A DNA stretch of 64,000 bases, from NCBI RefSeq assembly GCF_900101395.1, contig NZ_FMZO01000003.1, positions 1 through 64,000 on the forward strand, in the 5' to 3' direction. Position 1 is the first letter of the stretch. Each line of letters begins with the position of its first letter. The stretch is from Niabella drilacis (GTDB taxonomy: Bacteria > Bacteroidota > Bacteroidia > Chitinophagales > Chitinophagaceae). Under the pieces are notes generated by a model, which ran no database searches, was not told the DNA's origin, and was given only the letters and a program-made list of their open reading frames with translations. Made by a program: the position numbers and the translations under genes. Positions 1 through 64,000 of the stretch are shown one piece after another.

Positions 1-2
1 GC

Positions 3-22
3 GGGTGTATGACAAATCTCCC
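3..22 (+). repeat. IS terminal inverted repeat (left)
   Basis: GGGTGTATGACAAATCTCCC. Its reverse complement is found at 1276-1295 with one mismatch. The transposase stop codon overlaps this repeat. Confidence 0.92.
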
Positions 23-1026
23 TATGCTGCATTTTTGACCAACTCGACCAGGATATTCCATCGCTCACTTTTTTTATAGGCTCTGAGATTGGCGATTTGC
101 TGTGCGCCGGAGACGGACCACCGTTGTCCGGAAAGCTTTAGTCTTTGCTGCACGACGTTTCTATGTGCTGCTTCCATCGCCCCGGATCCAATTAGGTATC
201 CTTGATCCAAATAGGTTTTGTACTGCATGCGCGCCTCATTACTTTTATAGTAGCGGAGTACGTCATCTAAAGCCTGCCGGGTCTGGGGGGCATGAACATT
301 CAGCTTTTTCAGCTCTTTGATGATATCAGCTACCTCATTATTCAACAACCGCAGCTTTTGTACATCAAGCCACTGCTTGCGGTATTCGTCATCCTGATAA
401 CGAAGCAAGGCATAGTTGGCCAGTTTCTCTATCGCGTGAAAGAAATCCAGTATCTGAACACTTTGGCTGTAGGCATCTTCCACATAATTCCAGATCCACT
501 TCGCACCATCAGCTATGAAAATCTTTTTCTCATAAGGCTCAATATGTCGTTCCCATTTTTGTAGAAAACTTTTGCTGCTGCCCAAATGACACAAATAATC
601 AGAATGGATAATAGCATTGCGATCCCGTTGTATGCTGATACAGGCGCTCTGTGTAAATGCCCGTCCCACCTTTATCTCCATCCAATCGTTCTGACGGGTC
701 TGAATCATACTCCCATCAAACATTACATATACCGGCTCCTGAGCAGATTTAAACTTTAATACCTGCTTTTCTGAACAATCCTGCTCAATGTCTTCGAGCC
801 GGGCTCCATAGTGTTCACTTATACGCTGGGCCTGTTTAGCGCTAAATTTTAAGCCCAACAGTGCCGATAATAAATCCTCAACTTCCTGAAAAACACATTG
901 TTGGGACAATAAGCAAACCAACTCCTGCAATTTTGCACTCACCCCAAAATGCATCGTCCCCTGGCATAATGGATGCGTTTTAGCTACTTCTATCTTCCCT
1001 AAAGTGGTTTGAAGTTTTTTTTTCAT
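22..1026 (-). CDS. ISKra4-family transposase (second ORF)
   Basis: Catalyses excision and insertion of the surrounding element. The protein has 334 residues. Acidic residues in suitable contexts for a DDE catalytic triad are D104 (VMFDGSM), D173 (IADGAKW) and E285 (GSGAMEAAHRN). The C-terminal stretch QQRLKLSGQRW is characteristic of ISKra4 transposases. The first ATG sits at the start of a run of nine A residues and overlaps the upstream small ORF by 47 bases. The protein could therefore start here by coupled initiation, or be made as a fusion by slippage on the A9 run. The two frames differ by +1 (or -2), so a simple -1 frameshift would not join them. No disruption is visible and the element looks intact. 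Confidence 0.9.
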   Translation of the reverse strand: MKKKLQTTLGKIEVAKTHPLCQGTMHFGVSAKLQELVCLLSQQCVFQEVEDLLSALLGLKFSAKQAQRISEHYGARLEDIEQDCSEKQVLKFKSAQEPVYVMFDGSMIQTRQNDWMEIKVGRAFTQSACISIQRDRNAIIHSDYLCHLGSSKSFLQKWERHIEPYEKKIFIADGAKWIWNYVEDAYSQSVQILDFFHAIEKLANYALLRYQDDEYRKQWLDVQKLRLLNNEVADIIKELKKLNVHAPQTRQALDDVLRYYKSNEARMQYKTYLDQGYLIGSGAMEAAHRNVVQQRLKLSGQRWSVSGAQQIANLRAYKKSERWNILVELVKNAA

Positions 1027-1243
1027 TGTGACTTCCCGGAAGTTTACCCATCGACTTCTCCAACAAAATCCGATTCATCCGACGGACTACCTCTAAAAAT
1101 TTTGTCTCGTAATCGTATCCATCGGTGATTTGACCTTCTTGTTCCAACCAGGTGTCAATTTCTGTTTCCAGGGATTTTAAGATCGCTGATTTTAATTCTT
1201 CTTTAGATTCTTTGGACATAGCTATAGGAGTTAAATTATTCAA
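980..1243 (-). CDS. Small first ORF of the ISKra4-like element
   Basis: An 87-residue, charged, mostly helical protein that precedes and overlaps the transposase gene. In two-ORF ISKra4 elements such an ORF supplies the N-terminal part of the transposase; that role is inferred here from position only. Its codons run through the A9 stretch at 1015-1023 and it ends 47 bases inside the transposase gene. An internal Met at residue 9 (MSKESKEEL) is an alternative start. No independent domain can be recognised. Confidence 0.7.
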   Translation of the reverse strand: MNNLTPIAMSKESKEELKSAILKSLETEIDTWLEQEGQITDGYDYETKFLEVVRRMNRILLEKSMGKLPGSHNEKKTSNHFREDRSS

Positions 1244-1275
1244 TACCCCTAAATTATCAACTCTTTCCCGGATTC

Positions 1276-1295
1276 GGTAGATTTGTCATACACCC
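1276..1295 (-). repeat. IS terminal inverted repeat (right)
   Basis: Read on the minus strand this is GGGTGTATGACAAATCTACC, 19 of 20 identical to the left end. It marks the exact junction with the interrupted gene at 1296. Confidence 0.92.
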
Positions 1296-1574
1296 TCCGT
1301 AGCCTTCCTTTGTCAAACAAAAATATTTTTCTATTATTTTGTCATAAAGTGCTTGTTTGTCTCTGTTAAATAGTTCTTCGTTTTCATTGATAAACGCCCC
1401 AATTCCATAAATTGGTTCTGCTTGTTCGGCTGTTTGCCAAGGCGTGTCTTCTGGTCTTTGATAAAGAACAGTGTCAAAAGTTATAGAAAGAATGTCTTCG
1501 GCTAAAGAATTTCCTTTAACGTTGTCAATATTTCCTCCGAGCTGTCTTATTTTCTCTAAAATTTCTGTTTTCAT
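1296..1574 (-). pseudogene. Small hypothetical gene truncated by the IS
   Basis: The first 93 codons of a soluble acidic protein, beginning MKTEILEKIRQLGGN, are preserved up to the IS junction. Reading then continues into the IS end for 12 foreign residues before a stop. The rest of the gene would lie left of the window. The protein has no signal peptide or membrane segment and I do not recognise the family. It lies alone just downstream of a tyrosine recombinase in the same orientation, the position expected of an acquired cassette-like gene. The insertion probably inactivates it. Confidence 0.65.
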
Positions 1575-1615
1575 TTTGTGTTATTGTAGTCAGATTGCGG
1601 TCGGTCAAGCATTAC

Positions 1616-1737
1616 CGCTAACACGCTAATTTATGCTATTATGCGCTGCCCGTCAAAAAAATATTTGGCTGCAAACCAATACTTTAGCGTTATATATTTT
1701 TAGATTGTTGTTAGGACAATCCGTTCTTACCAATCTA
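1616..1737. repeat. Inverted-repeat linker, possible recombination site
   Basis: Two imperfect dyads lie between the recombinase stop codon and the small gene. Bases 1623-1629 (ACGCTAA) pair with 1684-1690 (TTAGCGT) across a 54-base spacer. CGCTAAC on the left and GTTATAT on the right have the orientation of integron attC cores, though spacer lengths deviate. A second dyad pairs 1701-1707 (TAGATTG) with 1731-1737 (CAATCTA) and overlaps the 3' end of the recombinase gene. It could equally be a terminator or chance structure. Confidence 0.35.
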
Positions 1738-2581
1738 TATTTTCTTTCTTCCACAGATCGTCCAATGGGCTTACAATGTTCATTAATTGGCGCTTGCTTA
1801 CATGCAGGTAACGCTCGGTGGTTTTTATATTAAAATGCCCTAACAGATCTTTTATATACCGGATATCTACTCCTTTGTCCAAAAGGTGCGTAGCAAAACT
1901 GTGGCGTAAACTATGTATGCCTACCTCCTTACGTATGCCGGCTTTTTGTTTGGCATTGCTGGATATTTGCTGAATGGTACGCGTAGGATAGGCCGTGCCG
2001 GTTTGCTCCGATTCAAATAAATATTCCTTTGGCCCCGGGCCTGTATTCTTTATATAACTTCTTAAAATATCCAGCCGTACCGGGCTTAGATTCACGTACC
2101 GGTCTTTTTTGCCTTTGGCCCGTTGTATAAATAGTTGCATCCGGCCACTGTCGATATCTGTAATTTTCAGCGCCGCTAGCTCGCTTACCCGCAGGCCGGC
2201 ACTGTAAGCAGCAAACAGCATGGCTTTATGCTTCTTATTGGTTAAGGAGTTAAACAGTTTACCTAATTCCTGTTCGTTTAAAAGCTTTGGTAATTGCAAT
2301 GGCTTTTTGGGCCGGGGTATGTCCCAGAAATTTTTTTCTTTTTTCAATACCTGCTCATAATAAAACTTCAGGGCATTGATGCGGCTGTGCAGGGTGTTTT
2401 CCGTGAGTTTCAGGTCTTCGTAACAATGCAGCAGGTACTGCTTTATTTGATCGGTTGTTAAATCATCGGCCGGCGTGTTATTGAGCGATTGTAATAGTTG
2501 TGCTACTTCATTGGTGTAGGTTTTATTGGTGGAGGGGCTGTAAGCCTTCAATTTTAAATACTGTAGCAGCGAGGGCAGCAC
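1727..2581 (-). CDS. Tyrosine recombinase / integrase (XerC/D-like)
   Basis: Site-specific DNA recombinase of 284 residues that cuts and rejoins DNA through a tyrosine. The N-terminal 85 residues match a SAM-like core-binding domain and the rest the catalytic domain. Catalytic residues visible are R131 (AGLRVSE), K156/K158, H223-x-x-R226 (HSLRHSFATH), H249 (LLGH) and Y258 (TTERYLHV). The C-terminus SPLDDLW resembles that of integron integrases. The extra motif that defines IntI between the K and HxxR patches is absent, so I call it XerC/D-like rather than a true IntI. The start codon is GTG. Its natural target is unknown; a dyad-rich linker and a solitary small gene follow it directly. Confidence 0.85.
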   Translation of the reverse strand: MLPSLLQYLKLKAYSPSTNKTYTNEVAQLLQSLNNTPADDLTTDQIKQYLLHCYEDLKLTENTLHSRINALKFYYEQVLKKEKNFWDIPRPKKPLQLPKLLNEQELGKLFNSLTNKKHKAMLFAAYSAGLRVSELAALKITDIDSGRMQLFIQRAKGKKDRYVNLSPVRLDILRSYIKNTGPGPKEYLFESEQTGTAYPTRTIQQISSNAKQKAGIRKEVGIHSLRHSFATHLLDKGVDIRYIKDLLGHFNIKTTERYLHVSKRQLMNIVSPLDDLWKKENIDW

Positions 2582-2761
2582 GTGTGCGTTTGCCGGTTGT
2601 ATTTTATTATGAGTAAGGGGTATGGTGTTGCCTGAATGGACGGGTTCTTCGGTAGAAGCGAAGCTTCAAGATTTTGTGTATCTATAATGCTTTTAAAAAT
2701 GAAGAGCTAGCCTATGTTCCTATGTGGTTCCATTTCTTTTTTTTGTCGAGCTGGCGTTATT

Positions 2762-5700
2762 TTATGTTGTAGCGCCTACTGTCACAAACGCATGCATGCC
2801 TTTCAAAAAATCATAAAGCTCTTTCATGGAAGGAATGGGTTCGGCCACCAGTAAGAACAGCCGCCCGGTTTGTTTTAAGCGGGCTTTATTGGTACCCGTT
2901 TGCACATATTGAATGATCTTCTGGAAAACATCTGCTTCAAAATAAGGAGAATCCGGCCGGTTGATAAAATGACAGCGCAGGGTTTCATTTTTCAGGGTCA
3001 TTTTTTCAAAACCCAGTTCCACGGCCAGTTTCCGGCACTTAACGGTTTCAAAAAGATCATTAACCGGCTCGGGTACCGGACCAAACCGGTCCTGTAACTC
3101 CGTATACATTTCGGCCAGCTCTGCTTCCGATTCGCTGTTGTCCAGGCGCTGGTACAACGAAAGACGTTCTGTAATACTTTCTACGTAATCATCCGGTATG
3201 AGAATTTCCAGGTCGGTATCAATGGTACAATCGCTTACAAAATCGTCCTGTTTGCTGATTTCCTCCTTAAACAGCTCTTTGAACTGCGTGCGTTTTAATT
3301 CGCGGATGGCCTCGTCCAGGATCTTCTGGTAGGTTTCAAAGCCGATCTCGGCCATAAACCCGCTTTGTTCACCACCCAGCAGGTTGCCCGCTCCGCGGAT
3401 ATCAAGGTCGCGCATGGCGATCTGGAAACCGCTGCCCAGTTCACTATGCTGCTCCAGGGTTTGCAGCCGTTTGCGCGAGTCGGCGGGCAGGGTGCTCATA
3501 GGCGGTGCCAGCAAATAGCAGAATGCCTTTTTATTGCTTCTGCCTACACGGCCCCGCAACTGGTGCAGGTCGCTAAGTCCAAAATGATGGGCATTATTGA
3601 TGATAATGGTATTTACATTGGGAATATCGACCCCGCTCTCCACAATATTGGTACAAACCAGCACATCATAGCGGTGATCGATAAAGTCCAGTATCTTTTC
3701 TTCCAGTTTGGAGCCTTCCATCTGGCCATGGGCGTAACTGATGGAAAGATCCGGGCAAAGTCCCTGGATCATTGCGGCCATTTCACTGAGCCCGGCCACC
3801 CGGTTGTGAATAAAGAAGACCTGGCCGCCCCGCTCTGTCTCAAAATAAATGGCGTCGCGGATAGCATCCTCATTGTATACCTGCACCTCTGTTTGTATGG
3901 GTTGGCGGTTGGGGGGAGGGGTATTGATGATGCTCAGGTCCCTGGCACCCATCAGTGAGAACTGCAGGGTCCGGGGGATGGGTGTTGCGGTGAGGGTTAA
4001 ACAATCCACCGTATTACGCAATACTTTTATCTTTTCTTTATGGGCTACCCCGAATTTTTGCTCTTCATCGATCACCAGTATGCCCAGGTCTTTAAATTTT
4101 ACTTCCTTGCCCAGCAACCCGTGGGTGCCCACCAGGATGTCGATCTTGCCTTCCTCCAGTTTTTTGAGGGTTTCCTTTTTTTCTTTGGCCGATTTAAAGC
4201 GGTTCAGGTAATCGACCGTTACCGGGAACTCTTTTAAACGGTCGCTGAACGTTTTATAATGCTGGAAGGCCAGGATGGTGGTGGGTACCAATACGGCTGC
4301 CTGTTTGCCGTCTACGCAGGTTTTAAAGGCCGCGCGGATGGCGATCTCGGTCTTCCCAAACCCCACATCGCCACATACCAGCCGGTCCATGGGGGATTCG
4401 GATTCCATGTCTTTCTTTACATCGGCAGACGCCTTGCTCTGATCCGGCGTGTCCTCGTAAATAAAAGAAGCCTCCAGCTCGGTTTGCAGGTAGTTATCCG
4501 GTGTATGGGCAAACCCTTTCTGGGCCTTGCGCTGTGCATATAGTTTGATGAGGTCAAAAGCGATCTCTTTAACCTTCGCTTTCGTCTTTTCCTTTAACCG
4601 GGTCCAGGCATCACTGCCCAGTTTGTTTACCTTGGGCACACTGCCGTCCTTTCCGGTGTATTTGGAAATTTTGTGCAGCGAATTGATATTTACATACAGG
4701 ACATCTTTGTCTTTGTAAATAATGCGGACCGCTTCCTGTGTTTTACCATTAACGTCCATCTTTTGCAGACCGCTGTACACGCCTACACCATGGTCGATAT
4801 GTGTTACAAAGTCGCCCGGCTGCAGCTCTCTTAAGGTACGCAGGGTGATGGCCTTATTTTTATTATAGGCCTGCTTAACCCGGTATTTGTGATACCGCTG
4901 AAAAATTTCATGGTCGGTATAGCAGAGGATCTTAAGGTCTTCGTCCGTAAAGCCCAGGTGAATGGCGGCCGAAACCGGATTGAACACCAGGTTTGCATCC
5001 TGGTCGTCAAAGATGGATTGCAGGCGTTGTAACTGCTTGGGGTTCTCCGAAAAAATATAAAGGGCAAAGCCCTTTGCTTCGTGCGCCTTCAGGTCTTTGA
5101 TCAGCAGCTCAAACTGCCGGTTAAAGGCGGGCTGCTCCCGGGTGTGGAATTCAAATTCCCTGGAGACGGATGCCGGCATATGTTCCAGGTGCACTACCGG
5201 TCTGTGTTCCAGTGCGGTCTCAAAATCTGCGGGTGTAATAAAGTCTTCGCCGCTGATATCCTTCTTTATTAATTTATCCTCGTCCCTGTTGCCGGATGAT
5301 GCATCCGGTTGCTGCTGTGCCAGGAAATACGCCAGTTCTTCCGAGTGATCCTTTAAGCGCTCCCTGCAGAGTGCTACATCCTGTACCCATATGGCCGTGT
5401 TTTGGGGCAGGAACTCAAAGAGGGATACATGCGCTTCCTTTGCAAACTGTGTATCTACATTGGGAATGATGGATACCTGCAGCAGTTTCCGTTCGCTCAG
5501 CTGTGTTTCCGGGTCGATGATCCGGATAGAGTCGATATCATTTCCAAAGAGTTCGATCCGGTAAGGTTTGTCGTTACCAAAGGAGTAGATATCCAGGATA
5601 CCGCCCCGCAGGGCAAACTGCCCCGGCTCATATACAAAATCACTGCGTTCAAAACCGTACCGGTCCAGCTTCAACAATAGTTCCTCAATATTGAGCGGAT

Positions 5701-6151
5701 CTGCGGTCTTCAGGTGAATGATGTTCTCTGCCAGCGTAGACGACACGACTACTTTTTCGAAGATAGCATCAGCGTAGGTGACCAGCACTTTCTTATTTCC
5801 ACCACCGGCCAGTTTGGTAAGCGCCTCTGTGCGGAGCATTACGTGCGATGCGTTCAGCAGCCGGTAATTCTTCGTGGTTTTAAAGGAAGAGGGAAAATAA
5901 AAAATATCCAGGGCCCCGGTAATATTTTCCAGGCTGTTCTGGAAATAGGCGGCGTCCTCCGGCTCATTGAGAATAATGAGATGATTCAATGCCGGTGTTT
6001 GTGCCATACAGGCACCCACAATAAACTGGGAAGCACTGCCCTGTATGCCGGAAAGTGCCAGTTGTGTGGGTTGCAGCAATGAAAGCTCGCCCGCTATTTG
6101 TAAACAGCGGGGATCTGCACCATAAAAATTCTTCAACACTTCCGTTTGCAT
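2762..6151 (-). CDS. Transcription-repair coupling factor Mfd
   Basis: Mfd removes RNA polymerase stalled at DNA lesions, using ATP-driven translocation, and recruits UvrA/UvrB for nucleotide excision repair. The 1129-residue protein has the expected order: UvrB-like N-terminal region, a CarD-like RNA-polymerase-interaction domain (LQPGDFVTHIDHGVGVYSG), then two helicase lobes and a C-terminal TRCF domain. Visible motifs are Walker A GDVGFGKTE, the DEEQ box (VIDEEQKFGV), TATPIPRTLQ, and QLRGRVGR of motif VI. I start it at 6151 (MQTEVLKNFYG). The upstream in-frame Met at 6190 would place 13 codons across a perfect promoter -7 box, so it is unlikely. The gene stands alone and its length is typical. 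Confidence 0.97.
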   Translation of the reverse strand: MQTEVLKNFYGADPRCLQIAGELSLLQPTQLALSGIQGSASQFIVGACMAQTPALNHLIILNEPEDAAYFQNSLENITGALDIFYFPSSFKTTKNYRLLNASHVMLRTEALTKLAGGGNKKVLVTYADAIFEKVVVSSTLAENIIHLKTADPLNIEELLLKLDRYGFERSDFVYEPGQFALRGGILDIYSFGNDKPYRIELFGNDIDSIRIIDPETQLSERKLLQVSIIPNVDTQFAKEAHVSLFEFLPQNTAIWVQDVALCRERLKDHSEELAYFLAQQQPDASSGNRDEDKLIKKDISGEDFITPADFETALEHRPVVHLEHMPASVSREFEFHTREQPAFNRQFELLIKDLKAHEAKGFALYIFSENPKQLQRLQSIFDDQDANLVFNPVSAAIHLGFTDEDLKILCYTDHEIFQRYHKYRVKQAYNKNKAITLRTLRELQPGDFVTHIDHGVGVYSGLQKMDVNGKTQEAVRIIYKDKDVLYVNINSLHKISKYTGKDGSVPKVNKLGSDAWTRLKEKTKAKVKEIAFDLIKLYAQRKAQKGFAHTPDNYLQTELEASFIYEDTPDQSKASADVKKDMESESPMDRLVCGDVGFGKTEIAIRAAFKTCVDGKQAAVLVPTTILAFQHYKTFSDRLKEFPVTVDYLNRFKSAKEKKETLKKLEEGKIDILVGTHGLLGKEVKFKDLGILVIDEEQKFGVAHKEKIKVLRNTVDCLTLTATPIPRTLQFSLMGARDLSIINTPPPNRQPIQTEVQVYNEDAIRDAIYFETERGGQVFFIHNRVAGLSEMAAMIQGLCPDLSISYAHGQMEGSKLEEKILDFIDHRYDVLVCTNIVESGVDIPNVNTIIINNAHHFGLSDLHQLRGRVGRSNKKAFCYLLAPPMSTLPADSRKRLQTLEQHSELGSGFQIAMRDLDIRGAGNLLGGEQSGFMAEIGFETYQKILDEAIRELKRTQFKELFKEEISKQDDFVSDCTIDTDLEILIPDDYVESITERLSLYQRLDNSESEAELAEMYTELQDRFGPVPEPVNDLFETVKCRKLAVELGFEKMTLKNETLRCHFINRPDSPYFEADVFQKIIQYVQTGTNKARLKQTGRLFLLVAEPIPSMKELYDFLKGMHAFVTVGATT

Positions 6152-6158
6152 CGGGGCG

Positions 6159-6190
6159 CAAAGATACAATGAGTTTGAAAAAAATCCCAA
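6159..6190 (-). promoter_or_regulatory. mfd promoter (Bacteroidota type)
   Basis: TATCTTTG (6159-6166, minus strand) matches the Bacteroidota -7 consensus TAnnTTTG exactly. TTG at 6188-6190 lies 21 bases upstream as a -33 element. The -7 box ends only 7 bases before the chosen ATG, so the transcript would have almost no leader. Confidence 0.65.
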
Positions 6191-6340
6191 TGTGAATAGC
6201 GGCTAAAACTACTTTTTAACATCAAGTAATTGTAAACCAGTTGCTCCTGGTATGATAAAGTGCAGCTGCCATGGCGGCAATTCATACTTTGTTAGCTGGG
6301 GTTTTAGTGAAAATTAATTTATCTTACAAAGAAAAACGTT

Positions 6341-7054
6341 ATGTCCCTCACTTGGCTTACAGGAACGATTATCAACATTATTGATGAGACCTATAATACC
6401 AGGCGGTATTTTATACAGGTGGATGAAACGGATCATTTTGATTTTACGGCCGGCCAGTTTGTAACGCTGGACCTCCCCATCCACGAAAAACCAAATAAAC
6501 GCTGGCGAAGCTATTCCATTGCCAGTGCACCAGACGGAACCCGGGTATATGAGCTGCTGATCGTGCTGGTGGAGGACGGCCTGGGTACCCCGTATATGTT
6601 TCAAAACTGGGAAGTGGGTAGCAAGGTCACGTTTCGTGGGCCTTTGGGCGTGTTCACATTAAAAGAAGAGCAGTTACAACAGGAATTGTTCCTGGTATGT
6701 ACGGGCACAGGGATCGCACCTTTCAGAAGCATGCTGCATACGCTGGCAAGAGAAAAAGTGCCGCACAAGGATATTTATCTTATTTATGGCTGCCGTACAC
6801 AGCAGGACCTGTTGTATTATGAAGAGATGAAGGGCCTGGAGCTGGAGGATTTTCATTACATACCCACCTTGTCGCGGGAGGAATGGGAGGGGAAAACAGG
6901 GTATGTACATGCTATTTATGAAGCGCATTCTGCCGGGAAAGCGGATGCGAACTTTTTTCTTTGTGGCTGGAAGAATATGATCGATGAGGCCCGCCGGCGG
7001 ATCACGGAACTGGGGTTTGATAAAAAGGCAGTGCATTTTGAGCTGTATGGGTAA
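6341..7054 (+). CDS. FAD/NAD(P)-binding oxidoreductase, ferredoxin-NADP reductase-like
   Basis: A 237-residue cytoplasmic flavoprotein of the FNR superfamily that should move electrons between NAD(P)H and a protein or small acceptor. The N-terminal beta-barrel has the FAD motif RSYSIAS (about residues 56-62). The C-terminal half has the nucleotide-binding GTGIAPFRSM motif and a CGWKNM segment typical of the C-terminal lobe. There is no fused 2Fe-2S domain, so the partner must be separate. It is transcribed divergently from mfd and followed by a MITE-like element, so it looks monocistronic. The partner and direction of electron flow cannot be read from the sequence. Confidence 0.88.
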   Translation: MSLTWLTGTIINIIDETYNTRRYFIQVDETDHFDFTAGQFVTLDLPIHEKPNKRWRSYSIASAPDGTRVYELLIVLVEDGLGTPYMFQNWEVGSKVTFRGPLGVFTLKEEQLQQELFLVCTGTGIAPFRSMLHTLAREKVPHKDIYLIYGCRTQQDLLYYEEMKGLELEDFHYIPTLSREEWEGKTGYVHAIYEAHSAGKADANFFLCGWKNMIDEARRRITELGFDKKAVHFELYG

Positions 7055-7060
7055 TCCAAA

Positions 7061-7324
7061 CCCGGAAAATCAGGGCAAACGCATCTAAATTGGGTGAAAA
7101 GAGCACACCTGGAGCATTTTCAGGCACTATAAGTGCCGCGTGTTTATAGTAAGATATTAAAGGGGAAACCCCGGCTCCTACAGGAGCCGGGTAAAATTTC
7201 GGGCCCAACAAACACGCGGCTCCTACAGGAGCCGGGTTGATAAAACAGCAGATTACTATAAACACGCTGCTCCTCCGGAGCTGAACAATGCTGAAATTAG
7301 AGGCGTTTGCCCTGCCCGGAAAAT
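7061..7324. mobile_element. MITE-like palindromic element with target duplication
   Basis: The element body is 7071-7314 (244 bases). Terminal inverted repeats of 18 bases (7071-7088 and 7297-7314) match at 17 positions. CCCGGAAAAT occurs exactly on both outer sides (7061-7070 and 7315-7324), as expected of a 10-base target duplication. Inside, a perfect 14-base inverted repeat pairs 7139-7152 with 7253-7266. Two copies of the palindrome GGCTCCTACAGGAGCC lie at 7173-7188 and 7218-7233. No ORF of meaningful length is present, so mobility would need a transposase supplied from elsewhere. Confidence 0.8.
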
Positions 7325-7330
7325 GTTCTC

Positions 7331-7363
7331 TTTGCTGTTGTTAGCCCGAATTTATTATATTTG
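7331..7363 (+). promoter_or_regulatory. tRNA-Arg promoter
   Basis: TTTG (7331-7334), 21 bases of spacer, then TATATTTG (7356-7363) match the Bacteroidota -33/-7 consensus. The tRNA begins 38 bases downstream. Confidence 0.75.
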
Positions 7364-7401
7364 CCACCCATTTTAGCAGGACCGGTCCCCGGTTCGGCAA
7401 T

Positions 7402-7473
7402 GGCCCGGTAGTTCAATGGATAGAATAGGAGTTTCCTAAACTCTAGATACAAGTTCGATTCTTGTCCGGGCTA
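7402..7473 (+). tRNA. tRNA-Arg (anticodon CCU)
   Basis: The sequence folds as a full cloverleaf. The acceptor stem is GGCCCGG with CCGGGCT (G1 opposite U72). Position 8-9 is TA and the D stem is GTTC/GAAT. The anticodon stem GGAGT/ACTCT carries loop TTCCTAA with CCT at 7435-7437. The T arm is ACAAG-TTCGATT-CTTGT. The CCA end is not encoded. It has its own promoter upstream and a hairpin terminator downstream. Confidence 0.93.
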
Positions 7474-7509
7474 CAAATTTTCCCCACATGGGGAAATCTC
7501 ACAGAAAGT

Positions 7510-7543
7510 AAAACGGCAATTCCCTAGAGAGATGTCGTTTTTT
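7510..7543 (+). terminator. Terminator after tRNA-Arg
   Basis: A 9-pair stem (7510-7518 with 7533-7541, one G-U pair) with a 14-base loop runs into TTTTTT. A second short hairpin (7479-7485 with 7490-7496) lies between it and the tRNA and may guide 3' processing. Confidence 0.55.
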
Positions 7544-7680
7544 GTTTAAATATTCCTGTAAAATATTGCAGATATTTAAATACCAACTCCAAAACTACTT
7601 AATCATGGTCCGCTGACCATCAAATATTCTTGTCTTTGCCTCATTAAATACTTTGAAATGTTTCCAGCACGGAGGTCTCA

Positions 7681-7710
7681 TTTGACGGTTAAGGTTTTTA
7701 TGTAAGTTTG
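7681..7710 (+). promoter_or_regulatory. Promoter of the Crp-like gene
   Basis: TTTG (7681-7684), 18 bases, then TAAGTTTG (7703-7710) fit the Bacteroidota consensus exactly. The start codon is 30 bases downstream. Confidence 0.75.
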
Positions 7711-7740
7711 TAGACAGAACAAATTAGGGTTAACTAAAAG

Positions 7741-8349
7741 ATGAAGGAAGGACCAATAAAATCTTCTATAAGGCCGTTAATAAATTATTTCAATAATCTT
7801 ATTCCTTTAAATGATAAGGAACAAGATTCGGTATTCACCTATTTTGTTCCACGCCTGTACCGTAAACGGCAATATATACTTCAGGAGGGCGACACCTGTG
7901 CCCAATTTAATTTTATCGTTAGCGGATGTCTGCGTATGTATAAGATTGATGAGAAAGGGAATACCCATGTTATTTATTTTGCTACTGAAAATTGGTGGAT
8001 GATTGATTTGGGTAGTTTTTATAGCAAAAAACCTTCCGAGTTGAACATCGAAGCCATGGAAGATACCATGGTACTACAGATCAGCTATGACAACCTTACG
8101 ACACTCTATATGCAAGCCCCCAAGTTCAACCGCATTTTCCGGGTTTTGATTGAAAATAGTTACGTGGCGCTACAAAAACGCCTGTTGCAGAACATCAGCT
8201 CCACTGCCGAAGAACGCTATCTGGCATTTATTGAGACATATCCTCACCTAATCAACCGGCTTCCGCAGCTTCAAATTGCCTCATTTCTTGGAATTACGCC
8301 GGAATTCTTAAGCCGTTTGCGCAGCAAGCTTAGCAAGCAAAATCCTTAA
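7741..8349 (+). CDS. Crp/Fnr-family transcription regulator
   Basis: A 202-residue regulator with an N-terminal cyclic-nucleotide-binding-like beta-barrel (about residues 15-130) and a short C-terminal helix-turn-helix (QLQIASFLGITPEFLSRLRS). Crp-like proteins with this shortened DNA-binding end are common in Bacteroidota, and whether they bind cAMP is usually unknown. No Cys cluster is present, so it is not an FNR-type oxygen sensor. It has a good promoter and is followed 103 bases later by a reductase gene. It may regulate the downstream genes to 11729, but the sequence does not prove this. Confidence 0.88.
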   Translation: MKEGPIKSSIRPLINYFNNLIPLNDKEQDSVFTYFVPRLYRKRQYILQEGDTCAQFNFIVSGCLRMYKIDEKGNTHVIYFATENWWMIDLGSFYSKKPSELNIEAMEDTMVLQISYDNLTTLYMQAPKFNRIFRVLIENSYVALQKRLLQNISSTAEERYLAFIETYPHLINRLPQLQIASFLGITPEFLSRLRSKLSKQNP

Positions 8350-8452
8350 ACTAGATCAATACTAATTCTTGATATTATTCATTGGAAGCAGCGGCTATCC
8401 AGATGGATATTTGCATTACTAAATTATTCAAAGAACAAAAAAGAGAAATAGT

Positions 8453-9103
8453 ATGGAAGAAAATCAAACAGTTGCTGTTATAGGTCTTGGCAATATCGGA
8501 CAGGTTGTGGCTGGTAATCTCGCTAAATCGGGCAGGCATTTTATCGTAGGGGGTAGAAACATTAAGAAAGTGAATGCATTAGCCGAGAGCTGGGGGGCAG
8601 CAGCAAAGCCCAGCAATATCCCGGACGCGGTCAAAGCGGCAGATATTATCATCTTAGCCATACCATTTGGTGAAATAAGCGGTTTTCTGAAACAGTATGA
8701 AACCAGTTTGCAAGGCAAATTAATCATTGACCCCTCTAATCCCATTGCTCCTGATGAAAGTGGCGGGTTCAAAAAAGTCATCGGCAACAATGAATCGGCC
8801 GGTCAACTCAATGTCACGGCACTTCCAAATGGTGCAGAACTGGCAAAAGCGTTAGGAACATTGGGAGCCGACTCTCTTGCAGGCGCAGCCTTTCAAAAGC
8901 CTGAACAGGCAGTGTTGTTTTATGCAACAGATGATACAAGCATTAACGCAGACGTTGAACAATTAATCCGTGACAACGGTTTTGAACCGGTAAGAGTTGG
9001 CGGACTAGACCAATCCATAAGGTTAGAAGTATTTGGCGACCTGCACGAATTTGGGGCATTAGGTAAAACCGTTACAGCCGCAGAAGCAAAAGGGAAAATT
9101 TAA
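8453..9103 (+). CDS. NADP-dependent F420-reductase-like oxidoreductase
   Basis: A 216-residue cytoplasmic protein with an N-terminal Rossmann fold. It shows GLGNIGQVVAGNLAKSG at residues 11-27 and a conserved DPSNP segment in the middle. It belongs to the family annotated as coenzyme-F420-dependent NADP oxidoreductase. Bacteroidota generally lack F420, so the real substrate is unknown and the name reflects only the fold. It lies 31 bases before the next gene, in a probable operon with the secreted proteins downstream. Confidence 0.8.
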   Translation: MEENQTVAVIGLGNIGQVVAGNLAKSGRHFIVGGRNIKKVNALAESWGAAAKPSNIPDAVKAADIIILAIPFGEISGFLKQYETSLQGKLIIDPSNPIAPDESGGFKKVIGNNESAGQLNVTALPNGAELAKALGTLGADSLAGAAFQKPEQAVLFYATDDTSINADVEQLIRDNGFEPVRVGGLDQSIRLEVFGDLHEFGALGKTVTAAEAKGKI

Positions 9104-9134
9104 CAGGTTCTTTAACCTAAAATCCAGGGATAAT

Positions 9135-9839
9135 ATGAAATGGAGAAAAACGGCTTTATCTGTTTTTGCAGCAATGGTTTCTATCACTTCTTCCAAGGCA
9201 CAGATTATTGAATTTGAGGGAAAGAAATTTGAGTTAGCAAATGTTACCGCTTCTGTTGAAACATTTAAAGGCGAAAAGGTTTTAAAAGTAGAACGGGATT
9301 TGCAAAAACTCCCGTTTGATACCGCCAATTTGGAATCTACTGTTGATGAACCAACCTTTGTCAAACTAAAAGACCTGGACCTTGAAAATGGAACGATTGA
9401 GGTGAAATTTTACAGCCAAATTCAAAATCCATCACTATTTGCACAATCGCAAGGTTTTATAGGGATGGCTTTTAGAGTGAATGAAGACAACACAGCCTAC
9501 GAATCTATTTACCTAAGACCCAAAGTAGGTAGGTCGGATAATCAGCTCTTTCGAAACAAAACGGTACAGTATTATTCCTATCCCGATTATAAGTTTGATA
9601 AATTACGAAAACAGGCAGATGGAAAATACGAAACCACCGCGCCTGTTAGCATCAATGAGTGGATCACCATGCGGATAGAAGTACAGGGCGAAAAAGCTTA
9701 TATGTATATCAACAATGCAAAGTACTCAACCTTTGTAGTCGATAAAATGCTTGGGCACATAAAAAGGGGTTCAGTTGCTTTATGGGTCGATATTGGAACT
9801 ATCGGTTACTTTAAAGACCTGAAAATCACAAAACATTAA
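9135..9839 (+). CDS. Secreted lectin-fold protein (paralog 1)
   Basis: A 234-residue exported protein with a signal peptide ending near SSKAQ (residue 23). The mature part has the alternating strands and WITMRIEVQG / YMYINNAKYS pattern of concanavalin-A-like (LamG/DUF1080-type) beta-sandwiches. The final segment is SVALWVDIGTIGYFKDLKITK. It is a clear paralog of the gene at 10411, sharing for example FVKLKDLDLENGTIEVK and SYPDYKFDKLRK. No catalytic motif is evident, so carbohydrate binding is only an inference from the fold. It lies in a co-oriented row with a DinB gene and its own paralog. Confidence 0.72.
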   Translation: MKWRKTALSVFAAMVSITSSKAQIIEFEGKKFELANVTASVETFKGEKVLKVERDLQKLPFDTANLESTVDEPTFVKLKDLDLENGTIEVKFYSQIQNPSLFAQSQGFIGMAFRVNEDNTAYESIYLRPKVGRSDNQLFRNKTVQYYSYPDYKFDKLRKQADGKYETTAPVSINEWITMRIEVQGEKAYMYINNAKYSTFVVDKMLGHIKRGSVALWVDIGTIGYFKDLKITKH

Positions 9840-9868
9840 AATAGTCACTAAACACAAAATCAAAAAAT

Positions 9869-10399
9869 ATGAAAAGATGTAAAATTTTGATTGCCATTTA
9901 TTCAATGCTGTTATTGAGCAGTTCTTCCTTCGCACAGTCGTCAGTAAATGATCTGGTTAAAGAATGGGAAAGGGCAAAAGCCTATACCAAAGAATATCTG
10001 GATGCGATGCCTGCAGAAAAGTATAGGTATAAGCCAACTCCTGAAATGCGCACTTTTGCGGAGCAAATGCTGCACTTGTCCGCAACTAACTATGCTTTTG
10101 CCGCTGCCGCTGCTGGAAACAAAAGCCCTTACGGCATGGGCGAACTGGAAAAGACTACGGATAAGTCAAAAGAAAATATTACAAAAATTGTTATAGCGGG
10201 ATACGATTTTGTAATTGGTGGGCTGAAGAAAATAAGCCCTGAACAATTGAATGAAAAAATTCAGCTTTTCGGAAAGTTTGACATGGCAAGGACTCAGGTT
10301 TTTGAAAAGGCTTTTGAACACCAGACCCATCACCGGGGACAAACTACAGTATATCTTCGATTGGCAGGTGTAAAGCCTCCTCAGGAAAAATTATTTTAA
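9869..10399 (+). CDS. Secreted DinB-family protein
   Basis: A 176-residue four-helix-bundle protein of the DinB/YfiT type. It has an N-terminal signal peptide (to about SSFAQ, residue 23), whereas most DinB proteins are cytoplasmic. Three conserved histidines able to bind a divalent metal are H69 (EQMLHLS), H151 and H155 (HQTHHRGQ). Family members include metal-dependent thiol transferases, but most are uncharacterised. It is placed 29 bases after one lectin-fold gene and 11 bases before its paralog, so the three are almost certainly co-transcribed. Confidence 0.85.
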   Translation: MKRCKILIAIYSMLLLSSSSFAQSSVNDLVKEWERAKAYTKEYLDAMPAEKYRYKPTPEMRTFAEQMLHLSATNYAFAAAAAGNKSPYGMGELEKTTDKSKENITKIVIAGYDFVIGGLKKISPEQLNEKIQLFGKFDMARTQVFEKAFEHQTHHRGQTTVYLRLAGVKPPQEKLF

Positions 10400-10410
10400 A
10401 TACGCTGAAA

Positions 10411-11103
10411 ATGAAAAAATATACGGTAACCGCGCTATTCATCCTTTTTGCCTTTACGCTATTTGGGCAAAACGTCACCTTTAAAAAACAAGAGTTTGAA
10501 CTAAATAAGGTAAAGGCATCAGTTGTAAAGCTGAAAGGACAGGAAGTGCTGAAGGTTGAAAGAGATTTAGAGGCGTTTCCTTTTGACAAAAACAAGATGG
10601 CCTCAACCGTAGACGAGCCCACCTATGCCAGGCTAAAAGGTGTTAATCTGGAAAATGGAATTATTGAGGTCAAGGTATTAAGTCGATTGCTTAAAAGCGC
10701 TCCTGATTTTGCCCGTGGATTTATAGGAATTGCTTTCAGGGCTAATGATAGCAACACCAGTTTTCAATCTATATACATTCGCCCCACGAATGGCCGGGCT
10801 AATAATCAATTCCGCCGAAACCATACAGTGCAGTACTTTTCCTATCCCGATTATAAGTTCGACAGACTACGGAAAGAATTTCCCGAAATGTTTGAGACTT
10901 ACGCCGATATAGGGTTAGATGAATGGATTACGTTGCGTTTAGAAATCAACGACCGCAAGACGTATCTGTATATCAATGGACAAAAGAACCCCTCGTTTAT
11001 TGTTGATGAAATGAAAGGAGGGAATAAAAGCGGCTCAGTGGCGCTATGGGTGGATATAGGCACAGAGGGGTATTTTAAGGATTTAAAAATTACAAAACAG
11101 TAG
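10411..11103 (+). CDS. Secreted lectin-fold protein (paralog 2)
   Basis: A 230-residue exported protein with a signal peptide ending at LFGQ. It is homologous along its full length to the protein at 9135, with matching segments such as YARLKGVNLENGIIEVK, SYPDYKFDRLRK and SVALWVDIGTEGYFKDLKI. The concanavalin-A-like fold is inferred from this pattern. The two copies flank the DinB gene and are clearly diverged, so the duplication is not recent. The stop codon abuts the start region of the HExxH protein that follows. Confidence 0.72.
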   Translation: MKKYTVTALFILFAFTLFGQNVTFKKQEFELNKVKASVVKLKGQEVLKVERDLEAFPFDKNKMASTVDEPTYARLKGVNLENGIIEVKVLSRLLKSAPDFARGFIGIAFRANDSNTSFQSIYIRPTNGRANNQFRRNHTVQYFSYPDYKFDRLRKEFPEMFETYADIGLDEWITLRLEINDRKTYLYINGQKNPSFIVDEMKGGNKSGSVALWVDIGTEGYFKDLKITKQ

Positions 11104-11123
11104 GGTGGCTTATAAACAACGTT

Positions 11124-11729
11124 ATAAAAAGGCTCATAAAAAAAGCAATTCTCTTTACCCTTGTTTTACTGGCGGCATCAGTAAATGCATTTGCACAGAA
11201 AAAAATAAAGGTAGATTTAATAAATAGCGATCGGGATTTTTGGGGCAGCATCAGACCCAAAACCCTCGTCGTTAAAACGCTGATTGATAATCTGCAGATG
11301 AGTATCAATGGTCTCAGAGAGCTATATCCTGATTTCAAAAGAGCAGCCACATATTTTATTATAGGTTTTCGTCAGCAAGGAGGGACGGTTAGAGATAATC
11401 TTTCAATTATTGGATCAGAAGTCGTGATGTCCTTTTCTGGTAGGGATAGTGCTGGACTGGCAGGAATTGTTGTTCATGAATACGTGCATACACAACAGAG
11501 TAAACCCGACTTTAGAAATATTAATGTATTGACTTCTTCAATCAGAGAAGGCGCATGTGACTTTATTTCTGAATTAGTTTTAAGAAAAGATCTGACATTG
11601 CCGTATATCAAGTATGGATTAAAAAATGAAGTGGCCGTCTGGAAAGTATTTGTACAGGATATGTTATCCACAGCAAATGACTTTTGGGTTGGCACAGGTA
11701 ACAATCCACTTTTGCCCGAAAAAGATTGA
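11124..11729 (+). CDS. Secreted HExxH-type protein with no standard start codon
   Basis: The first ATG in frame is at 11298. The same open frame extends upstream to 11079 and encodes a typical signal peptide (IKKAILFTLVLLAASVNAFAQ) followed by conserved sequence. No ATG, GTG or TTG exists upstream of 11298 in this frame; candidate starts are only ATA codons such as 11124. The mature part carries VVHEYVHTQQ, a zinc-peptidase-like HExxH motif, and SIREGACDFISELVL, as in DUF2268-like proteins of Bacteroidota. Either a rare start is used or the start codon has been lost by mutation. A fragment of a paralog lies at 37071-37441. Confidence 0.6.
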   Translation: MKRLIKKAILFTLVLLAASVNAFAQKKIKVDLINSDRDFWGSIRPKTLVVKTLIDNLQMSINGLRELYPDFKRAATYFIIGFRQQGGTVRDNLSIIGSEVVMSFSGRDSAGLAGIVVHEYVHTQQSKPDFRNINVLTSSIREGACDFISELVLRKDLTLPYIKYGLKNEVAVWKVFVQDMLSTANDFWVGTGNNPLLPEKD

Positions 11730-12396
11730 GGCGGTGTAATCGTTACACCACATGCCGTTTGCCGCTTATGTACGGACTGACGAACTTTTACACTTTACAA
11801 TGACCCAATGACCCTTTATTTGCCCAATATTCCATTTTGGGTGTTGCGACTTTGACAGTCCGGCAATTCACAAAGACTTCATCCGCTGGTTTTCTTAGTT
11901 AGCGATTCCTGTTTTTCCGGAACATCAAAAACGCCCTCAGGAAGGAGGGTTTTATAAAGTATACGTTTATCGGGCAGATCGCCGGAATTCCATAAAATAC
12001 TAAGATTTTGAATCTTTTTAAGGACGGTAATTCCCGCTTGCTATGCGCAACTTACGAGTAGTAAAAAAACGCCTGGTTTCACCAACCAAAACTTCCACCG
12101 CGGCTTTTGGTGGGCTGCTCAGCGGTTGATGTTGTCTTTTCTGTTCACTTTTTATATTTTTCCTTGGCTTCAGCAAGTGCATTATCCAGCCATAGTTCAT
12201 ACCAACCCGGGAGGCGGACCCTTTGCTGTATTACCGGACTCCGCCGTCAGATAAATATCGCTCTTATTCCCCGGGGCACACCGGCACAGATGACCGGGGG
12301 ATGTAAATAAATCTTCTGATAATATAGGGTAACAAACTGCAGGTTTCTTTGATCTACAACTAAAGATTGTAGAAAACAATACAAAATCAAAATGTT
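11730..12396. other. Intergenic region with hairpins and a possible gene relic
   Basis: No convincing gene. A 7-base hairpin (11733-11739 with 11743-11749) follows the stop codon of the preceding gene. A terminator-like hairpin lies at 11934-11953. On the minus strand, 12145-12246 encodes a 33-codon protein-like tail (QQRVRLPGWYELWLDNALAE) ending in a stop. It could be the C-terminal relic of a lost gene. The base composition is uneven, consistent with a scarred junction. Confidence 0.4.
11934..11953 (+). terminator. Rho-independent terminator-like hairpin
   Basis: CCCTC (11934-11938) pairs with GAGGG (11945-11949) across a 6-base loop, followed by TTTT. It would end transcripts coming from the 7741-11729 cluster. 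Confidence 0.55.
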
Positions 12397-14172
12397 ATGA
12401 AAACAATACTGCTTTCGCTGTTCCTGGGTGTAACGGTTATAATTGCCGACGCTCAACAACCGGTTCTTGTTTCAATTGGCGGAGGGGGCCATAGGACCTC
12501 AACCTCTATGAAGGATAAAAACTACCTTGGAAATGGCTACCTGGTACAGGGAAACGTATTTATCCCTTTTTTGAGTAAGGGAAATGGACGGTTTGAACTG
12601 GGGCTTTTAACCGGGGGCACTTATTATACCAGCCAGGCCCTGGCACCTGATGATAAGAACCTGGCAGCTACTTATAAGCTCTATAATGGTAACCTGGGTA
12701 TTACCACTACTCAAAAAAAGGGAGCTTCGGGTAACGGGTTCACCGGTGTATTAGGGCTGCAGGCTCATTTCAAAGCGGGCTCGTTTATACTATCCCCCTC
12801 CTTTAATGGCGGCTATACCAGTTTTAAAGAAGGAGGCTTTGCGCAATATGCCAGTATCGTTAAGGCAGATGGTACTACACAAAGCATAACCCTTTCCGAC
12901 AGGCCAGAGGAAAGAGAAACAGGGTGGGGCCTGATCCCGGAACTGAAGATCAGCTATCCTTTCACAGAAAGGTTTCGTGTGTATGTCGCTGCCGGTTTAA
13001 ACACAGGGGGAAAGATCCGCTCCGGGCTGCGGATATTAGAGCCCCAGGGAGGCTTTAATGATAAGCATACCTATGAACCTTCACAGCTGAGTGCAGGAAG
13101 GCTGATCAGCCGGCCGGCAGAAGCGCATTATCAAACCCTGATGTTTGGGGCCGGTGTAAGCTGGGCTGTTGGTGGCAAAACAAGGCGGTTAAAGGGTAAG
13201 GTAATCAAGACTGGCGATAATGGTGCAAGGCAAACGCAGGGATCCGACTTTGGCGAAAAAGTAAATGCAGGTTTACAGCCAGGAGCCGGAGCTTTGGCGC
13301 AAGGATCCAGGAGCGGCATTGGTGGGATGGCAAAGCCGGGAGGTGCGGTTTCATCTTCCTATGCAGCAGGGAGAATGAACCAGACAGACTCAACGAATAA
13401 GATGCCCGGCCGGTTATCGATGACACCCACTACTGCGAGGCAAACTCAGGGAATGACCTTTGGTGAGAAAACGGATACAGAAAACCGGGCAATAACAAAT
13501 ACGGGGTATAAATGTGATTACTGCGGCGAGGTATTTGAAACAGATGATAAAATGCTGGATCACCAGGCTACCTGCAAAAAAGCCCATGCTGCAGCGGGTG
13601 TGGGAAGAACCTATACCGGTGGCCGTAAAAATGAGGCTTCAGGTCAAAATGCAATGGCTACCCCGGGTACTCCAATCGGGGGGATTGTAGTAAAGGGAGG
13701 AAAAAATCCCGGCCTCCAGGATATGATTGCCGTTTCGGATGAAAATGGAGCAGTGACATTTGCGATAACAGAACCCGGCGAATATATTTTGCAACTCTCT
13801 GTTCCGGATGCCCCGGGAAAAAGTATCAGCGAGCCAGGTGTAAAAGGCCCGGCCAATAAGGGTAAAAGAAAAGGAAGAACCTATACCGGCGGCCGTAAAA
13901 ATGAGGTTTCAGATCAAAATGCAATGGCTGCCCCGGGTACTCCAATCGGGGGGATTGTGGTAAAGGGAGGGAAAAATCCTGGTGGTAATTTCACCGGTTT
14001 AACCGTTAGTGAAAACGGAACCCTGCAGTTCGAAGTTTTAGAAGCTGGTAGCTATCAATTTATCATACAAACACCGGGAACCGGAGCTCAGAATAAGGGT
14101 AAACAGAAAAAGGAAAAGGTAAATGAACGGCCTTCCTCAGGCTTAAAGGACACGCTAAAAACAAATGTTTAA
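12397..14172 (+). CDS. Mosaic exported protein with C2HC zinc-finger-like motif
   Basis: A 591-residue protein not recognised as a whole. Residues 1-19 are a signal peptide. Residues 20-265 have the glycine/aromatic alternation of a small outer-membrane-type beta-barrel (for example FGAGVSWAVGG near 251). Then come two short ARQTQGxxFGEK repeats (277-288 and 347-358). A C-x2-C-x12-H-x3-C motif follows (C373, C376, H389, C393), resembling a classical C2H2 finger with the last His replaced by Cys. Next are two 37-residue near-identical repeats (403-439 and 493-529), each followed by a short beta-rich unit (LTVSENGTLQFEVLEAGSYQF in the second). A zinc-finger-like motif in an exported protein is unusual. 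The gene is monocistronic with a strong hairpin downstream. Confidence 0.75.
   Translation: MKTILLSLFLGVTVIIADAQQPVLVSIGGGGHRTSTSMKDKNYLGNGYLVQGNVFIPFLSKGNGRFELGLLTGGTYYTSQALAPDDKNLAATYKLYNGNLGITTTQKKGASGNGFTGVLGLQAHFKAGSFILSPSFNGGYTSFKEGGFAQYASIVKADGTTQSITLSDRPEERETGWGLIPELKISYPFTERFRVYVAAGLNTGGKIRSGLRILEPQGGFNDKHTYEPSQLSAGRLISRPAEAHYQTLMFGAGVSWAVGGKTRRLKGKVIKTGDNGARQTQGSDFGEKVNAGLQPGAGALAQGSRSGIGGMAKPGGAVSSSYAAGRMNQTDSTNKMPGRLSMTPTTARQTQGMTFGEKTDTENRAITNTGYKCDYCGEVFETDDKMLDHQATCKKAHAAAGVGRTYTGGRKNEASGQNAMATPGTPIGGIVVKGGKNPGLQDMIAVSDENGAVTFAITEPGEYILQLSVPDAPGKSISEPGVKGPANKGKRKGRTYTGGRKNEVSDQNAMAAPGTPIGGIVVKGGKNPGGNFTGLTVSENGTLQFEVLEAGSYQFIIQTPGTGAQNKGKQKKEKVNERPSSGLKDTLKTNV
13603..13983 (+). 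repeat. Direct repeat within the mosaic gene
   Basis: Bases 13603-13713 and 13873-13983 (111 bases each, offset 270) are nearly identical. They encode the GRTYTGGRKNE...GIVVKGGKNPG units with few amino-acid changes. The similarity at DNA level suggests a fairly recent tandem duplication of a 270-base module. Confidence 0.85.
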
Positions 14173-14257
14173 ACGCATTGCTCAACTGGCCCATCCGCAG
14201 CACAAATTTCTCCCCGGCAGGGAGCGCCAAAAGCGAACCAAAAAGACATCAACAAAT

Positions 14258-14288
14258 GCTGAAACCCTCTATATTAGAGGGCTTCAGC
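14258..14288 (+). terminator. Strong hairpin after the mosaic gene
   Basis: GCTGAAACCCTCTA pairs with TAGAGGGCTTCAGC (14 pairs, one mismatch) around a 3-base loop, followed by a short GTTTTG stretch. It is placed 86 bases after the stop codon and could act in both directions. Confidence 0.5.
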
Positions 14289-14594
14289 GTTTTGTCGCCC
14301 CTTGCCAGTTTCGCCGAAATCCGCCTATTGGCATTAATTTATTTGAACTTTGCATGGGTTTTGATGCTCCCTGTCCGGTAAGGCTGGTCTCCGGCCAGTT
14401 ATTAATAACCAGCAAAAGGACATCGTGGCTGTATCTATCGTTATACTAATCAGCTATTGGAACAAGAAAAATAAGAAAGAGCCCTCCCGACCCATATTCG
14501 CGTGACCATTGATAACAACCATTAGTACTACCAGGTCCTGCCCGTAAAGGTTTCACTTGGCTACTGTTACGCTAACAGCACGCTTTCGGAAAAT

Positions 14595-15044
14595 ATGAAA
14601 CGCTTTGGTATTAGGGCAAAATCCCAAATGTGCAACCTGGTTCCTTTGCCATCCAATGATATTTTCGGGAAACCATCTAAAACATCGGTTTTATGCTTCA
14701 AAGAACAAAAAGCCGTTATCGCTGAACTATGCAAAAAATCAAAACCTATAATCGAAGCATACAAGTTGGTGTCAGCATTTAGGCATATGATGCTGAAAGA
14801 ACATAGCAGTACGCATTTAACAGAATGGAACAACGCGACAGATAAATCTGAGGTAGCCGAAATAGCTGGATTTGTAAGCGGCCTGCTTATGGGTTTGAAG
14901 GCTGTAAAAAATGCTTTTGATCGGGGCCGGAGTAATGGTCCTGCAGAAGCGAACGTTAATAAATAAAAAACATTTAAACGTCAAATGTATGGTCGCAGTT
15001 CTTTAGGATTGCCGGAACGCAGATTCATGTTAGCGCTCACGTAG
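14595..15044 (+). pseudogene. ISL3-family transposase, 3' remnant
   Basis: Codes for the C-terminal part of an ISL3 (IS204/IS1001/IS1165-type) transposase, recognised by GRSNGPAEANVNK followed by KTFKRQMYGR. A TAA at 14964-14966 interrupts the frame exactly where the family has a Leu codon (VNKLK...KRQMYGR). A single base change from TTA would explain it. Reading continues in the same frame to a TAG at 15042-15044. The N-terminal half, including most catalytic residues, is missing. The right inverted repeat follows directly, so the element has lost its left part and cannot move by itself. Confidence 0.8.
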
Positions 15045-15066
15045 TACCAAATTTGGGGGAAGAACC
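15045..15066 (-). repeat. Right terminal repeat of the ISL3 remnant
   Basis: On the minus strand this reads GGTTCTTCCCCCAAATTTGG and two more bases. It fits the GGxTCTTC start common in ISL3-family ends and begins at the base after the transposase stop. No matching left end is visible in 14173-14595. Confidence 0.6.
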
Positions 15067-15322
15067 AACATCAGCAGGAGCGGAAAACGGCGGCATCAAT
15101 GCGGGGAAATATCGTTTCCGTTCGGGGACGACCGGGAATTGCTTCCGGCCCGGGTCGTCATATCCGGGAGCGGATTTTACGCCGGGCACGATGCAGAAGG
15201 GGCGCGGACCGCAATGTATGATAAGCGCAGATGATACATCACTGGAAATACTGTTTTGAGAATAATTTGGTTGACTTTTGTAAAGGATTGGTTTTCATTC
15301 ATTTAATGCTGTCTATTGGAAA
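15067..15322. other. Intergenic, no gene supported
   Basis: A GC-rich stretch to about 15240 is open in one frame from a TTG codon. It shows no start context, no recognisable domain and biased low-complexity residues, so I do not call a gene. It may be the flank into which the ISL3 element inserted. The remainder is AT-rich promoter DNA of the AraC gene. Confidence 0.4.
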
Positions 15323-15379
15323 TGTAAGGTTTTTGTAAGGGCCATTTCTGGTTATTATGTCTGTGAGCAGATAAGTTTA
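15323..15379 (+). promoter_or_regulatory. Phased TGTAAGG direct repeat and -7 box before AraC gene
   Basis: TGTAAGG occurs at 15323-15329 and 15334-15340, exactly one helical turn (11 bases) apart. A -7-like TAAGTTTA (15372-15379) lies 31 bases further on. The same arrangement is found at 25572-25629. Tandem 11-base-phased repeats are typical of sites for OmpR/PhoB-type dimers; the binding protein is unknown. Confidence 0.6.
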
Positions 15380-15425
15380 TCGTTCCAACGTTGCACTTAC
15401 TTCTTTATACTATTCATTCTTAAAT

Positions 15426-16319
15426 ATGGAACGCATTATAAAAAAGAAAGAGGGTTTTCAGGGACAAAAGGCCATAGTGATTCCCAAACAGGTCATTGCC
15501 AGCAAGTGTATAAAAAACGAGATCATCAACACCTTATATATAACGGATATCGGTTATTACCCCAAGGCGCGGTTTCATTATATGGAGCGGGCATCCGGAG
15601 CAGAGCAATATATATTGATCTATTGTCATGAGGGAAGGGGCGCTGTGTTTTTGGGACATAAAGAATATAAAATGGTTGCTGATGATTTTATCGTTATCCC
15701 CGTTGGGGCTCCTCATTCATATGTTGCTGATGAAAAAGATCCCTGGAGTATTTATTGGGTCCACTTCAAAGGAACGGCTTCCGATAAGATCACATCCAGT
15801 ATCGAAAAAAAAGGCGGGTTAAAGGGATTTATCCGGTTCAAAGAAAAAAGCATCGGACTGTTTAATGAGATGTATGCACAATTGGAGAAGGGCTATTCCA
15901 ATGACAATTTGTTATGCGCCAATATGTGTCTGTCTTATTTTTTTTCAACGTTTCTCTTTAATGATAAATATGACAGCAGCGGTAAATTAGAGCATAAGGA
16001 TGCCATCGATCTTTCTGTGGATTTTTTGAGCAGGCATACCAATAGTATATTGTCTCTGGAAGATATTGCCCGGCAGGTAAACCTATCCCCTTCTCATTTT
16101 TCTCATTTATTTAAGAGGAAGACCGGTCTTTCTCCCATGGAATACTTCAATCATCTGAAGGTTCAGAAGGCTTGCCAGTACCTGCTTTTTACTGATCTGC
16201 GAATTAAAGAAATCTCACAGGAGGTGGGCATCGAAGATCAATATTATTTTTCAAGGATGTTTACAAAAGTAATGGGAGTAGCGCCAAGTGAATACAGAAT
16301 AAAACGGGTGCGCTCCTGA
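15426..16319 (+). CDS. AraC-family transcription regulator
   Basis: A 297-residue regulator. The N-terminal part (about residues 30-150) is a cupin-like ligand-binding domain (ILIYCHEGRGAVF). The C-terminal 100 residues carry two helix-turn-helix motifs: LSLEDIARQVNLSPSHFSHL and IKEISQEVGIEDQYYFSRM. It lies directly upstream of, and in the same direction as, the SusC/SusD/GH97 genes, so it is the likely sugar-responsive activator of that locus. Its own promoter carries the phased TGTAAGG repeats. Confidence 0.9.
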   Translation: MERIIKKKEGFQGQKAIVIPKQVIASKCIKNEIINTLYITDIGYYPKARFHYMERASGAEQYILIYCHEGRGAVFLGHKEYKMVADDFIVIPVGAPHSYVADEKDPWSIYWVHFKGTASDKITSSIEKKGGLKGFIRFKEKSIGLFNEMYAQLEKGYSNDNLLCANMCLSYFFSTFLFNDKYDSSGKLEHKDAIDLSVDFLSRHTNSILSLEDIARQVNLSPSHFSHLFKRKTGLSPMEYFNHLKVQKACQYLLFTDLRIKEISQEVGIEDQYYFSRMFTKVMGVAPSEYRIKRVRS

Positions 16320-16451
16320 AAGGTACACCAATATTTCATTGCAGTAACCGGTACGCCGGTATTTGTGAACTGTAGGTGATGTTCTTTTTGAGCCGCAAAA
16401 TAATCCATTAAATACGCCGATTCATCCATTAATAAAATAGGAGCATGAATC

Positions 16452-16459
16452 TAAATTTG
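16452..16459 (+). promoter_or_regulatory. Candidate -7 box of the first SusC operon
   Basis: TAAATTTG matches TAnnTTTG and lies 40 bases before the SusC start. No good TTTG -33 element is present, as expected for a promoter that needs an activator such as the neighbouring AraC protein. Confidence 0.5.
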
Positions 16460-16499
16460 AAGTCCAATTTTAAAAATTGATTCCTAAAACATTGCTGTC

Positions 16500-19400
16500 A
16501 TGAATGATCAAAATCGTACAAGAAAAAAGACTTGCTCCTTTCGGTTCTTACCGTTGTTCCTTTCATTTCTTTTGTTCAGCAACCTGTTGGTTGCCCAGCA
16601 AAAGAAGATTACCGGAAATATAACTGATGCGGATAACAACCCCTTAGAACAGGTTTCTGTATCTGTAAAGAACAAGCCTGCCATTGGAACCCTCTCGGAC
16701 GCCCGCGGAAATTTTACGCTGGCCGTTTCTGTAGGTGATGTGCTTGTTTTTGAATTTGTAGGTTATCAGAAAGAAGAAATGAGCGTGGGCTCGAATTCGA
16801 ACCTGGTAGTAAAGTTACTTCCCCGGGAAACAAAGTTAAATGAGGTAGTAGTAATCGGGTATGGTACCAAACTAAAAGGAGAGCTAACAGGTTCGGTTGC
16901 AAAAGTGGATAATAAGGCATTCGAAACACGGCCGCTTACCAATGCGATGAATGCATTACAGGGAGCATTGCCGGGAGTAACGGTTACCCGGGGAAGCGGG
17001 CGCCCGGGCAATGAAAACTACTCCCTGCAGATACGCGGCGCTTCTTCGGTGAGCGGTAGTAAAGTGCTTGTATTGATCGACGGGATCCCGGGCGACCTGA
17101 GCCTGATCAATCCCAATGATATAGCGGAGCTTACGGTGCTCAAGGATGCCGCAGCCTCCATCTATGGTGCGCGGGCGGCCGACGGAGTGGTGATCGTTAC
17201 CACAAAAAAGGGACGAAAGGGCGCACCGGCCATTTTATATTCCGGTAACTATGGTATCAAAAAGCCCCGGTTCCTGAAAAGGCGGACCAATACCTTACAG
17301 CTTGCTGAAATGTATGATGAGGGAATGCGGAATGTGAATCAGCCCGGCGTTTCTGAAGAGGTTTTTGCAAAGATCAGGGCCAATGCTGAACCTGACCCTA
17401 CCGGGTGGCTGAAATACCTGGAGAATTTTCCGGGGTTCTACCAGTCGCACGACTGGATCGATGATGTTTTCGGAACCGGTGTGCAGCAAATGCATAACCT
17501 CAGCATATCCGGCGGCGGGGATCACAACGCGTATCTTTTTTCAGCGGGGTATGAACGGAACGAAGGCGTATTCCGGTACGGAAAAAACTATTCGGACCGT
17601 TATAACCTGCGGATGAATTATGACTTTCGGTTTTCAGACCGGCTGAATGTTGAAACGCGCACCAGTTTTGAGAACCAGCCCACCATTGAGCCTACCGCCG
17701 TTGGCAGCGTATTGTATTTTGTAAACCAGATGGGGAGCTATGTGCCCATATACAATCCGCAGGGGCAGCTTTATAAATATCAGGGAGGCTTTAGAAATCC
17801 CATCCAGTATCTTCAGGAGGCCGGAGTCAATAAGACCAATGCTTACCGGCTATCTACCAATATAAAGGGGAACCTGCAGGTATGGAAGGATCTGAAACTG
17901 GTAGGGCAGGTAGGAGTTCGTATGGATTTTGATGATGGTAAACGCACAAACCCAACCTTTGCGCAGCATAATTGGGATGGCAGTAATTTCGATATTGCTA
18001 ACGTTCCCAATAGCGCTGTTTTTTCGAATTCAAAAAGCCTGTATCAGAATTATACCGCCTACCTGGATTATAATAAAACGCTGCTGGATAAACACCGGTT
18101 GAATGTTATGGCCGGGGCTTCCCGTGAAAGGAACGATTACCAGGGCCAATCGATAACCGGGTATAATTTTGCCAGTAATGAGATCTTTACACTAAACCTT
18201 GCGGACCGTACAAAAACACAATACGCCAATTTTACCGGTAATGCATCCGATTGGGCGCTACAGTCTTATTTTGGCCGGTTGAGTTATTCTTTCGACAGAA
18301 AATACCTGGTGGATTTTACAACAAGGATGGATGGAAGCTCTAAGTTTGCTCAAAATAAACGCTGGAGCGCTTTGTTCCCTTCGGTTGCCGTAGCCTGGAA
18401 TTTATCTGAAGAGCAGTTTATCCGGTCCCTGGATCTGTTTAATAATCTTAAGGCACGTTTGTCATGGGGGAAATCCGGCAACCAGGAGCTGAGCTTTGGC
18501 GACTATGACTATATTTCCCTCATTGCTATTTCCGGTGCTTATCCTATGGGAAGTCCGAATGTTGGATTGCCGGGCGCGGTGTCCAGTATTGCATCGGAGA
18601 ACCGTACCTGGGAAACCATTGAGGCACGGAATGCGGGCATTGATATAGCCGTTCTGGATTCCAGGTTAACCGGTAGCTTTGATTATTATATCAAAAACAA
18701 CCGGAATATGCTGGTGAATGATCAGTTGCCGGCTACTTTGGGCGGTGCTGCCCCAACCCAGAATATTGGTAAGCTTGAAACGAAAGGCTGGGATTTTTTA
18801 ATAGGCTGGAATGACAGGATCGGCGATTTCAGGTACAGTATCTCCGCGATGCTCAGCGATAGTAAAAATAAACTGGTTGAGTTAAAGGGGAACGATGCTT
18901 ATGGTGAAGGGCTGGTGCATGCAAGGAAAGGTTATTCGCTGGATTCTTATTTCGGTTACCAGTTTGATGGGCTCATTCAAAATGCAGAACAGCTGGCCGC
19001 TTATAGACAACTGGGCAATGTACCTGCGGACCTGGGCGTAGGAGATGTTATGTTCAGGGATGTTGACGGTGATGGCAAGATCACTGCTTTTGGAGACCCT
19101 GCAAAGGGAACCGGTGGGGATATGGTATACCTGGGTAATTTACTTCCGAGATACGTATATTCATCGAATATCAATGTATCCTATAAAGGCTTTGATTTAA
19201 ATATATTTTTACAGGGGATCGGAAAACGGGAAGGGATCAGGACCGGCGAATTCAGTTATCCCTTTACCTCGGTTTGGATGCAACCCCTGGAATATTTTTA
19301 CGGTAAAAACTGGACACCGGAGAATCCCACAGCAAAGTATCCGCGCATTATACCCGGGGCTGTTGGTTACGATGGAATACGCAACTGGAACTGGCGGTAT

Positions 19401-19655
19401 TCATCTATGCGCATGAACAATCTTGCCTACCTGAAGCTGAAAGTGCTCACATTGGCATATAATCTGCCTCAAACCTGGGTGCGCAAAGCCAAAATGCAAA
19501 ATGTTCGCGTATATGTCAGCGGACAGGATCTGATCACTTTTTCGAAGGATACATGGAACCGGTCGTTTGATCCGGAGGAAACATGGGAGCGCTCCGATGA
19601 GCAAACTTATCCTTTCAATAGTGTTATCTCCTTTGGTCTGGACATCAAATTTTAA
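16500..19655 (+). CDS. SusC/RagA-family TonB-dependent receptor
   Basis: A 1051-residue outer-membrane transporter that imports oligosaccharides using TonB energy. After a signal peptide (to about VAQQ) comes a CarboxypepD-regulatory-like beta domain (ITGNITDADNNPLEQVSVSV, residues 38-57). Next is the plug domain, starting at the LNEVVVIGYG motif and containing IRGASSV and LKDAAASIYGARAADGVV. The rest is a 22-strand-type barrel ending in aromatic SFGLDIKF. There is no STN domain, so it does not signal to an ECF factor; control is more likely through AraC. The SusD partner begins 19 bases later. Which glycan it takes up is not visible, but the GH97 enzyme points to alpha-linked sugars. Confidence 0.95.
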   Translation: MNDQNRTRKKTCSFRFLPLFLSFLLFSNLLVAQQKKITGNITDADNNPLEQVSVSVKNKPAIGTLSDARGNFTLAVSVGDVLVFEFVGYQKEEMSVGSNSNLVVKLLPRETKLNEVVVIGYGTKLKGELTGSVAKVDNKAFETRPLTNAMNALQGALPGVTVTRGSGRPGNENYSLQIRGASSVSGSKVLVLIDGIPGDLSLINPNDIAELTVLKDAAASIYGARAADGVVIVTTKKGRKGAPAILYSGNYGIKKPRFLKRRTNTLQLAEMYDEGMRNVNQPGVSEEVFAKIRANAEPDPTGWLKYLENFPGFYQSHDWIDDVFGTGVQQMHNLSISGGGDHNAYLFSAGYERNEGVFRYGKNYSDRYNLRMNYDFRFSDRLNVETRTSFENQPTIEPTAVGSVLYFVNQMGSYVPIYNPQGQLYKYQGGFRNPIQYLQEAGVNKTNAYRLSTNIKGNLQVWKDLKLVGQVGVRMDFDDGKRTNPTFAQHNWDGSNFDIANVPNSAVFSNSKSLYQNYTAYLDYNKTLLDKHRLNVMAGASRERNDYQGQSITGYNFASNEIFTLNLADRTKTQYANFTGNASDWALQSYFGRLSYSFDRKYLVDFTTRMDGSSKFAQNKRWSALFPSVAVAWNLSEEQFIRSLDLFNNLKARLSWGKSGNQELSFGDYDYISLIAISGAYPMGSPNVGLPGAVSSIASENRTWETIEARNAGIDIAVLDSRLTGSFDYYIKNNRNMLVNDQLPATLGGAAPTQNIGKLETKGWDFLIGWNDRIGDFRYSISAMLSDSKNKLVELKGNDAYGEGLVHARKGYSLDSYFGYQFDGLIQNAEQLAAYRQLGNVPADLGVGDVMFRDVDGDGKITAFGDPAKGTGGDMVYLGNLLPRYVYSSNINVSYKGFDLNIFLQGIGKREGIRTGEFSYPFTSVWMQPLEYFYGKNWTPENPTAKYPRIIPGAVGYDGIRNWNWRYSSMRMNNLAYLKLKVLTLAYNLPQTWVRKAKMQNVRVYVSGQDLITFSKDTWNRSFDPEETWERSDEQTYPFNSVISFGLDIKF

Positions 19656-19674
19656 AACATCAACTACAACTGTC

Positions 19675-21351
19675 ATGAACTATAAATATTTAAAAGTATT
19701 CGTTATTGTACTGCTGCTGTCAACAGGATGTAAGAAGGGATTGGATCTGATCCCCAAAGATTCGATCTCTGATGCCACATTCTGGAAAACAGCAGCAGAC
19801 TTTAAACTGGCTGCTAATAACCTTTATTTTTCTCTTGAAGGATTTAACCCGGGCGATACGTATTCCGACATTGCGTACGATGTGCCCAATTCCGTTAGTA
19901 ACGGAACCTACCAGAGTGCGGAGAACGATAGCCGGTGGACCAATGCGTATGTCTATATCCGGCGCTGTAATAAGATCATTGAAAAGGCCGCAGCTTCGCC
20001 CATCGCCGCTGAGTTGAAGGTATTAGCTGCCGAAGCCAGGTTTTTCAGGGCATATAATTACTGGATGCTCTACAAACTTTTTGGCGAAGTACCGCTTATT
20101 GCCAGCGAACTGGATATAGATGATGAGGCGCTGTATGCGCCCAGGGCCACCCGCAGGGAGACCGTTGATTTTATTTTAAATGATCTGACGGAGGCTGCCG
20201 CCGATCTGCCTGAACAAAAGGCCTTGTCTGGCGGGGATATCGGTAGAATTACCAGGGGCGCAGCGCAGGCTTTAAAGGCGAGGGTAGCGCTGTTTGAAGG
20301 GACCTGGGAAAAAGCCAGGGGAGCAGGTAATGCAAACACGTACCTGGATATTGCCATTGACGCCGCTACCACAGTAATGAACAGTGCACAATACACGTTA
20401 TATACAGGTAAAGGTGCACAGAGCTACCGGTACTTGTTTATAGATGAAGGTGATAATGCTCCTGAATGTATACTGGACCGTCGTTATGAAGTGAATATTT
20501 CCAGTCAGACATTCCCCAGTACCGTAGGAGAGGGGCACCTGCTGCCCACAAAAAAGCTGGCCGATATGTATCTGTGTGCAGACGGTTTGCCCATTACCAG
20601 GTCTGCATTATTCCAGGGCTACGATCAAACCGGTTCGGAGTTCCAGATGCGTGATCCCCGTATGACCATGACCATTGTGATCCCAGGTACCGGTGTGCAA
20701 CAGCTCTGGTACCCGGAACCGGTTGCCAGCTGGCCTTTTTATCCACAACGGAATGCGAACACGGGATACACTACCTATAAGTTTTTGTCGGAAGACGCAG
20801 CCTCCAATAAATCGCCGTTTACGCTCGGGTATGGTTACGACCGTCATATGCTCAGGTATGCGGAAGTGCTCCTGGTTTATGCGGAGGCCCGCTTTGAAAG
20901 AAATGATGCCATCAGCGACGAAGACCTTGCTAAGTCGGTGAACCTCATCCGTCAGAGAGCCGGTATGCCCGCATTAACCAATGCCTTTGTCGGAGCCAAT
21001 GGGTTGAATATGCGGGAGGAAATACGGCGTGAACGAACAATTGAGCTGGCACTGGAAGGATTCAGGTATGATGATCTGAGAAGATGGAAGACGGCGGAGC
21101 AGGAGCTGCCCACTGCCATAAAAGGTATTAAAATTGTAGGAACACCCTGGGCAAACCCGATTGTGGTTGAGGGACAGGACCGGAATCCGTATAGTGATGA
21201 CAGCTGGCAGAAAAGAACGGATGCCAACGGGTTTATTATAGTAGAGAGCGCGGCCGGAAGAGTATTTGATCCCCAAAAGCATTATCTGTTGCCGCTGCCT
21301 ACAAAGGAGATTCTGATCAATCCCAAACTGACCCAAAACCCGGGCTGGTAA
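19675..21351 (+). CDS. SusD/RagB-family glycan-binding lipoprotein
   Basis: A 558-residue surface lipoprotein that forms the lid of the SusC transporter and captures glycan. I start it at 19675 (MNYKYLKVFVIVLLLSTGC), which gives a signal peptide with lipobox LSTGC and Cys near residue 19. An upstream in-frame ATG at 19567 lies inside the susC gene and gives no proper signal. TPR-like helices follow (AAEARFFRAYNYWMLYKLFG), with the family C-terminus RRERTIELALEGFRYDDLRRW and a final LTQNPGW. It is co-transcribed with the SusC gene upstream and the GH97 gene downstream. Confidence 0.95.
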   Translation: MNYKYLKVFVIVLLLSTGCKKGLDLIPKDSISDATFWKTAADFKLAANNLYFSLEGFNPGDTYSDIAYDVPNSVSNGTYQSAENDSRWTNAYVYIRRCNKIIEKAAASPIAAELKVLAAEARFFRAYNYWMLYKLFGEVPLIASELDIDDEALYAPRATRRETVDFILNDLTEAAADLPEQKALSGGDIGRITRGAAQALKARVALFEGTWEKARGAGNANTYLDIAIDAATTVMNSAQYTLYTGKGAQSYRYLFIDEGDNAPECILDRRYEVNISSQTFPSTVGEGHLLPTKKLADMYLCADGLPITRSALFQGYDQTGSEFQMRDPRMTMTIVIPGTGVQQLWYPEPVASWPFYPQRNANTGYTTYKFLSEDAASNKSPFTLGYGYDRHMLRYAEVLLVYAEARFERNDAISDEDLAKSVNLIRQRAGMPALTNAFVGANGLNMREEIRRERTIELALEGFRYDDLRRWKTAEQELPTAIKGIKIVGTPWANPIVVEGQDRNPYSDDSWQKRTDANGFIIVESAAGRVFDPQKHYLLPLPTKEILINPKLTQNPGW

Positions 21352-21464
21352 ATCTGTTGAAATACTTAAACCGGATTGGGGCAGGACCTCTGCGGGCACG
21401 CCAGCTCCGAGGGGCATACTTTTCCGGTAAGGATATTGAAACCTATAAATAAAATATTGGTATA

Positions 21465-23417
21465 ATGAAAGGCTGTTTCATCTTGTTTTTGGTATCTTTT
21501 TTTTGTGCTGCCGGTAATGCACAAAAATATAAACTGGCTGCTCCCGATAAAAAACTGTTGGCCGAGATCGAGAACGGCCGGCAGGGGATCCGGGTAACGC
21601 TGATAAAGGAGGGAGACTCGATATTGAACCTGACAAACCTGGGATTGATCACTGATCAAACGGCAACCGGGCCGCTGCAGGTAAAGCGTATAAAGCGGAA
21701 TACGGTAAACGAAGTGATCCAACCGCTGATAAAGGAGAAAAGTGATAAATACCACAATTCGTATAATGAACTGGTGCTTACGTTTAGATCCCGGCAATCC
21801 CTTACATTCCGGCTCTTTAATGAAGGGATGGCTTACCGCTTTACAACGGATATCCAGGATAGCCTGACCGTTTTTGATGAAACCCTCAACGTGGAGTTCC
21901 AGACAGAGGATTCAGTATACTTCCAGTCGGAACGGTCTTTTAATGCAGCATATGAGCAGCCCTATGAGTTTAAGCAGCTGAATGAACTGGATCCGGCCAG
22001 GCTTTGCAATTTGCCTGTTCTTATTCAAAAACAGCGCGGGAAATTTGTAATGATCACGGAATCGGATCTTTATAATTTTCCGGGACTATGGGTAAAAAGC
22101 GACGGCGCTTCCCGGATCCGGGCTACACATGCGCGTTATCCCCGGACACTGGTAACCACAGATAACCCTTATAGCAGCGGCCAGGTTGGCGAAACCTTTG
22201 ACTATATAGCCCGGGTTGCGGGAAAACGGACCTACCCCTGGCGGATCTTTGCTGTTGCAGACCATGAAGAGGACCTGATCAGCAATAACATGGTTTATTT
22301 ACTGGCCTCACCTACAGAGCTGAAGGATGTTTCATGGGTCAGGCCCGGTGTGGTGATGTTTGACTGGTGGGCGAAGAACAATATTTTTGGTGTTGACTTT
22401 AAGGCAGGCATAAATACGGAAACGGCCAAATATTTTATAGATTTCTGCGCTGAAAAAGGATTCCGTTACTTTCTTTTTGATGATGGATGGAGCCCCAAAA
22501 ACGACCTGCTTCGTGAAGTTCCGGGCTTGGATATGCCGGCCGTTACCGCGTATGCAAAGAGCAAAGGCGTGGACGTTATGGTTTGGGTAATCTGGAACAC
22601 GCTTAAAGATCAATGGAGCGAAGCATTTGATCAGTTTGAGCGCTGGGGTATTAAAGGCATCAAGATGGACTTCATGAACCGGGATGACCAGCAGATGGTT
22701 GCTTTTTATGAAGCCGTTGCCAGCAAAGCCGCGGAAAAAAAGATGGTGGTTGACTTTCACGGAGCGTATAAGCCCTGCGGATTGAGCCGCAAATATCCCA
22801 ACCTGTTAACCAGGGAAGCCCTGATCGAGTTTGAGCAAAGCGGGGTGTCAGATTCGGATAACCCGAGGCATCACAACCTTTTGCCGTACATCCGTATGTT
22901 TACCGGTGCTATGGATTATATTCCGGCAACAATGCGCAATGCAAACAAAAAAAACTTCCGGCATTTTGGCGATTATCCAATGGGGTGGGGAACGCGGGCG
23001 CATGCAATGGCCTTGTTTATTATTTTAAGCAGCCCAATGACCATGTTGCCGGGGTCGCCCGCAGACTACCGCCGGGAGCAGGAGTGTACTGACTTTCTTT
23101 CGAAGATACCGGTTGAATGGGATGAGAGCAGGTTGTTAACGGGTAAGATCGGTGCGTATACCGTATTGGCACGGAGATCGGGCCGGAACTGGCATATTGG
23201 TGCCATAACAAACGATGATCCGAGGATGATCGATCTGTCAACCGGTTTTTTAAAGCCGGGCAGGTATCACATCGAAATAATTGAAGACGGCGTGAACGCT
23301 GTTACCGCTGCAACGGATTATAAACGGGTGCGGAGGTCATTTACCGCGGGGGAAATACTGAAACTGAACCTGGCGCCGGGTGGCGGCTGGCTTGCCAGGA
23401 TCACGCCGGAGCAATAA
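21465..23417 (+). CDS. Glycoside hydrolase family 97
   Basis: A 650-residue exported enzyme with a signal peptide ending at AGNAQ. It has the GH97 order of N-terminal beta-sandwich, TIM barrel (about 290-560) and C-terminal beta domain. GH97 enzymes hydrolyse alpha-glucosides with inversion or alpha-galactosides with retention. D402 in GIKGIKMDFMN sits where the retaining branch carries its nucleophile, and E457 (ALIEFEQ) is 55 residues later, a plausible acid/base. I therefore lean to a retaining alpha-galactosidase-like enzyme rather than a SusB-type alpha-glucosidase; this is inference from motif spacing. It closes the SusC/SusD operon and is followed by a terminator hairpin. Confidence 0.9.
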   Translation: MKGCFILFLVSFFCAAGNAQKYKLAAPDKKLLAEIENGRQGIRVTLIKEGDSILNLTNLGLITDQTATGPLQVKRIKRNTVNEVIQPLIKEKSDKYHNSYNELVLTFRSRQSLTFRLFNEGMAYRFTTDIQDSLTVFDETLNVEFQTEDSVYFQSERSFNAAYEQPYEFKQLNELDPARLCNLPVLIQKQRGKFVMITESDLYNFPGLWVKSDGASRIRATHARYPRTLVTTDNPYSSGQVGETFDYIARVAGKRTYPWRIFAVADHEEDLISNNMVYLLASPTELKDVSWVRPGVVMFDWWAKNNIFGVDFKAGINTETAKYFIDFCAEKGFRYFLFDDGWSPKNDLLREVPGLDMPAVTAYAKSKGVDVMVWVIWNTLKDQWSEAFDQFERWGIKGIKMDFMNRDDQQMVAFYEAVASKAAEKKMVVDFHGAYKPCGLSRKYPNLLTREALIEFEQSGVSDSDNPRHHNLLPYIRMFTGAMDYIPATMRNANKKNFRHFGDYPMGWGTRAHAMALFIILSSPMTMLPGSPADYRREQECTDFLSKIPVEWDESRLLTGKIGAYTVLARRSGRNWHIGAITNDDPRMIDLSTGFLKPGRYHIEIIEDGVNAVTAATDYKRVRRSFTAGEILKLNLAPGGGWLARITPEQ

Positions 23418-23453
23418 GCTGTATCAGGCAGGGTATTTTTCAGGAAAGTTTAT

Positions 23454-23490
23454 GCCCGGGCGCTGAATGTGCCCGGGCCTTTCGGCATTT
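23454..23490 (+). terminator. Terminator of the first Sus-like operon
   Basis: GCCCGGGC occurs at 23454-23461 and again at 23471-23478. Being self-complementary, the copies pair with each other around a 9-base loop, and a T-rich stretch follows. It separates the GH97 gene from the next regulator. Confidence 0.7.
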
Positions 23491-23504
23491 TTATTTACTT
23501 CCTG

Positions 23505-23512
23505 TATCTTTG
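23505..23512 (+). promoter_or_regulatory. -7 box of the TPR/LuxR regulator
   Basis: TATCTTTG matches the Bacteroidota -7 consensus exactly. Transcription would begin just downstream, which excludes the upstream ATG at 23467 as the start of the next gene. Confidence 0.6.
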
Positions 23513-23532
23513 GCGGCATAATTAGGCCTCTT

Positions 23533-25266
23533 TTGTACAGACCATTTAATAATTATACTGCTTATTCCCTGTTGCGTTGGCAGATCCCCGGGTTGATCAT
23601 TCTTTTTTTTGTTCTTTTGCCCGCAAGATCATTGGCGCAATACGATACGCTGCTGCACAAGCCCTATGCAAAGAAGGTCCTTGGGGTGCATGCCATGTAC
23701 AAAGACCTCATCGATATCGGGGACTCGGCACGGAGGGTGGAAAAAGCAGCGGAGATAAAAAGTTTTGCCCGCAGGCATAAAGACCGGGGCCTGGAGCTCG
23801 AAATAGAACTGTTCCTCGTTTTCTGGAATGCTTTTTACCAGCAGCAGCCCAAAGATGTATCGCTCCGGAAGCTGACCGCGCTGGTGGGGCTGGTAAGCAA
23901 AGAAAATATAGATTTCCTGCGCGCACGTGCACTAAGGGCATTAGCCGAATTCTACTGGAAATATGAAGGAAATTATGAGCAGGCTTTTGAACAATACCTG
24001 CTGCTGGATAAAGAACTGGCATCCGCCAGGGCCGATGCATACCCGGAGATGGCAAGGGACCTGATGCAGATCGGCGAAGCCTATTATTTTTTCCAGGATT
24101 ATTCAGTTGCCAAAAAATACTTTAAAAGAGCTATAGCATTGCCCGAAACCGCCTTTAATACAATGGTATTAAATGCTGCCCGAAATAACCTGGGTTTGTG
24201 TTTCCAGCAGGAAAACGAGCTGGATAGTGCGGATCATTACTTTAATGAGGTCCGGAAAACCCGTTTTCCGGAAGCGGAGGTATGGAAACGGATCGCTACG
24301 GGTAACCTGGGTACGGACAACTATCTCCGGAAACAATTCGATAAAGCCATACCGTTGCTGGAAACTGATTTTAACGGTTCTGTTACCGAAAACGACTACG
24401 GTTGTGCGGCGGGGGCGGCTATTTTGCTGGCCGATATTTTCCGTGACAGGGGAAATATGGAGCTGGCCGGAACATTCATTGCACATGCACAAACGTATAT
24501 AATGAAAGCCGAACAGCCGGACCGTCTGCGGTTGTTATACCCTGTAATGAGCAAGTGGTATGCCGCAGCAGGTGATGCGGAACGGTCGAAACAATATGTA
24601 GATTCTTCGATAGCGGCATTTAACCGGTACAATGAAAAATTCAGTGCGCTGAAAGTGCTTCGGGCACAGCAAAAAGTAGATCGCCAGCGGGAAGAACTCC
24701 AGTTATCCGCATTTACCCTGGAGCGGCAGCGGAAAGTTGCCGAACGGAATTTATTGATCCTCCTGTTATTGATCCTGTGCATTGCAATCGTGCTCATCTA
24801 TTTTATACAAAAGAAAAAACAGCTGGCCAAAGACTTCAAACTACAGGCCGCTACACAGGAGCTGGAACTGGCAAGGGCGAACCTGAACCGCTTTACCGAA
24901 AGCATCCTGGAAAAGAACAAGCTGATCGAACAGCTGCAAAACCGGAATCCGGAGAAAGACAAGACCACGCTTTTTCAGCAACTTCAGCAAAGCACCATTC
25001 TTACAGAAGATGACTGGCAGTCGTTTCAGGTATTGTTCGATAAAGCCTATCCCGGTTTTATCCTCCGGGTTAAAGAAAAACAGTCTGAACTTTCTACCGG
25101 TGAGCTGCGATATTTTGTGCTGGCACGGTTGAACCTTTCCACCAAAGAGATGGCGGCAATGCTCGGGGTTTCTCCAAATGCCATCCAGGTAATGCGCCAT
25201 CGCATCCGGAAAAAACTGAGCCTGGCTGATCATGCCGCCCTTGATGAAATGATAAAAAATATTTGA
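23533..25266 (+). CDS. Membrane-anchored TPR regulator with LuxR-type HTH
   Basis: A regulator of about 577 residues. A signal or anchor segment (IPGLIILFFVLLPARSLAQ) is followed by a periplasmic region of tetratricopeptide-type helices. A transmembrane helix (LLILLLLILCIAIVLIYFI) then leads to a cytoplasmic coiled coil and a C-terminal LuxR/GerE-like HTH (STKEMAAMLGVSPNAIQVM). It is therefore built to sense outside the membrane and act on DNA. I choose TTG at 23533 because the perfect -7 box at 23505-23512 lies inside the longer reading frame from 23467. It is located between the GH97 locus and the beta-helix operon and could control either. Confidence 0.8.
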   Translation: MYRPFNNYTAYSLLRWQIPGLIILFFVLLPARSLAQYDTLLHKPYAKKVLGVHAMYKDLIDIGDSARRVEKAAEIKSFARRHKDRGLELEIELFLVFWNAFYQQQPKDVSLRKLTALVGLVSKENIDFLRARALRALAEFYWKYEGNYEQAFEQYLLLDKELASARADAYPEMARDLMQIGEAYYFFQDYSVAKKYFKRAIALPETAFNTMVLNAARNNLGLCFQQENELDSADHYFNEVRKTRFPEAEVWKRIATGNLGTDNYLRKQFDKAIPLLETDFNGSVTENDYGCAAGAAILLADIFRDRGNMELAGTFIAHAQTYIMKAEQPDRLRLLYPVMSKWYAAAGDAERSKQYVDSSIAAFNRYNEKFSALKVLRAQQKVDRQREELQLSAFTLERQRKVAERNLLILLLLILCIAIVLIYFIQKKKQLAKDFKLQAATQELELARANLNRFTESILEKNKLIEQLQNRNPEKDKTTLFQQLQQSTILTEDDWQSFQVLFDKAYPGFILRVKEKQSELSTGELRYFVLARLNLSTKEMAAMLGVSPNAIQVMRHRIRKKLSLADHAALDEMIKNI

Positions 25267-25571
25267 TGGATCTATCCGGGCCACCCGGTGAAGCGGGTTC
25301 CTGCTCCGGGAACAACCGACCCGGCGCAACACACCTGTAAGCCTCCCCACTGACTATACAATATTGCCCGGCATCCTGGTTTCGCTTTGCTGCCGTTTAC
25401 GAATAAAAGCGGCGCTCCTTTACAGCTTGCTGGTAGCGGGGATTAGCCACATGTTCATAGGAAGCTCGGGTACAGCATGACACGCTTTTGTAAAGTGGCT
25501 TTTGATGCAGTCTGTTTTGGAAGGCTTTTTAATTTTATTGAAATCAATTAGTTGCGCTTGTGTGAGCCAGA
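25267..25571. other. Intergenic upstream of the beta-helix operon
   Basis: About 300 bases without a supported gene, running from the end of the LuxR-type regulator to the phased repeats at 25572. No strong hairpin with a T tract is visible. The last 90 bases become AT-rich, as expected ahead of a promoter. Confidence 0.4.
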
Positions 25572-25629
25572 TGTAAGGATTTTGTAAGGCCCCGTTTCCG
25601 GTTTCGTCACGCTGTGCGGGCTAAGTTTG
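25572..25629 (+). promoter_or_regulatory. Phased TGTAAGG repeat and -7 box of the beta-helix operon
   Basis: TGTAAGG at 25572-25578 and 25583-25589, 11 bases apart, is followed by TAAGTTTG (25622-25629), a perfect -7 box. The order and spacing copy the AraC promoter region at 15323-15379, including similar bases between the elements. The small membrane protein starts 18 bases downstream. Confidence 0.65.
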
Positions 25630-25647
25630 CCGCCAAAGTAAACAGAT

Positions 25648-25803
25648 ATGCGCCGCCCTTACTCTTGTGACAGGAAGCTCCTTTTATTATCCGTTTTCCT
25701 CTTGTTGGTGATGATGCTCATAGGACTGATCTGGTGGTACTATGAACAGAAGCTCCGGGCAATAGACCGGCAAAAAAAAGAACTGAAGCTAAAGACTGAT
25801 TAA
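25648..25803 (+). CDS. Small single-pass membrane protein
   Basis: A 51-residue protein beginning MRRPYSCDRKLLLLSVF. It has one hydrophobic segment (about residues 11-31), a WWYYEQ interface and a highly basic, helical C-terminus rich in Lys, Arg and Gln. It has no recognised family. It is the first gene after a strong promoter with phased operator repeats and ends 3 bases before the beta-helix gene, so the two are translationally linked. This position makes it a candidate accessory factor for the large secreted proteins downstream. Confidence 0.65.
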   Translation: MRRPYSCDRKLLLLSVFLLLVMMLIGLIWWYYEQKLRAIDRQKKELKLKTD

Positions 25804-25806
25804 AGT

Positions 25807-28551
25807 ATGGAATTATTCGCTTACCATTTTACGATCGTGCAGGCGGCGGTGCCGTTGCCGCTGCAAAGAACCCCGGGGGTAAAATTGCTTTTAGCCTTCG
25901 CGTTGTTATTTCTGGGTTTTACCGGCAATGCCCAAACCCCCGACGCCAATGGTATTGTATATGTTAAAAGCGGCGCTGCCGGCAATGGCGCCGGGTGGGG
26001 AGAAGCCCTGTCTGAACTGGCCACTGCCTTAAAAGCTGCTAAAACGAATACCGGTATAAAAGAGATATGGGTTGCAAAGGGAACGTATAAGCCTTTGTTC
26101 AGCCCGGAAGATGGGCCACTCTTTGGCACAAACCAGGGGCGCGATAATGCGTTCCTGTTGCCGAAAGATGTAAAGGTTTATGGAGGGTTTGATCCGGATA
26201 ACGGCCGGGCAACTTTTGAAACCCGGAGTGCAAAACAGGCCGTAACGATATTGAGTGGCGATATTGACAATAATATGCTATTGGATTATGGCAACGCCTG
26301 CCATATTGTTGTTAGTGCAGGTAATGCAGGAAGCGCGGTGCTGGACGGTTTTACGGTTACCGGGGGCTATGCCTTCGGTAACAACCGGGGCAGTATTAAT
26401 GTAAACAGTATTAATGTTTCTGGTACTGCAGGCGGCGGAATTTCCCTTGCTCATTCATCGCCGGTATTATCGGATCTTATTATTACCGGTAATTCGGCTA
26501 TTTATGGCGGCGGTATCGCCCATGAAACGGCTTCCCCGCTGATTATAAATGTTCTTATAGCAAACAACCAATGCACTGATGCAATGGATTATACCAGCAG
26601 GGCGGGCGGTATGTACAATAGCAGCGCCGCATCGCCCACGCTTGTTAATGTAACGATTATTGGCAACAGCGCTTCTTTAGGTGGCGGCATCTATAACCGG
26701 TATGCCGATATACTTATCCGTAACAGTATTATTTATGGAAATTCGGCTAATGCCGGGCAGGGTATGCAAAATGAAGCCAGTACGCCGGCTGTTAGCTATA
26801 GCCTGATACAGGGTTCACAAGACACCAGTAACGGAAACCTTAGTGCGTCCGGCATCAGTGCCGCTCAACTGTTTAATAATGCAGGTGCCGGCGATTATAC
26901 ACTAAAAGCAGGTAGTGTTGCCGTCAATGCAGGCGATAATGCATTATATCCCGGGTTGGGCAATGGTAGTAAAGATCTGGCGGGCAATGCCCGGGTGTAT
27001 GCACTTGGCAACGGAGGGGTGATCGATATGGGCGCTTATGAGAGCCCGTACACTCCGGTACGGCCCGATGTAAATGGTATTGTGTATGTGAAAACGGAGG
27101 CTACCGGCAATGGTAATAGTTGGGCGAATGCCACCGGGGATTTACAGGCGGCAATAGATGCCACCGGTACGCAACAGGTTTGGGTGGCAAAGGGGGAGTA
27201 CAGGGTAACGGGCAGCAGTTTTATCCTTAAGAACGGGGTTAAGGTGTATGGTGGTTTTGACCCTGCCAGGGGCATTGATGATTTAACCAAAAGCCGTATC
27301 CTGCCCGCCGCTTCGGGAGGCGCCTCGGGGAATGGTTCTATCCTGAATGGGAGGAACGACCGGCCGGTGATTTTTAATGATTTCATATTCACCACCCGGA
27401 TCGACAATACGGCTGCATTAGACGGGTTTACGCTTACCGGGGGATATAGTGCTGCAAATGGGGCCGGGATCTATAATAGCTATGCATCACCTGTTTTACG
27501 AAACCTGGTTATTGAAGGAAACCTGGCTGATAATAACGGGGGAGGCATGTATAATAATAATTCTTCGCCGGTTATCACGAATGTAGTCATAAGAGGCAAT
27601 ACCGCTAAAAATGGCGGGGGTATGCTCAATCTTAATTCTTCCCCGGTCCTTACCAATGTAAGTATCACACGCAATACCGCCGGCTCCGCGGGGGGCGGAT
27701 TGGTACAGGCTGCGGGGCTCGTTGTGCTGAATAACGTAACGGTGGCCGGTAATACCACAAATGCAGTTGTTATTCAAAATGGAGCACTTGCTGCCAATAA
27801 TGCCATCATTTACGGAGGCGTAGACCTGATGTCTGGCGGTACAATGACCCCCGTGCATTCGCTGATACAGGGAAACACGGATTTCACCAATGGGAATATT
27901 AATGCGGCGGATATTGCTGCTACCGATGTTTTTACAGATCCTGCGGGAGGGGATTACACTTTAAAAAACGGCGCCCCGGCTATTGATAAAGGCAGTGACA
28001 GCCTCTATCCCGGTTTAAACGCCGCCACCAGGGACCTGGCTGGTAAACCGCGGTTGACGGGTAGCACGATCGATATGGGGGCTTATGAATATGATGCGGC
28101 GCTGCCCGTGCGGTTTGGCAGCTTTAGCGCTGTTATACGGGATGATCAGCTGCTGGTGAGCTGGAGCACGGAATCAGAAACAGACAATGATCATTTTAAG
28201 ATACAGGTTTCACAGGATGGTATGCAATGGAGCACTGTGCAAACCGTACAAAGCAGGGCGGTAACCGGTAATAGCAGTGCAGTTCTGGAATATAACAGTG
28301 TTATTCCATTGTCTGCGGCGATGACATCAGCGGGGTTATTACTGCTGGCATTCGGAACGGCTGGCACATGCGGCCGGAGAAAAAAGTGCCGGGCACTTTG
28401 TACCGTTATTGGCTGTGCACTGCTTTTTTCCTGTCATAAGGGAGACTTGTTCGGGTCGCCGGAAGCCGGACGGCTGTTTGTGCGTATCGTGCAGGTGGAC
28501 AAGGGGGGCAAGGAGCAGGTTTCAAAAGTGATCCGTACAACAGCAGAATAG
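25807..28551 (+). CDS. Secreted double beta-helix protein with interrupted C-terminal domain
   Basis: A 914-residue exported protein. After a long signal region (to GNAQ, residue 43) come two tandem right-handed parallel beta-helix units (about 48-415 and 422-760). Each starts with a xxNGIVYVKxxATGNG motif and contains GGGIYN / SSPVLTNV coils. Residues 765-832 are a beta-sandwich of the type found beside type IX secretion tails (ALPVRFGSFSA, then SWSTESETDNDHF). At residue 833 this domain is broken by a 56-residue segment: hydrophobic AGLLLLAFG, basic RRKKCR, a second hydrophobic stretch and FSCHK. The final strand pair (LFVRIVQVDKGGKEQVSKV) then resumes and the protein stops without a type IX tail. 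Same operon as 25648 and 28582. Confidence 0.82.
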   Translation: MELFAYHFTIVQAAVPLPLQRTPGVKLLLAFALLFLGFTGNAQTPDANGIVYVKSGAAGNGAGWGEALSELATALKAAKTNTGIKEIWVAKGTYKPLFSPEDGPLFGTNQGRDNAFLLPKDVKVYGGFDPDNGRATFETRSAKQAVTILSGDIDNNMLLDYGNACHIVVSAGNAGSAVLDGFTVTGGYAFGNNRGSINVNSINVSGTAGGGISLAHSSPVLSDLIITGNSAIYGGGIAHETASPLIINVLIANNQCTDAMDYTSRAGGMYNSSAASPTLVNVTIIGNSASLGGGIYNRYADILIRNSIIYGNSANAGQGMQNEASTPAVSYSLIQGSQDTSNGNLSASGISAAQLFNNAGAGDYTLKAGSVAVNAGDNALYPGLGNGSKDLAGNARVYALGNGGVIDMGAYESPYTPVRPDVNGIVYVKTEATGNGNSWANATGDLQAAIDATGTQQVWVAKGEYRVTGSSFILKNGVKVYGGFDPARGIDDLTKSRILPAASGGASGNGSILNGRNDRPVIFNDFIFTTRIDNTAALDGFTLTGGYSAANGAGIYNSYASPVLRNLVIEGNLADNNGGGMYNNNSSPVITNVVIRGNTAKNGGGMLNLNSSPVLTNVSITRNTAGSAGGGLVQAAGLVVLNNVTVAGNTTNAVVIQNGALAANNAIIYGGVDLMSGGTMTPVHSLIQGNTDFTNGNINAADIAATDVFTDPAGGDYTLKNGAPAIDKGSDSLYPGLNAATRDLAGKPRLTGSTIDMGAYEYDAALPVRFGSFSAVIRDDQLLVSWSTESETDNDHFKIQVSQDGMQWSTVQTVQSRAVTGNSSAVLEYNSVIPLSAAMTSAGLLLLAFGTAGTCGRRKKCRALCTVIGCALLFSCHKGDLFGSPEAGRLFVRIVQVDKGGKEQVSKVIRTTAE

Positions 28552-28581
28552 CGCATCGAAGAGAACAGAAAATAATACATT

Positions 28582-30090
28582 ATGATTAAAAATTATTGTT
28601 TTTCAAAACTGGCCATTTGTTTGGCGTTGGTATTTTCAATTAGTAGCAGCAGGGCCCAGGTCAGCACCCTGGCGGGTGGGGCCGGTAATGTGGACTATGT
28701 GGATGCCGTTGGTACAGCGGCAAGAATGGGGCGTATGTCCGGCAACATGGTATGCGACGGAAAAGGCAATCTGTATTTTGCGGATTTCCAGAATTGGCGT
28801 ATCCGGAAGGTCCGGTTGTCTGACGGAACGGTGACTACGGTTACCGGCAGCGGCCCCGCCGGTTATGTAAACGGAACGTTAAGTGAAGCAAAATTTTATA
28901 GTCCGAGGGGGCTGGCTATTGATGCTGCAGGGGAAATCCTGTATGTATCAGACAGGGATTGTATACGCAAAATTGACCTGGTAAATGGGGTTGTTTCGAT
29001 CGTTGCCGGTCAGGGTGGCTCGATCCAGGGGAGTTACCAGGATGGGATTGGTACAGCCGCCCGGTTCAATGGACCCTATGGTCTGGCACTGGACGGTGCT
29101 GGAAACCTGTTCGTAGCAGATCAACAGAATAACCGTGTTCGGAAGATCCGGTTGTCTGATGCAGAAGTAACTACTGTTGCCGGCAGGTACGTGGGCAGCG
29201 GTGATGGTCAGGGAACCAGTGGTCGCTTTTCTGCGCCCGGGTTCCTGGTATATGACGGCTCAGGCTATTTATATGTATCGGATCAGAACAATCACCGTAT
29301 CCGCAGCATACGCCTTTCAGATGCCATGGTGGAAACCGTTGCAGGCAGCAGCGCTGGTTTTGCAGATGGTTCCGGAACGGCGGCGCAGTTTAATTATCCC
29401 AGCGGGTTGGCATTGGATCATTCCGGTAACCTATATGTTGGCGATTATTCAAACCGCCGTGTTCGTATGGTCAAGCTGTCAAGCAAGGATGTTACAACGC
29501 TGACAGGCAGCGCTTACGGCTTTGTTAACGGTAGTCTGCAACAGGCCCTTTTCAGCTATGTTACAAGCCTGGTCTTTGATGAAGACGGAAACCTGTATGT
29601 AGGTGATGAAACAAATTATGCCATTCGTAAGATCGCAACCGGTGTGTTGCCGGTACATTTCGGTACTGTACAGGCCGCAATTAAAAATGAAACCCTTTAT
29701 GTTAGCTGGCAAACACTGGCCGAGACGAATAGCGCCCATTTTCTGATACAGGCTTCTGACAACGGGCAGCAGTTTACAACCATACAGACTATTCAAAGTA
29801 AGGCTACGGCTGGTAACAGCAACAGCGCATTGACGTACAGCAGCGCCATTCCGCTATCGGCTATCAGTATCAGTGCCGGGCTCCTGTTACTGGGGGTAAT
29901 GGCCAATGGCCGCCGCCGGTATGCTGTAACATGGGTTGGGGCCCTGCTTTGTATGCTTTCGTTTTCATGCAGCAGGAAGGGGATCATTACCGGCATGGAT
30001 AAAGAACGGCTACTGGTACGTATCGTTCAGGTAGATAAGGATGGTAAGGAGCAGGTATCAAAAGTGGTCAGCGCAGTGCGCGAACAATAG
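28582..30090 (+). CDS. Secreted NHL-propeller protein with interrupted C-terminal domain
   Basis: A 502-residue exported protein with a signal peptide ending SSSRAQ. About six NHL repeats follow (for example GNLYFADFQNWRIRKV and GNLFVADQQNNRVRKI), which should form a beta-propeller used for protein or ligand binding. Residues 354-422 are the same beta-sandwich as in the preceding gene (LPVHFGTVQAAIKNETLYVSW). It is interrupted at residue 423 by 53 residues with two hydrophobic stretches around NGRRRYA and ending FSCSRKG. The sequence resumes as LLVRIVQVDKDGKEQVSKV. It lies 30 bases after the beta-helix gene and is followed by a perfect terminator. Confidence 0.82.
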   Translation: MIKNYCFSKLAICLALVFSISSSRAQVSTLAGGAGNVDYVDAVGTAARMGRMSGNMVCDGKGNLYFADFQNWRIRKVRLSDGTVTTVTGSGPAGYVNGTLSEAKFYSPRGLAIDAAGEILYVSDRDCIRKIDLVNGVVSIVAGQGGSIQGSYQDGIGTAARFNGPYGLALDGAGNLFVADQQNNRVRKIRLSDAEVTTVAGRYVGSGDGQGTSGRFSAPGFLVYDGSGYLYVSDQNNHRIRSIRLSDAMVETVAGSSAGFADGSGTAAQFNYPSGLALDHSGNLYVGDYSNRRVRMVKLSSKDVTTLTGSAYGFVNGSLQQALFSYVTSLVFDEDGNLYVGDETNYAIRKIATGVLPVHFGTVQAAIKNETLYVSWQTLAETNSAHFLIQASDNGQQFTTIQTIQSKATAGNSNSALTYSSAIPLSAISISAGLLLLGVMANGRRRYAVTWVGALLCMLSFSCSRKGIITGMDKERLLVRIVQVDKDGKEQVSKVVSAVREQ

Positions 30091-30131
30091 GAAAAGCCAG
30101 CAGGAACCGGTGTCATCATTGCCGGGTTTGA

Positions 30132-30168
30132 GAATGGTTTTATCAAATTTGATAAAACCATTCTTTTT
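30132..30168 (+). terminator. Terminator of the beta-helix/NHL operon
   Basis: A perfect 16-base stem (30132-30147 with 30148-30163, a continuous palindrome) runs into TTTTT. It marks the operon end cleanly. Confidence 0.88.
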
Positions 30169-30244
30169 GTAAGAGGCCGCTACCCAGCCAGGCCCTGTGG
30201 TCTGCTGGTATTTCTTTATTTTCGCTGTGCATAAAAAGAATACT

Positions 30245-30559
30245 ATGGTAACTAAAGTTTTGGAACAATTGGCAAAAAATGAAATCGATTTTAAGGGAGT
30301 ACTGGCTTTTATTGATCAGCATTATACACACGAACCGATACCCTTTACAAACGGATCGTTGCGGAACGCAGCCACCGAGAACCAGGGCAGCGCAACGGTT
30401 TTTTCTTTTGCACGACAACAAGGCTTAGGAAAGGAGGAAACACTTCAATTGTTTGCAGAGCATTACCAGGCCGTATTGGATGAACCGGAAGGAAAGAATC
30501 ACCAGAACATCCGCCAGTTCATGATCCACGGCTGGGAGGGTGTTGTTCTGGGAGCATGA
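30245..30559 (+). CDS. HopJ-type III effector family protein
   Basis: A 104-residue soluble protein matching the HopJ family (named after a Pseudomonas syringae effector) along its full length. Motifs include GVLAFIDQHYTHEPIPFTNG, NAATENQGSATVFSFAR and HQNIRQFMIHGWEGV. Homologs are widespread in non-pathogenic bacteria without type III secretion, including Bacteroidota, so the name does not imply virulence; function is unknown. I start at 30245 (MVTKVLEQL). An upstream in-frame ATG would add 16 hydrophobic residues not seen in the family. It appears monocistronic. Confidence 0.88.
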   Translation: MVTKVLEQLAKNEIDFKGVLAFIDQHYTHEPIPFTNGSLRNAATENQGSATVFSFARQQGLGKEETLQLFAEHYQAVLDEPEGKNHQNIRQFMIHGWEGVVLGA

Positions 30560-30931
30560 TCAACGGCCTTATGAGCCGGCTATTTATGGGGGCAATACTC
30601 CGTTACATTGCATAATCATTTTTTTACATAATGGCGTTTACGGGAGGTTTTACATAGGGCCCATACCCGCCCTTCGGCAACCTGAACCCCAACCGGAAAA
30701 GAATGAAGGCGAACCGGCTTACAGGGAGGACCTGCACATGAACGAAATTCGGGAAGGCCCTTACCTGAAACGTTTATATTGTATCAATGCAGATAACGAT
30801 AGTCACCATTGTAATATAATAGAAATTAGAAGTGCTCTCTTAATAAGCTGCAGGTACCGGAAGCAACCCGGGTTCCGGCTGAGGAGCGGTTCCGGGCTCA
30901 GAATTGAGTGGGACCGACAGCTAAAAAAAGG
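30560..30931. other. Intergenic, no gene supported
   Basis: About 370 bases between convergent genes. One plus-strand frame is open from 30540 but overlaps the HopJ gene end and codes for an unpatterned Pro/Arg-rich peptide. I see no convincing terminator here, only a loose GC-rich inverted repeat near 30865-30900. Confidence 0.4.
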
Positions 30932-32356
30932 TTAATTGGCCCGTACCAGGTTAAATTCACCGGTAATATTGTGCGCTATCGTACTTTTACATTCATCTGA
31001 AAACCCGGGTTTGTCTTCATACAATATGCCGGAAAAAGTTCCGGTAACTTTTCCGTTCCACTTATTTTCATAAGTTGTAAACGTGATCGTCATGTTGGCA
31101 CATTTAGCTGCATCATCGCAACCTGGTCCGGGTATTGGTGTACGTATAATTTGGTTCATGTCATATACCGCCTGTTGCGAACCCAGGGTAAACTGCGCAT
31201 CATCCTGTCCGTTGTTCAACAAACATTTCAGTGTAACCGTCCCTTCTGCAGGATTGCTGACAGATAATGCAAAACTGCTTACCATATTGCTGTTATTTTG
31301 AACATGGGTGCCGGCAACCGAAAGCAGATTGTCGTCGATACCGCAATTTGCAATGGACAGATTATTGGGATCAGGAGGAACGCTGCCATTAAATCCGTAT
31401 TGGTAGTATTCATAAGTGGTTCCGTCAACAGTAAGCAGCAAATACAGATCAGCATCCACTATTTTAATATTACTGAGTAAAATAAGTTTGGTGGTTTTGC
31501 CGTTATTGGTTGCATTGATGTTCACCGAAACGGTTACCGGGTTGGGTGATGGAATTTTATCGGGTGCTGTATAGGTAGCCCTGGATCCTGCCGGCTTTAA
31601 ATTGCCTTGCCCGCTAAGCCGCCATTCTTTAAAATCGAGCTTGTAGTTGTTCAATTGCTCCATCTTTTCGGCGAGCAGAACGGGCAGAGGCGCTAATGCA
31701 TCATCGTCCGCATTTTTTTTGTACAAGGGTGCAAGCGGCACCAATTCATCATCGCCTGCGGGCTCCATTTTTTTAAACCCGTTTACATACAATTGCACCT
31801 GGCCTTTCACTTTTAGGACCGTATTTTTCGGTGCTAACCGAAAATCGATCAGTTTACCTGTGCCCCAGTCGCTGAAATGCGTGGTCTTTACCGATAGGGT
31901 TTTGGTTGTTTCATCCGTTTGGGTATTCCGATCACCCAGCCAGGAGCCATCGGCTTTTTGCGTAACAATCCAGGAAAGACCGGGCTTCATATCGCCTCCA
32001 TATTTTATGGTAATGGTTACGGGCCTGGCGAAAACAGCTCCTTCCGGCGTGAGCCGGTATGCATTGCCTGCACCCATGGGCGCCTCGTTGGTAATGGGCT
32101 GTATGCCGATAGCCGTATTTGCGCTTAGTGCTCCGGCAGGAATATCAATGGATATTTTCCCGTCGGGCGATTGTACGTTTCCACCGGCCGCACCTACCTG
32201 TTGCGTATAAACGCTGCCCGTTGGCATGCCTTTGGAGGTAACCTCGGGGGTGAGGGAAGAAAGATCAATGGGCGTTTCTGAATCCGGCGTGTCTGTTTTT
32301 GTACAAGAGATTATGCCGATAACGAGGGCTATTAAATAAAGGTGAAACTTTTTCAT
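30932..32356 (-). CDS. Lipoprotein with ZU5-like domain
   Basis: A 474-residue exported lipoprotein. It starts at 32356 (MKKFHLYLIALVIGIISC), with lipobox and Cys near residue 18. Residues about 55-160 resemble a ZU5-type domain (VGAAGGNVQSPDGKISIDIP, then AGALSANTAIGIQPI). Such domains occur in surface proteins and in autoproteolytic or scaffolding modules. The remaining part is beta-rich without a recognisable motif, with several Cys pairs near the C-terminus (CDDAAKC). No enzyme activity is suggested. It is the last of three minus-strand genes for exported proteins with gaps of 106 to 298 bases, which may be separate transcripts. Confidence 0.75.
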   Translation of the reverse strand: MKKFHLYLIALVIGIISCTKTDTPDSETPIDLSSLTPEVTSKGMPTGSVYTQQVGAAGGNVQSPDGKISIDIPAGALSANTAIGIQPITNEAPMGAGNAYRLTPEGAVFARPVTITIKYGGDMKPGLSWIVTQKADGSWLGDRNTQTDETTKTLSVKTTHFSDWGTGKLIDFRLAPKNTVLKVKGQVQLYVNGFKKMEPAGDDELVPLAPLYKKNADDDALAPLPVLLAEKMEQLNNYKLDFKEWRLSGQGNLKPAGSRATYTAPDKIPSPNPVTVSVNINATNNGKTTKLILLSNIKIVDADLYLLLTVDGTTYEYYQYGFNGSVPPDPNNLSIANCGIDDNLLSVAGTHVQNNSNMVSSFALSVSNPAEGTVTLKCLLNNGQDDAQFTLGSQQAVYDMNQIIRTPIPGPGCDDAAKCANMTITFTTYENKWNGKVTGTFSGILYEDKPGFSDECKSTIAHNITGEFNLVRAN

Positions 32357-32462
32357 GTGTTGATGTTTAATTGTTTTTTGCCACATGGAATGCGCGTGTA
32401 TAAATATTCATTGGTACTCAGAATACTTATGGCTCATTTCATGTGGATATTTTTAGATCTTC

Positions 32463-33263
32463 TTAATAAGTGATGATTCCTTCTTTCAGCCATTGTTTTG
32501 CAAAAGCTATAGCCACATCGTTCACCTCTTTGCCGGCTCTGTAAATAGCCTTCCATCTGAGGGTTTGGTTTTCATAAGCAGGGTTTATAAACGTTCTTTT
32601 AGCACCTGTAACGGCGGCATTAAAATCAACAGTAGCAGCAAGGCTGATATACTCCTGTAACCTGTTTTTTATCATTACGGCAGGGTCGGCGGGGTACAAT
32701 TTTTCCCATTTGGTTTTATTGGGCGTGGGGTCTCCGTTTTCGGAAATCATTTTTTTCATCTGCGCAATGCCGGTATCTATTGATTTTGTGGACTGTCCCA
32801 TTGCTTTTAGCCTGGTGCGGGCGGTTTCCGACTCTTTGAGCCCTTGTTTCATTGCGTCTATTGTTTGCTTGTCCATAACCGGAGGTTCCGCTTCCGGTTT
32901 GGCTGCAGCTCTTATTTTAGCATATTTATCAGCAAATTCCCTGCTGTTCACGTATTCTTTTACATACAAACAAAGCTCCTTTGCCATTGCTTTTTTATTA
33001 CCGTTGATAAGTTGAGGCAAATTACTCAGACGGGGTATCTGGAATCGTTTGGTCTGGCTACGGTAATTTTTTGGCTCATCTGCCAACAGGGTAGAAGGGT
33101 TGACGGGTTCATGCCTGAAATTACCCACAAGATTATTAAGGATATGATTTTTGGCAACGTCCTGCGAGATGCCTATTCTGCTTATAATATCTGCTGCTGG
33201 TATAAAGGCAGTTGCCGTAACTCCTGCAAAAATAATAGCAGCCAAAACGGGATTGTGTTTCAT
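32463..33263 (-). CDS. Secreted hypothetical protein, helical
   Basis: A 266-residue protein starting MKHNPVLAAIIFAGVTATAF, a hydrophobic signal or anchor segment. The mature part is mainly alpha-helical and charged (for example MKQGLKESETARTRLKAMG). It has no cysteine pattern, catalytic motif or repeat I can recognise. The upstream in-frame ATG (33323) would put a charged stretch before the signal, so the later start is preferred. The role is unknown. Confidence 0.65.
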   Translation of the reverse strand: MKHNPVLAAIIFAGVTATAFIPAADIISRIGISQDVAKNHILNNLVGNFRHEPVNPSTLLADEPKNYRSQTKRFQIPRLSNLPQLINGNKKAMAKELCLYVKEYVNSREFADKYAKIRAAAKPEAEPPVMDKQTIDAMKQGLKESETARTRLKAMGQSTKSIDTGIAQMKKMISENGDPTPNKTKWEKLYPADPAVMIKNRLQEYISLAATVDFNAAVTGAKRTFINPAYENQTLRWKAIYRAGKEVNDVAIAFAKQWLKEGIITY

Positions 33264-33561
33264 TCTTATATTTTTAGTTTGCAGCTTCGCTGCGATTGTT
33301 ATTGAATAGGCCGCCTTATACATACTCGTATGGAAAAAATCAGCACAGGCGTTTTATTTGTTTATTGCTGATTGTTATTGCAGCTGTTTGGACTTTTAAA
33401 GGAATGATGATGACACAACTTTTTCCGTTGATCCCGCATGGCGGGAGACCGATTCAATACACCGGGAATGGCCGCAGATCGATTTTCTGCGAAAACCAGC
33501 GCGAAAAATCGGCGAAGATCTGTGAGAACAACGGCAATATCAGCAAGGTTAAACAATTTCA

Positions 33562-34287
33562 TTATTGGTTATAGAACGGATTGCCGGCTATAAAGACCAT
33601 CCCGGCGGTAGCAGTTACGGCATTATTAAATACACCGCTGAACGCTTTGGCGATTTTTCGCCCGTCGGAATAATTGAGTATTAATGTAAAGTTTTTGATT
33701 TCATAAGTACCGTTGCCGGGCGCTCTTTTCGGGTCCTGGTAGGGCATCGTAAAATTGGTGATGAATGCGCCCTGGTCGTTGAATGTGCCGTTTGCGGCAA
33801 ATGAGATCATGGGTTGCGCATCATTAGGCCCGTAGGGATAATTGGGGATGGTAGACCAGTTGGATATGGTATTGTATTTTCCCGAAAGCTTTAAGCCGTC
33901 AACCGGGGCCAGCTTATACAACCGGTTGGTATAACCGACCTTTTCGAGCTCTGTATTGCCTATTTTTTTTACCCGGATGGTTTCATATTGATTGGTAAAG
34001 GCTCCTGTATTGCCGCTCAACGTAAAAGTTCCCCAGGTGCCGCCGGGCTGGTTTTTAGAAAAATCCAGGAACCCTTCCCGGGGCAGCTGGTTAAAGTAAC
34101 TCCCGTCGGGCAGTACCACTTTCCAGTCTACATTGGCCCAATTGCCGGCAGACCCGGCTTTCAGTCCCATCCAGATCTCGAAAGGAGGGTTATTACTGTT
34201 GTTATTATTTTCATCTGCACCGGTTTTTGTGCAGGAAATCAGCACCGTTAAAAACGTGATTGTTGCAGGTAAAAGATATTTTTTCAT
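33562..34287 (-). CDS. Hypothetical lipoprotein
   Basis: A 241-residue lipoprotein with signal peptide and lipobox LISC (Cys19), followed by an Asn-rich linker (ENNNNSNN) and a beta-rich domain. Motifs such as GLKLSGKYNTISNW, FNDQGAFITNF and NGTYEIKNFTLILNYSDGRK look like a lipocalin-like or small beta-barrel lipoprotein common in Bacteroidota. The assignment is only by pattern. It is divergent from the TPR histidine kinase at 34480. Confidence 0.65.
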   Translation of the reverse strand: MKKYLLPATITFLTVLISCTKTGADENNNNSNNPPFEIWMGLKAGSAGNWANVDWKVVLPDGSYFNQLPREGFLDFSKNQPGGTWGTFTLSGNTGAFTNQYETIRVKKIGNTELEKVGYTNRLYKLAPVDGLKLSGKYNTISNWSTIPNYPYGPNDAQPMISFAANGTFNDQGAFITNFTMPYQDPKRAPGNGTYEIKNFTLILNYSDGRKIAKAFSGVFNNAVTATAGMVFIAGNPFYNQ

Positions 34288-34479
34288 GTGTATATTTTTA
34301 TTGGTTTAATGCAATGGTCATTCAGCGGAGCCAATGGCTTTTTGACAGTGTAAAATTGTGATGAATAACCCCGGAAGTCAATCCCGCTGTCCGGTGATTT
34401 TATAGAAATAAAAAATCCCCTGAAGGGGGGAGCGGCCTGTACCCCAAATTGCGGATATTTGTGAATCCAAAATGGAGTT

Positions 34480-36429
34480 ATGTCAGTCCGTTTTTTTATT
34501 TCCACAATACTTTTCTTTGCCTGTTTACCAGGTTCCCATGCACAGCAACCGGGGGTGAAAGACAGTTTGCTGCATGTTTTAAAAACTGCAAAAGACGGCG
34601 AAAACAAAGTGCTGTTACTGATCCGGATCGGGCAGGAGTTTGAAAATTCAGATCTGGAAAAGTCAAAATCTTTTTACCTGCAGGCCCGTACATTGGGTAT
34701 TAAAATCAATTATCGCCTGACAGAAGTTAAGTTCATCAGTAATTATACTTTTGCCCTCAACATGCAGGGAAAATTTGACTCATCCCTGATGTGGAATCTG
34801 AGCGGTATTGAGGCGGCAAAAAAGCTGGGAGATGATGTTCAATTGGCAAAAGCCTATTTTAACACGGGTACTTCATATCACTATTTATCAGACTATCAGC
34901 CGGCTGTAGAAATGTACCAGAAAGGTTTGGTGCTGTTGGAAAAGATGGATGACAAAGTCTTTATGGCTCAGGCTAAAGATATTTTGCAGACGCTTTATAG
35001 TTCGATGAAGCAATACGATAAGGCAAAAGTATACGGGAAATCCGCCGTTGCTGCATTCCGCGATCTGAATGACCCTAAAATGCTGGCCTATTCGCTCACC
35101 AATCTGGGTACGGTGTATGGAAGTATCAATCAAAAAGATTCGGCACGCACTTACTTCAGGGAAGCGGCACAAATTGCCAGTGATATCAACGATGAGGTTT
35201 TACTGGCTACCGTCCAGTTGAACCTTGGCGATGTATCTCTATGGAAAAAGCAATTGGCCGGGGGTAAAAAATACTATCAATCGGCGCTGGCACTTGCCAT
35301 CAAAAACAAGTTGCCCGAAACTGAAACGATCGCTTTGCGTGGCATTTCGTACTATTACACCTATATGGGGGATTACGCTGATGCGCTTCAATATGCAGAA
35401 AAAGCTTTGACGGTTTCTCAAAAGCATCAGTTCTCAAAGCAAGTGCTGCTGAATTTAGACCAGCTGGCTTCATTGGCCTACCTTTCAAAAGATGTCCTGA
35501 AGGCAGAAAAATATGAAGTGCATGCGAAAGAATTGCAGGATACCCTGTGGAACGAGCAACTGCTGCGTAACACCATCAACACCGAAAAGAAATTTGAACT
35601 GGACAAAAAGAACACCCGGCTTGCGTTCCAGGAAGAAACGATCCGGCATAAAAATCTTATGAACGGGTTATTGACCGGAGGTTTGATTGCACTGCTTCTT
35701 ATTGCAGCCTTAAGTTATCGGAACTACAGGAATCGAAAAAAAATACAGGAACAACGCATTAAAGAACTGGAAACCGAAAAGCAATTGCTCGCTACACAAT
35801 CGCTTCTGAAAGGGCAGGAGGAAGAACGCAGCCGTATTGCAAAGGATCTGCACGACGGTTTAGGCGGTTTGCTGAGCGGTGTAAAACTACAATTGGGCGC
35901 CATGAAAGGAAATTTGATTTTGACAGAAGAAAACGGGATGGCATTTAACCGGGTTTTGAACAACCTGGAAGCATCCATTTCAGAAATGCGTCGCGTTGCG
36001 CATAATATGATGCCGGAAACGTTGCTGAAATTTGGATTGCAGCAGGCATTGAAGGATTATAGCAACGGTTTGTCGCAGCAACAGGGGTTTACCATCCGGT
36101 GTGAATTTCGCGGTATGGAAAGACGTTTGGATCATTCCATCGAGGTGGTGATCTACCGGATCGTTCAGGAGTTGCTTAACAACGCCGTAAAGCATAGCGG
36201 CGCAACCGCCATACTCGTTCAGATCATGCGGCACGATGAACAGCGCCTGAACATAACGGTGGAGGACAACGGGAAGGGGTTTGATCCTGAGGCGGTTGGT
36301 CCTCATTCGGCCGGGCTGCGGAATATTACATCCCGTGTAAAATACCTGAACGGGAAAATGGACATCCAGTCCGAACCAGGCAACGGAACCTCCATATATA
36401 TTGAATGTGAAATAAAGCCTTATGGATAA
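34480..36429 (+). CDS. TPR-containing sensor histidine kinase
   Basis: A 649-residue membrane sensor kinase. A signal peptide leads to a periplasmic array of tetratricopeptide repeats (about 40-340, for example AKAYFNTGTSYHYLSDYQPA). A transmembrane helix (LLTGGLIALLLIAALSY, about 395-411) and a short coiled coil follow. The HisKA_3 dimerisation domain has phosphoacceptor H458 (RIAKDLHDGLGG), and the HATPase domain shows N-box ELLNNAVKHSG and VEDNGKGFDP. It phosphorylates the response regulator that overlaps its last 8 bases. The signal is not predictable. It belongs to the NarX/DesK-like class common in Bacteroidota. Confidence 0.93.
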   Translation: MSVRFFISTILFFACLPGSHAQQPGVKDSLLHVLKTAKDGENKVLLLIRIGQEFENSDLEKSKSFYLQARTLGIKINYRLTEVKFISNYTFALNMQGKFDSSLMWNLSGIEAAKKLGDDVQLAKAYFNTGTSYHYLSDYQPAVEMYQKGLVLLEKMDDKVFMAQAKDILQTLYSSMKQYDKAKVYGKSAVAAFRDLNDPKMLAYSLTNLGTVYGSINQKDSARTYFREAAQIASDINDEVLLATVQLNLGDVSLWKKQLAGGKKYYQSALALAIKNKLPETETIALRGISYYYTYMGDYADALQYAEKALTVSQKHQFSKQVLLNLDQLASLAYLSKDVLKAEKYEVHAKELQDTLWNEQLLRNTINTEKKFELDKKNTRLAFQEETIRHKNLMNGLLTGGLIALLLIAALSYRNYRNRKKIQEQRIKELETEKQLLATQSLLKGQEEERSRIAKDLHDGLGGLLSGVKLQLGAMKGNLILTEENGMAFNRVLNNLEASISEMRRVAHNMMPETLLKFGLQQALKDYSNGLSQQQGFTIRCEFRGMERRLDHSIEVVIYRIVQELLNNAVKHSGATAILVQIMRHDEQRLNITVEDNGKGFDPEAVGPHSAGLRNITSRVKYLNGKMDIQSEPGNGTSIYIECEIKPYG

Positions 36430-37045
36430 ACTAAAAGTGATTGTGGTAGATGATCATCCTATGGTGATTGAAGGAATGCGCGCGATGCTGCAGCAGATCC
36501 TTTATGTGGAATTATGTGCCGCTGCAAGCGATGCTTTTATGGCGTTGGAAATGGTGAGAAAGGAGCAGCCGGACTTAGTGATCACCGATATCAATTTACC
36601 GGAGATAAGCGGTATCGAACTGACTGCCAGGCTAAAAAAGGAATCTCCGGCCATAAAGGTCATAGGTATGAGCACATTTAACGACCGCAGTTATATTTCA
36701 CAAATGATACAGAGCGGCGCAGACGGCTTCCTGGTGAAAAGCGCTTCCAAAGAAGAGATCGAAAGGGCGATATCCTCCGTTATGGACGGCCAGATGTACC
36801 TGAGCGTGGATATCAATATGGATACGCAGGAAAAGAAAGCACTGAAAGATCAACCGGTTCTCACACGGCGAGAAAAGGAAATATTGTCTTTAATAGCAGA
36901 CGGGCTCACCAATCCCCAGATTGCGGGAAAACTATTCATCAGCCTGAATACGGTGGATACCCACCGGAAAAACCTGTTAGCGAAATTTGAAACGAACAAT
37001 TCTGCATCTTTAATAAGGCTGGCCAGCAAGTCGGGGATCATTTAA
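36422..37045 (+). CDS. NarL/LuxR-family response regulator
   Basis: A 207-residue regulator. The receiver domain has phosphoacceptor D56 (LVITDINLPEISG), the usual acidic pair near the N-terminus (VDDHP) and K in FLVKSASK. The C-terminal LuxR HTH reads TRREKEILSLIADGLTNPQI ... SLNTVDTHRKN. The start ATG overlaps the kinase stop by 8 bases, so the pair is translationally coupled and functionally matched. Confidence 0.95.
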   Translation: MDKLKVIVVDDHPMVIEGMRAMLQQILYVELCAAASDAFMALEMVRKEQPDLVITDINLPEISGIELTARLKKESPAIKVIGMSTFNDRSYISQMIQSGADGFLVKSASKEEIERAISSVMDGQMYLSVDINMDTQEKKALKDQPVLTRREKEILSLIADGLTNPQIAGKLFISLNTVDTHRKNLLAKFETNNSASLIRLASKSGII

Positions 37046-37070
37046 CCGGAATGATAGCACGGTAATTCTC

Positions 37071-37441
37071 AGGATTTCAAAAAAATTATACTTCATTAAC
37101 AAACTTTATATCGAAAAAGGCACAAAAGGGTTAAAGGCCTTTATGAGGGAAGAGCATTACACGGATACCACCTATATAAACGTTATTAATAAATTTACGG
37201 ATTTCTGGAGATCAATCCGGCACAATACGCTCGTTCTAAAAGACAAAACGAATGAATTGAACACGCCAATTGCCAATTTAAAAAAACTTTATCCGGCACT
37301 GAAAGATGCTGAAATATATTTTACAATTGGCTGCCTGGATGCAGGCGGAACCGTTAGCAATAACAGGGTGCTGATGGGCCTGGAAGTTTCAGCCGGAAGC
37401 CTTGCAGCTGGTGCGCATTGCCTGGCGTGTGCCCGGCTGTT
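37071..37441 (+). pseudogene. Fragment of a HExxH (DUF2268-like) protein gene
   Basis: The open frame encodes KLYIEKGTKGLKAF...FWRSIRHNTLVLKDK ... LYPALKDAEIYFTIG ... GGTVSNNRVLMG. It aligns with FWGSIRPKTLVVKT ... LYPDFKRAATYFIIG ... GGTVRDNLSIIG of the gene at 11124. There is no signal peptide or start codon at the expected place. Homology stops near 37395, before the HEYVHTQQ metal site, and is followed by unrelated residues. It is therefore an internal fragment of a paralog, not a working gene. Confidence 0.75.
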
Positions 37442-37445
37442 TTTA

Positions 37446-38390
37446 CTATAAAGCGACCTCAGATATCTTAAATCCCTTTCTTTCCAGGATATCCAGCACC
37501 CCGTACCTGTTATTCGAAAGTAAATGCCCGATACCCACGGCTATAAAGCAGTTATCCCGTTTTAATACTGGCAACAGTTTTTTTATCCAGGCTTGGTTCC
37601 TTTTAACATTCGTAGTCCAATCTATTTCACTCCTTTTTTGATTATAGGCAATGGAAAAATCAAAAAGGCCGCGATTATATAACTGATAATCGTTTTTGTC
37701 CCGTTCTGTTGATTGGTTGGGAGTGCCTTTTTTTAATGCCGTAATATTATTGACAAGCATCAAAAGCTCATTCTGTCCGCTAAAAGAATCTTCATCATAA
37801 ACGGTCTTCTTTAAATACCCGGGATCATCCAGTCCGTATATTTTTAGACCGGCTGAGTTTGCTATAGCCTCAACTAAAAAATCTATGGGTGCAAAATAAG
37901 ATTCATCAGGGGGATTAAATGGCATACCTAAAATCTCATCCCTGTATTGTAAAGACAGCAGCCTGGTATAGATCAGTATTTGCCGCTGCTGCATTGCGTA
38001 GCTGGTGCAACTGTCAATGATGGATGAGAATCCATCCTCCATTCCCAGGTACGATGAAAAGAAACTGTCGATTTTTCCGGTATGGTCCCCAAAAAAAACA
38101 GCAGCCCTTTTAGCTTTTATAGAACTATCCAGATAGAAGTGGCTATTGGGCTGACCGGGCCTGGCATTGGACTCATTAAAGAATATCGCCGACTCTTCGA
38201 TTTTATTCGTAATGATAGGGAAGCTATCCAGCCAGGATTTTCCAAACGAATGAATGGTGCCTAATATATATGAAGTTTTTCCAGTGGGAGACTCTATTTT
38301 CCATAGCGCGGATTGTATTTTCGATGTTTCCTGTGCAACGGAAGCAATGGGAAATCTAAAACAGGAAAGGATGAACAAGCTGATCTTCAT
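37446..38390 (-). CDS. TraB/GumN-family protein
   Basis: A 314-residue exported protein of the TraB/GumN (Tiki-like) superfamily, whose members are proposed metal-dependent hydrolases or proteases. The hallmark N-terminal motif WKIESPTGKTSYILGTIHSF is present, as is the C-terminal CFIAVGIGHLLSNNRYGVLDI with GxGH. I start at 38390 (MKISLFILSCFRFPIASVAQ), which gives a proper signal peptide; the ATG 21 codons upstream does not. Its 3' end abuts the gene fragment at 37441, converging with it. Confidence 0.87.
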   Translation of the reverse strand: MKISLFILSCFRFPIASVAQETSKIQSALWKIESPTGKTSYILGTIHSFGKSWLDSFPIITNKIEESAIFFNESNARPGQPNSHFYLDSSIKAKRAAVFFGDHTGKIDSFFSSYLGMEDGFSSIIDSCTSYAMQQRQILIYTRLLSLQYRDEILGMPFNPPDESYFAPIDFLVEAIANSAGLKIYGLDDPGYLKKTVYDEDSFSGQNELLMLVNNITALKKGTPNQSTERDKNDYQLYNRGLFDFSIAYNQKRSEIDWTTNVKRNQAWIKKLLPVLKRDNCFIAVGIGHLLSNNRYGVLDILERKGFKISEVAL

Positions 38391-38755
38391 TGTTGACAGA
38401 CCTGGGATTTTTAATCCCCGGGCAATTTTATCAAACGCATTAGTTTGTGGCAATTTAATTAAATTTTAGACGTTAGACGGAGCAACCCGTCAGACAGGCG
38501 ATTTGACCCCATTTGCAGGTTGTTTTAAATCATACAAAAGTTTGGCCCTCCGGGAGCTCACAAACTTCGGAAGATCTTCCACCATAAAGTTCGGTCATTG
38601 TGGCTGTATCAAACCTCTTTATTTTGTATTGCCGTACTGGTGAGGATTGTTTCGGCACTTATCCGTTAATAGATGCTGTTCTGCCCTCCGCGGCAGAACA
38701 GCATCTTGCTATAACACGACTTTTGACAGCTACGATCCGCAAATTCCTCCTGCAT
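38391..38755. other. Intergenic with one strong hairpin
   Basis: No gene is supported. It contains the hairpin at 38671-38706 and a weaker dyad near 38560-38582 (GGAAGATCTTCC). It separates two minus-strand genes, so it holds the 3' end of the beta-helix gene transcript and the promoter region of the TraB-like gene. Confidence 0.5.
38671..38706 (-). terminator. Hairpin after the minus-strand beta-helix gene
   Basis: A perfect 15-base stem (38671-38685 with 38692-38706) with 6-base loop lies 50 bases beyond the stop codon of the gene at 38756. It lacks a T tract on either side, so it may stabilise the 3' end rather than terminate by itself. Confidence 0.5.
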
Positions 38756-40519
38756 TTATTCCGGTGTCGCCTGCAATACCTTAGATAGCTGCTTTGTACC
38801 ATCTTTATCTATTTGTACAATGCGTACAAACAGCTTCCCGTTCCCGGCAGGCTCCACGGCCGTGTTTTTATGGCAGGAAAAGGCCAATGCACAGCAAATA
38901 GCTGCTGCTATTGCAAAGGCATGCCTGCGGCGGGTGGATGCCAGGGCGCCCAGTAACAGCATTCCGAAACCCAAACTTAGTGTTGTTAAGGGAATCGTGC
39001 TATTGTATTCCAGAACCGTATTGCTATTGCCTGCTGTGGCTTTGCTCTGGATTGTCTGCACGGTTTTCCAGTGCACGCCATCAGGGGAAAGCTGTAGTAA
39101 GAAATGATCATTATTGGTTTCTGTTTCCGTGGTCCAGCTTACCAATACCCGGCCATTTTTTATAGTGGCGCTGACCGGACCAAATAGTACCGGGAGGGCT
39201 GCGGAGAATTCATAGGCGCCTATATCGATGGCGCTGCCGGCCAGGCGGGGATTGCCGGCGAGGTCCTGATCATTATTAAGATCACCACCGGCGTCGGTGT
39301 ATAGCTGGTTATTGCCTGCATTAATTGCGGGGGCGCCGCTTTTTAAACGGTAATCGCCATTGGCAAAGTTGTTAAAGATATCCGTTCCCGATAAGCCGGT
39401 GGCATCGATATTGCCGTTGGCGGTATTACTGCTGTCTTTGAAAAGACTGTTGTGCGCTACGGCGTTGGTATAGGGGGCATCATCCCATACAATACTGTTG
39501 TTCCAGTAGGTGATGCCACTGGCAAAAAGCCCGCTGATGCCGTTATTGTTTACAAGGGTAACATTGGTAAATATGCTGCCTTCGGAGTTGTCAAAGATGC
39601 CTCCACCAAGATTGGTGACGGTATTGTCGCTGAACAAAACGTTGGTTGCCTTCAGGGCAACTTCTCGGTGATTGTATATACCGCCGCCTCTGTTTGCTGT
39701 GTTTTTCCAAAACGTACTGTATGTAATGACCGGGTAAGCCACTTCATTGCACATGCCGCCCCCTCCAAAATCTGCGGTGTTTTCCGAAAAGGTGCAATAG
39801 CTAATGGTTGGGGAAGCGTTGATGTAGTTGTACATACCTCCACCGCCTCCCAGGGCTGTGTTACGGGTAAAGCTGCTATGCGTAACGATGGGGGACGCAT
39901 TGTTTACATTGAACATCCCGCTGCCAAAATGCCTGCGCACCGCGCCGCCGCCTACGGATAGTGCAACACCGTCGTCCTGATCTGCATTTCCTCCCGTTAC
40001 GGTAAAACCGTCCAGCCGGGCAACGCCCATCCCGCCGCCCGCAATAAGCACATGATAGGCATTATCGGTATTATCGTTCTCAACTCCCCTGTCGCCGCTG
40101 AGCACGGAGCCTTCGCCGCCGGAACCCGGGAGGATGCGTTTATCCGTTAGGCTTATGATCCCGTTGGCAGGGTCAAAGCCCCCATAGAGTCGTACATTGC
40201 TGACCATCAGGAAGGCGTTATCCCTGTCTGCATTATTACCAAAGTTGTCGTCTGCAGGACTATACATTGGCTTGTAAACGCCGGTTGCTACCCAAATCTG
40301 CAACGGGTTTGCGGTGGTCCAGCTGCTTTTGTTGGTGTTGGCCCATTTGAGCGCTTCGGCCAGTTCGGGAACAGCATTTGCCCAGCTGTTCCCTGTATGA
40401 TTACCGCCGGTTACCTGTTTATTAACATAAAGGATATTACCGGTTCCGGGGGTAAATTGCGCCCGGAGTGCCCCTGCCCAGCATAGGCAAAAGAGCAGCA
40501 AAAATTGACTTTTTTTCAT
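38756..40519 (-). CDS. Secreted beta-helix protein with interrupted C-terminal domain
   Basis: A 587-residue exported protein starting at 40519 (MKKSQFLLLFCLCWAGALRA). It has a single right-handed beta-helix domain (GNILYVNKQVTGGN, then GGGGMYN / SPTISYCTF coils). The beta-sandwich LPVLFGPVSATIKNGRVLVSW follows. At residue 509 it is interrupted by 53 residues: FGMLLLGAL, STRRRHA, a second hydrophobic stretch and FSCHK. The end resumes as LFVRIVQIDKDGTKQLSKV. This is the third protein in the window with this arrangement, and it sits far from the other two and on the opposite strand. An upstream in-frame ATG (40651) would add 44 residues without signal character. Confidence 0.8.
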   Translation of the reverse strand: MKKSQFLLLFCLCWAGALRAQFTPGTGNILYVNKQVTGGNHTGNSWANAVPELAEALKWANTNKSSWTTANPLQIWVATGVYKPMYSPADDNFGNNADRDNAFLMVSNVRLYGGFDPANGIISLTDKRILPGSGGEGSVLSGDRGVENDNTDNAYHVLIAGGGMGVARLDGFTVTGGNADQDDGVALSVGGGAVRRHFGSGMFNVNNASPIVTHSSFTRNTALGGGGGMYNYINASPTISYCTFSENTADFGGGGMCNEVAYPVITYSTFWKNTANRGGGIYNHREVALKATNVLFSDNTVTNLGGGIFDNSEGSIFTNVTLVNNNGISGLFASGITYWNNSIVWDDAPYTNAVAHNSLFKDSSNTANGNIDATGLSGTDIFNNFANGDYRLKSGAPAINAGNNQLYTDAGGDLNNDQDLAGNPRLAGSAIDIGAYEFSAALPVLFGPVSATIKNGRVLVSWTTETETNNDHFLLQLSPDGVHWKTVQTIQSKATAGNSNTVLEYNSTIPLTTLSLGFGMLLLGALASTRRRHAFAIAAAICCALAFSCHKNTAVEPAGNGKLFVRIVQIDKDGTKQLSKVLQATPE

Positions 40520-41125
40520 TTTGTGGTTAATTGGTACTGATGTATTTAGTTGATTAGGGATGTGATGGCTTGGCGGGGTATTGCAGGCAATGCGTTTGTC
40601 TTCATCGTTATTTTTAATTGCGTAGCTGTTTACTGGTCTAAGCCGGGCCAATGAAACTCAGATTACAGGAAAAGCAACGAGGTTTGTGAGCGGTCTAAAT
40701 TATAGTTTACAATAGATGGTCCAAAGCTAAAGAAAAAAATTAATATTCAGGCTGATGATGCGTTTCACCAGAGCGAAGGCATAGATCTGACTCCCGGATA
40801 ATACAGAGGGATGGTTTTATGCATTGGGGCTTCAATACTTTTTTTGGGGATCTAAGGTATGAGCAGGGCGTAAACGTTCCTGTATCTTGCGTTATCCGTT
40901 AAGCGCTTCCGGGGCGGAAAGTATACTCCAGGCCTGGATGGGATAAGGTTAGGATTGTATGCCTGGAAAGCTAAGAGATCATACCGGATAACGCTTTTAG
41001 TTACAGCATTGTTTCGCGGAATAATGGTATGTGTAAAAGCGATCTGCCAGAAGCCCCGGTCTTACGGTAAAGCTTACCCGGATCTGCTTGAGGCGGTAAT
41101 AATAAAGGAGTTGCAGCGCCATACA
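40520..41125. other. Intergenic, about 600 bases, no gene supported
   Basis: Frames are short and lack start context. A 10-base inverted repeat pairs GCGTTATCCG near 40886 with CGGATAACGC near 40984. It probably contains the promoter of the beta-helix gene at 40519, but no clear TAnnTTTG box is seen on the minus strand close to the start. Confidence 0.4.
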
Positions 41126-41329
41126 CTATCGTTCCCATCTGCAAAGCGTCCGGTTTCTTTTTCTGGCGCTGTCCAATGTCGTTTTTATGATCCGGTAGTT
41201 GCAGTTTTTTAATCCCCTGCAATGTTCTTTATAATGATACCGGCTGGCCGTTTGGCTGTCGCAGATATATACAGTTGTGGGAGTACAACTGCTGGAGAGA
41301 AGCAAAAATGCTAATAAAAAGAATTTCAT
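41126..41329 (-). CDS. Small Cys/His-rich lipoprotein
   Basis: A 67-residue protein with signal peptide and lipobox LLLSSSC (Cys15). The mature part carries YICDSQTASRYHYKEHCRGL and CNYRI, with C, H and C positions typical of a small family often annotated as hypothetical or Ada-like metal-binding. Metal binding is inferred only from these residues. It is located 232 bases downstream of the small-protein operon on the same strand and shares its Cys-rich character. Confidence 0.65.
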   Translation of the reverse strand: MKFFLLAFLLLSSSCTPTTVYICDSQTASRYHYKEHCRGLKNCNYRIIKTTLDSARKRNRTLCRWER

Positions 41330-41561
41330 TTTCGGACTGTGTAACCTGGGTTGTTAAAAATCGAGGTGCTTCTTTTCAGTCCGTTAGCCCCGGATGGATG
41401 GCCGGCACCGGGTTGGAAAATTGGTAGGGTGTTTAATTAATAGTTTTATAATATGGTTGACGGATAAAAGGTGTTTTTCACAGGTTGGACAAACGGCCGC
41501 GATTGAAAGCCGTGGCGGAACGCTGGTGTTGTCCGCCGGTATATGGGGATTTTGGTTGCTT

Positions 41562-41807
41562 CTATATATATATTTTGTTCCCGTTGCGGTTGATATCATA
41601 CCGCCCGCCCCGCAGCCCGGTATAAAGTTTATGACCGTTATAATACTCCCTGTCATCTGGGGTGATGGTTTGGGTTTTGCGGGATTTACTTTTTTTAACT
41701 GCAACGGTTTTTTGTGTGGTGGCTTTTTTCTTTGTTTGCGCATGAGAGGCGCCTGCACCAAAGACCGCAAAGAACAGTAGCAGCAATAGCAGCTTTTTGA
41801 ATGACAT
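41562..41807 (-). CDS. Small secreted protein with PBCV basic-adaptor-like end
   Basis: An 81-residue protein with a signal peptide (to about ASHAQ), a Lys/Thr-rich linker (TKKKATTQK) and a C-terminal motif LYTGLRGGRYDINRNGNKIY. The motif matches the short basic adaptor domain first described in chlorella virus PBCV-1 proteins and also seen in bacterial secreted proteins. The function is unknown. It begins 4 bases after the preceding gene ends, so it is co-transcribed with it. Confidence 0.72.
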   Translation of the reverse strand: MSFKKLLLLLLFFAVFGAGASHAQTKKKATTQKTVAVKKSKSRKTQTITPDDREYYNGHKLYTGLRGGRYDINRNGNKIYI

Positions 41808-41811
41808 GGGC

Positions 41812-42054
41812 TTATGGATTAAAAAAGATAAATAGGATGATTAAAAAGGAAAGGCCGGAGAGACCGAACAGCACTAAGAGGCATCCTTTGGAAGTTTGAT
41901 TGTATACCCTGTTGTAGGCGGCCCGTTTTGGATTCGTGATCCATCCCCATCCCCTGGGCGCTTTAAAACCCAGCGAATGCCGGATGTATCGTTTCACCGA
42001 TGTACGGGCGGCAATGCGTTTGGTTAAGGATGGTTTTCTGTAACCGAATTTCAT
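41812..42054 (-). CDS. Small basic membrane protein
   Basis: An 80-residue protein. The basic N-terminal part contains KRYIRHSLGFKAPRGWGWI and NPKRAAYNRVYNQTS, a pattern seen in small proteins of Firmicutes and Bacteroidota of unknown role. A C-terminal transmembrane helix (LLVLFGLSGLSFLIILFIFF) follows. The predicted topology places the basic domain in the cytoplasm. It is the middle gene of a tightly packed three-gene operon with intergenic gaps of 10 and 4 bases. Confidence 0.7.
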   Translation of the reverse strand: MKFGYRKPSLTKRIAARTSVKRYIRHSLGFKAPRGWGWITNPKRAAYNRVYNQTSKGCLLVLFGLSGLSFLIILFIFFNP

Positions 42055-42064
42055 TTGTTGGATC

Positions 42065-42274
42065 TTATCGGGTATGACAGGGATTGGCGCAATAGTAGCA
42101 GCCGTTCACCTGGCGGTAGTACTTTTTTGCTTCGCGGACGGCATCGCCGCAGGAGTGATAGCTGCCCAGGTATATCCTGTTGGCCGGCTCGGGTAACCAG
42201 GCGCATCCTTCGGTATGCACTTCGTGATCGCCGTTGTTTTGTGCGGTTTTGTTAACGTAGTAGCTTTTGCTCAT
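42065..42274 (-). CDS. Small Cys-rich conserved protein
   Basis: A 69-residue cytoplasmic protein of a widespread uncharacterised family: YYVNKTAQNNGDHEVHTEGC, NRIYLGSYHSC and a C-terminal GCYYCANPCH cluster. Two His and five Cys could form one or two zinc sites. It is the first gene of the small-protein operon. I know of no experimental role for it. Confidence 0.75.
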   Translation of the reverse strand: MSKSYYVNKTAQNNGDHEVHTEGCAWLPEPANRIYLGSYHSCGDAVREAKKYYRQVNGCYYCANPCHTR

Positions 42275-42397
42275 TTTACTGGTATTTGTTATGAGTCAAA
42301 AATAGCGTCCGGCAGATCATATTTTTTACGGGAACCCGTAAACAGGTGGTTTTCCGGTACTGCATCCTGGCCGGCTGCGGGAGCCGGTCAAGGTGAA

Positions 42398-43063
42398 TCA
42401 GACAATACCCATTTTGACGCAATGAGCGATCAATTGTTCATTGGTGGTGAAGTTAAGAGCGTCTTTGATAGCGTTCAATCGTTTTTCGACACTGCTTAAG
42501 CTGGAAGGCCGGATCTGGTTTTTCTTCAGGTAGTCAGGAATTTTCTGTTGCTTGGTTCCTGCAATAAGCTGGGATATGATGATGATATCCAGCTCTGAAA
42601 ATTCGTAGGTGTTTTTCTGATGGATGGATAGCCTCAGGTTGCCGGGAAAATGACGTTGGTTTTGGTTTATCTGTACAATCGCCTGTATGAGCTCTTTGAA
42701 ATCATTCCTGCCTTTACAAACGTACCCGTCAATTTCCTGTTCGTTAAGCAGCCCCTCGATCGTAGCGGGTTTGCCGGTTGCGGAAAACACCAGGATCTTG
42801 AGGTCTGGCTGTAATTTGCGGGCTGCTGCAATCAGCGCAGCACCGTCGGCGATCTTTTGTTCCCGGTGGTCTTGTTCAAAGTGAAGATCGGTAATTAAAA
42901 GATCATAGGATTGATGGGCCTGTATGGCTTTTTGAATACGCATCAGGGCGTCATCGCAGTAATATACATAATCGGGATTGGTAATACCAAATTCTTCAAA
43001 GGTTTTCTGCAGTGAAAGGTTAATACTTTCGTGGTCTTCTGCTATGAGTACTTTTTTGATCAT
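42398..43063 (-). CDS. Response regulator with LuxR-like DNA-binding end
   Basis: A 221-residue regulator. The receiver domain has IAEDHES at the N-terminus and phosphoacceptor D59 (LLITDLHF). K in YVCKGRND occupies the conserved lysine position. The C-terminal region (about 150-221) is helical and resembles a divergent LuxR HTH. It overlaps the kinase gene by 4 bases, indicating a coupled pair. Confidence 0.88.
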   Translation of the reverse strand: MIKKVLIAEDHESINLSLQKTFEEFGITNPDYVYYCDDALMRIQKAIQAHQSYDLLITDLHFEQDHREQKIADGAALIAAARKLQPDLKILVFSATGKPATIEGLLNEQEIDGYVCKGRNDFKELIQAIVQINQNQRHFPGNLRLSIHQKNTYEFSELDIIIISQLIAGTKQQKIPDYLKKNQIRPSSLSSVEKRLNAIKDALNFTTNEQLIAHCVKMGIV

Positions 43064-44730
43064 TTTGATTGTGTAACTGGAATATACAGTTCGATTTTTA
43101 GCCCATCTGTTATTGCCTTGCCAAAAATAATACGCCCGCCAATACCGGAAATACGGTTTTCCGTATTTTTTAGCCCGTTGCCATAATGGAAATCGGCAGG
43201 AAGTCCTTTACCGTCATCCGTGTAAACAATTTTAGCCGGATTTTCTCCCGGTTCAAACCGGATCATTACGTTTGCGGCGGCACTGTGCTTTTTCATGTTG
43301 ACCATGAGCTCCTGCAGAATATGCCTGAGTTCTGTTTTTGAATTGAATGGCAGGCGGCCCCAGAATTTTTCTGTATTGCCTACGATGGAGATACGGGTCG
43401 TTTCAGATGAAAAAGACTTTAGCAGGTTCGCGATCGACTCCTGAAATTCTGGCTGCTCCTTTTGGGGCTGTTCATAGGAGATATTGCGTGACTGCTCATA
43501 GAGGTGGGTCAGGTCATCCAGTAATTGTTCCTTGCCCCCGGTTTTATCATGATCCACTTTGGATATTACATGATAAAGGCCATTGGCCACCACATCGTGT
43601 ACTTTTTTGGAGGTTTTCAATTGCTGTTCGCGGATAGCCCGTTGTTTTTGCTTCCGGTACCACCAGAAACCAATAATAGTGAGCACAAGGACACTAAAGA
43701 GGATGATCCGTTGCCAGATGATCTGTACTTTTTTTTCAGCATTGGCTTTTTGCAGTACCAGGTTATCGGCCTTAGTTTTTTCTCCTTCATAACGGATCAG
43801 TGAAAACTGGTTTCGTGCGTTGCTCCAGGCCGTTTGTTGACTGTCGTTGAGATACTGGTAACGCGTAAAGTATTTTTTTACCGCTGCTGGCGGACTGAGG
43901 GTTATTAATTTCTGGAGGGCTTCCAGTTCATCAGAGGGGCTCCTGAGTTGCCGGGTGATGTCGTACATTTTCTCTGCGTAGGTGAGTGCGAGGTTCGGCG
44001 CTGTTCTGGCATAGTAGTCGGAGAGGTGGGAATAGCTGGAGTAGAGGCCCACATAGTCCCGCTCTTTTTCCCGGATTTGTAGTGCATATAATAAATCTGC
44101 TGCCGCTGAATAGCTGGAGTCCTGAAGCCACCGGGTGTAAGCAATATTCGTCAAAATTCGGGCATATCTTTCTGGGTTGTCTTTTGCGCCTTCTATGATC
44201 GATTGATAAATGGCAATGGCCTGAGGGTACTGCTTTGTTTGCCGGTAGGCAACGGCTTTATTGCTTAATGTAATAATCCTTTTAGCGTCATCCTTTGTCA
44301 GCTTTAATGCTTCGTCATAGTATTTAATTGCAACGTGGTAGTTTTTTAAAGCGGCATTAACGCGGCCAAGCTCGTTGTAATTGGAAATGAGGTACGGGTC
44401 AATCGTATATTTTTCCTTCCGGTAATTCATACGCTTCAGATAGCGGAGGGAAATAAGGGTGTTTTCCTGGGCGCCAAAATAATCACCGTATCTGAGCTGG
44501 ATGATCCCGATATAGGTATAGGCTTTGGCAATTTCCAGGCTATCATGAATGTTAGCTACGACTCGGTTGAAATAATACAGGGCGGAGTCGTTGTTGCTGT
44601 TGTAAAAAGCTTTACCCTTTTCATAGTCCCGGGAGGCAGAAGATCGCTGAACGCTGCGGAGCGATTCTTTGCACCCCCCAAAAAAGGTGAAAACCGAGAA
44701 CAGCAGTATTGGATGTAGTTGTTTCAACAT
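43060..44730 (-). CDS. TPR-containing sensor histidine kinase, lipobox start
   Basis: A 556-residue sensor starting at 44730 (MLKQLHPILLFSVFTFFGGC). The signal ends in a lipobox-like FFGGC. TPR helices run to about residue 310 (AYTYIGIIQLRYGDYFGAQE), followed by a transmembrane segment (IIWQRIILFSVLVLTIIGFWWY). The dimerisation helix carries H378 (SKKVHDVVANGLYHV), an atypical sequence around the phospho-His. The HATPase domain has ELMVNMKKHS and YTDDGKGLP. If the Cys is lipidated the kinase would have an extra outer-leaflet anchor; otherwise the signal is simply cleaved or retained. It is paired with the response regulator downstream. Confidence 0.88.
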   Translation of the reverse strand: MLKQLHPILLFSVFTFFGGCKESLRSVQRSSASRDYEKGKAFYNSNNDSALYYFNRVVANIHDSLEIAKAYTYIGIIQLRYGDYFGAQENTLISLRYLKRMNYRKEKYTIDPYLISNYNELGRVNAALKNYHVAIKYYDEALKLTKDDAKRIITLSNKAVAYRQTKQYPQAIAIYQSIIEGAKDNPERYARILTNIAYTRWLQDSSYSAAADLLYALQIREKERDYVGLYSSYSHLSDYYARTAPNLALTYAEKMYDITRQLRSPSDELEALQKLITLSPPAAVKKYFTRYQYLNDSQQTAWSNARNQFSLIRYEGEKTKADNLVLQKANAEKKVQIIWQRIILFSVLVLTIIGFWWYRKQKQRAIREQQLKTSKKVHDVVANGLYHVISKVDHDKTGGKEQLLDDLTHLYEQSRNISYEQPQKEQPEFQESIANLLKSFSSETTRISIVGNTEKFWGRLPFNSKTELRHILQELMVNMKKHSAAANVMIRFEPGENPAKIVYTDDGKGLPADFHYGNGLKNTENRISGIGGRIIFGKAITDGLKIELYIPVTQSK

Positions 44731-44751
44731 ATTATTTGGCTTAAAAATAAA

Positions 44752-44784
44752 AAAATAAGGCAAGATTATTTCTTGCCTTATTTT
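44752..44784 (-). terminator. Terminator of the small gene at 44796
   Basis: A perfect 14-base stem (44752-44765 with 44771-44784) with a 5-base loop, followed on the minus strand by TATTTTT. It lies 12 bases after the small gene, which supports that gene being transcribed as its own unit. Confidence 0.8.
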
Positions 44785-44795
44785 AATTGGCGCTT

Positions 44796-44978
44796 TTATG
44801 GGCGGGTAGAAAGCGGTTTCGGAGGAATCGGCTCCGTATCTCCGCTTGTGGAATCAGGAGGCGTATCTGGTCCGTCTGCTTGCACACCTATAATAACAGT
44901 TCCATTGCCATCGGTTGTTGTTGTATGGGGATGGCTGGGCCATAAAGCGAGGAAAAAGGCGATGATTATTTCAATCAT
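44796..44978 (-). CDS. Small secreted or membrane-anchored protein
   Basis: A 60-residue protein with an N-terminal hydrophobic segment (MIEIIIAFFLALWPS) and a low-complexity Pro/Thr/Asp tail (TPPDSTSGDTEPIPPKP). It has no family that I recognise. Support comes from the A-rich start context and the terminator placed directly behind it. It lies just upstream of the TPR kinase gene on the same strand, separated by that terminator. Confidence 0.5.
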   Translation of the reverse strand: MIEIIIAFFLALWPSHPHTTTTDGNGTVIIGVQADGPDTPPDSTSGDTEPIPPKPLSTRP

Positions 44979-45041
44979 GGTATTGTTTTTAAAATGTTTA
45001 GTGAATGCCGCAGCCGGTTACGGCGCAGCGATTTAAGCCGC

Positions 45042-45059
45042 GTAAGAAGCGCTTCTTAC
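45042..45059. repeat. 18-base perfect palindrome
   Basis: GTAAGAAGC followed directly by GCTTCTTAC. It has no T tract and lies in a divergent intergenic region, so it could be an operator for a dimeric regulator. Confidence 0.6.
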
Positions 45060-45283
45060 ATTGTTGGGGAAGGGGTGGGAGCGTGGATTGCGGAAGCTTG
45101 TAAACGCTTCCCAAACCGGTTATTTACTGCCGCTTTCGCTGCTCCCGGGAACCGGTTCTGTACAGTACCATCTCTTAGCAAAGGAAATGGGAAACTGATT
45201 CCGGAAACAAAGGTAGATCGATGTAAATGGTTGATTGTTAACTGATTCTGATTGTTCCGGTCATTCTTTTTATTCCGTTTACG

Positions 45284-45323
45284 ATTCCGGAAATGCCGTT
45301 GGAATTCCGGAAATTCCGTTAGT
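45284..45323 (+). repeat. Two-copy 20-base tandem repeat before start codon
   Basis: ATTCCGGAAATGCCGTTGGA is followed at once by ATTCCGGAAATTCCGTTAGT, differing at only three positions. Each contains the dyad TTCCGGAA. It ends 21 bases before the ATG at 45345, a place suited to promoter or translation control. Confidence 0.65.
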
Positions 45324-45344
45324 TTTACCACACAATTGTTGACG

Positions 45345-46430
45345 ATGTTTGCTGATTATACAAAACTGGTCCTGCGTGATTATGAAGACAAAAGAGCGAG
45401 AAATGCACTTTCGTCCAGGCTAAGTTTGCCCACCACCGCTAAGCTTCGGGAAGCATGTATGGAGGTGCTATATACCGGAAAATGTTCCCGGAAAGATGTA
45501 AGAACACTGAGCGATATTTTTGGCGGCGATAACGACCAGAAGGCCGTATTGCAGAAGTTAGAAAATTATAAGGCGGATAAGTTGAAACCGCTCCTGAATT
45601 TTATCATTGGGAAAACGAAGAGCCCGGATACCAGGGTTGTTGAACTCCTGGCCTGTCTGATTGATTTTGAGCCCCGGCCATTTGAACTGGGAAAACACTA
45701 TACATTGCCGGAAGCCACGGCTGAGGAACCGGGGAAAGTGGAAGGAAGGAATGAAGAGGAAGAAAATGAAGCTGGATTATCAGAAAACGGGGGACCCGAG
45801 CCCGGGCTGCCGGAAGCTCCTGGCCCGGTAGCATCGGGAACGGAGATGGCTGGCGGGGAGAAAAAGGAAGCAGTTTCACAGGAACCGGATGGAACCGGAA
45901 CGGCACCCGCTGACCCGGTCTGGATTGAAAAAGCAGCAGTACGGGAGCAAGCGGAGCCGGATGAGGAACGGCCGGTGGGTACCGCAAAACCGGAAACGGT
46001 GATTCGGAAACCCGGGGCTGTTTTTAAAATGCGGGTCGGCATTCTTGCAGTGGCATTCTTGGCATTGGCGGGAGTGCTGGTTTACCGGCTTGAAAAAAAT
46101 AAAGCGCAAACCGTTCCCATGAGCCGTTCGTTGCCGGGGACCGAAGCATGCATGTACTGGGCCGGCGATCATTACCGGCAGGTGTCCTGTACCCAAAAGT
46201 TTGGTGATACTTTAGTGGTGGCGCTGGATCCTGAAAAGCTCCGTTCTTTTAAAAAGATCACCCGGCCGGATACCATCACCGGGCAATCGAAAGGAGCCAT
46301 CTGGTACGTAAAGATAAACGGGGGGATCGAGTTCTATACATCGGAAGGCTTTCACCCGGTGGATCAGCGATTACGGTTGAAGCCGGTTACCGATTATATT
46401 ATCCGCAAGTATATTCACCCGGATCAGTAG
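45345..46430 (+). CDS. Bacteroidota-specific single-pass membrane protein
   Basis: A 361-residue protein of a family I know only as hypothetical in Bacteroidota. The N-terminal cytoplasmic domain (DYTKLVLRDYEDKRARNALS) is followed by an acidic Pro/Glu/Gly-rich low-complexity linker (about 130-250). One transmembrane helix (RVGILAVAFLALAGVLVY) precedes a conserved C-terminal domain: CMYWAGDHYRQVSC, then FKKITRPDTITGQSKGAIWY and VKINGGIEFYTSEGFHPV. I start at 45345 because the family begins near MFADYTKL; the ATG 31 codons upstream lies across the tandem repeat. The topology suggests transmembrane communication, which is inference. Confidence 0.75.
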   Translation: MFADYTKLVLRDYEDKRARNALSSRLSLPTTAKLREACMEVLYTGKCSRKDVRTLSDIFGGDNDQKAVLQKLENYKADKLKPLLNFIIGKTKSPDTRVVELLACLIDFEPRPFELGKHYTLPEATAEEPGKVEGRNEEEENEAGLSENGGPEPGLPEAPGPVASGTEMAGGEKKEAVSQEPDGTGTAPADPVWIEKAAVREQAEPDEERPVGTAKPETVIRKPGAVFKMRVGILAVAFLALAGVLVYRLEKNKAQTVPMSRSLPGTEACMYWAGDHYRQVSCTQKFGDTLVVALDPEKLRSFKKITRPDTITGQSKGAIWYVKINGGIEFYTSEGFHPVDQRLRLKPVTDYIIRKYIHPDQ

Positions 46431-46477
46431 GGCCGGGCCTGTTGTTCCTGTATGAGGGATCGCTGAAATTCGGATTT

Positions 46478-46768
46478 TTAAACGACCGAATAGATCCGGA
46501 TATCCGGATTATTTTGCAAACAGGGTTTTAAGGCCGTAACGACATCCTTGTTGAACAGGTCGCTCATAAGGTATGCCTGCGCATCCTCAGTTGTTTCAAA
46601 ACCATGTAATACCTGAAGCCCTTCTGCTCTTACAAGCAGTTCTTTTGATTGCGCTCCCTTTATCGTATTCAGAAAGGGTTGCAGGTACTGCCGGTATATT
46701 GCTGCAGCAGTTTCCCTGTTTTCTGCAGGGATGTTCATGCTGATCTGGAGATATGCTTTTGTCATCAT
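46478..46768 (-). CDS. ABM-like dimeric alpha/beta-barrel protein
   Basis: A 96-residue protein with the ferredoxin-like pattern of antibiotic-biosynthesis-monooxygenase (ABM) domains: KAYLQISMNIPAENRETAAA at the start, then ELLVRAEGLQVLHGFETTED and a final strand. These proteins form dimers and include quinol or haem monooxygenases as well as non-enzymatic binders. It lies 82 bases downstream of an AraC regulator on the same strand, its likely controller. Residue 2 is also Met, so the start may be one codon later. Confidence 0.7.
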   Translation of the reverse strand: MMTKAYLQISMNIPAENRETAAAIYRQYLQPFLNTIKGAQSKELLVRAEGLQVLHGFETTEDAQAYLMSDLFNKDVVTALKPCLQNNPDIRIYSVV

Positions 46769-46850
46769 TGGATTGTATTAAAGTTGCCCTGCAAAAATCG
46801 AACAGGAAGTAGCTCCCAAAAATGGACAAAGCAGAAAAAAGCTGGTAGTT

Positions 46851-47750
46851 CTATGTAACCGAGCGCCTGAATTCGCTGGGCGACATTTGTGTATGTTTCT
46901 TAAAATACTTTACAAAGTAAGAAGGATCGTCGAACCCCAGGCGATACCCGACCTGGTTAATGTTCAGGTGGGAGTGTAATAAAAGACGCTGGGCTTCCAG
47001 GATCATACGCTCCTGTATCATTAATGAAGGGGTCTTTGCCAGTATCTGACCGGTCAGCTCGGACAGGGTACGGGTGGATATATGCATTAACTGTGCGTAG
47101 TCGGTGATCTTGAGCCCCTTATGGTAATGATCATTCAGCAGGTTCACAAACTGAAGGAGCTGCATCCGCTTTTCGTCCATTGCAAAGGGTTTTTTGCCCG
47201 TATGCTGCTCCTGCCGGCTCCGCTCGCGCTGTACCTGTATCAGCAGGGCCTTTAGGTACAGGTTCAGCAGCAGATCGCTGCCGAAGGCTTCCGTATGCTG
47301 CAATTCAATTTTGATCTGGCGGATATGCTCTTCCAGTACCGCATCAAAGGGGCCGGTGATCTTACAACAGGGCGGGCGGTACCAGTTGTGAAACAGGTCA
47401 CATTTTACCAAAAAGTCCATTTCGTTGTCTTGCCGTTTTAAGAACAGTTCATTGAAATGGATCAGGACACCCTGGTAGTTGCTGCTCATATCGAAATAGT
47501 GTACCTGGTTTTTTTCTATAAAAAAAAGAGTATCCGGTGTTACCTCATACGCTTTAAAGTCCACAAAGTGAGTGCCGCTTCCGCTTTTAAACCATATTAC
47601 CTGGTAAAAACTATGAATATGGGGCCTGGTTGCATCAACCTGGTTAAGCTGCAGGTATTCGTTCAGATCATATAGGGCAAAGGGCAATTTCCCGGGCTCG
47701 TGCCGGTTCAGGTGATATTCTGCAATGGTGCCGGTCTTTTTTACTGCCAT
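46851..47750 (-). CDS. AraC-family transcription regulator
   Basis: A 299-residue regulator with an N-terminal cupin sensing domain (about 30-130, VDATRPHIHSFYQVIWFKSG). The C-terminal double HTH has LKITDYAQLMHISTRTLSEL and LNINQVGYRLGFDDPSYFVK, followed by FKKHTQMSPSEFR. It is divergent from the amine oxidase gene at 48010 and upstream of the ABM-like gene. It could control either. Confidence 0.9.
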   Translation of the reverse strand: MAVKKTGTIAEYHLNRHEPGKLPFALYDLNEYLQLNQVDATRPHIHSFYQVIWFKSGSGTHFVDFKAYEVTPDTLFFIEKNQVHYFDMSSNYQGVLIHFNELFLKRQDNEMDFLVKCDLFHNWYRPPCCKITGPFDAVLEEHIRQIKIELQHTEAFGSDLLLNLYLKALLIQVQRERSRQEQHTGKKPFAMDEKRMQLLQFVNLLNDHYHKGLKITDYAQLMHISTRTLSELTGQILAKTPSLMIQERMILEAQRLLLHSHLNINQVGYRLGFDDPSYFVKYFKKHTQMSPSEFRRSVT

Positions 47751-48009
47751 GGTCCTCCGCCTTTTTTAATCGTGTTTGCGACCCTGCTAAATTATATGAA
47801 GTTTGGGAAAGGCAGCGGACCAAATGTTTAACGCGGGGTATTGCTGTTCCGGAAGTTCGTGGTTATTTCCGCGGCTGCTTTTGAATTTTAATGCTTAATC
47901 CTTTATTAGAATAGCGCTCCCGAAATAAGCACCGGAAGGGTGTCCTTTTTTGAATGATCTGCAGCTCATATAAGTACCATTTTTTTTCTCATTTTTACCA
48001 TAAATTAAA

Positions 48010-49083
48010 ATGGCGATGTGGCAATTTCGCAAAATGGATTTTAAAAAGAAGGTACTGATCATTGGCGGTGGACTGAGCGGGCTCACATTGGCGTATTTGT
48101 TACAACAAAAAAACAGATCCGTTACGCTATTGGAAGCTTCTGCCCGTACAGGGGGAAGGATCCACACGGTTGCCGGGCGGCTGGGTACTCCGATGGAGCT
48201 GGGTGCTACCTGGTTTTCGGATGCACATCCGCATTTGCTGGCGCTTATCGGGGAACTGCGCCTGCAAAAATTCCCGCAGTATTCCGGGGGAGTATCTCTT
48301 TTCCAGACCAAATCATTTGAACCGCCGCAACGCTTTTGGGTACCGGAATCAGAGGCTCCCTCCTACAGGCTTGCAGGGGGCACACAAGCCCTTATCACAG
48401 CATTGGAGCGGCAATTGCCCGGGGAGGTGATCCGGTTGAATAAAAAAGTGGTTGCCGTTGCTGAAAATAAAGATGGCTTAGAAGTGACGACTTCCGATGG
48501 AGCGCTGTATACTGCGGACCAGGTAGTGTCCTGCATACCGCCCCGGCTGGCCGGTACAATAGCGTTTGTACCCGGGATACCCGGGGCTGTAAAGGAGCTG
48601 CTGCCGGCAGTACATACCTGGATGGCCGGTGCTGTTAAGGTCGTATTGGAGTACGAAGTGCCTTTTTGGAGAAGCAAGGGCTTTTCCGGTATGTTATATA
48701 GTCATGCAGGTATTCTTACGGAGCTATACGATCATACAAATTTTGAGAACGGCCGTTTTGCACTTACCGGTTTTTTGAATACCGGTGCTGCGTCCTTTTC
48801 GCAGGAAGTGCGGGAGGAGCTGGTATTGGAGCAGCTAAAAGGGTTGCTGGGCAATGAGGCGGCACATCCCGTTCTTTATCTGGATAAAGTATGGAATGAT
48901 GAGCTGGTAACAGTGGGGCAGCCGGTTATAGAACGCCCGCACCAGAACAACGGGCATCCCGTACTGGATCAATCGTACCTGGGTAACCGTTTTTTCTTTT
49001 GCGGCGCGGAAACAGCATCGGCATTCGGTGGCTATATGGAAGGTGCCGTTATTGCTGCCCGTCATACATTCCGAAAGCTTTAA
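48010..49083 (+). CDS. FAD-dependent amine oxidase family protein
   Basis: A 357-residue flavoprotein. The N-terminal FAD dinucleotide-binding motif is VLIIGGGLSGLTLAYLLQQ, followed by the LLEASARTGGRIHT motif of the flavin monoamine oxidase/phytoene desaturase group. The C-terminal FAD contact is FFCGAETASAFGGYMEGAV. The substrate cannot be inferred. An A-rich context favours the ATG at 48010; MDFKKK at 48034 is an alternative. The next gene begins 15 bases later, so they may be co-transcribed. Confidence 0.86.
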   Translation: MAMWQFRKMDFKKKVLIIGGGLSGLTLAYLLQQKNRSVTLLEASARTGGRIHTVAGRLGTPMELGATWFSDAHPHLLALIGELRLQKFPQYSGGVSLFQTKSFEPPQRFWVPESEAPSYRLAGGTQALITALERQLPGEVIRLNKKVVAVAENKDGLEVTTSDGALYTADQVVSCIPPRLAGTIAFVPGIPGAVKELLPAVHTWMAGAVKVVLEYEVPFWRSKGFSGMLYSHAGILTELYDHTNFENGRFALTGFLNTGAASFSQEVREELVLEQLKGLLGNEAAHPVLYLDKVWNDELVTVGQPVIERPHQNNGHPVLDQSYLGNRFFFCGAETASAFGGYMEGAVIAARHTFRKL

Positions 49084-49098
49084 AGAGGGCGCTTGTTG

Positions 49099-49782
49099 AT
49101 GGCCGCAGTTAAAGATAACACCCGCACAAAGGCATTGAAAGAAATTGCCGGTATCTCCCTGAAATTAGGAAGTACCGGGTTTGGGGGGATAGCCGGTGTG
49201 GTAGCTGCCATTGAACAGGAGGTAGTGGTCAGGCGGAGGTGGATCGATCATCAGCATTTTATGGATGTATTGAGCGCTTGCTATATTGTTCCGGGCCCCA
49301 ATGCGGTGGAGATCATGATGCACTGCGGAAAGGAGCGTGGCGGTCGGCCGGGGCTCGTTGTTGCGGGTGTTTGTTATATTTTGCCAGCCACGATCATTTG
49401 CCTCATTTTTGCCTGTTGCTATCAGCTGTATAGCGAGGTACCCGATGTGCAGCCCTTTATTTCGGGTATACGCCCGGCCACCACGGCGCTGGTGATGGGG
49501 GCCGTGTTCAGGCTTGCCGGTAATACACTAAGGAAGGATCGTACCTTATTGTTGCTTTGTCTTTTTGTATTTGCGGGAAGTCTTTATGGGATAAATGAAG
49601 TGTTATTGATCCTTGCGTCAGGTGTACTCAACTGCCTGATCCGGCTATCGAAAAACCGGCTGTCGTTGTTTGCAGCCACCTTCCCGCCCGGTGGTTACGG
49701 TCAACAGGCGGCTGTTGGCAGAATAAGACTCCGGTTGGAACCATTGTGTGTGGGGTGTTACTTTCGTAATGACAGGATATAG
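49099..49782 (+). CDS. Chromate transporter ChrA, N-terminal half only
   Basis: A 227-residue membrane protein matching the first half of ChrA-type chromate ion transporters: KLGSTGFGGIAGVVAAIEQE, then DVLSACYIVPGPNAVEIMMH. Several membrane helices follow. Long-chain ChrA proteins have two such halves (about 390 residues). Here the second half is absent, and the last 35 residues (from about FPPGG) look foreign and non-hydrophobic. The reading frame runs 25 bases into the convergent cytochrome gene. The gene is therefore probably 3' truncated; short-chain ChrA proteins work as pairs, but no second half is nearby. Confidence 0.72.
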   Translation: MAAVKDNTRTKALKEIAGISLKLGSTGFGGIAGVVAAIEQEVVVRRRWIDHQHFMDVLSACYIVPGPNAVEIMMHCGKERGGRPGLVVAGVCYILPATIICLIFACCYQLYSEVPDVQPFISGIRPATTALVMGAVFRLAGNTLRKDRTLLLLCLFVFAGSLYGINEVLLILASGVLNCLIRLSKNRLSLFAATFPPGGYGQQAAVGRIRLRLEPLCVGCYFRNDRI

Positions 49783-50192
49783 CGGACCATGGTTTGTGCA
49801 TCATCCTGCGGGAGTGCCGGATGTGGTGTCATTACCGCTGCTCCCCAGCTTCCGCTCCCTCCGCTGATTATCTTCTTTGCGAGATATTGAATATAAGCTT
49901 CGTTTACGGGATACCGTTTTGCGATATCCCTGAACGCCGGTCCTTTGGATCGTTTGTCCTCTTTATGACAGGTGTAACAATCGGAATAGCCGACCAGCAC
50001 CTCCCCTTTTTTGGCTGCCGCAACAGGCACGCTGTCGCTGGGGCCCGGTATCGGTTTTATATAGTCGGCAGGCTCCCTGGCCGTTTGGTGCGGTTCATGG
50101 TTGCAGGCGAGTGCCCATACCATAACGGGCAACAGGGCACAGGCTGCAAGGAAGGGTATTTTCTTCCTGGGTATAGCCGTTAAGATTTCCAT
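49758..50192 (-). CDS. Cytochrome c lipoprotein
   Basis: A 144-residue exported monohaem cytochrome c. The signal peptide carries lipobox WALAC (Cys30). The haem-binding CxxCH is at C72-C75-H76 (DCYTCHKED) and the distal ligand is probably M121 (GAAVMTPHP). Similar domains in Bacteroidota pass electrons between dehydrogenases and terminal oxidases. It is convergent with, and overlaps by 25 bases, the truncated chrA gene. Confidence 0.88.
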   Translation of the reverse strand: MEILTAIPRKKIPFLAACALLPVMVWALACNHEPHQTAREPADYIKPIPGPSDSVPVAAAKKGEVLVGYSDCYTCHKEDKRSKGPAFRDIAKRYPVNEAYIQYLAKKIISGGSGSWGAAVMTPHPALPQDDAQTMVRYILSLRK

Positions 50193-50789
50193 TTAAAATT
50201 ATTTGTTCATTCATGGAGTTTTGTTTTGGGCACCGTAAATTCCTGCTGGGAGAAATTGCGCTCCGGGAAAGCCGGCAGCCAGTTGTTTCAAAACCCCGTT
50301 TCTGTTTTGCCTTTAAAATTAAGGATAAACAGTGATGAGCCGGGTATCATTTAAAGCCCGGAGGCAGCCCAATATTTTAAACACCTGAAAAGTGCGGGTC
50401 TTCAAAAATGCGTTCAGTATTGTGCATAATAAACGCGCCTTTGCTTTTCGCCCGGGGTACAAAAAAGGTTTCCTAAAGGAGCTTGATCTTTTTTGAGGGA
50501 TACGGGTACCCGGCTACAGGGGCCACTTTCCATGGTTTATAGCCAGGCAAAGCAGGAACGGGATGCTAATAAAAAGCCATGTCCCGGCGGAAGACCGGCA
50601 CCATCCGGGTATGGAATATAACCCTGCCTTTTATTTTTTATAATACATTGTCTTTTATAAGATCAAATCAGTATTTTAGCGCTTATACCCTATTTCTGTA
50701 AACTTTTATTATCCTGTATTTAATAAAGACAGTTGGAAAATTGCAGTGGCCTAACGCTGTTGCGGATTTTTATTATTAAATTGTTTGCG
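50193..50789. other. Divergent intergenic region, about 600 bases
   Basis: No gene is supported. It contains the palindrome CGGGTACCCG (50506-50515) and a small CCGGG/CCCGG hairpin near 50341-50362. An AT-rich segment from 50630 holds TATTTTAG and other loose -7-like boxes that could drive the sigma factor gene. Confidence 0.45.
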
Positions 50790-51377
50790 TTGCCCATATC
50801 ATTGACGAATGAGAAAAAATTATTGACCGAACTGGCTGCAGGCAGCCAGGATGCGTTTACAGAGCTCTACCTGCACTTTAGCCCTGTTGTTTATGACGCC
50901 CTTTTGTATTTTCTGAAAGCGGAACAGGACGCAGATGAGCTCCTGCAGCAGATCTTTATAGATGTATGGGAAAAGCGGCAACACCTGGCAAGGGCCGAGA
51001 ACCTGGAAAGTTACCTGTTTATGATGACCCGCAACAGGGTGTTGAACCATCTGAAAAAAAGAGCACGTGAAGAACAATTCATTACCCGCTACAGTACCCG
51101 GGAAAACAGGCCGGCGCTGGACCCGGAAAGCGGTTTTTTGCAAAAACAGTACGGGGAACTGCTGCAAAAAGCCATTGGAACCCTGCCGCAGCAGCAGCAA
51201 CGGGCGTACCGGCTTGCAGAGGAAGAGGGGCTGAGCTATGAGGAAATAGCGGCGCAGCTTGCTGTTTCAAAACTGACCGTAAAAAAACACCTGGAACTGG
51301 CCCGTCGCCAGGTGCGGGAATATATGCGCCGCTACCTGTACCCGCTGGCCCTGCTGCTGCTTTTGTGCCGCCCCTGA
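50790..51377 (+). CDS. ECF-type sigma factor (FecI-like)
   Basis: A sigma-70 family factor of about 195 residues that directs RNA polymerase to its own promoters when released by the neighbouring FecR protein. Region 2 is visible as DAFTELYLHFSPVVYDALLY and DADELLQQIFIDVWEKRQHL. Region 4 is LSYEEIAAQLAVSKLTVKKH. The unusual C-terminus ends in a hydrophobic LALLLLLCR tail. No ATG is available at the N-terminus. TTG at 50790 (PISLTNEKKLL) gives the length usual in the family, with TTG at 50733 as a longer option. Confidence 0.88.
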   Translation: MPISLTNEKKLLTELAAGSQDAFTELYLHFSPVVYDALLYFLKAEQDADELLQQIFIDVWEKRQHLARAENLESYLFMMTRNRVLNHLKKRAREEQFITRYSTRENRPALDPESGFLQKQYGELLQKAIGTLPQQQQRAYRLAEEEGLSYEEIAAQLAVSKLTVKKHLELARRQVREYMRRYLYPLALLLLLCRP

Positions 51378-51482
51378 GCAAACGGTGATCCCCGGAAAAA
51401 AAAATATTCCTTTATTACGCCATCGCTGTTGGGGTATTGTCTTTATATATACAGCGGTTGTTGTCAAAAAACAAAGAACGAA

Positions 51483-52679
51483 ATGCCACATTCTCTTTTT
51501 AATGCATTGCTTCAAAAATTTCATGCCGGTACACTGGATGAGCAGGAGGCTATCCGCTTCAGGGACCTGCTGCTTTCCGGCGCCTGCGATGAACTGCTGA
51601 AGGATGCGGTGGAGCAGCGGCTGCAACAGCCCCGGTCTCCGGCTGCCTTCACGGATGCAAAAAAGCAATTGTTACTGCAGCAGTTGCTGCAACATATACA
51701 GCAGCCGCCGGAAAAAAAGCAGGCACGGGTTGTACGCTGGTGGTGGGCCGCCGCCGCGGCAGTACTGGTATTGCTGGGCGGCTACTGGTTTTTTAAGCCG
51801 GCAGGGCCTCACAGCCCCGGCCCCGGTATGGCAAAGAAAGTTCCCGATATTAATGCACCCGAAAAATCAACGGCTTATATAACGCTGGCCGATGGCCGGC
51901 AGGTACTGCTGGACAGCCTTGCCAGGGATGTAATAAGTATTGGCAGCGGAACGGGGGTGTATAAGAATGCAGACGGACAGATCAGTTATCAGGGTGCGCC
52001 AGCTGTGGCCACCGTTAATACCCTTACGGTACCCAGGGGTAGCCGGCCAGTAGGGCTGGTGCTGCCGGACGGCTCAAAAGTATGGCTGGATGCGGGCTCT
52101 GCCCTGAGCTATCCTACAGGGTTTACCGGCACCGAGCGCCGGGTAACGCTTACGGGGCAGGGGTATTTTGAAGTGGCCCGTATGAACGCCCCTGGCAGCA
52201 GCGGGACGATGCTGCCGTTTATGGTAACCTCCGGTGAGATAACCACAAAAGTACTGGGCACCCATTTTAATGTAAACGCCTATAAGGAGGAAGGAATGGT
52301 AAAGGTAACCCTGCTGGAAGGGCATGTAAAAGTGGCCCCGGAAGGCGGGGGTGATGAAGTGGATGTAAAACCCGGGCAGCAGGCCCAATGGACGGGCGGC
52401 CATTTAAAGCTGGACCGCTCGCCGGACCTGGATGAGGTAATGGCCTGGCGCAGCGACCGGTTCTATTTTAACGGTACGGACATCCGCTCCGTAATGCAGC
52501 AGGTAGGGCGCTGGTACGATGCGGAGATCGTATTTAAGGAGCCCTTTAGCCACTCCTGCGTGGCAGACCTGCCCAGGAATATGCCCGTATCAGAACTGCT
52601 GAAGATTATTGAACTAACGGGGGTCGTACATTTTAAAATAGAAAATATGCCACACAAAAAGATCACGGTAAGCCGCTAA
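51483..52679 (+). CDS. FecR-family anti-sigma factor
   Basis: A 398-residue single-pass membrane protein that holds the ECF factor and releases it on a signal from the outer-membrane receptor. The cytoplasmic N-terminal domain (MPHSLFNALLQKFHAGTLDE) is followed by a transmembrane helix (WWAAAAAVLVLLGGYWFF, about 83-100). The FecR domain follows (GSRPVGLVLPDGSKVWLDAG, then RRVTLTGQGYFEVAR and GTHFNVNAY). The C-terminal DUF4974/STN-like domain contacts the receptor. It lies 105 bases downstream of the sigma gene. Confidence 0.93.
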   Translation: MPHSLFNALLQKFHAGTLDEQEAIRFRDLLLSGACDELLKDAVEQRLQQPRSPAAFTDAKKQLLLQQLLQHIQQPPEKKQARVVRWWWAAAAAVLVLLGGYWFFKPAGPHSPGPGMAKKVPDINAPEKSTAYITLADGRQVLLDSLARDVISIGSGTGVYKNADGQISYQGAPAVATVNTLTVPRGSRPVGLVLPDGSKVWLDAGSALSYPTGFTGTERRVTLTGQGYFEVARMNAPGSSGTMLPFMVTSGEITTKVLGTHFNVNAYKEEGMVKVTLLEGHVKVAPEGGGDEVDVKPGQQAQWTGGHLKLDRSPDLDEVMAWRSDRFYFNGTDIRSVMQQVGRWYDAEIVFKEPFSHSCVADLPRNMPVSELLKIIELTGVVHFKIENMPHKKITVSR

Positions 52680-52719
52680 GCGGCAAAAACAGACTTTCTG
52701 GCTGGCCCGGAGGAAAAAA

Positions 52720-52747
52720 GCCGCTATGGATTAGGCCCCATAGCGGC
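52720..52747 (-). terminator. Hairpin between FecR and SusC genes
   Basis: A perfect 10-base stem (52720-52729 with 52738-52747) with 8-base loop. On the minus strand it is followed by TTTTTT, so it reads as a terminator for antisense transcription. On the plus strand it has no T tract and may only set transcript stability between the regulators and the highly expressed receptor gene. Confidence 0.55.
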
Positions 52748-52824
52748 GTAAAGCCCGGGCTGACCCAAATATAAATGGTCGTAGGAGACTGTATTATTTC
52801 ACCAACCCAAGCAAATGCAAATGT

Positions 52825-55800
52825 ATGGATTTAAAAAAAATGTTTTGTGCCGGAGGCCGGCACAGGGAATTAAAAAGATTGCTGCTGATTATGAAATTGA
52901 CGACATTCTTTCTTTTGTGCGTCTTACTGCAGGCCGCCGCAAGCGGGCACTCGCAAAATGTAACCCTGTCGCTCAAAAGCGCCCCCATTGAAAAAGCGTT
53001 CAGGGAAATAGGGAGGCAGACCGGTTACCGCTTTGTGTATTTTAAGGAGCAGCTGGAAAACCTGCCGCCGGTAACGCTTGCTGTTAAGAACAAACCGTTG
53101 ACAGACGTGCTGCAGGAGTTGTTCCTGCGCCGGCCGCTCAGTTATACAGTAACCGGCAACTATATTTCTATAAAAAAAACGCCCGTGATCCAAACGGCAC
53201 TGGAGCCTCTGCCCATTGAGGTGCGCGGAGTGGTTACCGACAGTGCCGGAACCCCGCTGGCAGGAGCTACGGTAGCACTGGCAGGAAGCTCAAGAGCTGT
53301 AAAAACAAATAACCAGGGTGCCTTTTTGATTGAAGCGGATCCTGGATCGCTATTGGTGATCACCTATATCGGGTTCCAGGAGGAACGGATCAAAGCGCCG
53401 GAAGACGGGTCGTTAACCGTTGTGTTGCAGCGGGCCCCGGACCCCGGGATGAACGAGGTGGTGGTCCTGGGTTTTGGACAAACCCAGAAACGGGAACTGC
53501 AAACAGGCGCCACGGCATCTGTCAGTTCAAAGGAACTGAAGCAAAGCCCCGCAGCCAATCTAACCAATGCGCTTGCCGGCCGTTTGCCGGGATTGATCTC
53601 GCTGCAACGGGGTGGTGAACCCGGAAATGATGCTGCAATGCTGTTTATCAGGGGCAGGGCTACCACCAACGGGCAGGATCCGCTGCTGACCATTGACGGG
53701 GTGCAGAAGGACTATAGCGCTATTACCCTGCTGGATGTAAACGAGATCGAAAACATCACCATCCTGAAAGATGCGTCGGCTACCGCATTGTATGGCGTTA
53801 AGGGCGCAAACGGGGTTATTATTGTTACCACCAAAAGAGGCGTAAACGGAACGCCACGGATCACTATGTCCATGGAGCGGGCCACTCAAAAGCCGGTAAA
53901 AGTTCCCCGGTTCCTGGATTCATATGACTATGCATTGCTTGCGAATGAAGCATGGCATAATGATAACCCGAATGGTACGCCCATTTATAATGAGGCGGCG
54001 CTCAACCATTATAAAACCGGCGACGACCCCCTGTTATACCCCAGTGTAGACTGGCTCAGGGAAATTATGAAGCCGGGCCTGCAGGACCGTGTTAATTTTA
54101 ATGTAAGCGGGGGCAGCGATAAAGTACGCTATTTTGTAAATGCCGGGTACCTGAATCAAAAAGGTGTGTATAAAGCAGTGAAGAATGACCTGTATGACCC
54201 CAATGCAGCTTTTAAACGCTACAACTTCCGGTCAAATATCGACATCAACTTTGATGAGGATTTTTCCATTGGCTTAAGTTTATTCGGTGCCATAGAAGAC
54301 AAACGGAATCCTAATTTTACGGACGCAGACATTTTTTGGACCCTGCTGCAGGTGCCACCGAATTATGGCCCTGTTAAATGGCCCACGGGTTATTACAGTA
54401 AAGGGAACGATGTATTTAACCCGCTTTGGCTGCTGAATGAAAGTGGTTATACACAGGCATTCAACTCCTCGTTGTCCGGTTTGTTCAGCCTGGAGCGCAA
54501 ACTGGATTTTATAACAAAGGGCCTTTCCTTTAAGGGGCATTATTCCTTTGACGGATATTTCAAAAACAGCCTGGTTCGCCGGGCTTCCCGGCAGATTGCC
54601 ACCTATGTGGGCGGCCCGCTCGATAGCCTCACCAGCTATAATTACTCGCAGGTAGACCTGCCGCTGCAGGCGCCGGCTTCCACCTATTCGCAAAACCGCG
54701 ATGTCTGGATCGACCTGTCGCTGAATTATCACCGCACATTCGGGGATCATGATGTTACCGGCCTTTTGCTGGCAAACCGCACCCAGCATATTGTAGCCAA
54801 CCAGGTGCCCTTTGTTTCGCAGGGTATGGTGGCAAGGCTTGCTTACAATTATAAAATGAAATACCTGCTGGAGATGAACGGGGCATATAACGGAACCGAC
54901 AATTTTGCACCGGACAATCGCTATGGATTCTTTCCCTCTGTTTCGGCAGGGTATGTGATTTCCAAAGAACCTTTCTGGGAATCTGTTGGACCCATTACGT
55001 TTTTAAAGCTGCGCGGATCTTACGGGATGGTGGGCAATGACCAGATCGCCGGCCGGCGCTGGCCCTTTATTTCGGAATTTGCAGCGGCAGCCGGTTATCC
55101 TTTTGGTACCACTCTTTCCAATGCCATAGCCGGAACGGCAGAAGGAGCCATGGCCAACCCGGATGTTTCCTGGGAAAAATCAACCAAGGCTGATATCGGC
55201 ATTGAAATGAACCTGTGGGGCACGCTGTTTTCCGTAAAGGCAGATTATTTTAATGAAAAACGCACGGACATCCTTATTACCCGTAATACAGTGCCCGGCA
55301 TTATTGGCGCCAGCGGCGGTCAGCTGCCTACGGTAAACTGGGGCCGGATCAATAACCACGGGTTTGAAGTGGAACTGAATCACCAGAACCGGATCGGTGC
55401 GGTCAGCTATTTTGTGAACTCCAATTTGTCGAAAGTGCGCAACAAAGTGCTTTTTATTGATGAAGCGGCCAACCTCATTCCCTGGCAGCAGGCCACCGGG
55501 CGCCAGCTGGGAATGCTATGGGGGCTAACGTCATTGGGCTTTTTCCAAAACCAGGAGGAAATTGACAATAGCCCCAAACAATTCGGAACCGTAATTCCCG
55601 GCGATATAAAATATAAGGATATGAACGGGGATGGCGTCATTGATGGAAATGATGAAGGATACGTGCTGGGCAGCAATGTGCCGGAAGTGTTTTATGGTAT
55701 TTCGGCCGGCATCAGCTGGAAGAACCTGGACTTCAGTATCCTGTTCCAGGGTGCGGGAAATGTGTACCGGAACCTGCAGGGCACCGGCATCTGGGAATTT

Positions 55801-56157
55801 TTCCAGGGCGGAAAGGTGGCGGATATACACCAGGGCCGGTGGACGCCCGAAACAGCGGCTACAGCTACTTACCCGGCCCTCCATTATGGAACCAATGCCA
55901 ATAATTTCAGGGGGTCTACCTTCTTTATGGATAACAGCAGTTACCTGCGGTTAAAGAATGTGGAACTGGGGTATACGTTCCGGAATGTGCGGTTGCAAAA
56001 CGGTACCGGGTTTAACACCCTGCGGCTGTATGCCAATGCCATTAACCTGTATACCTGGACCAAGGCCCGGATGTTTGACCCGGAGAACTACAGCGGGTAC
56101 GGAGCGGTTTATCCGCCTACACGGGCCGTTAACTTCGGGTTATCAGTAAGCTTTTAA
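52825..56157 (+). CDS. SusC/RagA TonB-dependent receptor with STN signalling domain
   Basis: An 1110-residue outer-membrane transporter and transducer. The signal peptide (to about SGHSQ) is followed by a STN domain (about 45-115, SLKSAPIEKAFREIGRQTGY), which contacts FecR. A CarboxypepD-like domain (VRGVVTDSAGTPLAGATVAL) and the plug (MNEVVVLGFGQTQKR, LKDASATALYGVKGANGVI) come next, then the barrel ending in RAVNFGLSVSF. Together with the ECF and FecR genes upstream it forms a surface-to-cytoplasm signalling path. Its SusD partner starts 41 bases later. Confidence 0.95.
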   Translation: MDLKKMFCAGGRHRELKRLLLIMKLTTFFLLCVLLQAAASGHSQNVTLSLKSAPIEKAFREIGRQTGYRFVYFKEQLENLPPVTLAVKNKPLTDVLQELFLRRPLSYTVTGNYISIKKTPVIQTALEPLPIEVRGVVTDSAGTPLAGATVALAGSSRAVKTNNQGAFLIEADPGSLLVITYIGFQEERIKAPEDGSLTVVLQRAPDPGMNEVVVLGFGQTQKRELQTGATASVSSKELKQSPAANLTNALAGRLPGLISLQRGGEPGNDAAMLFIRGRATTNGQDPLLTIDGVQKDYSAITLLDVNEIENITILKDASATALYGVKGANGVIIVTTKRGVNGTPRITMSMERATQKPVKVPRFLDSYDYALLANEAWHNDNPNGTPIYNEAALNHYKTGDDPLLYPSVDWLREIMKPGLQDRVNFNVSGGSDKVRYFVNAGYLNQKGVYKAVKNDLYDPNAAFKRYNFRSNIDINFDEDFSIGLSLFGAIEDKRNPNFTDADIFWTLLQVPPNYGPVKWPTGYYSKGNDVFNPLWLLNESGYTQAFNSSLSGLFSLERKLDFITKGLSFKGHYSFDGYFKNSLVRRASRQIATYVGGPLDSLTSYNYSQVDLPLQAPASTYSQNRDVWIDLSLNYHRTFGDHDVTGLLLANRTQHIVANQVPFVSQGMVARLAYNYKMKYLLEMNGAYNGTDNFAPDNRYGFFPSVSAGYVISKEPFWESVGPITFLKLRGSYGMVGNDQIAGRRWPFISEFAAAAGYPFGTTLSNAIAGTAEGAMANPDVSWEKSTKADIGIEMNLWGTLFSVKADYFNEKRTDILITRNTVPGIIGASGGQLPTVNWGRINNHGFEVELNHQNRIGAVSYFVNSNLSKVRNKVLFIDEAANLIPWQQATGRQLGMLWGLTSLGFFQNQEEIDNSPKQFGTVIPGDIKYKDMNGDGVIDGNDEGYVLGSNVPEVFYGISAGISWKNLDFSILFQGAGNVYRNLQGTGIWEFFQGGKVADIHQGRWTPETAATATYPALHYGTNANNFRGSTFFMDNSSYLRLKNVELGYTFRNVRLQNGTGFNTLRLYANAINLYTWTKARMFDPENYSGYGAVYPPTRAVNFGLSVSF

Positions 56158-56198
56158 CAGCAGTTCAAAAGGATTTTTAAAAGTAAACGAAAAGTACA

Positions 56199-57848
56199 AT
56201 GAAACGATTCATATATAAGGTTACCGGTTTATTAGCACTGGTACTGCTATTGACCCAGTGTAACAAGATCAATGATTATTTAAAGCGGGAACCGGTAGGC
56301 GGACTTTCGGAGCTGGATGTGTTTACCCGGTATGGCGAAACCGAAAAGTTTATTGCCGGCATTTATGCAAAGATGGCTGAACGTTCTGAATGGTGGCCGG
56401 CTGCAGAATCAACCAATAAGACCTTCTCTTATGCGGCGGCCAGTGATGAAGCCATTTGCTCTGTGCAATACCCCAACGGGCCGCAAATCTTTACCCAGGG
56501 TACCTTCAACGCCAGCAATAATCCGCTGGACCGCTGGAACGACTTCTATGCAGGTGTGCGCAAAGCCAACCTGTTCCTGGAAAAGATCGGGATGCTGGCC
56601 CCCCAGAACAGTACCCAGGCTTCCGGCAAACAGCGCATGATCGGCGAAGCGCATTTCCTGAGGGCATTCTTCTATATGGAGCTGTTTAAGCGGTACGGCG
56701 GCGTGCCCCTTGTGGACCGCGTGCTGAATATTTCAGACAGCCTGAACCTCCGGCGGAATTCTGCAGAAGAGACCGTAAATTTTATTGCCGCGGATTGCGA
56801 TGCAGCCGCACAGCTGCTGCCGGTGGAACATAGCGCAACAGATTGGGGACGGGCTACAAAAGGAGCCGCGCTAATGCTGAAGGCCAAGGCATTGCTGTTT
56901 GGAGCCAGTTTACTGCATAACCCCTCGCAGGATAAAGCCAAATGGCTGAGCGCTGCAGACGCAGCCCGTGCTGTAGCGGATTTGAACTATTACCAGGTAG
57001 ATGCGGATTATGCCGGACTGATGCATAAGCGCACGGCAAGGAATATCATCTTCCAGTCGAATATCAATCAAACGGACTGGGTGCATTTTAATTTTATTCC
57101 AAGCCTTGGCGGGCAGGCAAGGGTACAACCTTTGCAGAACCTGGTGGATGCCTATGATATGAAATCAAGCGGGCTGCCCATTACGGAAGATCCCTCTTAT
57201 GATGCGGTTAATAATCCCTACGCGAACCGCGATCCTCGTTTTTATCTATCCATTATTCATGATGGCAGCGCATTTAAAGGAAGTCCCGTACTGACCTATC
57301 TAAATGCGCCGGGTGGAAATGATGAGCAGCGCTGGGGCGGTGAGCGTCGCACACAAACAGGGTTTTACCTGCGCAAGACCGTTGATGAAACGGGTAGCAT
57401 TACACCTAATGCGATCGTTGGCGATCATTTCTGGATCTTTATGCGCTTTGAAGAAACATTACTGTGCTACGCAGAAGCCATGAATGAGTACCTGGATGCA
57501 CCTGATCAAAGCGTATATGATGCAGTAAACCAGGTACGCACCCGTGTGGGGATGCCCGCACTGCCCGCCGGTCTGTCAAAAGAAAAAATGCGCCAGCGCA
57601 TACGCAATGAGCGTCGCGTGGAGCTGGCTTTTGAAGGCCAGCGTTTTTGGGATATCCGCCGCTGGCGCATTGGTACCGAAGTGATGCTGAAAGCCCGGGG
57701 CGTGATCATTGATGGTTCCGGCCCAGCCAAGAAACACTGGGATAACGAGATTGAAACGCGGATCTATAAACCGGCTTTTGATCTTTTCCCGATCCCCCAG
57801 AGTGAGTTGAATAAGCAGCCGGCCCTTACGCAAAACGAAGGGTACTAG
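56199..57848 (+). CDS. SusD/RagB-family glycan-binding lipoprotein
   Basis: A 549-residue lipoprotein with signal and lipobox LLLTQC (Cys23 by count). It has SusD helices (IGEAHFLRAFFYMELFKRYG), the C-terminal family signature RNERRVELAFEGQRFWDIRR and final LTQNEGY. It forms the lid of the SusC-type receptor just upstream. The ligand is likely a rhamnose-containing glycan, inferred from the GH78 gene in the same locus. Confidence 0.95.
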   Translation: MKRFIYKVTGLLALVLLLTQCNKINDYLKREPVGGLSELDVFTRYGETEKFIAGIYAKMAERSEWWPAAESTNKTFSYAAASDEAICSVQYPNGPQIFTQGTFNASNNPLDRWNDFYAGVRKANLFLEKIGMLAPQNSTQASGKQRMIGEAHFLRAFFYMELFKRYGGVPLVDRVLNISDSLNLRRNSAEETVNFIAADCDAAAQLLPVEHSATDWGRATKGAALMLKAKALLFGASLLHNPSQDKAKWLSAADAARAVADLNYYQVDADYAGLMHKRTARNIIFQSNINQTDWVHFNFIPSLGGQARVQPLQNLVDAYDMKSSGLPITEDPSYDAVNNPYANRDPRFYLSIIHDGSAFKGSPVLTYLNAPGGNDEQRWGGERRTQTGFYLRKTVDETGSITPNAIVGDHFWIFMRFEETLLCYAEAMNEYLDAPDQSVYDAVNQVRTRVGMPALPAGLSKEKMRQRIRNERRVELAFEGQRFWDIRRWRIGTEVMLKARGVIIDGSGPAKKHWDNEIETRIYKPAFDLFPIPQSELNKQPALTQNEGY

Positions 57849-58293
57849 GGTAATGCCCGGTATACGTTTTTATAGCGGATGCCGGGCTCACCCTTTGGCA
57901 GGCCGTATCGCTTACTTATAGGATCAGCGCTGCGCTGCAGCTTCCAGGGGCAAATGAACCTGACGTTTATTATCAACGAAAGCAGGGTCGATGTCTTTCT
58001 GTCCCAATAGCTATCGGATGCGGGTTTAAGAGTTGAAAGGTAAAAGCTGCAGTGCCTCGTTGCTCTTATTAGCAACAAAAACAGGGTTGAATGGAGGTGC
58101 AGCGCACCGGTAATATAAGCTTGGCGCGTATGCGATATATCGGGATCGATGCAGGACATCAACGGTGCATCGCTAATGCTTTCTTAAAGAAAAAACAACT
58201 GGCTACAGAAGCAGGAAGGTTTCTGTGCTTCTGTGGCAATTTTTAATGCTCCGTACCGGAACATGGTTTATTGATATATGAAATAATAAAAAC
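57849..58293. other. Intergenic between SusD and TIM-barrel gene
   Basis: No gene is supported. A weak GCCCGG/CCGGGC dyad follows the SusD stop. A better hairpin with T-rich tail lies at 58201-58242. This suggests that the two enzyme genes downstream have separate transcript control. Confidence 0.5.
58201..58242 (+). terminator. Terminator-like hairpin before TIM-barrel gene
   Basis: An imperfect 12-13-pair stem (58202-58215 with 58223-58237, core ACAGAAGC/GCTTCTGT) is followed by TTTTT within 3 bases. It lies 50 bases upstream of the next start codon, so it could also act as an attenuator. Confidence 0.5.
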
Positions 58294-59583
58294 ATGAAAA
58301 AGAATATCCTGATCATATTTGCTGTTGTACAGCTCGGATTGGTAGCATGTGGTAAAAGCCAGCCTTTGAAGCCAAAGGCGCCTGCGGAAAACGTATCCTT
58401 AAATCTTGACACGACCAATATCCTGATCGGCGTTTACTGGCCGCCGCTCCTGGAATTTGTGAACGATCAGCAATTCAAATTGCTGGAAGACGGGCATGTA
58501 GATATACTGCAGTATGTGGTCCCCTATACCCAGGAACAGAACCTGAAGATCCTGGACCTGTCTGCAAAATACCATCTTAGCTCCATTATAGCAGATGCGC
58601 GTGTAAACGGCACCAATGCCAGTATTGCAGCAATGGTAGCCGCCTATAAGCACCATAAGGGGCTGGCCGGTTACTATATCAAAGATGAGCCTACTATTGA
58701 ACAGCTGGAGCAGATGGCCGGTATGTACAAGGCTCTGCTGGCGCAGGATCCGGCGCATATCCCGCATGTGAACCTGAACCCTGTATATGCCACAGGCATG
58801 CTGGCCGGGCGCGACTATGAGAAGGATTACGTGGAAAAATGGATACAGCTGGCAGGAGCAAAAAATCTGAAATCCCTGTCGTTCGATAACTATCTGTTTA
58901 TGGATGACGGTACATTGAGAGAAGCGCCCTATTATCAGAACCTTGATATCATACGGAGGCTGGGAATTAAATACAATATAAAGACCTCAGCCTACCTGCA
59001 ATCTGTGGGCATTCCCGGCGCCTATCGGAGGCCAAACCAAAATGAGCTCCGGTTCAATATGTATTCCATCCTGGCTTACGGGGTTAAGTACCCGGTATGG
59101 TTTACCTATACCCGGCCGGCAGATAATACGGCAGAGCGGTTTACACCGGCTATTTTAAATACAGGAGGTCAGATCACTGACCTGTATGAACCGTTTAAAC
59201 GGTTGAATAAAGAGGCAAAGACGCTGGGAAAACAGCTTGTTAAGCTGCAGGCTACTGCGGTATATCATACCGGAGCGGTTATCCCGCAGGGTGCGGAAAC
59301 ATTGCCCGGCGCTTATTACCTGCAACCGGCTCCGGGATCCGGGAACCTGCTGATTGCGCAGATGCAGGATCCCTCCGAAGGGAACCGGTCCTATGCCATG
59401 GTTGTAAATAAGTCGCTGGCGGATACGGTAACGGTTACGTTTAACGTTCATGCACCTGTTACGGCAATTGAGGAAGTTTCGAAGCTGACCGGCACCGGCA
59501 ATCCGTTGCCCGTTATAAATGGTAAAATAGCTGTATCTTTCGCACCGGGTGAAGGACGCCTGTTCCGGTTCAATGGATTTTAA
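58294..59583 (+). CDS. TIM-barrel lipoprotein, putative glycoside hydrolase
   Basis: A 429-residue exported lipoprotein with lipobox LVAC (Cys19). The core looks like a (beta/alpha)8 barrel. Candidate catalytic features are the GYYIKDEPTIEQ motif, with its Glu at the usual acid/base place of clan-A enzymes, and LKSLSFDNYLFMDDG. A small C-terminal beta domain follows. No family number can be given from sequence reading alone. It is encoded between SusD and the GH78 gene, so it probably acts on the same glycan at the cell surface. Confidence 0.7.
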   Translation: MKKNILIIFAVVQLGLVACGKSQPLKPKAPAENVSLNLDTTNILIGVYWPPLLEFVNDQQFKLLEDGHVDILQYVVPYTQEQNLKILDLSAKYHLSSIIADARVNGTNASIAAMVAAYKHHKGLAGYYIKDEPTIEQLEQMAGMYKALLAQDPAHIPHVNLNPVYATGMLAGRDYEKDYVEKWIQLAGAKNLKSLSFDNYLFMDDGTLREAPYYQNLDIIRRLGIKYNIKTSAYLQSVGIPGAYRRPNQNELRFNMYSILAYGVKYPVWFTYTRPADNTAERFTPAILNTGGQITDLYEPFKRLNKEAKTLGKQLVKLQATAVYHTGAVIPQGAETLPGAYYLQPAPGSGNLLIAQMQDPSEGNRSYAMVVNKSLADTVTVTFNVHAPVTAIEEVSKLTGTGNPLPVINGKIAVSFAPGEGRLFRFNGF

Positions 59584-59691
59584 ATGCGCCGGGAAAAACG
59601 TTGAACAGCGCATTGCTTATGAATCACCCTGAAGCCGGGAACGACGGCTTTGCCGGATTTATTAAAGACATTTAAAACGGATAACGATAAA

Positions 59692-62484
59692 ATGATACTG
59701 ACAACGCCCCGTATGTTAAAAATATGCGCTGCCTTTTTGCTGTTACTTCCCCTGTGGGGCCATGCTGTAAAGGCTCCGCTGCTCCCCGTAAACCTGGAGG
59801 TGGAATACCTGGATCAGCCCGTTGGGCTGGATAACCCCAAGCCTCGCTTCAGCTGGACCTTACAGCGTGCAAAAGAGGGCGTGTATGGTCAAAAGCAAAC
59901 GGCTTACCGGGTGCTGGTAGCCAGCTCGTTGAAAAAACTTAATGCCGATATCGGGGATATCTGGGATTCTGAGTGGAAGGAGTCTGCACAGATGGGGCAG
60001 ATCGTTTTCCAGGGGAAGCCATTACATTCAGATCGCCGGTATTATTGGAAAGTAGCCGTTAAAGATGAAAAAAACGACGTCTCCGGCTGGAGCCGTAGTG
60101 CGTACTGGCATACCGGTATTTTAATGCCCGGGGAGTGGAAGGCTACGTGGATCGGTTCTCCGGTGGTCTTTGACCCGGCGCAACAGGATTGTAATATCCC
60201 TGATCCCTGGTTACGGAAATCGTTCTCCCTGGCAGCGGTTCCGGGGCAGGCCGTGATGCATGTGGCGTCTGTGGGATTTCACGAGTTATACGTAAATGGA
60301 AAACGGGTTGGGGATGATGTGATGGCCACAGCGGTGACAGATCATACAAAACGGGCCCGCTATGTTTCATATGATATAACATCCTACCTGAACAAAGGCC
60401 GGAACGTAGTGGCTATCTGGCTGGGCACCTCCTGGTCGATACACGGGCCCTATGTAACAAAAGGCCGGCCCAATACTCCTATTGCAGCGGCGCAGGTGGA
60501 CTTCTATAAGCAAAAAGATCCGGCCCCGGCCGTACAGCCCTTTGCTTCAGTCCGCACCAATGCTACCTGGAAGATGAAAAGCAGTCCCAGCCGGTTGCTG
60601 GGCACCTGGAACTCTAACAGGATGGGCGGGGAGCTATGGGATGCAAATCTGGATGAGCCGCAATGGAACACGGTTGCATACCGGGATGATGACTGGCAGA
60701 AGGTTACATGCTATGAGCCCGGGCTGCAGGTATCTGCCCAGCAGGTTGAGCAAAACCGGCTTTTTGAAGAGATCCGGCCGGTGTCGGTAGTAAAGATCAG
60801 TGATCGTGTATATAGGGTAGACATGGGGATGAATTTCGCAGGCTGGATCGCGGTGAATCTTGAAGGAGTGCCCGGACATCGGGCTGATCTTTTGTTTTCG
60901 GAACGGGAGAAAATGGACATGACCTTTGGTCTGCACAGCGCCTATATCTTCGATAAAACGGGGAAGGGGACCTTTAAAAACAGGTTCAACTATGGTTCCG
61001 GCCGGTGGATCACGATAAAGGGTGTAACAAAAGAGCCTCAACTCAGCGATATCAGGGGGTGGCAGGTGCGTACGGCGTATAAGGATGCCGCAACATTTAG
61101 CTGCTCGGACAGCCTGCAGAACTGGATCTATAATACCGTGCGCTGGACCTACCAGAATCTATCACTGGGTGGTTTTATTGTGGATTGTCCTCAGCGGGAG
61201 CGTTTGGGCTATGGCGGTGATGCGCATGCTACCTGCGAAACAGGGATGCTGAACTATCATGTAGGCGCATTGTACACCAAATGGATGGAGGATTGGCGGG
61301 ATGTGAGCGGCACCGAATCCATTGTAGGTAATATGTATGATACGGCATTTGCCAGGAAGGCCGTAATGAGCGGGCGCCACCTTCATAAAGGTATCCTGCC
61401 GCATACCGCCCCTACTTATATGGGGGGAGGCGGACCGGCTTGGGGTGGTATTGTGGTAACACTGCCCTGGTATTTTTACCGGCAGTATGGTGATGAAACC
61501 ATACTGCGGAAAAACTTTTCACTGATCCGGAACTGGCTTGCCTTCCTGGAAACGAACACAAAGGATGGTGTGCTGCAGCGGTTTGGCGGAAACTGGGATT
61601 TTTTGGGCGACTGGCTCTGGCCCAATGCCACGGCGGAGGGCATGAACAACAATTCGCCCCAGAACTTATGTTTTAATAACTTTTACCGGATCTATAACCT
61701 TCGGGTAGCGGCAAAGATCGCCGGCCAGATCGGTGAAAAAGAATGGGCCGGCAAATGGAAGGAGCAGGCGGCTGCTTTCAGCGATGTGATCCATAAGAAG
61801 TTTTTCAATGAAGCGGACACTTCCTATGCGGATGGTTCTATGGGCAACCTTGTGGGGGCACTGCTGGCAGAAGCGGTGCCTGAGGCCTATAAGGGAAAGG
61901 TGTGGAAACGGCTGGAAAATGAGATCCTGGTACGCCGGAAGGGGCATATTCACGTGGGGATAACAGGAGGCGCATTGCTGTTTAAATTATTGAGGGAGCA
62001 GAACCGGCAGGACCTGCTGTTTGAGATGGCTTCCAAAACCGATTACCCCGGTTGGGGATATATGAAGGAAAACGGGGCCACAACGATCTGGGAAATGTGG
62101 GAAAAGGACCTGCCGGGGCATTCGCTGCTGCATAGTTCTTTTTTATACCCCGGGGCCTGGTATATAGACGGGCTGGCGGGCATCAAGGTGGATCAGCCGG
62201 GTTATACAAGGTTTGTGATCCAACCTCCGCAGATTGCAGCTTCAAAACTAAGCTGGGTAAAAGCAGGTTTTGAATCACCCGCAGGGTATATCAAAAGTAA
62301 CTGGAGCCGGAAAGATGGGATCCTTCACCTGGAGCTGGAGATTCCGCCAAACAGCCTGGCGCTGTTAAAGATCGCGGATGCGGATGGATTGCATATTAAA
62401 GAAAAAGAAGGGGTGATCCGGATCGCAGAAAAGATGAATGGGAGCACGGTTTATGAGCTGCAGTCAGGCGTGTACCGCTTTTAG
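59692..62484 (+). CDS. Glycoside hydrolase family 78 alpha-L-rhamnosidase
   Basis: A 930-residue exported enzyme that removes terminal alpha-L-rhamnose. After a signal peptide (MLKICAAFLLLLPLWGHA) come N-terminal beta-sandwich domains, including a rhamnosidase N-domain (VGLDNPKPRFSWTL). The (alpha/alpha)6 barrel carries D498, E503 and D510 in DCPQRERLGYGGD, and E801 in TTIWEMWE. The 5- and 7-residue spacings match the acidic cluster known in Bacillus RhaB. A C-terminal beta domain ends the protein. I start at 59692 (MILTTPRM); a TTG 14 codons upstream is less likely. It is the last gene of the ECF/FecR-controlled locus and gives the best clue to its substrate. Confidence 0.93.
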   Translation: MILTTPRMLKICAAFLLLLPLWGHAVKAPLLPVNLEVEYLDQPVGLDNPKPRFSWTLQRAKEGVYGQKQTAYRVLVASSLKKLNADIGDIWDSEWKESAQMGQIVFQGKPLHSDRRYYWKVAVKDEKNDVSGWSRSAYWHTGILMPGEWKATWIGSPVVFDPAQQDCNIPDPWLRKSFSLAAVPGQAVMHVASVGFHELYVNGKRVGDDVMATAVTDHTKRARYVSYDITSYLNKGRNVVAIWLGTSWSIHGPYVTKGRPNTPIAAAQVDFYKQKDPAPAVQPFASVRTNATWKMKSSPSRLLGTWNSNRMGGELWDANLDEPQWNTVAYRDDDWQKVTCYEPGLQVSAQQVEQNRLFEEIRPVSVVKISDRVYRVDMGMNFAGWIAVNLEGVPGHRADLLFSEREKMDMTFGLHSAYIFDKTGKGTFKNRFNYGSGRWITIKGVTKEPQLSDIRGWQVRTAYKDAATFSCSDSLQNWIYNTVRWTYQNLSLGGFIVDCPQRERLGYGGDAHATCETGMLNYHVGALYTKWMEDWRDVSGTESIVGNMYDTAFARKAVMSGRHLHKGILPHTAPTYMGGGGPAWGGIVVTLPWYFYRQYGDETILRKNFSLIRNWLAFLETNTKDGVLQRFGGNWDFLGDWLWPNATAEGMNNNSPQNLCFNNFYRIYNLRVAAKIAGQIGEKEWAGKWKEQAAAFSDVIHKKFFNEADTSYADGSMGNLVGALLAEAVPEAYKGKVWKRLENEILVRRKGHIHVGITGGALLFKLLREQNRQDLLFEMASKTDYPGWGYMKENGATTIWEMWEKDLPGHSLLHSSFLYPGAWYIDGLAGIKVDQPGYTRFVIQPPQIAASKLSWVKAGFESPAGYIKSNWSRKDGILHLELEIPPNSLALLKIADADGLHIKEKEGVIRIAEKMNGSTVYELQSGVYRF

Positions 62485-62702
62485 AACGGGACCAGGGGAA
62501 ACGATCTTTGCTTACAAAGTTTGGGCGTGTTGTTTATATTGAATCTGCTTTGACTTTAGGAAGTAAATAAAGACGCCTTAATGGTTCATGGTCCTGAGCG
62601 GATCAGATGCCATGCCGGTTTTAGCGGGTTGCTTTTTCGCTCACCGGAGCAGGATATTGCGTCGGCAAAAAGTTTGAATAACCTCACCAATAAAAGAAGC
62701 AT

Positions 62703-63500
62703 ATGGCTTACTGCAGGCATTTTTTCTTTGTGCTTATTTTCGCCGTGCTGGCAAAGTCTTCGTTTTCCCAGCTTGCCGTGGAAATGGAAAAGGCTTTTAA
62801 GGGAAACCGTTATGATGCCATAGCGGGCATCGTTGATAAATACAGGACGCAAAACCGTTTTTCATGCAAGCCCGGCGACCCGGTTTGTGAAAATACCGCG
62901 GAGTTACTAGAAAAAATAATGTACCAGTATTGTATTGACAGGAATACAACACGTAAGAACCGTCAAATATTCGGATACCTGGATCTTCAACATGATTCTG
63001 TGGCAGATCAATACAGGTTTATCCCTCCGGTTATGGAAGTTGTTGTGACGGACGCCGCAGACATAGAAAATGAAAAAAGCGCTATCAAAGGAGATCGCTT
63101 TATTTATGATTTCACCAATTATCCGTTACGAAAAGATAAAGTACAGTTTGATGATTTTATTTTTGATTCAACGTTAAGTAAGCCTTTAAATGACTTTCTT
63201 GCAAAGAAAGATCCGCATGCCGGTTTTGTTATTGACGGCAAGGCAAGGGCTCAATTCTTAAATCGTTTATTCCCGGACCTGTCTGCACCAGGTGTGGTAA
63301 AGATAATAGCAGAAAATCGTCGTGAATCGATCTGGCATTTGGGTTATGCCGTTATATTCAAAGGCTTTTACTTTAATAAGAGCATGGACCTGGCAATGGT
63401 CCGCATTTCTTACGGCTATGCAATAGCATCCGATATTTACTTTAGAAAAGTAAAGGGAAAATGGGGATTTTTGCGTGTTGGTACTACGATAATTACCTGA
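62703..63500 (+). CDS. Secreted hypothetical protein
   Basis: A 265-residue protein with signal peptide (MAYCRHFFFVLIFAVLAKSS, cleavage near SFSQ). The mature part is mixed alpha/beta with FSCKPGDPVCEN, a possible disulfide, and a C-terminal beta-rich end (MVRISYGYAIASDIYFRKV). It has no recognisable family. It does not look part of the rhamnoside locus by gap (218 bases). Confidence 0.65.
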   Translation: MAYCRHFFFVLIFAVLAKSSFSQLAVEMEKAFKGNRYDAIAGIVDKYRTQNRFSCKPGDPVCENTAELLEKIMYQYCIDRNTTRKNRQIFGYLDLQHDSVADQYRFIPPVMEVVVTDAADIENEKSAIKGDRFIYDFTNYPLRKDKVQFDDFIFDSTLSKPLNDFLAKKDPHAGFVIDGKARAQFLNRLFPDLSAPGVVKIIAENRRESIWHLGYAVIFKGFYFNKSMDLAMVRISYGYAIASDIYFRKVKGKWGFLRVGTTIIT

Positions 63501-63603
63501 AGGTATTGAAATGCAGCTCCAGGCTCTTTAATGCCTGAGCGACAGGTGCCGGCAGGAACCGGCATGTGGTTCCTTTTGCGTCCGGGATTGGATATTCAAT
63601 ATT

Positions 63604-64000
63604 TTATATTTCTTTCTGATATCCTACTACATCCAGCACTTTTCCAAACTTTTCACCCACATTTTTGAAGTGGGCGCATTTGAAATACCCGTTTTTCTCA
63701 AAAAAATGAATACTCCGGTCGTTGTCGCCGGAAATAATGGCCAGCAGGTTTTTAAAGCCGGATACCCGCGCATAGGCCTCCAGCTGCTCCAGGGCCGCCT
63801 GCCCGATCCCCTTTGCATAGCAATCGTGCCGCAGGTAAATGGTTAGTTCCGCCGTTTTATCATAGGCCTGCCGCTTTTTGTAGTTGGTCAGGTAGCAGTA
63901 GCCCACCGGTTCCTGCTGATGCAGGATCAGCCAGGATCCGAACCTCGGATGACCGATATAGATAAATTCATGGAGCTCAGCGATGGTTACCGGCCCGGTA
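63604..64000 (-). CDS. GNAT N-acetyltransferase (partial, N-terminus outside window)
   Basis: The C-terminal 131 residues of an acyl-CoA-dependent acetyltransferase. The acetyl-CoA-binding P-loop-like motif is CYAKGIGQAALEQLEAYAR, followed by LAIISGDNDRSIHFFEKNGY. The frame is open to the window edge (TGPVTIAELHEFIYIGHPRF), so the start lies beyond base 64000. It resembles phosphinothricin/PAT-type GNAT proteins, but the substrate is unknown. Confidence 0.88.
   Translation of the reverse strand, partial: TGPVTIAELHEFIYIGHPRFGSWLILHQQEPVGYCYLTNYKKRQAYDKTAELTIYLRHDCYAKGIGQAALEQLEAYARVSGFKNLLAIISGDNDRSIHFFEKNGYFKCAHFKNVGEKFGKVLDVVGYQKEI

Follow-up and report, generated by a model that had tools for sequence, protein, structure and literature searches.

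Lipoprotein signals are assumed to lie at the N-terminus, and the ordinary signal handled by Lgt and LspA consists of a positive patch, a hydrophobic stretch, a small residue, a Cys and polar residues, in that order. The type V fimbrillins of Bacteroidota (FimA/Mfa) are polymerising pilins whose subunits are exported in lipoprotein form and join through a donated strand, their N-terminal lipid being removed later by a protease. The closest kind of C-terminal device to the one described here is the NCBIfam family NF058595.1 ('invert_tail', lipo-invert putative C-terminal anchoring domain), which has a similar order of parts and whose tails presumably belong to Acidobacteriota. MYXO-CTERM tails, predicted to direct lipidation and surface sorting, have an invariant Cys before a C-terminal membrane segment and an Arg-rich region that ends the protein (PMC11980579). 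A PubMed Central subset covering titles and the starts of abstracts yielded nothing on lipo-invert domains, internal lipoprotein signals or loss of the type IX secretion system (T9SS) in Niabella; five papers in it mention Niabella together with T9SS.

We analysed a window of 64,000 nucleotides from Niabella drilacis (contig NZ_FMZO01000003.1, positions 1 to 64,000). The original prediction held that two adjacent proteins with unrelated main domains end in a common module interrupted at the same site, and this was borne out: an ORF check of the window returned both open frames (Table 1), the main domains are unlike, and the C-terminal 150 and 148 residues are 48% identical (72/149; E 4e-47 in a single comparison). 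The predicted positions of the inserts proved exact. LEYNSVIPL stands at 827-835 and LTYSSAIPL at 417-425 in the first and second protein, GLLLL at 843-847 and 433-437, FSC at 874-876 and 461-463, and the closing-strand motif LFVRI at 890 and LLVRI at 477. The first protein's insert comprises, in order, membrane segment 1, an Arg/Lys patch, membrane segment 2, the Cys and a linker. Both predicted copies are present, but the window also holds a third on the minus strand.

Table 1. Features of the module-bearing proteins in the window.
Feature	Position	Strand	Remarks
First host protein	25807..28551	+	914 aa; choice-of-anchor Q, beta-helix-like in appearance
Sandwich core, first protein (strands preceding the cut)	28099..28296	+	the counterpart in the second protein has AlphaFold2 pLDDT 88-98
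Insert, first protein	28303..28470	+	residues 833-888, 56 residues
Lipobox-like Cys 876 (FSC), first protein	28432..28434	+	column invariant in 87/87 modules
Cys-to-end tail, first protein	28432..28548	+	39 residues; final strands LFVRIVQVDKGG..VSKVI
Second host protein	28582..30090	+	502 aa; NHL repeats
Sandwich core, second protein	29644..29832	+	from sequence and AlphaFold2
Insert, second protein	29848..30006	+	residues 423-475, 53 residues; from sequence and AlphaFold2
Lipobox-like Cys 463 (FSC), second protein	29968..29970	+	from sequence
Cys-to-end tail with final strands, second protein	29968..30087	+	40 residues; AlphaFold2 strands
Third module-bearing protein	38756..40651	-	choice-of-anchor Q; Cys codon 38873-38875

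To describe conservation, 87 modules were aligned, 29 from the window's own genome, 56 from other genomes of the Niabella group and two from Ferruginibacter MAGs. Left out were L029 (a near copy of L028), L132 (the same module as L131), L137 (Cys-bearing but oddly spaced) and the frame-broken or partial L095, L101, L110, L116, L127, L139, L140 and L142. Decayed module copies occur, and the frameshifts of L095, L116 and L139 lie at A-runs and look like assembly errors or decay. Only three columns are invariant: Tyr65 before the insert, Cys109, and Arg126 in the closing strand. Tyr and Arg are 59-74 residues apart with the insert, whereas 45 modules from other genera that have no interruption space them by 13-18, and judged by sequence the sharing of a module with this insert is far beyond chance. 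The likeness of FSC to a lipobox, suggested at the outset, holds up in the alignment, in that the Cys is preceded by S in 49 rows, G in 19, A in 17 and T in two (S/G/A in 85/87), and two residues past it stands K (80) or R (5), again 85/87. At -3, where Leu is the classical residue, F (18), A (15), I (9), S (8) and L (8) lead. The loop between the membrane segments has 2-6 K/R and is free of D/E in 85/87 rows, and the Cys lies 38-44 residues from the C-terminus. Separately from the insert, 27 of the 29 own ORFs start with an N-terminal hydrophobic signal; of the remaining two, one is truncated where its contig stops and the other lacks a clear start. Among N-terminal lipoprotein candidates from the same loci (n = 13, not all convincing), -3 is likewise varied (F3, L2, A2, I2), and K two residues past the Cys occurs in only 3/13. 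The surface-export signal LES of Capnocytophaga, C-X-K-(D/E)2 (PMC5080379), was rejected as a description of the tail: its strict form is matched by 1/87 modules, and C-X-K alone by 80/87. An internal start at a Met that precedes the Lys/Arg patch in some copies was likewise discarded, since Met fills 27 of the 696 positions, close to its background frequency.

The module of the second protein was modelled with AlphaFold2 (pTM 0.69), giving block-mean pLDDT values of 88-98 for the core, 48-64 for the insert (module residues 71-120) and 92-96 for the tail strands (122-131, 136-138 and 142-146). In the model, the final 38-44 residues complete the sandwich. A closing strand does follow the insert, as foreseen, but the model has at least two strands there rather than one; we call the final pair of main strands F and G, from their order. 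Foldseek matched the window module model to FN3-type folds (e.g. 3mpc_A, TM 0.70 by target length), none of them at E<=1e-3. With a model of the split pair described below, whose alignment was dominated by fused copies and whose genes were joined by read-through, the three matches at E<=1e-3 were enzymes and FN3 domains ranked after them.

Of the 11 genomes taken as Niabella, the window's genome, G022, G119 and G189 belong to a single genus by kinship, which we take to be Niabella since almost every named relative of the insert falls there. Profile A3 matched 12-49 times per genome in 11/11 of them (278 in total), and loci of the window's genome share only 67-80% DNA identity with eight named Niabella loci among the aligned pieces listed. 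In family and phylum searches, which scored 19 and 13 candidates per genome, respectively, the full insert was nearly confined to this one genus among the best matches listed; plasmid and viral searches gave no match. Three non-Niabella MAG genomes have one fused copy each and still contain the T9SS translocon SprA, so the fusion does not require SprA loss. In two other genera the design occurs as adjacent genes, a truncated sandwich followed by a mini-lipoprotein with the missing strands. The sandwich of the split pairs (G008, G108 and G076) stops approximately where the insert would begin, and the second ORF encodes 51-64 residues that are lipoprotein-like, carry the missing strands and lack segment 1; G004 has a permuted two-gene form. 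Profile A3, which contains no split form, detects G008 at 8.6e-10, G004 at 4.7e-7 and G108 at 2.8e-8 (one match), and the G076 split was detected with A5 at 1.9e-7. The homology of the closing strand (VRIVQVDKDG) survives this wide sampling. In a tree of the sandwich halves, the insert-bearing ones fall almost into one cluster, which suggests a single origin at the poor resolution of 68 columns for 135 rows.

Niabella differs from its relatives in T9SS tails and SprA. TIGR04183 tails number 1, 1, 0 and 1 in the four of the 11 Niabella genomes counted, versus 23-150 in 18/18 relatives; neither host protein has a match, and the whole own genome has one. SprA was found in 0/11 Niabella genomes and in 7/7 genomes of other genera. 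The lineage seems, on sequence grounds, to have lost its relatives' usual sorting tail. T9SS is not wholly gone, since gldKLMN is whole in the window's genome and GldM is found in 10/11; G189 (99% complete) has inserts and no GldM match. The proposal that the module is an alternative C-terminal anchoring device on proteins without a T9SS tail agrees with these counts, and the profile search it called for turned out as expected for the module matches and the scarcity of T9SS tails (0-1 per genome), but not for co-occurrence with an exosortase (PF09721, 0/11 Niabella genomes).

We propose, with a probability of roughly 0.7, that the insert serves as an internal lipoprotein signal, set in the loop leading to strands F and G of an FN3-like domain, and that the tail is a lipid-anchored plug. 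Alignment and model together establish the invariant Cys behind a hydrophobic stretch, the small residue at -1, the positive loop, segment 1 and tail strands that complete the sandwich; lipidation, cleavage and location we infer from sequence. An N-terminal Sec signal would export the main domain until segment 1 halts transfer and leaves the Lys/Arg loop on the cytoplasmic side, where segment 2 could act as a lipoprotein signal peptide. Lgt would then lipidate the Cys and LspA would cut before it, turning the 38-44-residue tail into a lipopeptide. Its F-G hairpin would remain within the sandwich or insert back into it, and the large chain would be held to a membrane by this non-covalent strand plug. 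The final site may be the inner membrane, the outer membrane or the surface; reaching the outer membrane would need enzymatic removal of segment 1. The proposal is supported by the insert layout, whose positive loop between segments fits a positive-inside topology, and by the AlphaFold2 model, the split pairs, the 12-49 matches per genome and the scarcity of T9SS tails and SprA. Counting against it, -3 is mostly not Leu, K after the Cys is rare in the N-terminal candidates, strict LES is nearly absent, gldKLMN and GldM persist, SprA persists in the three MAG genomes with a fused copy, and segment 1 would tether the main chain to the inner membrane unless removed, for which we know of no enzyme. 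The tail occupies the place of the relatives' T9SS tail and so has most likely taken over from T9SS sorting in these proteins.

The want of such an enzyme would pose no difficulty if the two hydrophobic segments formed an uncut membrane hairpin that anchors the sandwich in the inner membrane, with a Cys that carries no lipid and is not cut at. Topology by itself allows this arrangement, which puts both core and tail on the non-cytoplasmic side, joined in one fold as modelled. We nevertheless consider a hairpin unlikely, since it needs neither an invariant Cys nor S/G/A before it nor K two residues after it, and since the split forms retain the lipoprotein signal and dispense with segment 1. 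Very improbable, in our view, is the CTERM-type sorting that the original prediction raised by likening GLLLL and the Arg patch to sortase-like signals, in which segment 1 and the patch form a signal for cleavage by an exosortase, rhombosortase or myxosortase-like protease, the remainder being of secondary importance. A segment 1 with K/R behind it does resemble CTERM tails, 18/87 modules give weak LPXTG_anchor matches (E up to 1, best 0.02), and additional cleavage close to segment 1 would also remove the difficulty of release that the internal lipoprotein signal faces; against this stand the lack of an exosortase match (PF09721) in the 11 Niabella genomes, a signal that is not at the protein end, and the lack, across 87 rows, of an invariant Cys or any invariant short motif before segment 1, unlike the Cys of MYXO-CTERM (PMC11980579).

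It is also highly improbable that the tail is a new export signal recognised by a remodelled T9SS that kept GldKLMN and dispensed with SprA. The retained gld genes and the former T9SS-tail position of the module would fit, but the tail resembles a lipoprotein signal rather than a T9SS domain, and G189 carries inserts without a GldM match. Hardly credible is a functionless hydrophobic insertion spread by gene duplication, close to the unconserved lineage-specific loop that the original prediction had named as its own undoing. The insert is indeed lineage-specific, being nearly limited to one genus among the best matches listed, its sandwich halves form almost one cluster in the poorly resolved tree, and some copies have decayed. 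It is not unconserved, however, for dozens of proteins in each genome retain it and its Cys never varies; the -1 residue and the charge are also conserved across 87 diverse copies, every Niabella genome retains its matches, and split two-gene forms exist elsewhere.

If the internal lipoprotein signal is real, tools that look only at the N-terminus miss a lipid-anchored class of about 25 proteins per Niabella genome (278 matches/11), and a lineage can lose the T9SS translocon yet keep its exported proteins anchored by changing one loop. It would also mean that the lipid holding a protein can reside on a pair of strands that is cut off separately and bound non-covalently, and both one-gene and two-gene versions occur in nature for comparison. 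Opinion could fall evenly either way on the broader idea that the genus abandoned the T9SS translocon and supplied dozens of unrelated exported proteins with a new tail in the form of a self-splitting lipid anchor, and that strand-plug anchoring is general and convergent, the same cut point occurring in the unrelated Ig-like domain of NF058595 and two-gene forms in other Chitinophagaceae.

Among known systems, NF058595 bears the closest comparison. Its order, which we deduced from the three matches that follow, would be strands, a membrane segment, an Arg patch, a membrane segment with a lipobox Cys and about 40 positions with the last strands. Profile positions 6-73 align weakly to window module residues 46-110, positions 87-113 weakly match Ig-like strands, and a typed probe combining this layout with Ig-like final strands scored 110.7 bits over positions 1-113, so NCBI already knows of this layout in another setting. 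Membership itself is ruled out by score: at the cut-off of 37 bits nothing was found in the own genome (best 21.4), in 60 family genomes or in 247 phylum genomes, and none of the 87 modules came near it (best E 8.2e-5). Since the profile matches 14/14 control genomes at E<=0.1 (1/14 at E<=1e-4), the modules' weak matches carry little weight alone; of its two matches at E<=1e-4 in the 60 family genomes, one resembles an ordinary N-terminal lipoprotein and the other an Ig-like domain. The Cys of MYXO-CTERM precedes its membrane segment, whereas that of Niabella follows the second. With T9SS type A (TIGR04183) the module itself is shared, as the same sandwich precedes T9SS-like tails in other genera (45 of 46 modules examined uninterrupted, one a split form); in Niabella a loop is replaced by the insert, the T9SS tail is missing and SprA was not found. 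The elements of the insert follow the order of an ordinary lipoprotein signal, which is N-terminal, whereas the Niabella one sits inside the chain, some 40 residues short of the C-terminus and after a stop-transfer-like segment. Compared with the fimbrillins, the donated hairpin itself would carry the lipid, and a polymer is not implied. The last strands of NF058595 look Ig-like (GTYTVTV..TTVTLTV), those of the Niabella modules read FxRIxQVDKDG..YSKVI, and the tail in the window reads RLLVRIVQVDKDG..QVSKVV; Niabella probably has a strand-plug variant, an NF058595-like layout with other final strands.

Pairwise alignment of the modules that terminate two neighboring window ORFs revealed 48% identity across 149 residues, and the positions at which the original prediction had placed both modules proved exact. 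A profile made from the alignment of the two gave 33 matches (E ≤ 0.01) in the 6.1-Mb genome of Niabella drilacis, which carries numerous additional copies; the Cys is present in all 30 of the best 30 of these 33 matches. The host proteins have unrelated main domains, namely choice-of-anchor Q/beta-helix, NHL, RCC1 repeats and DUF285, together with an M43-type peptidase with GEVED and a glycine-rich domain; a Pfam scan of 20 further proteins of this genome returned no match at 1e-3 for eight. A separate N-terminal export signal was seen in 27 of the 29 N. drilacis ORFs examined. Elsewhere in the genome, five module-bearing genes, three with a near-identical module, are clustered within 9.5 kb, and loci L184, L185 and L188 (contigs C33, C40 and C31) hold orphan or decayed tails that keep the closing strands and are missing an intact sandwich or lipobox.

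The insert and tail were compared in 87 aligned modules (29 from N. drilacis, 56 from other members of the Niabella group and two from Ferruginibacter MAGs). The Cys is invariant (87/87) and is preceded by Ser (49), Gly (19), Ala (17) or Thr (2), while position +2 is occupied by Lys in 80 modules, Arg in five, and His and Asp in one each. The loop between the two hydrophobic segments contains 2–6 Lys/Arg and, in 85 of the 87, no acidic residue, and the tail from the Cys to the protein end spans 38–44 residues. In interrupted modules, 59–74 residues separate the invariant pre-cut Tyr from the closing-strand Arg; the equivalent spacing is 13–18 in 45 uninterrupted modules from other genera, the majority of them continuing into a T9SS-like tail. 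A SusD-like lipoprotein encoded in the window has QCNK at its N-terminus, with the same C-X-K pattern as at the internal Cys.

AlphaFold2 predicted the core and final strands of the window module with confidence and the insert poorly: for the second window protein (pTM 0.69), block means of pLDDT were 88–98 for the core, 48–64 for the insert and 92–96 for the final strands. The top Foldseek matches for the window model included FN3 domains, none at E ≤ 1e-3. Lettering by strand order, we infer that the cut falls between strands E and F and that the tail comprises F and G.

The same sandwich is also found divided between two genes. In genome G008, the first ORF ends past the pre-cut strand and is followed by a 64-residue lipoprotein-like ORF with the missing strands. 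In G108, of the same genus, a second ORF of 57 residues begins one codon past the stop of the first, and in G076, of another genus, one of 51 residues lies about 100 bases downstream; the first hydrophobic segment is absent from all three split forms. A different arrangement was found in G004, in which two genes overlap: the first (SASA esterase and Laminin_G) has just the initial strand of the sandwich at its end, and the second, lipoprotein-like, carries F and G ahead of the remaining strands. This is a circularly permuted split, in a single instance. The insert-plus-tail alignment A3, which contains no split form, matched G008 at 8.6e-10, G004 at 4.7e-7, G108 once at 2.8e-8 and G076 twice (best 3.6e-8), one of the latter two (L155) probably being an uninterrupted module followed by a T9SS-like tail; the G076 split ORF was matched at 1.9e-7 by alignment A5, which includes the G008 split. 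When the G108 pair was joined by read-through, the second-ORF strands were modelled at pLDDT 92–93 and the whole chain aligned with FN3 domains, in a model whose alignment consists mostly of fused copies. Two-gene forms are rare, since they were found in searches spanning 395 and 117 genomes.

The simplest reading is that the insert is an internal lipoprotein signal. Cleavage of the fused product by LspA would yield the same two chains as the split genes, which likely represent the end state, a truncated sandwich plus a lipidated hairpin for which segment 1 would not be needed. In the fused form, segment 1 would merely turn the chain back, letting the lipoprotein signal work; its fate is the weakest point of the internal-signal reading. 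The known Bacteroidota surface export signal (LES), C-X-K-(D/E)2 (PMC5080379), occurs in only one of the 87 modules and lends no support to surface export.

Features located in the window and in other loci
Feature	Location	Strand	Remark
First module-bearing ORF	window 25807-28551		module at end
Second module-bearing ORF	window 28582-30090		module at end
Third module copy	window 38756-40651	minus	choice-of-anchor Q type; same interrupted module; absent from the original prediction
SusD-like lipoprotein	window 56199-57848	plus	
Five-gene module cluster	L205 (G000, the N. drilacis genome, C39:2400-11900)		
Permuted split	L065 38-1839 (G004)		
gldKLMN operon	L192 6055-10674 (G000:C29)		four proteins pass NCBI cut-offs; genome without SprA match

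Across the 11 genomes taken as Niabella, A3 gave at least 278 matches at E ≤ 1e-6 (at least 34, 12, 18, 15, 18, 28, 24, 20, 49, 35 and 25 per genome), counts that may take in decayed copies. Three Niabella copies (L095, L116 and L139, near base 3001) carry frameshifts in A-rich runs, all at the Lys/Arg patch, which are probably assembly errors or decay. All but a few of 52 loci from the genome collection bear the name Niabella; outside the genus, one fused copy occurs in each of three MAG genomes (two named Ferruginibacter, one Chitinophagaceae). Among the matches listed for 195 family genomes, those to the full module all fall in the window's genus and other genera match just the pre-insert part; among those listed for 395 phylum genomes, the full-length insert appears only in N. 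drilacis and G022.

The secretion context was assessed through SprA, TIGR04183 tails and GldM in the 11 Niabella genomes or a part of them, and GldK, GldL and GldN in N. drilacis. Profile searches found SprA in none of the 11 Niabella genomes, in all seven other-genus genomes and in each of the three MAG genomes that have one fused copy. Within the window's genus, the four genomes counted had 1, 1, 0 and 1 TIGR04183 tails; each of the 18 genomes from elsewhere in the family had between 23 and at least 150. GldM was detected in 10 of the 11, once as two sub-cut-off pieces, and the gldKLMN genes of N. drilacis form one operon. Translocon and cargo tails are therefore missing, and the genes for ring and motor are retained. 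No exosortase was found in the 11 genomes.

The NCBIfam model NF058595 ('lipo-invert putative C-terminal anchoring domain') matched 47 of the 87 modules when E values as high as 1 were allowed (8.2e-5 for the best), and nothing in N. drilacis exceeded its 37-bit cut-off; it also matched at E ≤ 0.1 in 14 of 14 control genomes, and such weak matches are not specific. A hand-written probe representing tails of Acidobacteriota type scored 110.7 bits over the full length of NF058595, which therefore represents the same arrangement of parts, ending in Ig-like strands. No literature on lipo-invert was found in the PubMed Central subset searched. The Niabella module is thus a new variant of a kind known, per these searches, only as a database model. 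To that model the present analysis adds the FN3 context, the versions encoded by two genes, and an association with the loss of both SprA and T9SS tails.
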